Shown here piece after piece: positions 1-39,321 of a stretch of 39,321 nt of DNA. The DNA comes from Gammaproteobacteria bacterium (GTDB taxonomy: Bacteria; Pseudomonadota; Gammaproteobacteria; UBA6429; Thiohalophilaceae). The stretch covers positions 1 through 39,321 of the forward strand of contig JAPHTF010000023.1 of the NCBI GenBank assembly GCA_026197095.1, read 5' to 3'. How positions within the stretch are numbered: the first letter of the stretch is position 1; each line of letters starts with the position of its first letter. The notes under the pieces were generated by a model, which was not told the DNA's origin, did not search any database, and saw nothing but the letters and a program-made list of their open reading frames with translations. The position numbers and the translations under genes are program-made.

Positions 1-323
1 ACATTGCAGCAACAGGTTTGCTATTAGTTGGGTTATCTGCAAATCTATCTGCAGAAGAAATCAGTATACCTGCACCCAAGGCCGGACCAACTCCTTCAGA
101 AATGACAACACTTGAAGAGGCAACATCACCTGTAGAAGCAACTGAGTATTCCGTTAAATTGCCAGGACGTGGTATGTCAATGGAAATGGTGCAGAATCGT
201 TTCGGTGAAGCATTAGAAAAATATTCAGCAGTGGGTGACCCACCAATAACTAAATGGGTTTACCAAAACTTTACCGTGTACTTTGAAAGTGAATTTGTTA
301 TTCATGCTGTCGTTAATCGATAA
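1..323 (+). CDS. Small exported protein, 5' end cut by window edge
   Basis: The reading frame is open from base 3 to the TAA at 321-323, so the start codon lies outside the window. The first visible residues (IAATGLLLVGLSANLSA) are the hydrophobic end of a signal peptide with an Ala-X-Ala-like cleavage site before the Glu pair, so the product is probably periplasmic. The mature part is about 90 residues. Its C-terminal half carries the block RGMSMEMVQNRFGEA followed by PPITKWVYQNFTVYFE, which I recall from short uncharacterised exported proteins common in Pseudomonas and relatives; the first part resembles the SmpA/BamE-type RGMS..V...G motif. The biochemical role is unknown. An internal TTG at 18 would leave too short a signal sequence and is not favoured. 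Confidence 0.75.
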   Translation, partial: IAATGLLLVGLSANLSAEEISIPAPKAGPTPSEMTTLEEATSPVEATEYSVKLPGRGMSMEMVQNRFGEALEKYSAVGDPPITKWVYQNFTVYFESEFVIHAVVNR

Positions 324-388
324 GTAGCAAAACAGGAATAGGAACCAGTACAGCAATAAATTCAGAACAAAAGCATTAGCAAAAAAAG

Positions 389-802
389 TTATCTGAATTT
401 TGGAAATTCTGAATCCAGGTACCAGATATTGCTTTCTTTCTCGCGCTTCCAATGTTGTTTTGCCGTAATCGTTTTTACTACGGGTAAATCGTTCTTATAA
501 TATTTCACTTCTACCATTAATAACGAATTGTATTTATCCGTCGTGTTATGTTGAAGTACCGAATAATCTGTCACCCGGTAAAATTTTAATCGTCTACGCT
601 CAAGGTCAGACAACGTTGGCGCATTTTTATGAAATGATTTAGCACGGGTAAAATCTCCCCAACGGATAGCTCTTTCGTATGATCTAATTGAGCTATCAAG
701 TGTTTCCATGGCATCCGGTGATAATGTACAAGATACTAATGAACTTAATATAGCGAATGATATACTGAGTGCTAAAACTAACTTATATAATGGCTTAACC
801 AT
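389..802 (-). CDS. Putative lipoprotein of unknown function
   Basis: This encodes 137 residues. The N-terminus (MVKPLYKLVLALSISFAIL) is a signal peptide ending in the lipobox LVSC, with the lipidated cysteine at residue 25, so the protein is predicted to be membrane-anchored on the periplasmic side. The rest is soluble and charged, with an SIRSYERAIRWGDF segment that looks helical and a block LERRRLKFYRVTDYSVL followed by a beta-rich tail ending WYLDSEFPKFR. I have the impression of a conserved gammaproteobacterial family but cannot name a function. The ATG at 802 has a GAG Shine-Dalgarno about 9 bases upstream. It is divergent from the aspartic protease gene at 870. Confidence 0.7.
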   Translation of the reverse strand: MVKPLYKLVLALSISFAILSSLVSCTLSPDAMETLDSSIRSYERAIRWGDFTRAKSFHKNAPTLSDLERRRLKFYRVTDYSVLQHNTTDKYNSLLMVEVKYYKNDLPVVKTITAKQHWKREKESNIWYLDSEFPKFR

Positions 803-869
803 TTTTCATTCTCACAGATTAAAATTTAGCTTATATAATAAGCAGCTTGTATAAAAGACACAACTATTA

Positions 870-1385
870 ATGTCATCAGAAAGTAACGAACATAAACGAC
901 TGGGTCATAAATTCATTATAGCAATGTGGATTGCGGTAATGATTATGGTGTTTTTTCTATTTGATGATTTGCTTGAAAGTGATTACAACCCAAACCAACA
1001 AGTTAATACTGAGATAACGAAACAACAACGAATAGTTGTTTTGAAACGTAATCGATATGGACATTATGTCACTCAAGGAAAAATTAATAATCACACCGTG
1101 ACCTTCCTACTGGATACAGGCGCCAGTGATATATCTATTCCTGATAAAATCGCAAAAAAACTTAAGCTGAAATACGGACAGGAACGGCGTTACCAAACAG
1201 CCAACGGTATTATCATTGGTAACCTGACCGAATTAAATCAGGTCAGCATTGGAACAATCCAGTTACAGAATATACGCGCCTCAATTAACCCCAATATGAA
1301 CCATGATGAAATATTGCTCGGCATGTCATTTTTAAAAAATATCGAATTCACTCAACGTGGTGACACACTAATATTAAGGCAATAA
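870..1385 (+). CDS. Membrane-anchored retropepsin-like aspartic protease (clan AA)
   Basis: This encodes 171 residues. A single transmembrane segment (about residues 14-33) is followed by a linker and then a retropepsin-like domain from about residue 55 to the end. The catalytic motif LLDTGASDISIP (Asp82-Thr-Gly) is present, as are the later hydrophobic flap and an ILLGMSFLKNIEF block typical of the TIGR02281-like clan AA single-domain proteases, which must dimerise to be active. The orientation suggests a periplasmic catalytic domain tethered to the inner membrane. Substrates are unknown. The start ATG has no convincing Shine-Dalgarno; the next methionines (residues 19 and 24) lie inside the membrane helix, so the first ATG is kept. 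Confidence 0.8.
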   Translation: MSSESNEHKRLGHKFIIAMWIAVMIMVFFLFDDLLESDYNPNQQVNTEITKQQRIVVLKRNRYGHYVTQGKINNHTVTFLLDTGASDISIPDKIAKKLKLKYGQERRYQTANGIIIGNLTELNQVSIGTIQLQNIRASINPNMNHDEILLGMSFLKNIEFTQRGDTLILRQ

Positions 1386-1574
1386 GCAAATTCAGCCAAA
1401 TATCACTAAGTACCTCACACTTTATGTATATTAACTGCCAAATAAGACTCACAATGGCTTGAGTTTTTAGGCTAACTGACGATAATAAAATCAGAATATA
1501 AAAAATATCGTAATAAACAATATGTTAGCAACGATAATTAATTAAATAATCAATAACGATCTTTAAGGTGAACT

Positions 1575-2300
1575 ATGAAAAAATTACTACTTGGTGCCGC
1601 AGTTGCACTCTTACCATTAACAAGCATGGCTGCTACAGTATTAGGTTTTCAAGCAGGTGCAGGCAGCTGGAAGCATGACCCAAGTGGTTATATAAGTACA
1701 GATGCTGACGGTGTTGGTGTTAGTGCTGATTTAAAAAGCGATATGAATTTAGCAGAAAAAAGTGAAGGTTATTCTTACTTTTTGGTTGAGCATCCCGTTC
1801 CTCTTATTCCCAATTTTAAATATATGAATACAAAGCTGATTTCTACAGGAACTAATGGAACAGCAAACTTTAATTTTGATGGAACCAATTACACTGGTGC
1901 AGTAAATACGACGCTAGATTTAACTCAGACAGATTATATTCTTTATTATGAAATTCTTGATAATGTTGTCAGTTTTGATCTTGGTTTAACTGCAAAACAA
2001 ATTGATGGTAAAGCTGTTGTAAATAATGATCCAACATCCTTTTCAGGCACTATTCCTATGTTATATGCAGCCGCAGAAATTCAATTACCTGCCGGCTTTG
2101 CACTAGCAGGTGAAATTAGTACCATTAGTGCAGGCGACAATAAAATTACTGATATTACAGCAAAAGTTACCTACACTACTGACTTTAATTTAGGTGTTGA
2201 AGTAGGCACTCGTTCTCAAACTTATACAATTGATGTCGATACAGTAAAAGCTAACATGGATTTTTCAGGTGTTTTTGCCGGCGTTTACTTTAAGTTCTAA
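1575..2300 (+). CDS. Outer membrane beta-barrel protein, TIGR04219-like
   Basis: This encodes 241 residues. The signal peptide MKKLLLGAAVALLPLTSMA is followed by a mature protein beginning ATVLGFQAGAGSW. The sequence is made of alternating hydrophobic/polar strands with many Gly, Thr and Asn residues and ends in YFKF, a terminal phenylalanine expected of BAM substrates. Length, start and end match the TIGR04219 family of outer membrane proteins as I remember it. Cargo or function is unknown. The start codon has a strong AAGGTG Shine-Dalgarno 5-8 bases upstream, and a clear intrinsic terminator follows the stop, so it is a single-gene transcript. Confidence 0.85.
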   Translation: MKKLLLGAAVALLPLTSMAATVLGFQAGAGSWKHDPSGYISTDADGVGVSADLKSDMNLAEKSEGYSYFLVEHPVPLIPNFKYMNTKLISTGTNGTANFNFDGTNYTGAVNTTLDLTQTDYILYYEILDNVVSFDLGLTAKQIDGKAVVNNDPTSFSGTIPMLYAAAEIQLPAGFALAGEISTISAGDNKITDITAKVTYTTDFNLGVEVGTRSQTYTIDVDTVKANMDFSGVFAGVYFKF

Positions 2301-2325
2301 TTAATCATCTCTTAAATAGCACTAT

Positions 2326-2358
2326 AAAATGCCGGGTTATCCCGGCATTTTTATTTTT
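2326..2358 (+). terminator. Intrinsic terminator after the outer membrane protein gene
   Basis: AAAATGCCGGG (2326-2336), a TTAT loop, and CCCGGCATTTT (2341-2351) form an 11-bp perfect stem followed by a T-rich run. It lies 26 bases after the stop of the gene ending at 2300. Confidence 0.9.
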
Positions 2359-2442
2359 AAATCACTATAAAAATCATTTTCTCGACTAAACTAAAAGAAC
2401 AATGTCGTTTTCATTTTGTCCAATAACTATTGGAGTGTTGAT

Positions 2443-2946
2443 ATGCGATTATTTTATATTTTTCTTATTTTTATACATTCTTTATTCGTCTCTGCTGAAC
2501 AAGCAACTTATGTAGAAACGCCATATAAAGAACCCAAAGTCATGTTTGAGTTTTATTTTGATGAACCAGACAAAATAAATTCAGCACTTTATTGGCTACG
2601 TTCATACATAAACCCACTTACAGAAGCCCCTTATAATTACGCGCCTGAATTTATGGACATTAAAGTCATTATTCATGGAACTGAAATTGTGACACTTGCA
2701 AAAAGTAATTATAAAAAATATAAAGAAACTGTTGAGAGAATGAAATATTACAGTCAGTTAGGCGTAGAATTTCGAGTGTGTGCTTTAGCAGCGAGTGACT
2801 TTGGTTATAAAACATCAGATTTTCAAGGTTTTGTAAAAGTTGTACCCTCTGCAATTATCGAACTTGGACATTGGCAACAAGAAGGCTACGCGATTATTAA
2901 ACCCGAAATTCTGGAAAAAAAATTCAGTATCGAAGAATTACGGTAA
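2443..2946 (+). CDS. Exported DsrE-family-like protein
   Basis: This encodes 167 residues from the ATG at 2443, chosen over the upstream in-frame ATG at 2416 because GGAG lies 7 bases before it and because it gives a clean signal peptide (MRLFYIFLIFIHSLFVSA). The mature protein has a DsrE/DsrF-like alpha/beta pattern: a KVMFEFYFDEP first strand, helix SALYWLRSYI, strand DIKVIIHGTEIVTL, a helix, then GVEFRVCALAASDFGY with one cysteine at residue 113, in the position DsrE-like proteins often use, and a VVPSAIIELGHWQQEGYAII end. DsrE relatives handle sulfur or act as small regulatory folds; the role here is unknown. It stands alone between a terminator and a repeat element upstream of mfd. Confidence 0.75.
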   Translation: MRLFYIFLIFIHSLFVSAEQATYVETPYKEPKVMFEFYFDEPDKINSALYWLRSYINPLTEAPYNYAPEFMDIKVIIHGTEIVTLAKSNYKKYKETVERMKYYSQLGVEFRVCALAASDFGYKTSDFQGFVKVVPSAIIELGHWQQEGYAIIKPEILEKKFSIEELR

Positions 2947-2972
2947 GCTTTCTTCTTTAAAGGTTGTAAATC

Positions 2973-3094
2973 AACGCAAAGTAAAAAATATTACTTAAAT
3001 TCTATAATTTTTTATTTGTTTAACGCTAATTTGCTTAAATGATTAAATAAATATTATTCTTTATGACCTTTGCGCCTCTGCACCCTTTGCGTTA
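2973..3094. repeat. Palindromic CGCAAAG repeat element, copy A (left arm degenerate)
   Basis: One end is AACGCAAAG (2973-2981). The other end (3067-3094) reads, on the opposite strand, AACGCAAAGGGTGCAGAGG followed by CGCAAAG. The AT-rich interior is about 85 bp. Unit order and spelling match copy B at 38243-38419, but only one unit survives in the left arm. It has no coding capacity and lies between the DsrE-like gene and mfd. Confidence 0.6.
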
Positions 3095-3165
3095 TATACT
3101 TATTTAATTAATACCTCTCTCTGTAGTAGAATACGACCTGTTTTGTAATCTACCGTATTGAATTA

Positions 3166-6100
3166 ATGACTGAATCCAGCTACGCCTCCCCTTTTAATCC
3201 ACTACGCCCTTCAAAAGCAGGCTTTCGTAGCCAATGGGGTCGATTATATGGCACGAGTTATGGCTTGGTCCTTAGTTCAGCGGCAAAACAACACACAGGC
3301 CCTGTATTAGTTATTACCGCAGACATGGCCGCAGCGCAACGTCTGGAATATTCATTACGTTTTTATATGTCAGGCAAGGATATTTCGATTCTGCAGTTTC
3401 CAGACTGGGAAACCTTGCCATACGATCGATTTTCTCCACACCAGGATATTATTTCAGAACGGTTAACCACGCTCGCCAGGCTTCCTGATTTAACCAAAGG
3501 TATCCTGATTGCACCCGTACAAACATTAATGCACAGGATTGCACCCAAAAATTACCTGGATGCATTTTGTTTATCTCTAACATTAGAACAACATTTTAAT
3601 ATTGATGACATGAGACTGCGACTGGAACACAGCGGTTATCAGTGCGTTTCTTCAGTTATGGAACATGGTGAATTTGCAGTACGTGGCAGTTTATTTGATC
3701 TTTTTCCTATGGGCAGTAAACATCCTTTTCGTATTGAATTATTTGATGATGAAATTGAGAGCATTCGAACGTTTAACCCTGAAACGCAACTCTCCATAGA
3801 CAAAGTTGATGAAATTAAATTATTACCTGCCCGAGAATTTCCTTTAAATAAAGATGCTATCTCACAATTCAGAACAGCATTTCGTGCGCGCTTTGAAGGA
3901 GATCCTAATCAAACAAATGTTTATCGTGATGTCACAAATGGGTTAGCATCACCGGGTATAGAATATTATTTACCGTTATTTTTTGACGAAACAATCAGCC
4001 TTTTTGATTATTTGCCTGATTCAACATTATTGATTACAGCAGATGATGTAAATACCGAAGTAGAAACGTTCTGGTCAGAAATTAATGAGCGATATGAAAA
4101 TGCACGCCATGATTTAGAGCATCCATTATTAAGTCCTCATGAAGTTTTTTTACCTGTTGATGAAGTGTTCGGTCACTTCAAGCGTTTCCCACGTGTTGAA
4201 TTACAACATTTTGAACACGAAGATCCACAAGCAATTAACTTTGCCACAGAAGCCCCTCCTCCACTGACCTTTGATGTACGAGCAACTGAAACAACTGCAA
4301 AATTAAAACAATTTCTCAGTAACTTTAATGGCAAAGTATTATTTGCCGCAGAAACAACGGGACGTCGAGAAACGCTAACAGAAATGTTGCGCGATAATGA
4401 TATAAAACCCGTACTGGTTAAAAGTTGGCAAGAATTTATAGACAGCAATCACGCACTGGCTATCACTGTTGCACCGTTAGAAGATGGTTTACTGCTTAGT
4501 GAGCCGTCTATTGCAGTAATTGCTGAACCGCAATTATTCGGTTTGCAAGTTTTACAACGTCGGCGTCGAAAAAAATCACAACGTGATACAGAAGCTATCG
4601 TAAAAAATTTAGCGGAGTTAACGTTAAACTCGCCTGTTGTACATGAAGATTACGGTGTTGGCCGATACCTTGGTTTACAAGCATTAAAAATTGGTGAGTT
4701 AGACACAGAATTTTTAACACTTGAATATGCAAATAAAGACAAATTGTATGTACCTGTAAGCTCACTCCATCTTATAAGCCGCTATACAGGTGCTGCACCT
4801 GATCATGCTCCGCTACACCGTTTAGGCAGTGGTCAGTGGGAAAAAGCCAAGAAAAAAGCGCGAGAGCAAGTTCATGATGTTGCGGCAGAATTACTGGATA
4901 TTTATGCACGTCGAGAAGCGCAAACAGGCTTTTCCTATCCGCTTGATGAATTGCAATACCATGCCTTTGCTGCCGGCTTTCCCTTTGAGGAAACACCTGA
5001 CCAGCAATTGGCGATTGACAATGTTATCCGAGACATGCGCTCACCCAAGCCCATGGATCAACTTGTTTGTGGTGATGTCGGCTTTGGTAAGACAGAAGTT
5101 GCCATGCGAGCTGCATTTATTGCGGTACAGGCGGGTAAACAGGTTGCCGTGTTGTCACCGACGACATTATTAACACAGCAACATGCTGAAAACTTCAGAG
5201 ACCGTTTTGCTGACTGGCCAGTTCGCGTTGAATCCTTATCACGTTTTGGTACAAAAAAAGAACAAGATAAAGTATTAAATGATTTAAAAGCTGGCAAAGT
5301 CGATATTGTTATTGGTACGCACAAACTCTTACAAGCCGATGTTAAATACAAAAACCTTGGCCTGGTTATTATTGATGAAGAACATCGTTTTGGTGTAAGA
5401 CAAAAAGAGCGCTTTAAATCATTACGCTCTGAAATCGATATATTAACCTTAACTGCTACACCTATTCCTCGTACCTTAAACATGGCAATGTCAGGCCTGC
5501 GTGAATTGTCAATTATTGCAAGCCCACCTGCAAAGCGACTCGCCATTAAAACATTCGTTACAGAATGGAAAGACGAAATGATTAAAGAAGCGTGTCTGCG
5601 TGAAATTAAACGGGGCGGACAGGTGTACTTTTTACATAATGATGTGGCGACAATTGAAAAGCAATGTCATAAACTCGCCGAACTTATACCCGAAGCAAAC
5701 GTTCAATTCGCCCATGGCCAAATGCGCGAACGTGATCTAGAACGCGTTATGTCTGACTTTTATCATCAACGTTTCAATATCCTTGTCAGTACAACCATAA
5801 TCGAAACAGGAATTGATATCCCAAGTGCCAATACCATCATTATAAATAAAGCCGATCGTTTTGGTTTAGCGCAACTTTATCAATTACGTGGGCGTGTTGG
5901 CCGTTCCCACCATCGTGCTTATGCCTATTTAATTATTCCCAAGCGAAAGACATTAACCGCAGATGCAAAAAAACGTCTCGAAGCCATTGAGTCAATTGAA
6001 TCACTTGGTACCGGATTTACCCTGGCAACACACGACCTGGAAATTCGTGGTGCAGGTGAATTATTAGGTGATGGCCAAAGTGGTCAAATGGTAGAGATTG

Positions 6101-6621
6101 GCTACACCATGTATACCGAGTTATTGGAGCGTGCTGTTACTGCATTGAAACAAGGTAAAGATCCAAACCTGGATAAGCCATTACATCATGGCGCTGAAAT
6201 AGACTTGCATGTTCCGGCTCTCATCCCTAATGATTATATTCCGGATGTTCATGAACGGCTCATCATCTACAAACGTATCGCCAGTGCTGAGAATAAAAAT
6301 GAACTTAAAGAACTTCAAGTCGAAATGATTGACCGGTTTGGGTTACTCCCTGCTCCACTTAAAAGCTTACATCAAGTAACAGAGTTAAAATTAAGTGCTT
6401 CTAAACTCGGCATTAAAAAAATTGATTATGGTCAGGAAGGTGGACGAATTACATTTGTGGAGCAACCCGATATTGATCCAATGAAAATCATCAAGCTTAT
6501 ACAAAGTCAACCCAACACTTATAAACTTGATGGCAATGACAAGATCCGGTTGTTAAAACCTATCGTTGATGTTGAATTTAGAATAAAAGCGCTGGAAGAA
6601 TTATTTGAATACCTTTCTTAA
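3166..6621 (+). CDS. mfd: Transcription-repair coupling factor Mfd
   Basis: This encodes 1151 residues, the usual full Mfd length. Mfd removes RNA polymerase stalled at DNA lesions and recruits UvrA for nucleotide excision repair. The N-terminal UvrB-like module (about residues 1-340) includes WETLPYDRFSPH and the GEFAVRGSLFDLFPMGS block. The RNA polymerase interaction (CarD-like) domain begins near residue 480 with VVHEDYGVGRYLGL. The RecG-like translocase follows, with Walker A GDVGFGKTE (636-644), Walker B DEEH (737-740), TATPIPRT, the QLYQLRGRVGRS motif, and a C-terminal TRCF domain. No key motif is missing. The gene is monocistronic as seen, with minus-strand genes beyond it. Copy A of the CGCAAAG element ends about 70 bp upstream, where a promoter would be expected. 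Confidence 0.98.
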   Translation: MTESSYASPFNPLRPSKAGFRSQWGRLYGTSYGLVLSSAAKQHTGPVLVITADMAAAQRLEYSLRFYMSGKDISILQFPDWETLPYDRFSPHQDIISERLTTLARLPDLTKGILIAPVQTLMHRIAPKNYLDAFCLSLTLEQHFNIDDMRLRLEHSGYQCVSSVMEHGEFAVRGSLFDLFPMGSKHPFRIELFDDEIESIRTFNPETQLSIDKVDEIKLLPAREFPLNKDAISQFRTAFRARFEGDPNQTNVYRDVTNGLASPGIEYYLPLFFDETISLFDYLPDSTLLITADDVNTEVETFWSEINERYENARHDLEHPLLSPHEVFLPVDEVFGHFKRFPRVELQHFEHEDPQAINFATEAPPPLTFDVRATETTAKLKQFLSNFNGKVLFAAETTGRRETLTEMLRDNDIKPVLVKSWQEFIDSNHALAITVAPLEDGLLLSEPSIAVIAEPQLFGLQVLQRRRRKKSQRDTEAIVKNLAELTLNSPVVHEDYGVGRYLGLQALKIGELDTEFLTLEYANKDKLYVPVSSLHLISRYTGAAPDHAPLHRLGSGQWEKAKKKAREQVHDVAAELLDIYARREAQTGFSYPLDELQYHAFAAGFPFEETPDQQLAIDNVIRDMRSPKPMDQLVCGDVGFGKTEVAMRAAFIAVQAGKQVAVLSPTTLLTQQHAENFRDRFADWPVRVESLSRFGTKKEQDKVLNDLKAGKVDIVIGTHKLLQADVKYKNLGLVIIDEEHRFGVRQKERFKSLRSEIDILTLTATPIPRTLNMAMSGLRELSIIASPPAKRLAIKTFVTEWKDEMIKEACLREIKRGGQVYFLHNDVATIEKQCHKLAELIPEANVQFAHGQMRERDLERVMSDFYHQRFNILVSTTIIETGIDIPSANTIIINKADRFGLAQLYQLRGRVGRSHHRAYAYLIIPKRKTLTADAKKRLEAIESIESLGTGFTLATHDLEIRGAGELLGDGQSGQMVEIGYTMYTELLERAVTALKQGKDPNLDKPLHHGAEIDLHVPALIPNDYIPDVHERLIIYKRIASAENKNELKELQVEMIDRFGLLPAPLKSLHQVTELKLSASKLGIKKIDYGQEGGRITFVEQPDIDPMKIIKLIQSQPNTYKLDGNDKIRLLKPIVDVEFRIKALEELFEYLS

Positions 6622-6655
6622 TGACAGCCGTCGACTGCATGCAGCCGGTGAGCAT

Positions 6656-7024
6656 TTAAATAAACCATATAGGTGAACGAGTTAACGCTACACTCACTAT
6701 ATAACTAAACGTCAGCAAAGCTAATATAAAAAATAGCACTTTATTTTTCATTTCTTTAGCATACTTTAAAGCAAACATGCCCAGCAATATGTAAATAATC
6801 AAAGCAATAATTTTGGCAGTTAGCCAGGAATGAACAAAAGGATATTGTTGAATGGAAACAGCAAGAATCGTCGCAGTAATAAGCAAAACGGTGTCATTAA
6901 CATGAGGAACAATTTTTACCCATTTTTTAGACATCATTGGTGAGTTACGAAATACCCAGTAACCGCGCATCAGAAACAGACTAATACTGATAAATGCTGT
7001 TGTCATATGAATTAATTTAATCAC
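6656..7024 (-). CDS. SirB2-family small integral membrane protein
   Basis: This encodes 122 residues with four predicted membrane helices (about 3-19, 42-60, 66-86 and 95-115). The start MIKLIHMTTAFISISLFLMRGYW and the HVNDTVLLITATIL segment are characteristic of the SirB2 family (Pfam SirB2). The biochemical function is unknown; the name comes from a regulatory phenotype in Salmonella. The start is GTG at 7024, whose first base begins the overlap GTGA with the stop codon of def, so translation is probably coupled. A normal ATG occurs only at residue 7, inside the first helix. It converges on mfd with a 34-bp gap. Confidence 0.85.
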   Translation of the reverse strand: MIKLIHMTTAFISISLFLMRGYWVFRNSPMMSKKWVKIVPHVNDTVLLITATILAVSIQQYPFVHSWLTAKIIALIIYILLGMFALKYAKEMKNKVLFFILALLTFSYIVSVALTRSPIWFI

Positions 7025-7554
7025 ATTTTGTCCTCATCAGGTACTTGAAATAATTCATCTTCAAAACCAAAATTTTGCATATTTTCTATACGTTGTGGAT
7101 ATAGAATCCCATCGAGATGATCAACTTCATGCTGTACAACTCTTGCATGAAAACCACTCGCCTCGCGTTCAATCAGTTCACCATTTTGATCATATCCATG
7201 ATATTTAATTGATGTATAGCGTGGCACCAGTCCTCGCATGTGCGGAACACTGAGGCAACCTTCCCAACCGGATTCTTTTTCGGAATTTAGAATAGTTATT
7301 TCAGGGTTAATCAGTACCGTTTCAGGTACTGACTCTACATCGGGATAGCGTGGGTTCGCTTCAACGCCGAAGATTACTATGCGTAAACTTTCAGCAATTT
7401 GAGGGGCGGCTAGTCCTGCACCATTTAAATCAGCCATGGTATCTTTCATATCGGCAATGAGATTGTCTAACTCGGCTGTTGAGTAATTTTCCACCTCTTT
7501 AGCCCTGGCTAAGAGTAAAGGATGTCCCATTTTTATGACTTTTCGTACTGCCAT
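7021..7554 (-). CDS. def: Peptide deformylase
   Basis: This encodes 177 residues from the ATG at 7554. A GTG one codon upstream is possible, but the GAG Shine-Dalgarno is better spaced (8 bases) from the ATG. The enzyme removes the N-formyl group from nascent proteins. All three metal/active-site motifs are intact: GAGLAAPQI (motif I), WEGCLSVP with metal-ligand Cys100 (motif II) and QHEVDHLDG with His142, Glu143 and His146 (motif III). It is not next to fmt, the partner in the usual def-fmt operon, so the genome may hold a second def gene; that is inference. It heads a two-gene unit with the sirB2-like gene. Confidence 0.95.
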   Translation of the reverse strand: MAVRKVIKMGHPLLLARAKEVENYSTAELDNLIADMKDTMADLNGAGLAAPQIAESLRIVIFGVEANPRYPDVESVPETVLINPEITILNSEKESGWEGCLSVPHMRGLVPRYTSIKYHGYDQNGELIEREASGFHARVVQHEVDHLDGILYPQRIENMQNFGFEDELFQVPDEDKM

Positions 7555-7666
7555 CACATAATCTCAATAAGTTTTAGCATTTTCTCTCGAACAATGACAA
7601 AATAAGTAAATTAATTAAACCATATTTCAAATAATATCATCCGTAAATATTACAGGAATCAATAGC

Positions 7667-8428
7667 TTGAAAGTACTAATATCAATATTATTCTTAAGCT
7701 TGGCAAATATCAGTTTTGCTGAAGACATGCGTTACTATGATGTTGAAATTGTCATCATTGAGAACCTTTCCGAAACAGCTAAAAAATCAGAAAACTGGCC
7801 CCTTCAGGTCAATATGGTTCAACCTGAAAAAATTGTCCCTTTAGGCCAACCTGTAGCTAAATTAAATGAATGGCTTCCACCGGAAGTAGATTTAAAATCA
7901 AGTTACAAGCTTTTAAACCCAAGTGCTTATCAGCTCACCGATAAAGTTGAAAAAATATCAGAATCGAAAACACAACGTGTAATTTTTCACACGGCCTGGC
8001 GTCAACCTGGCTTAGATAAACATCAAGCTTTACCCGTTTATTTTAAACGCGAAATCCCTGCCGCCCCAGTGATTGCAGAAGAATCCAGCCAGCTCAATCT
8101 GGAAGAGACTCCCCAAACTGATACTACTCCTTCTATTTTAGAAGGTATTTTACGTGTCACGTTAGCACGGTATTTACATTTTGAAGCAGAACTGAGTTAC
8201 CAGGACAAATTGCCAGAAGTACTCAACAATGATAATCCATTTGAAATATTAGACAGTGAAAATGTGCGTAATAAAGCCAGGAAACAAGGCATTATTCATT
8301 TAAAACAAGATCGTCGCCGCATGCGAAGCAGTGAATTACATTACCTTGATCATCCCGTGTTAGGAATATTAATCCAGATAACACCTTATGAAAAACCAGA
8401 AGGTAGTGTGAATTCAGCAAAAAAATAA
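7667..8428 (+). CDS. csiV: CsiV family periplasmic protein
   Basis: This encodes 253 residues with TTG as start, supported by AGGA 9 bases upstream and an immediate signal peptide (MKVLISILFLSLANISFA). The mature protein begins EDMRYYDVEIVIIENL and has the C-terminal signature IHLKQDRRRMRSSELHYLDHP followed by a VLGILIQITPY strand, which I recognise from the CsiV family. CsiV was described in Vibrio and Shewanella as a peptidoglycan-binding protein that works with LpoA to activate the cell-wall synthase PBP1a. It usually sits next to mfd; here a def-sirB2 pair on the other strand lies between. A low-complexity Pro/Glu/Thr stretch separates the two halves at about residues 133-155. Confidence 0.85.
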   Translation: MKVLISILFLSLANISFAEDMRYYDVEIVIIENLSETAKKSENWPLQVNMVQPEKIVPLGQPVAKLNEWLPPEVDLKSSYKLLNPSAYQLTDKVEKISESKTQRVIFHTAWRQPGLDKHQALPVYFKREIPAAPVIAEESSQLNLEETPQTDTTPSILEGILRVTLARYLHFEAELSYQDKLPEVLNNDNPFEILDSENVRNKARKQGIIHLKQDRRRMRSSELHYLDHPVLGILIQITPYEKPEGSVNSAKK

Positions 8429-8456
8429 CGCGCTTGAAAACTTATTCGACTCTTCA

Positions 8457-9200
8457 TTAATCTAATTTAGGTATTACCGCTTCAAGTAACTGCCGAACTT
8501 TTTCCATACCTTCGTTGAGATTCCGCTCAATCATTTCCATGGTTAAGTCTTCCGTTCCTCTGCCTGCTGCCAGGTTCGCCACAACTGAGATGCTGGCATA
8601 ACACAGTTCTTGTTCTCTGGCTAAGGCCGCTTCAGGCATACCTGTCATACCCACAAGATGACACCCATCTTTTTCCAGGCGATTGACTTCAGCAGCCGTT
8701 TCTAATCTTGGCCCTTGAGTGGCTGCATAAGTGCCTTCCTTAATCACACTAATTGATGAACTATCAGCAGCACTTATAATATTTTTCCGTAAAGTTTCAC
8801 AATAGGGTTCAGTAAAATCAATATGAACAACCTGTTTTAAACCTTCTTCAAAAAAAGTACTCGTGCGTGAGACAGTATAATCAATAACCTGGTCAGGTAT
8901 AATTAATACACCAGGCTGCATGTCTTCTCTTATCCCACCCACAGCATTAACAGCAATAACTTGTTTTATACCTGCTTCTTTTAGCGCCCATATATTTGCG
9001 CGATAGTTTATTCGATGTGGCGGTATAGTATGGGCAGCGCCATGTCGCGGTAAAAAATAGATTTGATGTCCCGCTAAATTACCTCGTACCAGAGGGCCTG
9101 AGGGTTCACCAAATGGTGTTTGTATAATTTCCCGGCCTATAATCTCGAGTCCATTGAGGGAGGTTAAGCCTGTACCACCAATAATTGCTACTTTTGTCAT
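8457..9200 (-). CDS. S-methyl-5'-thioinosine/thioadenosine phosphorylase
   Basis: This encodes 247 residues of the MTAP/PNP family, which splits methylthio-nucleosides with phosphate into a free purine and 5-methylthioribose-1-phosphate. Phosphate and ribose site motifs are clear: GGTGLT (8-13), PRHGAAH (51-57), NAVGGI (85-90) and GMTGMPEAALARE (184-196). The base-selecting position reads VVANLAAG, with Asn209 where adenosine-type MTAPs carry Asp. That favours 6-oxopurines, as in the Pseudomonas PA3004 methylthioinosine phosphorylase. It starts 3 bp after the hypoxanthine phosphoribosyltransferase stop, so its product hypoxanthine could be reused at once. Specificity for inosine over adenosine is inference from that residue and the neighbour. 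Confidence 0.9.
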   Translation of the reverse strand: MTKVAIIGGTGLTSLNGLEIIGREIIQTPFGEPSGPLVRGNLAGHQIYFLPRHGAAHTIPPHRINYRANIWALKEAGIKQVIAVNAVGGIREDMQPGVLIIPDQVIDYTVSRTSTFFEEGLKQVVHIDFTEPYCETLRKNIISAADSSSISVIKEGTYAATQGPRLETAAEVNRLEKDGCHLVGMTGMPEAALAREQELCYASISVVANLAAGRGTEDLTMEMIERNLNEGMEKVRQLLEAVIPKLD

Positions 9201-9203
9201 AAT

Positions 9204-9749
9204 TTACATTCCTTTAACAGCATAGATAGCATTAATATTTCTTAAATAATTTTTGTAATCCATACCAAATCCAAATAGATAACGATCTTCTATATCGAGT
9301 CCAACGTAATCAGGTTGATAATCTGCTTTACGATCATGCAGCTTGTTTACAAGTACCACCGATTTTACACTGCTGGCACCTTTTGTTTCACAGTATTTAG
9401 CTATTTCTAAAAGTGTAATACCTTCATCGAAAATATCATCGATGATAATAATGTTTCTATTTTTTAATGAAATAGAGGGTTCTTGGATCCAGTGCAATTC
9501 TCCACCACTTGTCTCGCCTCGGTAGCGAGTAGCATGTATGTAATCAAGCTGTAAGGGAAAAGTTAATCGTGTGACTAAATGGCCGGTTGGAATAATGCCA
9601 CCTGTCATCACACAGAGAACAAGTGGATTTTTGTCTTTAAAATCTGCCGTAATATTTTTTGCCAGTTTATCCAGAACATCATTTAACTTTGCTGCATCTG
9701 CCAGGCAATCTGATTCCTTTTCAACTTGTTTGATAGTTTTAATATCCAC
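9204..9749 (-). CDS. hpt: Hypoxanthine-guanine phosphoribosyltransferase
   Basis: This encodes 181 residues starting at GTG 9749 (VDIKTIKQVEKE). The start is chosen because it lies 7 bp after the mscS stop, has AGGT 9 bases upstream, and gives the usual family length; longer frames would overlap mscS. The enzyme converts hypoxanthine or guanine plus PRPP to IMP or GMP. The PRPP-binding loop IIIIDDIFDEGIT occupies about residues 100-112, with the acidic pair Asp104/Asp105. The substrate loop TRYRGETSGGELHW and the purine-binding VLVNKLHDRK are present. It is sandwiched between mscS and the methylthioinosine phosphorylase in the same transcript. Confidence 0.92.
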   Translation of the reverse strand: MDIKTIKQVEKESDCLADAAKLNDVLDKLAKNITADFKDKNPLVLCVMTGGIIPTGHLVTRLTFPLQLDYIHATRYRGETSGGELHWIQEPSISLKNRNIIIIDDIFDEGITLLEIAKYCETKGASSVKSVVLVNKLHDRKADYQPDYVGLDIEDRYLFGFGMDYKNYLRNINAIYAVKGM

Positions 9750-9756
9750 GATTAAT

Positions 9757-10839
9757 TTACCTGCTCTGCATTTCTTGAAGTAAGGCTTCATTATCAATAT
9801 GAACAGTAGAAGTGGGATATGCAATTTCCGCATTATGCTTTTCTACAATTTCGGAAATCTTAAATAAAATATCCTGTTTTACTTCGTGATATTTTATCCA
9901 GTCAGTGGTCTTTGTAAATGTATAAACAAAAAAATCTAAAGACGATGCGGCAAATTGATTGAAGTTGACAATCATGGTTTGTGTTGTATCTATCTCAGGA
10001 TGATTACATAACATTTCTTTCACATCAGATATAATCGCAGGAAGTTGTTTATTGTCATCATAACGAACACCGATCGTTTCATAAATTCTTCGATGCGTCA
10101 TACGAGAGGGATTTTCAACTGAGATACTGGCAAACATCGAGTTAGGAATATACAGTGGGCGCTTATCAAACGTTCTAATAAGCGTTAAACGCCAACCTAT
10201 TTTTTCAACTGTGCCTTCAATACTGCGATCTGGAGAACGAATCCAGTCACCAACTGAAAAAGGACGATCTAAATAGATCATCAAACCACCAAAAAAATTG
10301 GCCAGTAAATCTTTCGCAGCAAAACCGACAGCGATACCGCCTATACCACCAAAAGCGAGTACCGCCGATATATTAACTCCAAGACTTTGTAAGCCAACCA
10401 GGCTGGAGGTAATGATGACTGAAATACGTAATAATTGACTAATGGCATCTGCTGTTGTTTTATCTACCGCATTTCCAATAATTTCCTGTTGATGTAATAC
10501 ATTTTCTTCAACAAAAGTAATAAAGCGAATGAGTGTCCAGGCAACAGAAATGATTACACCTATCTCTAACACTTTTATCGTTTCACTTAATGCGGCAACT
10601 TCAAGAGCCATTGCCAGCCCTACAACCCAAATTAATAAACTTAGAGGTTTAATTACTGCATTTATTAAAGCGTCATCCCACAAATTAGTTGTTTTTTCTA
10701 ATTGAACTTTTATGCGCTTTAAAATTTTCTTTTGAATAAAATCAATAAGCAAGGCGACAAATACAATCGCAAATATTTGTAATATCCAGGTATCTGTTTT
10801 TTCTAAAAAGGGTAAATAATTATATAGTTTATCTATCAT
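9757..10839 (-). CDS. MscS-family mechanosensitive ion channel
   Basis: This encodes 360 residues. Five membrane segments are predicted (about 19-35, 63-82, 90-110, 135-152 and 156-185). The last is the Gly/Ala-rich pore helix (GGIGGIAVGFAAKDLLANFF) typical of MscS, followed by the beta domain with DRPFSVGDWIRS, GTVEKIGWRLTLIRTFD and IPNSMFAS, then the alpha/beta C-terminal domain. Length and helix count are closer to YnaI-type channels than to three-helix MscS. It acts in the inner membrane to relieve hypo-osmotic pressure. It lies 42 bp after nagZ and 7 bp before hpt, so is probably co-transcribed with both. Confidence 0.93.
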   Translation of the reverse strand: MIDKLYNYLPFLEKTDTWILQIFAIVFVALLIDFIQKKILKRIKVQLEKTTNLWDDALINAVIKPLSLLIWVVGLAMALEVAALSETIKVLEIGVIISVAWTLIRFITFVEENVLHQQEIIGNAVDKTTADAISQLLRISVIITSSLVGLQSLGVNISAVLAFGGIGGIAVGFAAKDLLANFFGGLMIYLDRPFSVGDWIRSPDRSIEGTVEKIGWRLTLIRTFDKRPLYIPNSMFASISVENPSRMTHRRIYETIGVRYDDNKQLPAIISDVKEMLCNHPEIDTTQTMIVNFNQFAASSLDFFVYTFTKTTDWIKYHEVKQDILFKISEIVEKHNAEIAYPTSTVHIDNEALLQEMQSR

Positions 10840-10881
10840 TATTATGTCTAATTATAAATTTTCGTTAACGTGAGTATTCAT

Positions 10882-11931
10882 TTAAAATTCTAAATCAAGT
10901 GTAGGATCATCCTGATAACGCTTTAATATATCCGATGATTTTTTCCACATTCTTGTGGCATGTAGTTCGTTCATAGTTGTCTCATGTTTGCCATGCATTC
11001 TTGCTAAACGTATATGTGCAACAGGATCATTGTGCCCGCTTAAGTTATCCAGCACATTAAGGGCACCTTCACGATTATTACATACTAATACCATATCACA
11101 TCCTGCTGATAAGGCTTTTTCTGCACGATCAATATATTTTGATCCAATGACGCTGGCGCCTTTCATGTCTAAGTCATCACTAAATATAACACCTTGAAAA
11201 CCGAGTCGCTGACGTAAAATGTCTTTAAGCCAGACTTCTGAAAAACCAGCAGGCAGCTTGTCCACTTTTGAATAAATAACATGGGCAGGCATGACCGCAG
11301 CCATGCCATGTTTTATCATGCGCTTAAAAGGTAAAATATCTTGTGCATAGATTTCTTTATATTCTCTGTCATCAACAGGCATATCAATATGAGAGTCTGC
11401 TGTTACAGCACCATGACCAGGAAAATGTTTACCTGTACATGCCATACCGGCATCATGCATACCTTTTGTATAGGCATGGGCGAGTTCTGTAATAATATTA
11501 GGATCTTGATGGAAAGCACGATCACCAATGACTTCACTCACGCCGTAGTCTATATCCAGTACCGGTGCAAAACTAAAATCAATACCCACCGCACGTAACT
11601 CTGCCGCCATTATCCAGCCTGCTGTTTCAGATAATAAATGTGCACGTTTGCGATTATGTTTATATATTTCACCAAAATGACCAACTGCGGGTAATGAAGT
11701 AAAACCATCACGAAAGCGCTGCACTCGCCCACCTTCATGATCAACTGCAACTAATAATCGTGGTTTACGAATTTGATGAATGTCTTTAACAAGTTGTATG
11801 AGTTGCTCAACAGACGAAAAATTTCGAGTAAATAATATTACGCCACCGACAAGCGGGTTTTGTAAAATTTCACGTTCTTCTGGACTCATTTCAGTTGAGT
11901 CAAGATCCAGCATAATTGGACCAAGAGACAT
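10882..11931 (-). CDS. nagZ: Beta-N-acetylhexosaminidase NagZ
   Basis: This encodes 349 residues, a family 3 glycoside hydrolase. NagZ is cytoplasmic and removes GlcNAc from GlcNAc-anhydroMurNAc-peptides imported during peptidoglycan recycling; its products influence AmpC induction in other species. There is no signal peptide. The characteristic motifs are AVDHEGGRVQRF (62-73), KHFPGHGAVTADSH with the Asp179-His181 catalytic dyad, and FSDDLDM with the nucleophile Asp252. Upstream by 36 bp is a short lipoprotein gene coupled to a YkuD-domain gene, which makes a peptidoglycan recycling/remodelling cluster. Confidence 0.96.
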   Translation of the reverse strand: MSLGPIMLDLDSTEMSPEEREILQNPLVGGVILFTRNFSSVEQLIQLVKDIHQIRKPRLLVAVDHEGGRVQRFRDGFTSLPAVGHFGEIYKHNRKRAHLLSETAGWIMAAELRAVGIDFSFAPVLDIDYGVSEVIGDRAFHQDPNIITELAHAYTKGMHDAGMACTGKHFPGHGAVTADSHIDMPVDDREYKEIYAQDILPFKRMIKHGMAAVMPAHVIYSKVDKLPAGFSEVWLKDILRQRLGFQGVIFSDDLDMKGASVIGSKYIDRAEKALSAGCDMVLVCNNREGALNVLDNLSGHNDPVAHIRLARMHGKHETTMNELHATRMWKKSSDILKRYQDDPTLDLEF

Positions 11932-11967
11932 AAGTATTCCTAATTCTTTATTTTTATAGGCTTAACG

Positions 11968-12432
11968 TTAAATTTTGATTATATCCAATATTTGACGGGA
12001 CTTCACATTCATTATGACTATTCGAGTATCCACTTGCACTCTAAGTAAATGTAAAGGTAAAGAAGAAAGTGATTTTTCTAACTGTAAGGGCAAAGGAATC
12101 ACCTGAACATCGCGTGGAATAAATTCATTAACAGAAAGTTTATTAGCCTGTTTTTCAGATGTTTTTGTATGCTTTATCATGTCTTCACGAATAATCGCAT
12201 TGGCTTTATCTGAGTAATATGCCGTTATAAGGTGTAAATCTTTTTTACTAAATAATCTATTAGTTTCAGTCGTTTCTTTATCCGTATTGTCTTTAAGCGG
12301 GATTTTAGTTGACACCATCATTTCAACCGGAGTTTCAGTCTCCTGAGTGGTTTTTCGCTTAAATGTAATGCCACAACCTGACTGAAATATTAAGCAGGTT
12401 AACACTATTAATTTTAATGCTATTGAATTCAT
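11968..12432 (-). CDS. Putative RcnB/CigR-like lipoprotein or exported protein
   Basis: This encodes 154 residues. The N-terminus MNSIALKLIVLTCLIFQSGCG has a hydrophobic stretch ending in Ser-Gly-Cys, a plausible though not ideal lipobox (Cys20). The middle is low-complexity and charged. The C-terminal 90 residues contain DLHLITAYYSD and then IPLPLQLEKSLSSLPLHLLR, ending IVIMNVKSRQILDIIKI. That layout (YY block, LP-LEKSL-LP block, beta hairpin ending in a DII/DVI motif) resembles RcnB/CigR-family periplasmic proteins, which lack an agreed general function. The start overlaps the YkuD gene stop by 4 bp (ATGA), implying coupled translation, and nagZ follows 36 bp later. Confidence 0.7.
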   Translation of the reverse strand: MNSIALKLIVLTCLIFQSGCGITFKRKTTQETETPVEMMVSTKIPLKDNTDKETTETNRLFSKKDLHLITAYYSDKANAIIREDMIKHTKTSEKQANKLSVNEFIPRDVQVIPLPLQLEKSLSSLPLHLLRVQVDTRIVIMNVKSRQILDIIKI

Positions 12433-12968
12433 TGATTTTCCTGTTTAACTGATCGACTATTCGCTTCATGAATCAATACACGTGTACCAGCATCTACACT
12501 ATCAAATAATTGAATAATGTCTTTGTTACGCATTTTCACACATCCATGAGAAGAGGGTGTTGCAAAAGAATCACCATCTGGACAGCCGTGTATATAAATA
12601 TAGCGGCGCATTGTATCCACTTCTCCACCCCTATTTTTACCCTGCTCCAGTCCACTTAACCAGAGAATTCGGGTCAGAATCCAGTCACGATCGGGTTGCT
12701 GCTGTCGAAGTGCTTCAGTAAAAATTTCACCCGTATCCCGACGCGCCACAAATACCGTATTTTCTTTTGCCTGAGCACCAATTTTTGCCCGTATAGAGTG
12801 CCATCCCAATGGCGTACACTCACTGCCATTTTGTTGCCCTACGCCATTTTTAGCCGTCGATATTTCATAAGTCGAAACAACGATATCACCACTTAACAAG
12901 GCTAATTGTTGCTTATTTACATCAATATCAATCACTAATTCATTTTGCTGAGTATTGATATTCGTCAC
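12429..12968 (-). CDS. YkuD-domain protein without signal peptide (L,D-carboxypeptidase/transpeptidase)
   Basis: This encodes 179 residues of the L,D-transpeptidase catalytic (YkuD) fold with little else. The catalytic motif is complete: YIYIHGCPDG (His127) and SSHGCVKM with the nucleophile Cys143. There is no signal peptide or membrane segment: residue 1 onward reads MTNINTQQNELVIDIDVNKQ, the first strand of the domain. The protein should therefore stay in the cytoplasm, where cross-linking of the sacculus is impossible. ElsL of Acinetobacter, as I recall, is a cytoplasmic YkuD enzyme that trims the terminal D-Ala from recycled tetrapeptides; that role fits the position two genes before nagZ. 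An export route not visible in the sequence is the alternative. Confidence 0.88.
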   Translation of the reverse strand: MTNINTQQNELVIDIDVNKQQLALLSGDIVVSTYEISTAKNGVGQQNGSECTPLGWHSIRAKIGAQAKENTVFVARRDTGEIFTEALRQQQPDRDWILTRILWLSGLEQGKNRGGEVDTMRRYIYIHGCPDGDSFATPSSHGCVKMRNKDIIQLFDSVDAGTRVLIHEANSRSVKQENQ

Positions 12969-12972
12969 TTTT

Positions 12973-13443
12973 TCACGACCAATCTTTAAAGGGATGTTTT
13001 ACCAGGTTCACATTATAGTAACGCGCATCATCAGAGACTTCTGCACCTAACCAGTCTGGTTTATCAAAATGTTCGTTTTGATCACTTAACTCTATTTCGG
13101 CCACGATAAGGCCTTCATTGTCACCGGAAAACACATCTATTTCCCACGCATGCTTGCCCATTTTTAAAATATAGCGATTTTTTTCAATCAACGGCTTTTC
13201 ACATAACGTCTCAAGCATTTCAGTAGCATCATCGAGAGGAATTTCATATTCAAATTCCTGGCGTGTAATATCAATAGTGGCCGATTTAATATTTAAAAAT
13301 GCACGCTTTCCCTGAATACGCACTCGGACTGATGCAAACTGACTACCGAGCAGGTAACCCTGAGAGTATTGTGTGCCTTCATCTGCAAGTTCTTTCCATG
13401 ATGAATTTTTAAGCAAAAATTTTCTTTCTATTTCAATGGCCAT
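12973..13443 (-). CDS. CYTH-domain inorganic triphosphatase-like protein
   Basis: This encodes 156 residues, a single CYTH / triphosphate tunnel domain. The N-terminal ExExK signature is present as Glu4, Glu6 and Lys8 in MAIEIERKFL. Further tunnel residues appear in SVRVRIQGKRAFLNIK, RQEFEYEIPL, WEIDVF and IVAEIELS. Small bacterial proteins of this type hydrolyse inorganic triphosphate or, rarely, cyclise ATP; the first is more likely for a stand-alone gene of this length. It lies 9 bp after rlmD and 4 bp before the YkuD gene, so it is in the same operon. Confidence 0.88.
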   Translation of the reverse strand: MAIEIERKFLLKNSSWKELADEGTQYSQGYLLGSQFASVRVRIQGKRAFLNIKSATIDITRQEFEYEIPLDDATEMLETLCEKPLIEKNRYILKMGKHAWEIDVFSGDNEGLIVAEIELSDQNEHFDKPDWLGAEVSDDARYYNVNLVKHPFKDWS

Positions 13444-13452
13444 AAATAAATA

Positions 13453-14772
13453 TTACTTTTTGGTAAACAGTGCAATCGACTCTACGTGTGCCGTATGCGG
13501 GAACATATCCATAACACCGGCTTTCTCTAATGTATAACCCATCTCATTAACTAATGTACCTGCATCACGGGCTAAAGTAGATGGGTTACAGGAAACATAA
13601 ACAATACGCTTGATATTCATTTTATCAATATAAGGTAACATTTCTTTTGCGCCACTGCGTGGAGGATCAAGTAAAAGTTTGTCGTAGTCATTTTTTAACC
13701 AGCTACTTGCAGAAACATCTTCCATTAAGTTCGCTACATGCAAATCGGTGTTGCTAATATTATTAAGTTCAGCATTTTTATTTGCACGTTCAATTAATTC
13801 AGCGCCACCTTCAACTCCTGTAATCTGTTTTGCAAATCGAGCCATGGGTAAAGTGAAGTTGCCAAGACCACAGAATAGTTCTAACACATGATCATTTTCG
13901 TTTAACTCTAATAACTCTAATGCCAGGGCAATCATTTTAGGATTAATATCCTGATTAACCTGGGTGAAGTCAGTCGGTTCAAAATCCAGGGTCACGTTAT
14001 AGTCAGGTAAGTGATATTGTAAGCGCGGGTTTTCAGGATAAAGTGGTGTAACTGAATCGGGCCCTTTAGGCTGAAGATAAATGGCGATACCTTCCGCTGT
14101 TGCATAGGCTATTAACTTATCCTTATCCTCTTCTGTTAAGTCGACAAGGTTTCGAAATACAAAAGAGCTAATATCATCTGCGATAGCGACTTCAATTTGT
14201 GCAATTTTGTCATAACAACTTAAACTACGAATTAAAGATGAAAAGGAGGTTAAACGCTGCCCTGCATCTGGATGCAATACTTCACATTGTTCTAACTCTG
14301 CAAGATAAGGTGCGCTCCGTTCACGAAAACCAACCAGCACCTTTTCTTTTTTGAATACATATTTCACACCAAGGCGGGCTTTTCTTCGATATCCCCATGG
14401 ATGAGTTGTGACGGGTGGTAATATTTCATTTAGCTTAACTTTACCAATATGTTCCAAACCATCGAGCAAAACCTGTTGCTTTGCCTCAATTTGCTTTTCA
14501 CTGCTTAAGTGCATAAAACTACAGCCTCCACAAACACCATAGTGTTTACACTTAGCATCAATACGATCGGGCGATGGTTTGATAACTTCAACCAGGTTCC
14601 CTTCATCATAATTTTTTTTATGAGGGCGAAATGAAAATCGAATTAATTCACCCGGTAAAGCTCCACTCACAAAGATGGCTTTACCATCTGCACGGCAAAT
14701 ACCTTTTCCGTCATGACTCAATGATTCTACGATGCCTTCATGGTGTTGCAGCGGTTTTTGTTTTCTACGCAT
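13453..14772 (-). CDS. rlmD: 23S rRNA (uracil-C5)-methyltransferase RlmD
   Basis: This encodes 439 residues from the ATG at 14772 (MRRKQKPLQHHEGIVESLSH). The frame is open further upstream, but this start matches the family length and the TRAM domain start. The enzyme methylates U1939 of 23S rRNA using S-adenosylmethionine. The N-terminal TRAM domain is followed by a 4Fe-4S cluster site with Cys75, Cys81, Cys84 and Cys163, then the methyltransferase fold (VLELFCGLGNFTLPMA, LLLDPPRSGA) and the catalytic YVSCNPSTLARD (Cys395). It follows cysM by 111 bp and precedes the CYTH gene by 9 bp. In E. coli rlmD is divergent from barA; see the HPt gene at 15944. Confidence 0.96.
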   Translation of the reverse strand: MRRKQKPLQHHEGIVESLSHDGKGICRADGKAIFVSGALPGELIRFSFRPHKKNYDEGNLVEVIKPSPDRIDAKCKHYGVCGGCSFMHLSSEKQIEAKQQVLLDGLEHIGKVKLNEILPPVTTHPWGYRRKARLGVKYVFKKEKVLVGFRERSAPYLAELEQCEVLHPDAGQRLTSFSSLIRSLSCYDKIAQIEVAIADDISSFVFRNLVDLTEEDKDKLIAYATAEGIAIYLQPKGPDSVTPLYPENPRLQYHLPDYNVTLDFEPTDFTQVNQDINPKMIALALELLELNENDHVLELFCGLGNFTLPMARFAKQITGVEGGAELIERANKNAELNNISNTDLHVANLMEDVSASSWLKNDYDKLLLDPPRSGAKEMLPYIDKMNIKRIVYVSCNPSTLARDAGTLVNEMGYTLEKAGVMDMFPHTAHVESIALFTKK

Positions 14773-14883
14773 AGTACTTAATTTTCCATAAACATAATTT
14801 CTAGAGAGCATTACACGGGTAGCGCGAAGCCAGAGAACAAGGTTTCAATACTGTCTGGTTTCGTAGCATTCACACAACGTACT

Positions 14884-15795
14884 CTATTTTGATGGGAATA
14901 AATTGGTTGACAGGTAACGGTCTCCACGATCGCAAATAATGGTCACAATCACCGCATTTTCTACCTCGGCTGAAAGTCTCAATGCGGCAGCAACGGCGCC
15001 TCCTGAAGAAACCCCACAAAAAATGCCTTCTGCAGTTGCTAACTTCAAGGTCGTTACTTCTGCTTCTTGCTGGCCCATGTCCAGCGTCATATCGACACGA
15101 CTGGATTCAAAAATCTTCGGTAAATATTCCGGTGTCCAGCGACGAATACCCGGGATAGACGCACCTTCTTCAGGCTGCACACCCACAATCTGAATATCCG
15201 CATTCTGCTCTTTTAAATATCGTGAAGTACCCATAATTGTGCCGGTTGTGCCCATTGCACTCACAAAATGGGTGATTCTCCCTTTTGTATCCCGCCATAT
15301 CTCAGGCCCGGTTGTATCATAGTGGGCACACGGATTATCCGGATTTGAGAACTGATCAAGTACCTTGCCTTTTCCCTCTTTCTGCATTTGCAGCGCCAGA
15401 TCACGTGCACCCTCCATCCCTTCTTCCTGAGTCACCAGTATCAGTTCAGCGCCATAGCTCAGCATTGATGAGCGACGTTCAACACTCAAGTTATCGGGCA
15501 TGATTAACACCATGCGATAACCTTTAATTGCTGCAACCATCGCCAGAGCAATACCGGTATTGCCACTGGTCGCTTCGATCAGTGTGTCACCCGGTGAGAT
15601 TTCACCTCGAGACTCTGCATGTTGAATCATGCTCAATGCCGGACGATCTTTTACTGAGCCCGCTGGATTATTACCTTCTAATTTGACTAAAATGGTATTG
15701 CTGGTATTCCCTGGCAAACGCTGTAAACGCACCAGGGGTGTATTACCAACAAAAAATTCAATCGTTGGAAAATCAGAATTGTTAGAAGAACTCAT
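14884..15795 (-). CDS. cysM: Cysteine synthase B (O-acetylserine sulfhydrylase)
   Basis: This encodes 303 residues of the PLP-dependent beta family; CysM makes cysteine from O-acetylserine and sulfide or thiosulfate. The PLP lysine is Lys49 in NPAGSVKDRPA. The substrate loop EATSGNTGIALA, the phosphate-binding GTTGTIMGTSRYL and the C-terminal GVSSGGAVAAAL, ending ICDRGDRYLSTNLF, are intact. Length and the RRSSMLSYGAELILV segment fit CysM rather than the slightly longer CysK. The promoter probably lies in the 148-bp gap shared with the divergent HPt gene, where three 14-bp direct repeats also occur. Confidence 0.94.
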   Translation of the reverse strand: MSSSNNSDFPTIEFFVGNTPLVRLQRLPGNTSNTILVKLEGNNPAGSVKDRPALSMIQHAESRGEISPGDTLIEATSGNTGIALAMVAAIKGYRMVLIMPDNLSVERRSSMLSYGAELILVTQEEGMEGARDLALQMQKEGKGKVLDQFSNPDNPCAHYDTTGPEIWRDTKGRITHFVSAMGTTGTIMGTSRYLKEQNADIQIVGVQPEEGASIPGIRRWTPEYLPKIFESSRVDMTLDMGQQEAEVTTLKLATAEGIFCGVSSGGAVAAALRLSAEVENAVIVTIICDRGDRYLSTNLFPSK

Positions 15796-15856
15796 GGATT
15801 ATTACTCATAAAAGACGATATATAATGAGCCTTAGTTTATAATAATTTGGTCTGGA

Positions 15857-15898
15857 AGTGCACTAAACGATGTGCACTAAACGAAGCGCACTAAACCA
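15857..15898. repeat. Three tandem 14-bp direct repeats
   Basis: Three contiguous units are seen: AGTGCACTAAACGA (15857-15870), TGTGCACTAAACGA (15871-15884) and AGCGCACTAAACCA (15885-15898). The first two differ at one position and the third at two or three. They lie in the divergent cysM/HPt gap, 62 bp from the cysM start and 45 bp from the HPt start. They could be an operator array or a small slippage-prone repeat. Confidence 0.85.
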
Positions 15899-15943
15899 CA
15901 TAGCAACACCCACATAATCAGAATAAAGATGTTGTAACTGAAA

Positions 15944-16312
15944 ATGACTAAAATACTCGATATTCCGGAGTCCATCACAGCTGCAAATGGAAATGCTTCT
16001 TTAGCAAAAGACCTTTTTGCCATGTTGCTGGACGATCTTAATCCAAGACTAGAACAAATTAGTACCAGCTTTCAATCAAATGATATGGAGGCTCTCGGCG
16101 AGCATATTCATAAACTCTATGGCGCCACAGCATATTGCATCGTTCCCTTACTAAGAAACAGAACTGAAATACTTGATCACGCTTTAAGAGAACAAGACTA
16201 TTCACAACTTAATGAACTTGTTGAAAAAGTGATTCAAGAAATCAAGCAATTAATGAAACATGGGCCAATTCATATTGAGAAAGACTGGCTTAGTATAAAT
16301 AAGACAGACTAA
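15944..16312 (+). CDS. Stand-alone HPt (histidine phosphotransfer) protein, BarA/GacS type
   Basis: This encodes 122 residues, essentially one Hpt domain. The phospho-accepting histidine is His56 in EHIHKLYGATAYC; the surrounding HKLxGATxYC..P.LR pattern is that of the C-terminal HPt domain of BarA/GacS hybrid kinases rather than of chemotaxis or ArcB HPt domains. The preceding helix NGNASLAKDLFAMLLDDL also matches that domain. There is no kinase or receiver sequence in the 148 bp upstream. It sits divergent from cysM-rlmD, the site where barA or gacS is found in E. coli and Pseudomonas. It may relay phosphate from a separate HPt-less kinase to a UvrY/GacA-type regulator; that is inference. 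Confidence 0.85.
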   Translation: MTKILDIPESITAANGNASLAKDLFAMLLDDLNPRLEQISTSFQSNDMEALGEHIHKLYGATAYCIVPLLRNRTEILDHALREQDYSQLNELVEKVIQEIKQLMKHGPIHIEKDWLSINKTD

Positions 16313-16491
16313 GCAAGTTTACCGGAATCATTTATATGTAGCAGATCAAACCACATCAGATACATTACTAAATGATTTTATATTACGTATTACAATTTAG
16401 CATGAAAACAATTATCTCCGATTACAACGCAGACATCTTGAAATTACTAAGTGATTTCTGAGTACGGCTAAAAACAAAAATTCGTAAATGA

Positions 16492-17280
16492 CTATCCCAC
16501 CTTGTTTACATATCCAGATTTTTGCTGAGATAGGGTATTCACCATTCCATCCCATAGAGTAACCCGGTGATCAATAGCCTCTACTGCCGAACAACTTAAT
16601 TCCTGTATTGCATCCTGGTTTTCTTTTGTTAAGCTTTTGATGATTTTTATGGCAGCGGGTCCATGCTCGTCGCCATCGAGTTCAATATGACGCTTAAGGT
16701 AATATACGAACATTGGGGCATCGTTTTCGTCAATATGCCAGTTATTAAGTAATCCACTAAACATCTTCGGAATAACGTGCTCTCGACCAAAGACAAAACT
16801 GCCCAACACTTGATACACGTTCCCATTAATAACGGTGTTAATAGTGCTATTAACAAAATCCTGAATATAGGGACTTACAGAGAGTTTTTCCATCGCCTCA
16901 TTGGCAGGCACATTCATACGAATCAGTTCAATAAATTTTTCAATCTGCCTGGTATCTGCACCAACCTCCTTCATTGCTAGCAAATAAAGCTCAAAGTGAC
17001 TGATATAGCTTCCACCAGGTTCTTCATCGCTCTCCTCTCCTAGTACTATTTCATTAATAAGCCGTGCGGCTAGAGGAGCATCAGATGGAATCCATAAGGT
17101 ATCCATGCATGTTAAGTCACGTTGTAACCGTTTCACAAGGCACATAAAATCCCATACAGCAAAAACATGCCATGTCATGAAAACTCTCAAGTCATCAATA
17201 TTTTGTATCGCACTGAAGACTCGATGAGTCTCTAGTACTTTTTGTTTTTCTGTGATTTCTATTATTTTTTTACTAAGCAT
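16492..17280 (-). CDS. DUF3050 protein, haem-oxygenase-like fold
   Basis: This encodes 262 residues, full length for the family. Diagnostic blocks are FMTWHVFAVWDFMCLVKRLQ (35-54), LINEIVLGEESDE (74-86), SHFELYLLAM (94-103), FVFGREHVIPKMF (162-174) and YYLKRHIELDGDEHGP (193-208). I recall this as DUF3050, related to the haem-oxygenase-like helical bundle. Conserved His38, Glu77, Glu82, His95, Glu167, His168, His198, Asp202 and His206 could build a metal site as in haem-oxygenase-like diiron oxidases, but this is inference and no substrate is known. The C-terminal 30 residues look non-conserved. It is a lone gene converging on the HPt gene, with no metabolic partner nearby. Confidence 0.85.
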   Translation of the reverse strand: MLSKKIIEITEKQKVLETHRVFSAIQNIDDLRVFMTWHVFAVWDFMCLVKRLQRDLTCMDTLWIPSDAPLAARLINEIVLGEESDEEPGGSYISHFELYLLAMKEVGADTRQIEKFIELIRMNVPANEAMEKLSVSPYIQDFVNSTINTVINGNVYQVLGSFVFGREHVIPKMFSGLLNNWHIDENDAPMFVYYLKRHIELDGDEHGPAAIKIIKSLTKENQDAIQELSCSAVEAIDHRVTLWDGMVNTLSQQKSGYVNKVG

Positions 17281-17369
17281 AATTATATGTCTGATTTATC
17301 AATTTAAGCTTACCATAATTAAATAATGTCTAAACTATTACAACTTATACTGTTTTTAATAAAACTTGC

Positions 17370-17395
17370 GTAGCCTTTAAAAAAATCCAGGCTAC
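17370..17395 (-). terminator. Possible weak terminator after acpS
   Basis: GTAGCCT (17370-17376) and AGGCTAC (17389-17395) form a 7-bp stem with a 12-base A/T loop, starting 3 bases after the acpS stop. Read on the minus strand it is followed by GCAAGTTTTATT, a poor T-run, so efficiency is doubtful. Confidence 0.45.
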
Positions 17396-17397
17396 TT

Positions 17398-17775
17398 TTA
17401 TAAAACTAAAGTCACGAAGGCAACGGCATAATCATGTTCATCCGCTAAACTTAAATGCATTTGTTGTATTTTATTGTCTTGCAGAAATTTAGCGGCAACA
17501 TCCAAAAATTCCAAAGAAGGTTTTCCTGACTCATCATTTTTAACACCAATATGATGAAGTGATAAACCCTGGCTAAATCCTGTACCCATGGCTTTAGCGG
17601 TTGCTTCTTTTGCGGCAAAACGCTTGGCTAAAAATGCCGCTTTATTCTGTTTCGCTGTAAATTCAGAAAATTCTCGTTCTGTTAGTATGCGCCGGGCAAA
17701 TTTATCACCGTATTTTTCCAGGCTATCTCGCATGCGCTGAACATGAACAATATCGGTACCGATGCCAAATATCAT
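17398..17775 (-). CDS. acpS: Holo-[acyl-carrier-protein] synthase
   Basis: This encodes 125 residues. AcpS transfers 4'-phosphopantetheine from CoA to acyl carrier protein, activating it for fatty acid synthesis. Both magnesium-binding motifs are present: IFGIGTDIVHVQRM with Asp8, and KRFAAKEATAKAMGTG with Glu57. It is the last gene of the lepA-lepB-DUF4845-rnc-era-recO-pdxJ-acpS operon and begins 10 bp after the pdxJ stop. Gene order is standard for gammaproteobacteria. Confidence 0.97.
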   Translation of the reverse strand: MIFGIGTDIVHVQRMRDSLEKYGDKFARRILTEREFSEFTAKQNKAAFLAKRFAAKEATAKAMGTGFSQGLSLHHIGVKNDESGKPSLEFLDVAAKFLQDNKIQQMHLSLADEHDYAVAFVTLVL

Positions 17776-17785
17776 AAAACGTATT

Positions 17786-18526
17786 TCAAGCCCTTACTGA
17801 TTCCATTAATGCCTTCATTTCTTTAACAGCAGCATCAAGTCCGGTGAAAATACTTCGCGCTATAATAGCATGACCAATATTCAGCTCCCGGATTTGTGGA
17901 ATAACCGCTATCTCTTTAACATTGTGGTAATGCAAACCATGTCCTGCATTAACATGTAAACCGGCATTATCAGCAAACTCGACGGCTTCAATAATGCGTT
18001 GATATTCTTTTTCTTTCTCATAAATATTTTCTGCATCGGCAAAATGGCCCGTATGTATTTCTATGACAGGTGCGCCACATTCAACGGCTGCTTCAATTTG
18101 CTTTTTATCTGCATCGATAAAAAGTGAAACCCGAATATCACGATCAGCTAATCGTGAACAGGCTTCTTTCATTCTCAACATTTGTCCGGCAACATCAAGC
18201 CCCCCTTCAGTCGTTAGCTCTTCACGTTTCTCCGGGACCAGGCAACAATCTTCAGGTTTTATTTCTTCAGCGTAGCTGAGCATCTCATCCGTCACGGCCA
18301 TTTCAAGGTTCATGCGTGTCTGCAAAACACCTTTAAACATTTCAACATCGCGTTCCTGAATATGGCGTCGGTCTTCACGTAAATGCAATGTAATGGCATC
18401 TGCACCGGCCTGTTCAGCAACTAATGCCGCCTGAACAGGTTCAGGATACAAGGTACCTCTTGACTGGCGCAAAGTCGCAACGTGATCAATATTTACACCA
18501 AGTAAGATAGGATTTTTATTAGTCAT
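17786..18526 (-). CDS. pdxJ: Pyridoxine 5'-phosphate synthase
   Basis: This encodes 246 residues from the ATG at 18526, which overlaps the recO stop by 4 bp (ATGA); upstream in-frame starts would lie inside recO. PdxJ condenses 1-deoxy-xylulose-5-phosphate with 3-amino-2-oxopropyl phosphate to form pyridoxine phosphate in de novo vitamin B6 synthesis. The TIM-barrel motifs [51 protein letters not shown] and [12 protein letters not shown] are present. The overlap points to translational coupling with recO. Confidence 0.97.
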
Positions 18527-19245
18527 AATGGTTTGTACCAATGTAAGCTTCTTGTTTTAAGTGGTTTATCACCTAAATGGTGACTTAATATAATTCTCAT
18601 TAGTTGCTTTGCTTCTTTTTGAGATTGAGCGCAACTAAATTTTTCATCTGCCATATCAAGTAAAGTTTGCCCCGAAATAATAATTTCACCTTCAGCATTA
18701 TTATTTCTAACCTTTACCGGGCCTTTTTCGATATCGTAATAATATTTCTCATTTTTATCTATTGCTGTTCCACCTTCTGAATCAGACTCAAGATTTAGTC
18801 CATAGCCAATTTCAGTGAGAAGATGTTTCTCAAAATGTCGAAGAACTAATTCATCTTCATCTGTTGCAAAACGTTCTAATGTATTCTGATAAAGCGTAAA
18901 TATTTCAGGGTGAGGATCATGAAAAGTGGTAAGACGTTGTAACAATTCATTGATATAGTAGCCGCTCATCACCTGCTTACCTGACAAGTTAATCGAATTT
19001 TTTACTGATTCCGCACCGGTTAATGTTTGTACCTCACCTTTTCCTGACCATGAAATGATTAAAGGCGAAAAGGACTGCAGTATACCCTGCAACCTGGAAC
19101 GCGCTGAGCGCGCACCTTTTGCAACTAATGTAACTCTGCCATAGTCCTGAGTAAAAACATCCAGTAAGCGGCTGGTATCACGAAAGTTGCGGCCATGGAG
19201 AATAAAAGCGGCCTGCAAGCTAACACGATGATTTTGATGACTCAC
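18523..19245 (-). CDS. recO: DNA repair protein RecO
   Basis: This encodes 240 residues starting at GTG 19245. RecO works with RecR and RecF to load RecA onto SSB-coated gaps. The N-terminal OB fold is evident in [20 protein letters not shown] and [21 protein letters not shown], followed by a helical domain with [10 protein letters not shown] and the [12 protein letters not shown] block. No zinc-binding cysteine cluster is present, as in other gammaproteobacterial RecO proteins. It starts 15 bp after era and overlaps pdxJ by 4 bp. Confidence 0.95.
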
Positions 19246-19260
19246 TTTTCTTTACTGCAT

Positions 19261-20166
19261 TTAGTCGTCAGTATAACCGAGACTATTTAATGCCCTTTCA
19301 TCATCCGACCAGCCACTTTTGACTTTAACCCATAATTGCAGGAATACTTTTTGCTCAAACATTTTTTCCATATCGATCCGGGCCTTAGTGCCTATCCCTT
19401 TCAGTTTTTCGCCGTTTTTACCTATAATGATCGCTTTTTGATTTTCACGTTCCACCCAAATAACGGCGGCAATATCAAGCAACTTAGCATCCTGAGTGAA
19501 TTTTTCAATTTCAACGGTCAGGTTATACGGCAATTCCTGTGCAAGATTACGCATCAGTTTTTCCCGAATAATTTCAGCAGCCATAAAACGTGAACTACGA
19601 TCAGTTATTTGATCTTCTGCATAAAAGGGTTCTGATAAGGGTAAATAATCTGAAATGATTTTTTCAAAGTCATCAATATTATCGCCTTTAACAGCCGAGA
19701 GCGGGATAATATCTTTAAAGTTATATTTGTTTTTTATTTTTTCAATAAAAGGCAACAACTGATCTTTTTTCTTTACAAGATCAACTTTATTGACAGCTAA
19801 GATGACCGGAGTGGATATATGAGCAAGGCGTTTAATAACCAGCTCATCTTCATCAGTCCACTTCAATGCTTCTACTAAAAAAACAATGACATCCACATCT
19901 TTAAAACTCGCCCCAGCTGTGCGGTTCATATAGCGGTTCATTGCTCTTTTTTCATTGTCATGAATACCTGGGGTATCAACATAAACAATTTGAACAGACT
20001 CAGTTGTTTTAATACCAAGAATACGATGGCGGGTTGTTTGTGGGCGGTGTGATGTAATACTTATTTTTTGCCCAAGTACATAATTCATTAATGTTGATTT
20101 GCCCACATTTGGGCGACCAATTAATGAAACATATCCACAACGAAAGTTATCTTTTATATTACTCAT
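19261..20166 (-). CDS. era: GTPase Era
   Basis: This encodes 301 residues. Era is an essential GTPase that binds the 3' end of 16S rRNA during small-subunit maturation. The G1 motif GRPNVGKS (17-24), the switch RPQTTRHRILG, G3 DTPG, G4 NKVD and the C-terminal KH domain (from about residue 205, with IIGKNGEKLKGIG) are all present. The ATG at 20166 overlaps the 3' end of rnc by 8 bp, as often seen for the rnc-era pair. Confidence 0.98.
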   Translation of the reverse strand: MSNIKDNFRCGYVSLIGRPNVGKSTLMNYVLGQKISITSHRPQTTRHRILGIKTTESVQIVYVDTPGIHDNEKRAMNRYMNRTAGASFKDVDVIVFLVEALKWTDEDELVIKRLAHISTPVILAVNKVDLVKKKDQLLPFIEKIKNKYNFKDIIPLSAVKGDNIDDFEKIISDYLPLSEPFYAEDQITDRSSRFMAAEIIREKLMRNLAQELPYNLTVEIEKFTQDAKLLDIAAVIWVERENQKAIIIGKNGEKLKGIGTKARIDMEKMFEQKVFLQLWVKVKSGWSDDERALNSLGYTDD

Positions 20167-20854
20167 GAATGATTTGATCTAATGCTTTTTCTGCGGCCGC
20201 TTGTTCTGCCTTACGGCGACTGGAACCACTTGCGTTAACATGATTAGCATAACCTTCAATTGTGCAAGACACTTTAAATGTTTGCTGATGTTCCTGACCT
20301 GATATAGAAATCACTGAATAATGGGGTAAGGGTAAACCTTTGGCCTGAAGAAACTCCTGCAAGCGTGTTTTCGGATCTTTTAAAATCCCCGATGGTTCAC
20401 ATCTATTAATCCGGTTCGTAAAAATTTTCAGGATAATTTTTTCAATAACCGCTATGCCATTTTCTTTATAGGAATCAAGATAGATGGCGCCAAAAATCGC
20501 CTCTACGACATCGGCTAATGTCGATGCCCGGCGAAAACCACCACTTTTTAACTCACCTGAGCCCAACTGGATATATTCACCCAGGTTTAGTTCTGTCGCG
20601 ATTTTGCTCAAGGTTTCACCTTTTACTAAACTTGAACGAAGACGGGTCAATACACCTTCTTTTTCTTTAGGGAAACGTTTATAAAGTTCACAACTAATAA
20701 CCATGCCTAAAATTGAATCTCCCAGAAATTCAAGTCGTTCATTGTTATTACGTCCAATACTGCGATGGGTTAACGCTAAGAGTAAAAGACTCTCATCATT
20801 GAAGCGATAGTCAAAAATCTGGGCAACATTATTAACGTGATTTGCTTGATTCAA
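20159..20854 (-). CDS. rnc: Ribonuclease III
   Basis: This encodes 231 residues. RNase III cleaves double-stranded RNA in rRNA processing and mRNA decay. The signature ERLEFLGDSILG (39-50), the acidic residues Asp46, Asp115 and Glu118 (DVVEAIFGAIYLD) and the C-terminal dsRNA-binding domain (DPKTRLQEFLQAKG to the Ala-rich GSSRRKAEQAAAEKAL end) are intact. The only start near the expected N-terminus is TTG at 20854, whose first base begins the overlap TTGA with the stop codon of the DUF4845 gene, so translation is probably coupled. Confidence 0.97.
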   Translation of the reverse strand: MNQANHVNNVAQIFDYRFNDESLLLLALTHRSIGRNNNERLEFLGDSILGMVISCELYKRFPKEKEGVLTRLRSSLVKGETLSKIATELNLGEYIQLGSGELKSGGFRRASTLADVVEAIFGAIYLDSYKENGIAVIEKIILKIFTNRINRCEPSGILKDPKTRLQEFLQAKGLPLPHYSVISISGQEHQQTFKVSCTIEGYANHVNASGSSRRKAEQAAAEKALDQIIHE

Positions 20855-21225
20855 ATGGCAGGAGCCTCGACACTCTTTTTAAAGCTGATAATCACATCAA
20901 GGTTACCAAACATTGGCTTTCTAACTTCATAGTCAACTTCAATAAGAACGTCATTTTTAGTTTTCTCTATATAAATATGTTCTTTTGTCACATCCGAAAC
21001 CATGTTGACATCCAGGCGTCTTAAAATCATGGTGGTAATTTCATTATTCGTTTTATCGCCTAATCCACGTTCTTCTTTCATGCCAGAGACAACATCTCCC
21101 ACTTTAAAAGAATCAAAATAAATCGGCATAATTTTAAGAAGTGTAATAGCAACAAATGCGATAAGAACAAGTAATGCCATAATACTTACGCCTGTCATAC
21201 CTTTTTGTTTATTCTTTAACTGCAT
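20851..21225 (-). CDS. DUF4845 single-pass membrane protein
   Basis: This encodes 124 residues. A Lys-rich start (MQLKNKQKGMTG) leads into a transmembrane helix at about residues 13-33, then a periplasmic domain with KIMPIYFDSFKVGDVVSGM, ending with DVLIEVDYEVRKPMFGNLDVIISF. This is the DUF4845 family, found almost invariably between lepB and rnc in gammaproteobacteria. The N-terminus resembles a type IV pilin-like leader, but no processing is assumed. The function is unknown; constant linkage to signal peptidase suggests an envelope role. It starts 50 bp after the lepB stop. Confidence 0.88.
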   Translation of the reverse strand: MQLKNKQKGMTGVSIMALLVLIAFVAITLLKIMPIYFDSFKVGDVVSGMKEERGLGDKTNNEITTMILRRLDVNMVSDVTKEHIYIEKTKNDVLIEVDYEVRKPMFGNLDVIISFKKSVEAPAI

Positions 21226-21275
21226 TGTGTACTCCTTATTTACTTATATTATTTTTATAATACTTAAATAAAAAC

Positions 21276-22064
21276 TTACTGAATAACTGACCCAACTCTA
21301 TGCCATTTGGGCCAATGCCCCCATTCCCAACTCATCCATACAAAAAATGCACGGCCCACCAGGTTTTCATCAGGTACAAAGCCCCAGACACGACTGTCTC
21401 GACTATTATCCCTGTTATCACCCATAACAAAGTAACTTTTCTCTGGTACCTGTAAAACAAAATCAGATGCAGCCTGTAAATCACTAACTAAAATATGATG
21501 TTTTACCTCGGGATCAGGCAAGTTTTCATTCAACCTTCTAAAATTATAATAACCAAAAGGGTAGTCGCCTTTGGGCTGTTGTTCTGCCATTTTTCCGTTT
21601 ATATACAATACCTTATTATAGTAGCCAATTTCATCCCCCGGAACACCAATTACCCGTTTTATGTAATCAATTGATGGATTTTCAGGATACCGAAATACCA
21701 CTACATCGCCACGGGATGGATTGCCTGTTTCAATAATTTTCTTATTTATCACCGGTAAACGCACACCGTAATTAAATTTACTGACTAAAATAAAATCACC
21801 AATTTCCAATGTTGGCAGCATCGAACCAGACGGAATTCTAAAGGGTTCAGCAATAAATCCTCTCAAGATGAATACAATCAGGACAACCGGAAATAGAAAT
21901 TTTGAAAACTCAACGATTGGCGGCTCATTGGTTAAATTCTTCTCATCGCTATCACTGAATTTTTCATTATTTCTTTTAGGTGCTAAAAACCAGTGATCTA
22001 TCGCCCAGATACTTCCTGAAACCAAAATAACAATGGCAAGTACAAGTGAAAAATCAATATTCAT
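21276..22064 (-). CDS. lepB: Signal peptidase I
   Basis: This encodes 262 residues. LepB cleaves signal peptides of exported proteins at the periplasmic face of the inner membrane. Two membrane helices (about 5-22 and 55-72) precede the catalytic domain. The Ser-Lys dyad is present: Ser81 in [11 protein letters not shown] and Lys136 in [12 protein letters not shown]. The [17 protein letters not shown] box is intact. It overlaps the lepA stop by 4 bp (ATGA), as in many relatives. Confidence 0.97.
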
Positions 22065-23890
22065 TTATCTTTTCCTGTATTTAATACGGCAAGGAATGCT
22101 TCTTGCGGAATTTCGACACTGCCCACTTGTTTCATTCTTCGCTTACCGGCTTTTTGCTTTTCTAATAATTTTTTCTTACGTGTTATATCACCACCATAAC
22201 ATTTAGCAGTTACATTTTTACGCAAGGCTTTTACATTGGTTCGGGCAATGATTTTGGCACCAAGCGTTGCCTGAATGGCCACATCAAACATCTGCCTTGG
22301 AATAATATCCTTCATTCTTTCCGTTAAATCACGTCCGCGTGCAACAGATTGTTCACGATGAACAATAACGGATAAAGCATCCACTTTTTCACTATTAATC
22401 ATGATATCCAGCTTAACCAGATCTGCAGCCTGAAAACGGACAAATTCATAATCCATTGAAGCATAACCGCGGCTGGTTGATTTAAGGCGATCAAAAAAGT
22501 CCAGTACAATTTCATTCATTGGCATTTCGTATTCAATTAAAACTTGATTACCAAGATACTGCATTTTTTTCTGTACGCCGCGTTTTTCAATGCAAAGTGA
22601 AATCACATTCCCGACAAATTCATGTGGCACTAATATACTTGCAACAACAATGGGCTCACGAATTTCATTAATAAAATTCGGTTCTGGCATCGCAGCCGGG
22701 TTTTCTATTTTAAAGACTTCACCTTTAGTATTCTCAATTTCAAAGACTACTGTTGGCGCTGTTGTAATGAGGTTAAGATCATATTCACGCTCAAGCCGTT
22801 CCTGAATAATTTCCATATGTAATAAGCCAAGGAAACCACAACGGAAACCAAAACCTAAAGCCGTTGAGGTTTCTGGCTCATAAAATAAAGCAGCATCATT
22901 AAGTCGTAACTTAGACAGAGCTTCGCGTAAATTTTCATAATCATCACCGGCCACAGGGAATAAACCCGAAAATACACGTGGCTGGACTTGTTTAAAACCT
23001 GGTAATACTTTACTCGCGGGTTTGGCAGCATCTGTAATCGTATCACCGACTGGAGCACCATCAATTTCCTTTATTCCGGCAATCACATAGCCTACTTCGC
23101 CGGCATCGAGCGAATCTAAATCATGGCGTTTGGGAGTAAAAATGCCTACATGATCGACCAGATGATCCCGACCCGCCGACATAATGCGAATTTTTTGCTT
23201 TTTACGCAGCCGGCCATTAACTACCCGCACTAAAGAGACAACACCGAGGTAATTATCAAACCACGAGTCAATAATGAGTGCCTGCAGAGGGGCATCTTTG
23301 TCGCCAGTCGGAGGTGGCACGAGTCGAACGATATCTTCTAATAGCTGATCAATACCAATACCTGTTTTTGCCGAAACACGTGTTGCCTCAGTCGCTTCTA
23401 TGCCAATAATTTCTTCAATTTCCTGGCTTACGCGTTCTGGTTCAGCGGCGGGAAGATCGATTTTATTTAAAACAGGAACAACTTCGAGACCTTGCTCTAT
23501 CGCGGTATAGCAATTTGCCACACTCTGCGCTTCTACCCCCTGGGCAGCATCAACTACGAGCAATGCGCCTTCACAGGCAGCTAAAGAACGAGAAACTTCG
23601 TACGAGAAATCAACATGGCCTGGAGTATCAATAAAATTCAGCTGATAGGTTTCACCATCATTGGCTTTGTAATCCAGCGTGACACTCTGAGCCTTAATGG
23701 TAATACCGCGCTCGCGTTCAATATCCATTGAATCGAGAACCTGGCTACTCATTTCGCGTTCAGTTAAACCGCCACACTTCTGAATAAAGCGATCGGCAAG
23801 TGTAGATTTACCATGATCAATATGTGCAATAATCGAAAAATTTCGGATATGGCTTAAATCACTACTGGAATCACTATTGGAATTACTCAC
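22061..23890 (-). CDS. lepA: Elongation factor 4 (LepA) GTPase
   Basis: This encodes 609 residues. LepA is a ribosome-associated GTPase implicated in initiation and ribosome assembly. G-domain motifs are AHIDHGKST (22-30), [16 protein letters not shown] and NKIDLP. The C-terminal half has the LepA-specific [20 protein letters not shown] and the lysine-rich LepA-C end with [18 protein letters not shown]. The likely start is GTG at 23890, giving an N-terminal Ser/Asn-rich extension of about 13 residues before [10 protein letters not shown] compared with E. coli; no ATG is available nearby. An intrinsic terminator lies just upstream, so lepA probably has its own promoter in the short gap. Confidence 0.97.
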
Positions 23891-23922
23891 AGGGCACTAC
23901 TCACAAACTACTCCGTTAAACA

Positions 23923-23945
23923 CAAAAAAGGCGCATTGAGCGCCT
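23923..23945 (-). terminator. Intrinsic terminator between grx-like gene and lepA
   Basis: On the minus strand AGGCGC, a TCAAT loop and GCGCCT are followed by a run of T (stem 23929-23934 with 23940-23945, T-run 23924-23928). It separates the sigma-E/mucD transcript from the lepA operon. Confidence 0.85.
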
Positions 23946-23970
23946 CTAATTCGACCAAAATCCTAAACGT

Positions 23971-24225
23971 TTAGTTTAACGGATTTCCACCCTCGCTTAT
24001 ATACAGTTGCAAGGCTTTTATATCAAGAAAATAGTGACAAATCTCTTTATCCCCAGCCTTCAGTACAGGCACCAGGCTGCCATATTGCTGTTCCAATACG
24101 TCGTTTTTATCGATGTAAACAATTTCGAAAGATATCGCCGTATTTTCAAGATAGGGAGGAAGTAAGGCCTCCATATCTTCACATAAATGACAGCCAAGAC
24201 GGCTATAGAGTGTTAATTGATTCAT
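23971..24225 (-). CDS. Small glutaredoxin-like protein (DUF836 type)
   Basis: This encodes 84 residues, a minimal thioredoxin fold. The redox motif is CHLC (Cys12 and Cys15) in LTLYSRLGCHLCEDM. It is followed by EIVYIDKND and the cis-proline region YGSLVPVLKAGDKEI, which fits the glutaredoxin-like DUF836 family. It acts presumably as a cytoplasmic thiol reductant; the partner is unknown. It begins 33 bp after the mucD stop and is followed by a terminator, so it appears to be the last gene of the rpoE-rseABC-mucD transcript. Confidence 0.88.
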   Translation of the reverse strand: MNQLTLYSRLGCHLCEDMEALLPPYLENTAISFEIVYIDKNDVLEQQYGSLVPVLKAGDKEICHYFLDIKALQLYISEGGNPLN

Positions 24226-24258
24226 TAACAGTTAATCAATGTCATCACTCTATCGAAC

Positions 24259-25731
24259 TTACTCACCCAGCTTTAATGGCAAAAAGCGTGGTGAACCACC
24301 TCGTTGGATGAGTATTCGTACCCATTTTCCTTCAGGTAATGATTTTACTACGTCCAAAAATTGTTTTGTATTTTTTAAATCTTGGCCGTTTAATTTAAGC
24401 AATATGTCACCACGACGAATCCCGGCTTTTTCTGCAGGGCCTTCATCTACAGACTGAACAAGTAATCCATTATCAACATTGGCTCGCTTACGCTGCTCAG
24501 AAGTCATAGGAGTTACTTCAATATTTAAACGATTACTTTTTGTTTCCTTTTTAGTAGCGTTATTTTCGGCTAACTCATCTTCAGTCGGCAGCTCTGCAAT
24601 CTTCACAGTCAGACGTTTCTGCTTACCATCACGTATAATACGTACTTTCACATTTGAGCCAATAGGTGATTGTCCAACTGCAAGCGGTAAATCTGAAGAT
24701 CGGTTTATCGTTTTATTGCCAAAATGAGTAATAACATCCCCCACTTCAATGCCCGCATTTTTAGCGGGTGTCTCATCCATAACGCGTAAAACAACCGCGC
24801 CCATTGGGGTTTTCATTCCAAATGATTCTGCAAGTTCTTTATTGACGTCCTGAATTAAAACACCTAACCAACCCCATTTAGCCTGACCATTGCTTTTAAG
24901 CTGATCGACAATATCCTTTGCAACATCAACAGGAATGGCAAAAGATAGCCCCATAAAACCACCCGTACGACTATAGATTTGTGAATTAATACCAATCACT
25001 TCACCCTTCAAATTAAACAAAGGGCCACCTGAATTACCCGGGTTAATCGCTACATCGGTTTGAATAAAGGGAACATAACTCTCACTTGGCAAGGTACGCC
25101 CAATAGCACTAATAACACCCACGGAAACAGAATGATCAAAACCAAAAGGTGATCCGATTGCCATAACCCATGAGCCAACCTTTAGATTTGAAGACGTTCC
25201 AATTTTTACAACCGGTAAATTATCGGCTTCGATTTTTAATAATGCGATATCACTACGTGCATCTGAACCTACGACCTTTGCTTTTAGCTCACGACGATCT
25301 TTTAAACGTACAACTATTTCATCGGCATTTTTTATTACGTGGTGATTCGTCACAACATAGCCATCAGAATCAATAATAAAACCAGAACCTAATGAATCAT
25401 TTGTTTCTCTGCTTTGGATAAAATGTTTAGCAGACGAATCTTCATTGTCTTTTAAATTATTATTCTTTTTATAATTTTGTTGTTCAAAGAAATGACGAAA
25501 TAAATCACCGAAAGGACCATCCTGAGGTAACCCTGGAATTTGACCATGAGGACTATTACGTTTTGTTATTTTTTGAGTAGTACTGATGTTTACAACAGCA
25601 TCGCTATATTCTTCAACTAAATGAGTAAAATCAGGTAACCCTGAAAGTTGCGCAGAAACATTAAAACTCATCAATGTAATTAGAAAAAATCCTGCTATCG
25701 CAGTTACCTTTTTAAATACAGGCATCAACAT
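24259..25731 (-). CDS. mucD: Periplasmic DegP/MucD-family serine protease
   Basis: This encodes 490 residues from the ATG at 25731, chosen for GAGAG 7 bases upstream and a clean signal peptide; a longer frame overlaps rseC. The HtrA/Do family degrades or refolds misfolded periplasmic proteins. The trypsin-like domain has His131 (VTNHHVI), Asp161 (SDIALLKI) and Ser234 (NPGNSGGPLF). Two PDZ domains follow (about residues 275-365 and 395-485). A 40-residue Lys/Asn/Gln-rich insert lies in the LA loop before the catalytic domain. Position after rseC matches mucD of Pseudomonas, downstream of its sigma factor, so it is likely part of the sigma-E response. Confidence 0.96.
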   Translation of the reverse strand: MLMPVFKKVTAIAGFFLITLMSFNVSAQLSGLPDFTHLVEEYSDAVVNISTTQKITKRNSPHGQIPGLPQDGPFGDLFRHFFEQQNYKKNNNLKDNEDSSAKHFIQSRETNDSLGSGFIIDSDGYVVTNHHVIKNADEIVVRLKDRRELKAKVVGSDARSDIALLKIEADNLPVVKIGTSSNLKVGSWVMAIGSPFGFDHSVSVGVISAIGRTLPSESYVPFIQTDVAINPGNSGGPLFNLKGEVIGINSQIYSRTGGFMGLSFAIPVDVAKDIVDQLKSNGQAKWGWLGVLIQDVNKELAESFGMKTPMGAVVLRVMDETPAKNAGIEVGDVITHFGNKTINRSSDLPLAVGQSPIGSNVKVRIIRDGKQKRLTVKIAELPTEDELAENNATKKETKSNRLNIEVTPMTSEQRKRANVDNGLLVQSVDEGPAEKAGIRRGDILLKLNGQDLKNTKQFLDVVKSLPEGKWVRILIQRGGSPRFLPLKLGE

Positions 25732-25750
25732 AATATTACTCTCTTTAAAT

Positions 25751-26221
25751 TTATAGATTAACAAGAACAGAAGAATTCAATTTTTTTAATATAACAGGTT
25801 GGTAATCTTCATTTTGTGCGATAGAAGACGAAAAAGATTTTACTTTTCTCATACCTATATAAAACCCCGCTATTGCAAAGACAATCACAAGTAATTCACT
25901 ATTATGAATCTGGAGATTAGCAGAAATTAACTGACCCACAATTGAAAATAAAAATAATAAAATCAAAGGCAGCATATAAATCATAAAAGCGCCTTTCAAC
26001 AGAGATTGTTCATTTAACCCAATAACAACCTCATCACCCACTTGCGCATTAATATTATTAATGGCTTTTATTTTTGAAAGTTTATTACCAATGACTTTGG
26101 ATAGCACTGATGTTCCACAGCCTTTATTTGCACTGCATTGACCACAAGCTGATTTTCGCTGGGTTTCTATCCAGGTTTGATTATTCTCAATAGAAACAAC
26201 GATAGCATTTTCAGTAATCAT
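25751..26221 (-). CDS. rseC: Sigma-E factor regulatory protein RseC/MucC
   Basis: This encodes 156 residues. RseC is an inner membrane protein that modulates the sigma-E pathway and is also linked to electron transfer (SoxR reduction). A cytoplasmic cysteine-rich N-terminal section contains CGQCSANKGCG (Cys26, Cys29, Cys35), and two membrane helices lie at about residues 77-98 and 107-125. The GLNEQSLLKGAFMIYMLPL segment is typical. It is 18 bp after rseB and 19 bp before mucD. Confidence 0.93.
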   Translation of the reverse strand: MITENAIVVSIENNQTWIETQRKSACGQCSANKGCGTSVLSKVIGNKLSKIKAINNINAQVGDEVVIGLNEQSLLKGAFMIYMLPLILLFLFSIVGQLISANLQIHNSELLVIVFAIAGFYIGMRKVKSFSSSIAQNEDYQPVILKKLNSSVLVNL

Positions 26222-26239
26222 AGAGTAAGTTTTTAAATT

Positions 26240-27229
26240 TTAATGCTTAACATTATCAATTGAGACATGCTCAACAGAATCACCAATCATCTTAACAGTT
26301 GCATAAGGCACTTCACCGACAACAGTAACATGATAATCTTTAATTTCTCGTCCATAAGCATTCACCGCTCCCATGGTTGAACCGCCCATAAGATTTTTAC
26401 TTGATTTCATTTTCTTTTCGACAAAGATAGAAACTGAAGATAGCCCATCCGAATACACAAAATGTTCGACAGGCATAGCACTTACTGTCATATTATGGTG
26501 ACGTTTCACACCCGGAACAAAACCAGCAGGAACCTGCATTACTCGCCAATTCATACTTTTATTTACATTATCTTTAGTTTTAAAATCTTTTGCTTCATAC
26601 CAGGTATACGTCTTACTTTGGCTGTCTGAAAGTAAGCGACTTTTATCAATAACAGCCGGGTAATTAATCTGGGTAAACATAAACAATTCAACTATTTTAT
26701 GATTTTCATCTAACAGATGATCTTTTAATAACAATCCTGTTTTTGCATCAACCCAAAGTATATGGCCATAACGGTATTTATCCTTAGGCTTAATAATCAA
26801 TTTTTTTGCCGTCTGCCCCGCCACGACTGCATCATCACCAAAATGAAAGCTATATGTTTTTAAGAGTTGTTCGATTTTAAGAGGAAACATAGGGGGGAAT
26901 TCAGCATCAGGACGGCTTTTATCAACGACAACTGATTTTTTATCTGGCAATACACATGTAACAGTATCACCACTGCGAATAACTTCACGTCCACTTCCAT
27001 CAAGAGAGATAAGGCGTTCAAATTCACCTTTTTGATCTACGCTATGTATGATTTGCATTGAGGTCAGTTCATTATCCTGACCATAAACAAAGTTGCCTTC
27101 GTAGTTAATCATATGTGCAGCATGATGCATTTTAGCTAACCATTTTTCGACATCCTCTTTAGGATGACTCGCTAATGCTGAAAACGTAATGAGTAGTAAT
27201 GTAAAAAATGAAACAAACTTATTTATCAT
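26240..27229 (-). CDS. rseB: Sigma-E regulatory protein RseB/MucB
   Basis: This encodes 329 residues from the ATG at 27229, which overlaps the rseA stop by 11 bp; an upstream in-frame ATG would extend 42 bases further into rseA and spoil the signal peptide (MINKFVSFFTLLLITFSALA). RseB is a periplasmic LolA/LolB-fold protein that binds RseA and mislocalised lipopolysaccharide, protecting RseA from DegS cleavage. Typical segments are VEKWLAKMHHAAHMINYEGNF and VDAKTGLLLKDHLLD, and the small C-terminal domain with GAVNAYGREIKDYHVTVVGEVP. Confidence 0.94.
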   Translation of the reverse strand: MINKFVSFFTLLLITFSALASHPKEDVEKWLAKMHHAAHMINYEGNFVYGQDNELTSMQIIHSVDQKGEFERLISLDGSGREVIRSGDTVTCVLPDKKSVVVDKSRPDAEFPPMFPLKIEQLLKTYSFHFGDDAVVAGQTAKKLIIKPKDKYRYGHILWVDAKTGLLLKDHLLDENHKIVELFMFTQINYPAVIDKSRLLSDSQSKTYTWYEAKDFKTKDNVNKSMNWRVMQVPAGFVPGVKRHHNMTVSAMPVEHFVYSDGLSSVSIFVEKKMKSSKNLMGGSTMGAVNAYGREIKDYHVTVVGEVPYATVKMIGDSVEHVSIDNVKH

Positions 27230-27845
27230 TGTTAACCTGTGCTGATGAAGATGCAGTAGATGCCGGAACAAAACTGACTATTCGAGTATATGGCATAACA
27301 CCGCTAACGCGAACTGAGTTAGAAAACTCATTATGATTTACCAAATAACCACTTAATTTCGATTCTACAGCTGAATCAAGTTTTTGTCGGGTTGTAAAAC
27401 TCACTTGTCTTATCTGACCGGTCGTTTGTCCCGCTGTTGCGACTAACTGAGAGTTCGACTGCTGATTAACTGTTTGCGCGACAGCATTAGTATCCGGAGT
27501 CGCTAGTTGTGTTTGTTGCACACTTAACACCGCAATAGTTCCAACTGCAGCGGCTACAGCTAAACCGGCAGCCTGCTTCATAACATAACGTGGACTCAAC
27601 CGTCTCCAGATTGGCGTAAGAATAACAGCTTCAGATTTTAGAGATTCACTAACAGCAGCAGAAATATCTAATGTTGGAAAGTCTGATAACTGACCTTTAA
27701 GTGCATCACGCGCTAAATGGTAACGTTGCCACACATCTTGCATTTCTTTGTCTTGCGCAAGCTTTTCAACGCACTTATCCTGCTCATGTTGATCACGAAG
27801 TTCGCCATCCATTAAAGTAGAGAGTTTATCAGTTCTATCATTCAT
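27219..27845 (-). CDS. rseA: Anti-sigma-E factor RseA/MucA
   Basis: This encodes 208 residues. RseA holds sigma-E inactive at the inner membrane and is destroyed by regulated proteolysis under envelope stress. The N-terminal domain (LSTLMDGELRDQHEQDKCVE, VWQRYHLARDALKG) is the sigma-binding part. One membrane helix is at about residues 90-107 (MKQAAGLAVAAAVGTIAV). The periplasmic part is Gln/Thr/Ser-rich and ends RIVSFVPASTASSSAQVNN. It starts 53 bp after rpoE and overlaps rseB. Confidence 0.95.
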   Translation of the reverse strand: MNDRTDKLSTLMDGELRDQHEQDKCVEKLAQDKEMQDVWQRYHLARDALKGQLSDFPTLDISAAVSESLKSEAVILTPIWRRLSPRYVMKQAAGLAVAAAVGTIAVLSVQQTQLATPDTNAVAQTVNQQSNSQLVATAGQTTGQIRQVSFTTRQKLDSAVESKLSGYLVNHNEFSNSVRVSGVMPYTRIVSFVPASTASSSAQVNNDK

Positions 27846-27898
27846 AATTATTATCTCTTTAATTAATATCGCTTAAATTAATATCAAAGATTCTTCTG

Positions 27899-28480
27899 TT
27901 AATTGTCATTTAATAATGGTCTAAGTTTTTCATCTATTGCTTCTCGTGCTCTGAAGATACGTGATCTCACTGTACCTATTGGGCAAGACATGGTTTCAGC
28001 AATTTCGTCATAACTTAAACCTTCAATTTCTCTTAATGTAATGGCCATTTTCAAATCATCAGGTAACTCATCAATTGTACTGAATACCATTTCGGCTATT
28101 TCATTTTTAAGTAACACTCTTTCTGGGGAAGCATGTTCTTGCAATCCTTCTGCCCCAGAATATTGCTCAGCTTCAGAAGCTTCAACATCATCACGAGGTG
28201 GACGTCGTCCCTGGGCTACAATAAAATTCTTTGCGGTATTAATCGCAATTCGATAAACCCAGGTGTAAAAGGCACTATCTCCGCGAAACGTTGCTAAAGC
28301 ACGATATGCTTTTATAAATGTTTCCTGCGCTAAGTCCTGTACTTCGGAGGGATCACGAACAAAACGGGATAAAATATTCATCACACGTTGCTGATATTTC
28401 AGAACCAATATGTCGAATGCTTTTTTATCGCCTTTTTGTACGCGCTCAACCAGCGCCTGATCAATATTTCTTTCACCCAT
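27899..28480 (-). CDS. rpoE: RNA polymerase sigma factor RpoE/AlgU
   Basis: This encodes 193 residues, an ECF sigma factor. Region 2 (VLKYQQRVMNILSRF, DLAQETFIKAYRALATFRGD, FYTWVYRIAINTAKN) and region 4 (LREIEGLSYDEIAETMSCP, IGTVRSRIFRAREAI) are complete. It directs transcription of envelope stress genes. AAGGA lies 9 bases before the ATG. A good match to the sigma-E promoter consensus about 50-75 bp upstream suggests autoregulation. The order rpoE-rseA-rseB-rseC-mucD, divergent from nadB, is the classical arrangement. Confidence 0.98.
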   Translation of the reverse strand: MGERNIDQALVERVQKGDKKAFDILVLKYQQRVMNILSRFVRDPSEVQDLAQETFIKAYRALATFRGDSAFYTWVYRIAINTAKNFIVAQGRRPPRDDVEASEAEQYSGAEGLQEHASPERVLLKNEIAEMVFSTIDELPDDLKMAITLREIEGLSYDEIAETMSCPIGTVRSRIFRAREAIDEKLRPLLNDN

Positions 28481-28527
28481 TCGGGTTATTCCTTTTCCTT
28501 CAATCTTTAAAGGTTCCCGAACACCAA

Positions 28528-28555
28528 AGTAGACATTAAATGCGGGACAGAGTTC
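28528..28555 (-). promoter_or_regulatory. Candidate sigma-E promoter of rpoE
   Basis: On the minus strand, GAACTC (28555-28550) is separated by 16 bases from TCTACT (28533-28528). This resembles the GAACTT-N16-TCTGA/TCTAA sigma-E pattern. The expected transcript start is about 40 bases before the rpoE ATG. Confidence 0.6.
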
Positions 28556-28714
28556 ACAGCAGTTTAAGTTTTTCTTTACGAAATATATTCCATTACAAAA
28601 TTTCTTTGCTGTGCCTGATTTTGTATTGTTTTTTTCATGCTTTATTCAGTAAAATCAAAATACACCATCACTTTAACACCTTTCAATATAACGATATAGA
28701 GAATCGCATTTTTC

Positions 28715-30322
28715 ATGCAACATAATACAGATATTCTGATTATAGGTGGTGGTGCAGCGGGTTTAAGCTTGGCATTGCGTTTGGCTGACACACATCATAT
28801 CTCATTGATTTCTAAAGGTATTTTACGCGAAGGTTCTACACTTTATGCTCAAGGCGGCGTAGCTGCGGTACTTGACCCTAAAGACAGTATTGAAGCACAT
28901 GTTCAAGACACACTCGCTGCTGGTGCAAACCTTTGTAACGAAGAGATTGTCCGCTTTACAGTTGAACACGGTGCGGAAAATATTGAATGGTTGATACAGC
29001 AGGGTATTGAATTTACCCGCACCAGTAATAATAAAGATTACCACCTTACCCGTGAAGGTGGCCACAGCCAACGTCGTGTTATTCATGCTCAGGATGCCAG
29101 TGGACGAGCAATTGAAACTACACTGGAACATCGTGTCCGTACTCATCCCAATATTGAAATTTATGAACACCACAATGCCATCGATCTGATCACAACAGCA
29201 AAAATGGGGGGCAAGAACACGAATACCTGCCTCGGAGCCTATATTCTGGATAAAAAATTTAGCCGGGTTGAAGTCTTCCATGCAAAACATACTGTCGTAG
29301 CCACGGGCGGGGCAAGTAAGGTTTATCTCTATACCACTAATCCTGATACTTCTACAGGAGATGGTATCGCCATGGCCTGGCGCGCAGGCTGTCGAGTTGC
29401 CAATATGGAGTTTAATCAATTCCATCCAACTTGCCTCTATCATCCAGAAGCAAAATCATTCCTTATTACAGAAGCTGTACGAGGTGAAGGCGGAATATTA
29501 CGGCTGCCAGATGGCACCCCCTTTATGAAAAAATTTGATAAACGTGCTGAGCTTGCACCGCGTGATATTGTGGCACGAGCCATCGATCATGAAATGAAGC
29601 GACTCGGTTCAGAATGTGTTTATCTTGATATTAGTCATAAACCGACAAAATTTATTAAACGCATGTTCCCGACTATTTATCAAAAGTGTCTTGAGTTTGG
29701 TATTGATATCACTAAGCAGCCTATTCCTGTTGTACCCGCAGCGCACTACACCTGTGGTGGCGTCGTTACCGATATAAATGGCCATACTGATGTGAACCAG
29801 CTATATGCCATCGGTGAAACAGCATTCACTGGTCTACATGGTGCAAATCGAATGGCCAGCAATTCTATTCTTGAATGTTTAGTCTTTGCTCAGGCAGTGA
29901 GTAAACACATTATAAAGCAAGGCATAAATAAAACCGAAAATATTGAACTTCCCAAATGGGATGAAAGCCGGGTGACCGATTCAGACGAAGAAGTTGTCGT
30001 AACACATAACTGGGAAGAGTTGCGTCACTTTATGTGGGATTATGTTGGCATTGTAAGAACAGATAAACGCCTACGCCGGGCAAAAAGTCGGGTAAACTTA
30101 TTACTCAAGGAAATTGATGAGTACTATGGAAACTTCCGGGTAACCAGTGATTTACTAGAGTTACGTAATCTTGCCATGGTGGCCGATCTCATTATTCAAT
30201 CCGCTATTGATCGCAAAGAAAGCCGTGGGTTGCACTACACCTTAAACCATCCTAATTTAAATGAAAAAGATCAACCCACAAATACGATATTGCAACCAAT
30301 GGGGTTTATTCCCAGAGTATAA
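28715..30322 (+). CDS. nadB: L-aspartate oxidase
   Basis: This encodes 535 residues. NadB oxidises L-aspartate to iminoaspartate, the first step of NAD synthesis. The FAD-binding motif is ILIIGGGAAGLSLAL (7-21). Fumarate reductase/SdhA-like motifs follow: GSTLYAQGGVAAVL, EGGHSQRRVIHAQDASG, NPDTSTGDGIAMAWRAG, EFNQFHPTCLYHP, EAVRGEGGILR and HGANRMASNSILECLVF. The C-terminal helical domain includes DYVGIVRTDKRLRRA. It is divergent from rpoE with a 234-bp shared gap, as in Pseudomonas and E. coli, and convergent with ygfX. Confidence 0.98.
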   Translation: MQHNTDILIIGGGAAGLSLALRLADTHHISLISKGILREGSTLYAQGGVAAVLDPKDSIEAHVQDTLAAGANLCNEEIVRFTVEHGAENIEWLIQQGIEFTRTSNNKDYHLTREGGHSQRRVIHAQDASGRAIETTLEHRVRTHPNIEIYEHHNAIDLITTAKMGGKNTNTCLGAYILDKKFSRVEVFHAKHTVVATGGASKVYLYTTNPDTSTGDGIAMAWRAGCRVANMEFNQFHPTCLYHPEAKSFLITEAVRGEGGILRLPDGTPFMKKFDKRAELAPRDIVARAIDHEMKRLGSECVYLDISHKPTKFIKRMFPTIYQKCLEFGIDITKQPIPVVPAAHYTCGGVVTDINGHTDVNQLYAIGETAFTGLHGANRMASNSILECLVFAQAVSKHIIKQGINKTENIELPKWDESRVTDSDEEVVVTHNWEELRHFMWDYVGIVRTDKRLRRAKSRVNLLLKEIDEYYGNFRVTSDLLELRNLAMVADLIIQSAIDRKESRGLHYTLNHPNLNEKDQPTNTILQPMGFIPRV

Positions 30323-30333
30323 AGAAGTAAGAC

Positions 30334-30433
30334 CAGGTACCGGAGTCACTTCAACTTTCAACATTATTTTTTCAATGACATCTAACTGCATTCAAAATAC
30401 TATACTCTTAATTTAAAGTGACTCTGGTGCCTG
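30334..30433. repeat. 18-bp inverted repeat in the nadB/ygfX convergent region
   Basis: The left arm 30334-30351 and the right arm 30416-30433 pair over 18 bp. The two non-Watson-Crick positions are G-U pairs when read as plus-strand RNA. The loop is 64 bases. The right arm is also the last codons and stop-proximal sequence of ygfX. No T-run follows, so it is not a typical terminator. Confidence 0.7.
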
Positions 30434-30892
30434 TAACTCATCCTCTGCTGATGTTTTTTTTAAAAACCGTAAGCGTACACGTAGTTGCCTGAATAAATCA
30501 GCATCAACTGAATCAGGCAATAATAAAACATGAAAGACTTTTTTTCGTCCAAAACTGTTACATGTTGTAAAATTTAGCCATACAAGAAAGTACGTGACAA
30601 TGCACTCACCTTGCAGTTCGGCATCAAAGTGTTGTCTATTATCTGTTTCTATTTGCCACTTATCATCACGAGATAACTTTAGACGGGTAATTTTATTTAC
30701 CCTTTGAATTTTAAATATTAATACTGTCATTACTATTAATAAAACAACAAGAAGTAACTGTAAAAGCAACATTAAAGAAGAAATAAAGATACCCACCATA
30801 GAAAATAAAAAGATAAGAATAAGGTAGGCGTAAATAATTTTTGAATCTTTAACTACCAGGGCCAGCGGCAGCTCGAACTTGTTTGGCAACAT
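30413..30892 (-). CDS. YgfX/CptA-like inner membrane protein
   Basis: This encodes 159 residues from the ATG at 30892, which has AAGGA 8 bases upstream inside sdhE; two earlier in-frame ATGs (30919, 30901) are possible. Two membrane helices lie at about residues 18-58, followed by a cytoplasmic domain with WQIETDNRQHFDAELQGECI and the family-typical end VLLLPDSVDADLFRQLRVRL. In E. coli ygfX is the partner gene of sdhE and was reported as a membrane toxin affecting the cytoskeleton, an activity that is disputed. Here it overlaps sdhE by 44 bp, keeping that pairing. Confidence 0.8.
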   Translation of the reverse strand: MLPNKFELPLALVVKDSKIIYAYLILIFLFSMVGIFISSLMLLLQLLLVVLLIVMTVLIFKIQRVNKITRLKLSRDDKWQIETDNRQHFDAELQGECIVTYFLVWLNFTTCNSFGRKKVFHVLLLPDSVDADLFRQLRVRLRFLKKTSAEDELQAPESL

Positions 30893-31118
30893 CAGCAACA
30901 TCCTTGTCGGTTGGAACATCCTGTCCCATTAAATAATCTAATAAAATTTGATCCTGGCAATTTAAAAGTTGATGAAAGGCTTTTTTAGTTTTTAGTGGCA
31001 ACTCTGAATAACGCTTTTCAACAAATGATTCCAGCATGAGATCAAGTTCAAGCATGCCGCGTCGACATTGCCAGCGTAAGCGACTTTCATCAAGCTCAAA
31101 ATTACCGGGTAATAACAT
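30849..31118 (-). CDS. sdhE: FAD assembly factor SdhE
   Basis: This encodes 89 residues. SdhE promotes covalent attachment of FAD to SdhA. The conserved RGxxE motif is present as Arg20-Gly21-Met-Leu-Glu24 within CRRGMLELDLMLESF. It also has the five-helix pattern and the NCQDQILLDYLMG block. It is transcribed with its client: the start lies 1 bp after the sdhB stop. In Pseudomonas and E. coli sdhE sits near ygfZ without the sdh structural genes, so this arrangement is more compact. Confidence 0.95.
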   Translation of the reverse strand: MLLPGNFELDESRLRWQCRRGMLELDLMLESFVEKRYSELPLKTKKAFHQLLNCQDQILLDYLMGQDVPTDKDVADVAKQVRAAAGPGS

Positions 31119-31119
31119 G

Positions 31120-31815
31120 TTAGACCAAATCCTTAACCATCAATTTTTTAATACTATGTATTGCTTCTGTTGGATTTAATCCTTTAGGACACACATTAAC
31201 GCAATTCATAATTGAGTGGCAACGAAACATTCGGTATGGGCCATCAAGTTCCTGTAATCGTTCTGCAGTCGCTTGATCGCGACTATCCGCTAAAAAACGG
31301 TATGATTGCAGCAATGCAGCCGGACCACGAAATTTATCCGGATTCCACCAAAACGATGGGCATGAAGTTGTACAGCAGCCACACAATATGCACTCATATA
31401 AGCCATCTAACTTTTCACGTTGCTCAGGTGTTTGTTTAAATTCAACTTCGGGAACAGGATCTTTTACAGTTAGGTAAGGTTTTACTTCACGATAATGGTG
31501 ATAGAACTGCTCCATATCAACCACAAGATCACGTATCACAGGCATACTGGGAACAGGACGGACTTCAATCGGTTGTTTTAATTCAGAACAACGACTTTTA
31601 CAGGCGAGTCCATTAGTACCATTAATGTTCACTGCATCGGATCCACACACACCTTCACCGCATGAATGACGAAAGGTTAAGGTTTCATCTTCAGCCTTAA
31701 TTAATAACAATGCATCACGTAACATCATGTCATCGGTGACATTATCCAGTTCAAACTCCTGCATGTAGGGTTTATTATCTATTTCAGGATTATATCTGTA
31801 GATTTTAAATCGCAT
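31120..31815 (-). CDS. sdhB: Succinate dehydrogenase iron-sulfur subunit
   Basis: This encodes 231 residues. SdhB passes electrons from the flavin to ubiquinone through three clusters. The 2Fe-2S site is RHSCGEGVCGSDAVNINGTN with Cys52, Cys57, Asp60 and the later Cys72. The 4Fe-4S and 3Fe-4S sites are ECILCGCCTTSCPSFWW and CHSIMNCVNVCPKGLNP. There is no fusion or truncation. It starts 11 bp after sdhA and is followed directly by sdhE. Confidence 0.98.
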   Translation of the reverse strand: MRFKIYRYNPEIDNKPYMQEFELDNVTDDMMLRDALLLIKAEDETLTFRHSCGEGVCGSDAVNINGTNGLACKSRCSELKQPIEVRPVPSMPVIRDLVVDMEQFYHHYREVKPYLTVKDPVPEVEFKQTPEQREKLDGLYECILCGCCTTSCPSFWWNPDKFRGPAALLQSYRFLADSRDQATAERLQELDGPYRMFRCHSIMNCVNVCPKGLNPTEAIHSIKKLMVKDLV

Positions 31816-31826
31816 AATAAATCCTG

Positions 31827-33608
31827 TTAGTAAACTCGCGGTTTGGGTGGAAAACTATCAACTGTCACAGGTTTTAAGGTAACCGGTTTATAATCCATAC
31901 GATAACCCTCTTTAAAATATAGACTATGTTTCAACCAGCTAACATCATCTCTCTCAGGATAATCAATACGAGAATGTGCACCTCGACTTTCTTTGCGTTC
32001 TAAAGCAGATTTGACTGTAGCAACAGCCAGATCAATTAAATTTTCAAGTTCCATTGCTTCAATACGTGCAGTATTAAAAACTTTGCTATAGTCAGTTATA
32101 CGAACATTTTTCATGCGCTTTTCAAGCTGCAAAACTTTATCTAACCCTTCTTGTAAAACCTCTTCAGTTCTAAATACACTGCAATAATTTTCCATTGTTT
32201 TTTGCAACTCAGCACGAAGTCCACTTACTGATTCACTACCATCACCACCATCATTTCCTTCATCCCAGCGTTGTAAGTGCGCTAATGCTTGTTTAACACT
32301 TTCCTCATCAACTTGACGATGATGGCGATTCGTCTCCAGGTATTTTTTAATATCATTGCCAGCCGCACGACCAAAAACAACAATATCCAATAAAGAGTTA
32401 CCGCCTAATCGATTGGCGCCATGTACAGAGACACAAGCACATTCACCCACTGCATATAAACCGGGAATGGATTCTTCACCTTGATCAACCGGAACCACAA
32501 CCTGACCAAAACGGTTTGTGGGGATACCACCCATGGTGTAATGAGCCGTTGGGAAAACAGGAATAGCTTCTTCCGCAGGATCGATATGCATAAATGTATT
32601 TGCCATGTCACAAATACCCGGCAAGCGTTTATATAATACATCACGCCCCAGGTGATCGAGTTTCAACATGACATGATCAGCATTTTTTCCACAGCCACGA
32701 CCTTCACGTACTTCGGTTGCAATTGCACGGCTCACAACATCACGACTGGCCAAATCTTTTGCGTGCGGTGCATAACGTTCCATAAAACGTTCACCATCTT
32801 TATTAACCAGGTAGCCGCCTTCACCACGTGCGCCTTCGGTGATCAACATACCTTTACCCGCTATACCCGTTGGATGAAATTGAAAAAACTCCATATCTTG
32901 TAAAGGCAAACCTGCACGTAATGCCATGGCTAAACCATCACCGGTATTAATATGCGCATTAGTATTAGTACGAAAAAGTTGCCCTGCTCCACCTGTTGCA
33001 AGCAAGGTTGTTTTAGCTTCAATGAGTAAAGGTTCACCGGTTTCTATTTCAAGAACCAGTGCACCAAGAATGAATCCGTCTTTATCTTTAATAAGATCAA
33101 CAGCAAAATATTCATCAAAGAAATGCGTTTTCGCCCTTATATTTTGTTGATACAACGTATGTAAAATAGCATGCCCGGTTCTATCTGCAGCCGCGCAGGT
33201 TCGCGCTGCTTGCTCACCACCAAAATTCTGGCTCTGTCCACCAAAAGGACGCTGATAAATTTTTCCACTATCCATGCGACTAAATGGCACACCCTGATGT
33301 TCTAATTCATAAACAAGATGTGAAGCTGCTCGGCACATATATTCAATCGCATCTTGATCACCGAGGTAGTCACTGCCTTTAACTGTATCGTACATGTGCC
33401 AGTGCCAGTTATCAGGTAATACATTAGCAAGTGCGGCATTCATGCCACCTTGAGCAGCAACAGTGTGCGAGCGAGTAGGAAAAACTTTTGAGACAACGGC
33501 AACATGAGCATCAGCTTCAGCCAGTTGTAAAGCTGATCGCAATCCACCACCTCCGGCGCCAATAACAAGCGTGTCGAATCGGCGTCGTTCTAATTTTTCT
33601 ATACTCAT
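31827..33608 (-). CDS. sdhA: Succinate dehydrogenase flavoprotein subunit
   Basis: This encodes 593 residues. SdhA oxidises succinate to fumarate in the TCA cycle and respiratory complex II. The dinucleotide fold VIGAGGGGLRSAL (15-27) leads to TRSHTVAAQGGMNAAL, with His48 as the covalent FAD attachment site. Other motifs are FQFHPTGIAGKGMLITEGARG, ASRDVVSRAIATEV, PTAHYTMGGIPTN and HGANRLGGNSLLDIVVFG. A Gly/Asp-rich stretch near residue 455 (EGNDGGDGSES) is a surface loop. Its ATG overlaps the sdhD end. Confidence 0.98.
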   Translation of the reverse strand: MSIEKLERRRFDTLVIGAGGGGLRSALQLAEADAHVAVVSKVFPTRSHTVAAQGGMNAALANVLPDNWHWHMYDTVKGSDYLGDQDAIEYMCRAASHLVYELEHQGVPFSRMDSGKIYQRPFGGQSQNFGGEQAARTCAAADRTGHAILHTLYQQNIRAKTHFFDEYFAVDLIKDKDGFILGALVLEIETGEPLLIEAKTTLLATGGAGQLFRTNTNAHINTGDGLAMALRAGLPLQDMEFFQFHPTGIAGKGMLITEGARGEGGYLVNKDGERFMERYAPHAKDLASRDVVSRAIATEVREGRGCGKNADHVMLKLDHLGRDVLYKRLPGICDMANTFMHIDPAEEAIPVFPTAHYTMGGIPTNRFGQVVVPVDQGEESIPGLYAVGECACVSVHGANRLGGNSLLDIVVFGRAAGNDIKKYLETNRHHRQVDEESVKQALAHLQRWDEGNDGGDGSESVSGLRAELQKTMENYCSVFRTEEVLQEGLDKVLQLEKRMKNVRITDYSKVFNTARIEAMELENLIDLAVATVKSALERKESRGAHSRIDYPERDDVSWLKHSLYFKEGYRMDYKPVTLKPVTVDSFPPKPRVY

Positions 33609-33946
33609 ACTTTAACCAAACTTATAACAATCAGTAATAACCATGTTGCTATGCCGGTAAGAGCAAAAGCAAGACCCGTTAATAAAACAAAACGCACACT
33701 ACTCGGTTTAATATAATCAACCATAATATCGCGCACACCAACCCATGCATGAATTAATACCGAAAGATAAAAAATGACTGTTGCGATGATAAGAAGGGGA
33801 TGAGAAAAGAGCGCATACCAACTCGTATAATTTACAGGAACATTAAATATAACCCAGACGATGATGGCGAGTGAATAAATAGCAATATAGATAGCGGTGA
33901 GTCTTTGTAATAACCAGGCACGCATGCCTTGCGCATGTAAGCTCAT
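33605..33946 (-). CDS. sdhD: Succinate dehydrogenase membrane anchor subunit SdhD
   Basis: This encodes 113 residues from the ATG at 33946, which overlaps the sdhC stop by 4 bp (ATGA); a GTG three codons upstream is less likely. Three membrane helices are predicted (about 14-35, 48-69 and 82-110). HAWVGVRDIMVDYIKP carries the haem-ligand-type His and the quinone-site Asp/Tyr pattern. The protein overlaps sdhA by 4 bp at its end, so sdhC, sdhD and sdhA are translationally linked. Confidence 0.93.
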   Translation of the reverse strand: MSLHAQGMRAWLLQRLTAIYIAIYSLAIIVWVIFNVPVNYTSWYALFSHPLLIIATVIFYLSVLIHAWVGVRDIMVDYIKPSSVRFVLLTGLAFALTGIATWLLLIVISLVKV

Positions 33947-34326
33947 AGAATCCACACTCCACTAATAATGAGTGTGGCAATCACTGCCGTGAATACAACG
34001 AACCATGCGGACTTGCGTGCAACAGATAATGATACACCAATGTTTTGATCGATAAGTAAAAAGCGGAAACCTGCAAATAAATGATGTATAAAAGACCAGG
34101 TTAATAAAACGAGTCCCAGCTTTATCCACGGAGATGACAAAAACAACAGCGCTTGATTAAAACCAGCGTCACCGGATAAAGAAAGTTGAAAAAGATACAA
34201 GCTAACGGGTATAAAAAGGAACAAAATTAAACCGCTTAATCGATGATTAATAGAAGCGATACCCGTAATAGGTAAATGGATTTTAAATAAATTTAAATAC
34301 TTTGGCCGATTATCTTTACTTTTCAT
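33943..34326 (-). CDS. sdhC: Succinate dehydrogenase cytochrome b556 subunit SdhC
   Basis: This encodes 127 residues with three membrane helices. The quinone-site motif SINHRLSGLILFL (Ser and Arg) and the haem-binding region SFIHHLFAGFRFLLID are present. It is the first gene of the sdhCDAB-sdhE-ygfX operon. The promoter must lie in the 223-bp gap shared with the divergent ygfZ; I see no clear sigma-70 boxes but do see an 11-bp perfect inverted repeat there. Confidence 0.93.
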   Translation of the reverse strand: MKSKDNRPKYLNLFKIHLPITGIASINHRLSGLILFLFIPVSLYLFQLSLSGDAGFNQALLFLSSPWIKLGLVLLTWSFIHHLFAGFRFLLIDQNIGVSLSVARKSAWFVVFTAVIATLIISGVWIL

Positions 34327-34472
34327 ACAAAGCCTAAGGTTATTGAATTAGAAACCAGGTAACTTCTTTATTCTTCTATTATGCTAATATACTTAACATA
34401 TGCTTAGATTAGTTTATTTTAAGATTTATCACCATACGGTATAATTCATCACACACTTATCGTATGTAATTT

Positions 34473-34502
34473 ATCTATAGCATAATTATTAATGCTATAG
34501 AT
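34473..34502. repeat. 11-bp perfect inverted repeat upstream of ygfZ
   Basis: ATCTATAGCAT (34473-34483) and ATGCTATAGAT (34492-34502) flank an 8-base AT loop, 47 bp before the ygfZ ATG in the divergent sdhC/ygfZ gap. It has no T-run and could be an operator or a 5' leader hairpin. Confidence 0.7.
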
Positions 34503-34549
34503 ACAGCAAACAGTAACAATTTTCAAATTATAAATATCATGGGTTTAAT

Positions 34550-35623
34550 ATGAATAACGAGTGGGAAAAATTTCTCTTATCAAATAATGCACAATTAGAT
34601 AATAACCGCGTTAAGAGTTTTGGTCATTCGATTGGTAAAGAACAAAATGCTTATTCAGGTCTCATTATTGCTGATCTAAGTTACTACGCATTAATCGAAG
34701 CAAGCGGGGATGACGTTGTTGAGTTTCTTCAAGGGCAGCTGACAAATGATATTAAACTCGTCACTGATGAACTGGGCCAACTAAGCGCTTACTGTAGCCC
34801 CAAAGGTCGCATATTGGCAAGCTTCAGAATCTTTATGCGAGATGGGCATTACTTCTTAAAATTGCACTCCGATATTTTAGAAGCAACCCTAAAACGCTTA
34901 CGCATGTTCGTTATGCGTAGCAAAGTTGAACTTACAGACAGCAGCGATAAATTCGCTCGCATCGGTATTGCGGGAACTAATAGCAGCAATAAACTCACTA
35001 CAATATTTACTGCCCTGCCTGAAAACACGGATGAATCATTGACTGAAGATGAGATGACTATCATCAAATTACCAGGCACTTTACCTTGTTATGAGGTTCA
35101 TGGCCCCGTTGAAAAAGTAAAAGTGCTATGGCAAAAACTGCAGAACGATGCAGTCGCAGTTGGCGAAAATAGCTGGAATTTACTCACAATTCGTGCCGGT
35201 ATCCCTGAAATTGTTGCTGAAACAGTAGAGGCATTTGTGCCACAAATGGTTAATCTTCAGGCAATTAACAGCCTTAGTTTCACAAAAGGCTGTTATCCGG
35301 GGCAAGAAGTTGTCGCCCGAATGCATTACTTAGGCAAACTCAAACGCCGCCTTTTTATAGGCTCAGTCGAGACTGACACGCTCCCAATTCCAGGCCAGTC
35401 AATTTTAACTGAGAGTGAGAATGAGGAAAAAGCCGGTCAAATAGTTAGCGCAAGCTGGTCAAATGATAAAAGTGTTGAAATATTAGCCGTTTTACAAATT
35501 GAAAAAGCTGAAAATGAAGTACTGCATATTGGATCAAATGATGACTCCACAATCCACACAATTCAGCTTATCGATTTGCCATACAGTCTTGATCAAGATG
35601 AAAAAAAAGCAAATAAAACTTAA
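34550..35623 (+). CDS. ygfZ: Folate-binding protein YgfZ (Fe-S maturation)
   Basis: This encodes 357 residues, slightly longer than E. coli YgfZ (326). YgfZ is a tetrahydrofolate-binding protein with a GcvT-like fold that supports assembly of certain Fe-S proteins and tRNA modification by MiaB. The hallmark KGCYPGQEV occupies residues 246-254 with Cys248. GQLTNDIKLV and SYCSPKGRIL-like segments fit the N-terminal domain. It is divergent from the sdh operon and followed by the HDOD gene 55 bp on. The link to Fe-S enzymes makes its place beside sdhB functionally sensible. Confidence 0.93.
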   Translation: MNNEWEKFLLSNNAQLDNNRVKSFGHSIGKEQNAYSGLIIADLSYYALIEASGDDVVEFLQGQLTNDIKLVTDELGQLSAYCSPKGRILASFRIFMRDGHYFLKLHSDILEATLKRLRMFVMRSKVELTDSSDKFARIGIAGTNSSNKLTTIFTALPENTDESLTEDEMTIIKLPGTLPCYEVHGPVEKVKVLWQKLQNDAVAVGENSWNLLTIRAGIPEIVAETVEAFVPQMVNLQAINSLSFTKGCYPGQEVVARMHYLGKLKRRLFIGSVETDTLPIPGQSILTESENEEKAGQIVSASWSNDKSVEILAVLQIEKAENEVLHIGSNDDSTIHTIQLIDLPYSLDQDEKKANKT

Positions 35624-35678
35624 TATTTTCTAAATAATGTCGATAATAATCCTATAACAATATAACAAGGAAACAAAA

Positions 35679-36521
35679 ATGGATGCTGCTGCAGAAGAAA
35701 AATTCCTCGACCAATTACTAGAGGATCTTGAGAATGACAAGCTTGTTCTCCCAACACTTCCTGAAGTTGCCCTCAAGGTAAGAGACACATTAGAAGATGA
35801 AGATTCTTCCCTCATTGATGTAGCAAAAATTATCACCAGTGATGCGGCACTTTCCGCTCGTATGATTCAGGTATCAAACAGTCCTTTGCTCCGGGCAAAT
35901 CGTGCAATAGAAACGGTAGAAGCGGCCGTTACCCGCATGGGTAGTAACATGATACGCAATCTTGTCACCAGCATGGTAATGGAGCAAATGTTCCAGGCGA
36001 CCTCTGACGTGACAGACAAACGTTTACGTAAAATATGGGAACATTCAACTGAAGTTGCTGCTATCTCGCACGCCCTGGCCAGTCAATTTACAAAACTTCA
36101 GCCTGAGCAGGCCATGCTAGCAGGGTTAGTCCATGATATTGGTGCACTTCCTATTCTTAGCCGGGCAGAAGATTATCCAGATTTACTCGATGACGAAGCC
36201 TCTCTTGATCGAATTATTAACAGCGTACATACAGCCATCGGTGCAGAAATTTTACGTAAGTGGAATTTCCCTGCTGAATTAATTGCAGTGGCTGAAGAAC
36301 ATGAAGATCTCACTCGTGACTCAGCAAATGGCCCGGATTATGTTGATATTGTCATTGTTGCTAATCTGCAAAGCCTGATTGATACAGATCATCGTCATAC
36401 TACCGTGGACTGGAACACCGTTCCGGCATTTGGAAAATTAGGTCTTCAAGCCGATGTCAGCGTGGTTGATATGGATGAAACGAATGCCAATATTGAAGCA
36501 GCACGAGCTGCTTTAGCTTAA
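35679..36521 (+). CDS. HDOD-domain protein
   Basis: This encodes 280 residues. The HDOD domain covers about residues 20-215, from LPTLPEVALKVRDTLED and SDAALSARMIQVSNSPLLR to the HD pair His152-Asp153 in GLVHDIGALPIL and the VHTAIGAEILRKWNFP block. HDOD proteins are signalling or regulatory output modules (biofilm, chemotaxis, stress) with little shown enzymatic activity. There is no attached receiver or EAL domain. AAGGA lies about 7 bases before the ATG. It may be co-transcribed with ygfZ and ends at a strong terminator. Confidence 0.92.
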   Translation: MDAAAEEKFLDQLLEDLENDKLVLPTLPEVALKVRDTLEDEDSSLIDVAKIITSDAALSARMIQVSNSPLLRANRAIETVEAAVTRMGSNMIRNLVTSMVMEQMFQATSDVTDKRLRKIWEHSTEVAAISHALASQFTKLQPEQAMLAGLVHDIGALPILSRAEDYPDLLDDEASLDRIINSVHTAIGAEILRKWNFPAELIAVAEEHEDLTRDSANGPDYVDIVIVANLQSLIDTDHRHTTVDWNTVPAFGKLGLQADVSVVDMDETNANIEAARAALA

Positions 36522-36539
36522 AATAATATTTTATAAATA

Positions 36540-36576
36540 AAACAAAAAAGCATCCTTTAAGGATGCTTTTTTGTTT
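36540..36576. terminator. Bidirectional intrinsic terminator between HDOD gene and lysS
   Basis: The left arm 36540-36555 (AAACAAAAAAGCATCC) and right arm 36561-36576 (GGATGCTTTTTTGTTT) form a perfect 16-bp inverted repeat with a TTTAA loop and T-runs on both strands. It serves the HDOD gene (stop 36521) and the convergent lysS. Confidence 0.92.
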
Positions 36577-36709
36577 ATACCTAAATAATCTACTTAGGCT
36601 TCCGGGCGCGCTTATAAACCTCACTGAGGTTTGTCGAGTATGACCCAACCTTAATCTTCGATTAAGATTCTGGCCGCACCCCAAGGGCACTTCCTCAGAT
36701 TAACTGCCG

Positions 36710-38221
36710 TTAAGCTTCAGGGCGCATATGAGGGAAAAGAAGAACATCGCGTATTGAAGGTGCATCAGTAAATAACATCACCAAGCGATCAATACCAATA
36801 CCCTCACCTGCTGTTGGTGGCATACCATGTTCCAATGCCGTGATGTAATCTTCATCAAAGAACATCGCTTCATCATCACCGGCTTCTTTTTCTTCAACCT
36901 GGGCTTTAAAACGTTCAGCCTGATCTTCTGCATCATTAAGCTCAGAAAAACCGTTAGCAATTTCACGACCACCGACAAAAAATTCAAATCGATCCGTGAC
37001 AAACGGATCGTCATCATTACGACGAGCAAGTGGAGAAACTTCAGTTGGGTATGCGGTAATAAAGGTTGGATTCATTAAACGATGTTCAACGGTTTTTTCA
37101 AAAATTTCTATTTGAACTTTACCTAAACCATATCCATCTTTAAGTGGAATGCCTAAGCGTACCGCAATAGCACGTGCTTTTGTTTCATCATCCAATTCAG
37201 CTTCAGTAATATCATCGTTAAAATGAAGTATAGATTCTTTGATAGTCATGCGATCAAAGGGTTTAGCAAAATCGTAAACATCACCTTGATAGGGTACTAA
37301 CGTTTTTCCAACTACGTTCTCTGCGATTGAACGTAACATCTCTTCAGTAATATCCATCAAATCTTTGTAATCTGCATATGCTTCATAAAATTCGATCATG
37401 GTAAATTCAGGATTATGACGAGTAGATAAACCTTCATTACGAAAGTTACGATTAATTTCAAATACACGCTCAAAACCACCCACGACCAGACGTTTTAAAT
37501 ATAACTCTGGTGCGATACGCAAAAATAAATCCATATCTAATGCATTATGATAGGTAGAAAAAGGTCGAGCCGTAGCACCGCCTGGAATAACTTGCATCAT
37601 CGGCGTTTCAACTTCCAAAAAATTTTTAGCCGTTAAAAACTCACGAATATGCCCAATGATTTTTGAGCGCATAATAAAAGTATCACGCGATTCTTCATTC
37701 ATAATTAAATCAAGATAACGCTGACGATAGCGCGTTTCCTGATCGGTTACGCCTTTAAATTTTTCAGGCAAAGGTCTTAATGATTTGGTCAGCATGCGAA
37801 TATTATCTAACTTTATAGAAAGCTCACCCTGGTTGGTTTTCATCAAAACACCTTCACCACCAATGATGTCACCAATATCCCATTTTTTAAATTGTTCGTT
37901 GTAAACACCTTCAGGTAAATCATCACGAGCAACATAAAATTGAATACGACCTGACATATCCTGTACAGTGGCAAAACTTGCTTTACCCATAACCCGCTTG
38001 AGCATCATACGGCCGGCAACACTGACACGAAGATTTAATTCTGCGAGTTCTTCTTTTGTCTTTTCTGCGTATTCAGCATGTAATTCACCTGCCATTACAT
38101 TGCGACGAAAGTCATTTGGGAATGTCACACCATTAGCTTCACGCATGCCTGCAAGTTTTTGGCGGCGCTCTGCGATCAGCTTGTTTTCATCTACAGGTTG
38201 TTGTTCAGTTTTATCGTTCAT
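36710..38221 (-). CDS. lysS: Lysyl-tRNA synthetase, class II
   Basis: This encodes 503 residues from the ATG at 38221, which has GAG 8 bases upstream; a GTG two codons earlier is too close to that site. LysS charges tRNA-Lys. The N-terminal OB anticodon-binding domain ([18 protein letters not shown]) is followed by the class II core with [10 protein letters not shown] (motif 1), [20 protein letters not shown] (motif 2) and [13 protein letters not shown] (motif 3). It pairs with prfB as in E. coli, but the intergenic space is almost wholly occupied by a palindromic repeat element (38243-38419). Confidence 0.97.
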
Positions 38222-38242
38222 ATTCACTTCTCAATTATTAAT

Positions 38243-38419
38243 ATTTAACGCAAAGTTCGCAAAGACGCAGAGAACGCAGAGAACGCAAAGAAAATCTTAT
38301 TGTTCTTTAAGCTTGGTAAAAATTTGTAGCTGATTAAATAATTAGTATATTATTAATAAACTGCTCTACTATTTATAAAACTTTGCGCCCTCTGCGCCTT
38401 TGCGAACTTTGCGTTAAAT
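38243..38419. repeat. Palindromic CGCAAAG/CGCAGAG repeat element, copy B
   Basis: The termini are 22-bp perfect inverted repeats: 38243-38264 (ATTTAACGCAAAGTTCGCAA, then AG) and 38398-38419. Inward on each side run more 8-9 bp units, CGCAGAG and CGCAAAG: three more in the left arm (to 38290) and two in the right arm (from 38381). The interior is about 90 bp, AT-rich and non-coding. It lies 10 bp after the prfB stop and 21 bp before the lysS ATG. Copy A at 2973-3094 belongs to the same family. Confidence 0.9.
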
Positions 38420-38429
38420 CTCTTATTAT

Positions 38430-39321
38430 CTATAAACCACTTTTCAGGCTGGCTTCAATAAAGATATTTAATCCACCATCAAGCACTGCTTGCGTATTAC
38501 TGCTTTCAACATTAGTGCGTAAATCTTTAATCCGCGACTGATCTAAAACATAAGACCGGATCTGACTGCCCCAACCTATATCCGTCTTGTTATCTTCCAG
38601 CGCTTGTTTTTCCGCATTTTGTTTCTGTAGCTCAAATTCATAAAGCTTGGATTTAAGCTGCTTCATCGCATTATCTTTATTCTGATGTTGTGAACGTCCG
38701 CTTTGGCACTGTACCACGATACCTGTGGGTTCATGGGTTAAGCGAACAGCAGAGTCCGTTTTATTAACATGCTGACCGCCTGCTCCACTGGCTCGATAGG
38801 TATCCACACGTAAATCAGACGGGTTAATTTCTATATCAATATTGTCATCCACTTCTGGTGAAACAAAAACTGAAGAAAACGATGTGTGTCGGCGATTGCC
38901 AGAATCAAAAGGTGATTTGCGAACTAAACGATGTACACCTGTTTCTGTGCGTAACCAGCCAAAGGCATACTCACCGGTAAACTTAATCGTGGCACTTTTA
39001 ATTCCGGCCACCTCGCCTGCTGAGGCTTCAATAAGCTCAGTGGTAAAACCATTACTTTCACCCCAACGCAGATACATACGTAATAGCATTTCTGCCCAGT
39101 CTTGCGCTTCTGTACCACCGGAACCGGCTTGAATATCAAGGAACGCATTATTCGCATCCATTTGACCCGAAAACATGCGTTGAAATTCGAGTTGCTCGAG
39201 GGATTTTTCTTTTTCGTCAAGCTCAGAATCAACAGAATTTACAGTATCCTGATCTTCTTCTTCTGCCGCTAACTCAAGTAACTCTGTAGCATCAGCCAGA
39301 CTCGAATCAAGTTCATCGATA
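38430..39321 (-). CDS. prfB: Peptide chain release factor 2, 5' end outside window
   Basis: The frame is open from the window edge to the stop at 38430 (about 297 residues seen of about 365). RF2 releases polypeptides at UGA and UAA. The stop-codon recognition tripeptide Ser-Pro-Phe is encoded at 38907-38915 ([14 protein letters not shown]), and the catalytic GGQ at 38772-38780 ([15 protein letters not shown]). Visible upstream residues ([30 protein letters not shown]) match RF2 domain 1. The well-known programmed +1 frameshift site near codon 26 would be beyond the window and cannot be judged. lysS follows. Confidence 0.96.

Follow-up and report, generated by a model that had tools for sequence, protein, structure and literature searches.

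A 177-bp palindromic element (38243-38419) fills the gap between prfB and lysS in the window, the whole 39,321-nt stretch of DNA analysed here, which corresponds to contig C96 in a draft genome of 3.12 Mb. The element has terminal inverted repeats and no ORF. Its outer ends (38243-38264 and 38398-38419) are exact reverse complements over 22 bp and lie inside two 39-bp arms, which are 90% complementary and have 99 bp between them. The arms are built from CGCARAG units with 1-2-nt spacers (Table 1). A sequence-only reading of this locus had described the perfect 22-bp terminal repeats and the short distances to prfB (10 bp) and lysS (21 bp), and both descriptions are correct. It had also counted four or more units in one arm and three or more in the other; the arms are indeed uneven, with actual counts of five units in arm 1 and four in arm 2. 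CGCARAG heptamers occur 19 times in the window against 7.8 expected, a number reached in 0 of 100 shuffles, and the element strand folds as RNA far more stably than its shuffles (z = -10.9). Rfam gave no gathering-level match anywhere in the window.

Table 1 Features of the prfB-lysS element, its flanking genes, and a second palindrome in the window.
Feature	Position	Strand	Description
Arm 1	38243..38290	+	AT-rich end ATTTAA, then CGCARAG at 38249, 38258, 38266, 38275, and 38284; spacing 9-8-9-9
Loop	38291..38380		AT-rich; not similar to any other loop that was read
Arm 2	38381..38419	-	Inverted CGCARAG at 38381, 38390, 38398, and 38407; spacing 9-8-9; ends in ATTTAA
prfB, 3' part	38430..39320	-	Upstream gene; TAG 10 bp from the element; runs off the window
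lysS	36710..38221	-	Downstream gene; starts with ATG at 38221, separated from the element by 21 bp
Second, degenerate CGCAAAG palindrome	2975..3091		Between two co-directional ORFs

A dispersed family built from 7-bp units

DNA and pattern searches identified approximately 30 dispersed copies of the element in the source genome. The 18-mer end, with up to two mismatches allowed, gave 30 matches genome-wide, and the reversed control pattern gave none. The design of the copies was read from 20 element regions, in which each copy opens with an AT-rich end and four units and closes with the same arm in inverted orientation, the loop between the arms measuring 5-399 bp. Unit spacing is 9-8-9 bp in 44 arms and, more rarely, 8-9-10 bp in nine arms. 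The parts common to the family are two inverted arms, each with three to five 7-bp C-R-C-N-R-A-G units and 1-3-nt spacers. The units are conserved over the spacers: in the 9-8-9 arms, most fixed letters of the unit reach 95-100% constancy and none falls below 89%, variation is seen at unit positions 4-5, and the spacers are almost unconstrained apart from a purine bias. Picking the arms by unit score inflates this constancy of the units and leaves the freedom of the spacers unaffected.

Maintained pairing between the two arms of a copy was considered and rejected. Among 17 complete copies, spacer identity was 30.6% between a copy's own arms and 35.1% between arms of different copies (permutation p = 0.74), with no left-right covariation at the free positions. 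On the sense strand, mismatches between the arms were G-U in 43 cases and A-C in 39 (p = 0.74), which gives no G-U bias in the transcript. Conserved units without left-right covariation fit recognition by a protein better than selected RNA pairing. The long hairpin that had been predicted to form between the two genes does form in silico; pairing does not appear to be the selected feature, since the free positions of the arms are not kept complementary.

Among the loops compared, those of gene-less copies resemble neither one another nor the GxxExxY gene described below, so no simple deletion-derivative ancestry is visible. An arm lineage test gave a slight excess of near-identical arm pairs, which lies within the permutation range. 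A search of 20 copies for a target-site duplication gave no consistent direct repeat at a fixed offset and no exact element end; the flanks are AT-rich, and no near-identical empty site was found; plasmids (eight matching records) and phages (no match) did not provide one either. At L076 (9217-9321; G000, contig C147), a repeat of about 72 bp is inserted in the right arm of the trpC-crp element. This repeat, another small repeat within the element, has dozens of copies in the genus at 83-97% identity. At L070 (12063-12101), the 3' end of a mazG-like ORF enters an arm, and its last residues are encoded by the unit array.

Position in operons and turnover between species

The copies sit singly between housekeeping genes, and none of those placed is inside a gene. 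The leuC-leuD-leuB-asd operon has four copies in a row, and several more are present in and around the trp genes. Of the copies, 32 have genes on both sides, and for 28 of them these genes are co-directional, little above the base rate (128 of 167). The first arm starts 4-28 nt past the stop codon in 25 of the 28 tandem cases.

The same gaps are occupied differently in related species. The prfB-lysS gap is short and element-free in the congeners G011 and G013. In G012 it contains an 8-9-10 CGCAAAG palindrome; G008 has a palindrome of CACTGGG units there and G014 one of CACNAAG units, and other relatives have unrelated ones. Within the genus, the rpe-gph, trpE-trpG, and trpG-trpD gaps are also empty in some species and filled in others. 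At pepP-ubiH, G103 has an intact GxxExxY gene, which in G406 is interrupted by another palindrome; unit palindromes occupy this site in three congeners. The sequence-only reading had taken the element for a discrete insertion, and the approximately 30 scattered copies together with the empty gap in G011 and G013 bear this out; gaps with and without the element are found among relatives, and it is not conserved at this site. Gain or loss of units, which the same reading suspected from the uneven arms, is seen in a GxxExxY element of G037 (L242), whose arms have five and three CACCAAG-type units, respectively. In prfB-lysS gaps across the taxonomic family (L091-L113), there are unrelated palindromic repeats of the GTCATTCCCGC-, CCCAACAA-, GTGGGCAC-, and GTCATTGCGAG-types. 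The unrelated palindromes in other species indicate that this junction collects many kinds of insert.

Alternatively, the arms could be regulatory or structural sites of the host, such as binding sites of a chromosomal protein or hairpins for mRNA stability, with the GxxExxY gene only a frequent neighbor or passenger. Units that are kept while spacers and loops drift would suit such sites, and so would the preference for co-directional genes, although the latter barely exceeds its base rate. However, pairing is not maintained, and the prfB-lysS, rpe-gph, and trpE-trpG gaps are empty in some congeners and hold other arm classes in others. The distribution of the associated gene, given below, also bears on this explanation.

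The GxxExxY gene and its flanking arms

One copy in the source genome, located in the trpE-trpG gap (contig C147), carries a gene. Between its 9-8-9 CGCAAAG arms are a Shine-Dalgarno site and an ORF for a GxxExxY protein of 125 aa, which scores 146.8 bits with TIGR04256 (cut-off 35) and 143.4 bits with PF13366 (cut-off 22). The genome has only two GxxExxY genes in all, and the other lies between CACAGAG arms. A single GxxExxY gene between the two arms is the complete form of the family. Among 30 loci of the class, most GxxExxY genes are visibly flanked by inverted unit arms, whose sequence is locus-specific (CACAGAG, CGCAGAG, CACGAAG, CGCCAAG, CGCAAAT, or CATGAAG).

We scanned 84,980 species genomes and obtained 80 GxxExxY loci, which are distributed among Bacteroidota, Planctomycetota, Verrucomicrobiota, Chloroflexota, Cyanobacteria, Acidobacteriota, Proteobacteria, Methanosarcinales, and other groups. 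Flanking inverted repeats with a score of at least 30 were present at 70% of 79 loci, compared with 1.5% of the 411 shifted windows; when arms from different loci were paired, 9% reached this score. Arms and gene are associated almost universally among the loci studied, which were drawn from homology-selected samples: chains of at least two units adjoin GxxExxY on both sides at 66 of 105 loci and on at least one side at 99 of 105, against 2 and 14, respectively, of 416 shifted-window controls. Other ORFs had unit chains on both sides in 3 of 259 cases, one of which (in L212) is apparently a second GxxExxY gene. The CGC/CAC type agrees between the two arms of a locus (r = 0.93 in the 105-locus set), and the nearest protein relatives share their arm type in 47 of 66 cases (p = 0.002, in a test that ignores phylogeny). 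Among four loci without a unit chain, L157 and L191 still have units of degenerate or other sequence (CACAATG in L191). Different units adjoin the GxxExxY genes in L126; L138 and L142 (GGATAAACA; CATGAAGAG), which suggests that the arm code is wider than CRCNRAG. In a Bacteroides finegoldii record, the arm-GxxExxY-arm layout is located between radA and the gene of an FAD-dependent protein. CGCAAAG-like strings do occur in unrelated genomes, as the sequence-only reading stated.

The same reading pointed to a REP-associated tyrosine transposase, and the palindromes could then be REPINs or similar sequences mobilized by a RAYT. They are extragenic inverted doublets with variable loops, and the source genome has two Y1_Tnp genes. 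However, unit arrays were found near none of the ten Y1_Tnp loci in five arm-rich genomes, unlike the GxxExxY loci. The associated gene is GxxExxY; the RAYT association was rejected on these ten loci, and mobilization by a RAYT is highly improbable.

The presence of arms follows that of the gene in the 369 genomes of the class, where at least two CGCAAAG-arm matches occur in 30 of 62 GxxExxY carriers and in 13 of 307 other genomes (p = 4e-17). Within the genus, the genomes with an intact CGCAAAG-flanked GxxExxY gene have 123 (G012), 62 (G008), 58 (G000), and 21 (G009) arm matches. G014, whose trpE-trpG GxxExxY copy is broken by stop codons, has 12; the CACNAAG units of its prfB-lysS palindrome also flank a GxxExxY gene in that genome. 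G011 and G013 have three and two matches, respectively, and no GxxExxY gene was found in them; since G011 is a draft with 83% completeness, the absence is less certain there. GxxExxY was not detected in G163 (89 arm matches), G170 (58), or G152 (48), of which G163 and G170 are complete genomes, and the palindromes of G170 share the 9-8-9 layout. The gene is therefore not needed for the persistence of arms. Host sites would be expected to persist in this way, whereas the collapsed arm counts in G011 and G013 and a GxxExxY association that crosses phyla with differing arm sequences argue against them. We consider it unlikely that the arms are host sites with GxxExxY as a mere passenger.

In the GxxExxY alignment, E27, E77-x-K79, and Q91xxxY95 are invariant, and D67 is nearly so. 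The QxxxY motif is a hallmark of RecB/Cas4. The best solved match of the structure model (pLDDT 95) is SSO0001 (4ic1; VIA Z 9.6 over 101 residues), which is a Cas4 protein; lambda exonuclease, LHK-Exo, Hjc, and BamHI match with lower scores. A sequence search of the PDB with GxxExxY returned no homolog. Together with the conserved D...ExK core, the fold match suggests that GxxExxY is a PD-(D/E)XK nuclease of the Cas4/lambda-exonuclease type. A GxxExxY match has also been found where a cas4 gene was expected (PMC8934634).

Certain junctions are used repeatedly. The trpE-trpG and carA-carB gaps carry GxxExxY genes in several families, and carA-carB also does so in Empedobacter (Bacteroidota). 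In the sister species G037 and G038, the flanking DNA is for the most part 85-89% identical, and G037 carries GxxExxY at both of the two sites compared. The genes at trpE-trpG are 92% identical; those at the other site are 54% identical and have different arms (CACCAAG and CACGAAG), representing two different elements. Mean GxxExxY identity is 0.625 at the same site, recent orthologs included, and 0.507 at other sites. Such reuse could mean that GxxExxY is a homing-type endonuclease that cuts a preferred empty junction (trpE-trpG, carA-carB), its cassette being copied by homologous repair and the arms serving in replication, repair, or regulation. The return of different GxxExxY genes to the same junctions, even in a different phylum, fits this explanation, as do the 54% identical pair in the sister species and the existence of clean empty sites. 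However, sharing a site raises the similarity of GxxExxY proteins only modestly, and homing to one site does not explain approximately 30 gene-less copies at many different sites in one genome. Homing is quite improbable as the explanation of the family.

Proposed mechanism and comparison with known systems

We propose that the palindrome between prfB and lysS belongs to a family of GxxExxY mobile elements, as a non-autonomous member without the gene, a reading to which we assign a probability of approximately 0.6. In this reading, the GxxExxY protein would recognize the units of the arms. It may cut at or near the element ends or the target sites, and such cutting could lead to the spread of its own cassette and, in trans, of gene-less arm pairs. 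The preferred sites are directly behind the stop codon of an operon gene, where the host promoter could drive transcription of the cassette (arm, Shine-Dalgarno site, ORF, and arm). Copies without the gene may result from gene loss or may be mobilized arm pairs. A benefit to the host would not be required, and occupied sites turn over between species. A 125-aa nuclease acting without a strand-joining partner would be unusual, which counts against a mobile element.

More tentatively, the family may represent a new class of mobile DNA that crosses phyla, in which a lone Cas4-like GxxExxY protein recognizes arrays of a 7-bp unit in inverted arms. It would spread both its own cassette and palindromes lacking the gene to sites that follow stop codons in the gaps of operons, and the sequence of the arms and the specificity of the nuclease would diverge together; we regard this broader proposal as possible and still doubtful. 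This kind of mobile element is apparently undescribed. The open-access literature, to which our search was confined, contained nothing on the unit strings or on a role of the GxxExxY family. GxxExxY is annotated without function across many bacterial phyla and archaea, and CGCAAAG- or CACAGAG-type repeats adjoin it. Unexplained palindromes and a family of unknown function are thereby joined into one testable system, which predicts unit binding, cleavage, and strain-level mobility. If the DNA does move, it would be a mobile element with a Cas4-like nuclease as its sole protein, and it would account for the recurrent appearance of inserts within bacterial operons.

The REPIN/RAYT system (Bertels and Rainey 2011, PMC3116915) likewise consists of dispersed, inverted extragenic doublets with conserved ends and variable loops, linked to a small protein gene near the same sequences. 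It differs in that the partner here is a predicted PD-(D/E)XK nuclease instead of a tyrosine transposase, the arms here are arrays of 7-bp units, and the RAYT-type genes of the arm-rich genomes have no adjoining units. MITEs are also short and gene-less, with inverted ends common to a gene-carrying copy in the same genome, and the trpE-trpG copy would be the autonomous counterpart only if GxxExxY is a mobility protein. Unlike MITEs, the loops here are not remnants of the gene-carrying copy, no consistent direct repeat was found as a target duplication, and the gene-carrying copy has no transposase of a known family. A similar pairing has been described in Thiomargarita, where a hupL MITE was tentatively tied to a putative PD-(D/E)XK_2 (Yhg-A type) endonuclease gene (PMC4853749); that nuclease belongs to PF12784 instead of PF13366, and its MITE carries inverted repeats of 19 bp and direct repeats of 10 bp in place of unit arrays. 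With the Cas4/lambda-exonuclease nucleases, GxxExxY shares its predicted fold and the motif order E...D...ExK...QxxxY, whereas it is a stand-alone protein of 125 aa without the extra parts of Cas4, and its nuclease activity is a prediction. The Foldback elements of Drosophila have long inverted arms, composed of short tandem units, on either side of a variable central part; the architecture is alike by analogy only, as Foldback is eukaryotic and unrelated in sequence. In its logic, we regard the prfB-lysS element as closest to REPIN/RAYT, with another partner and other ends.
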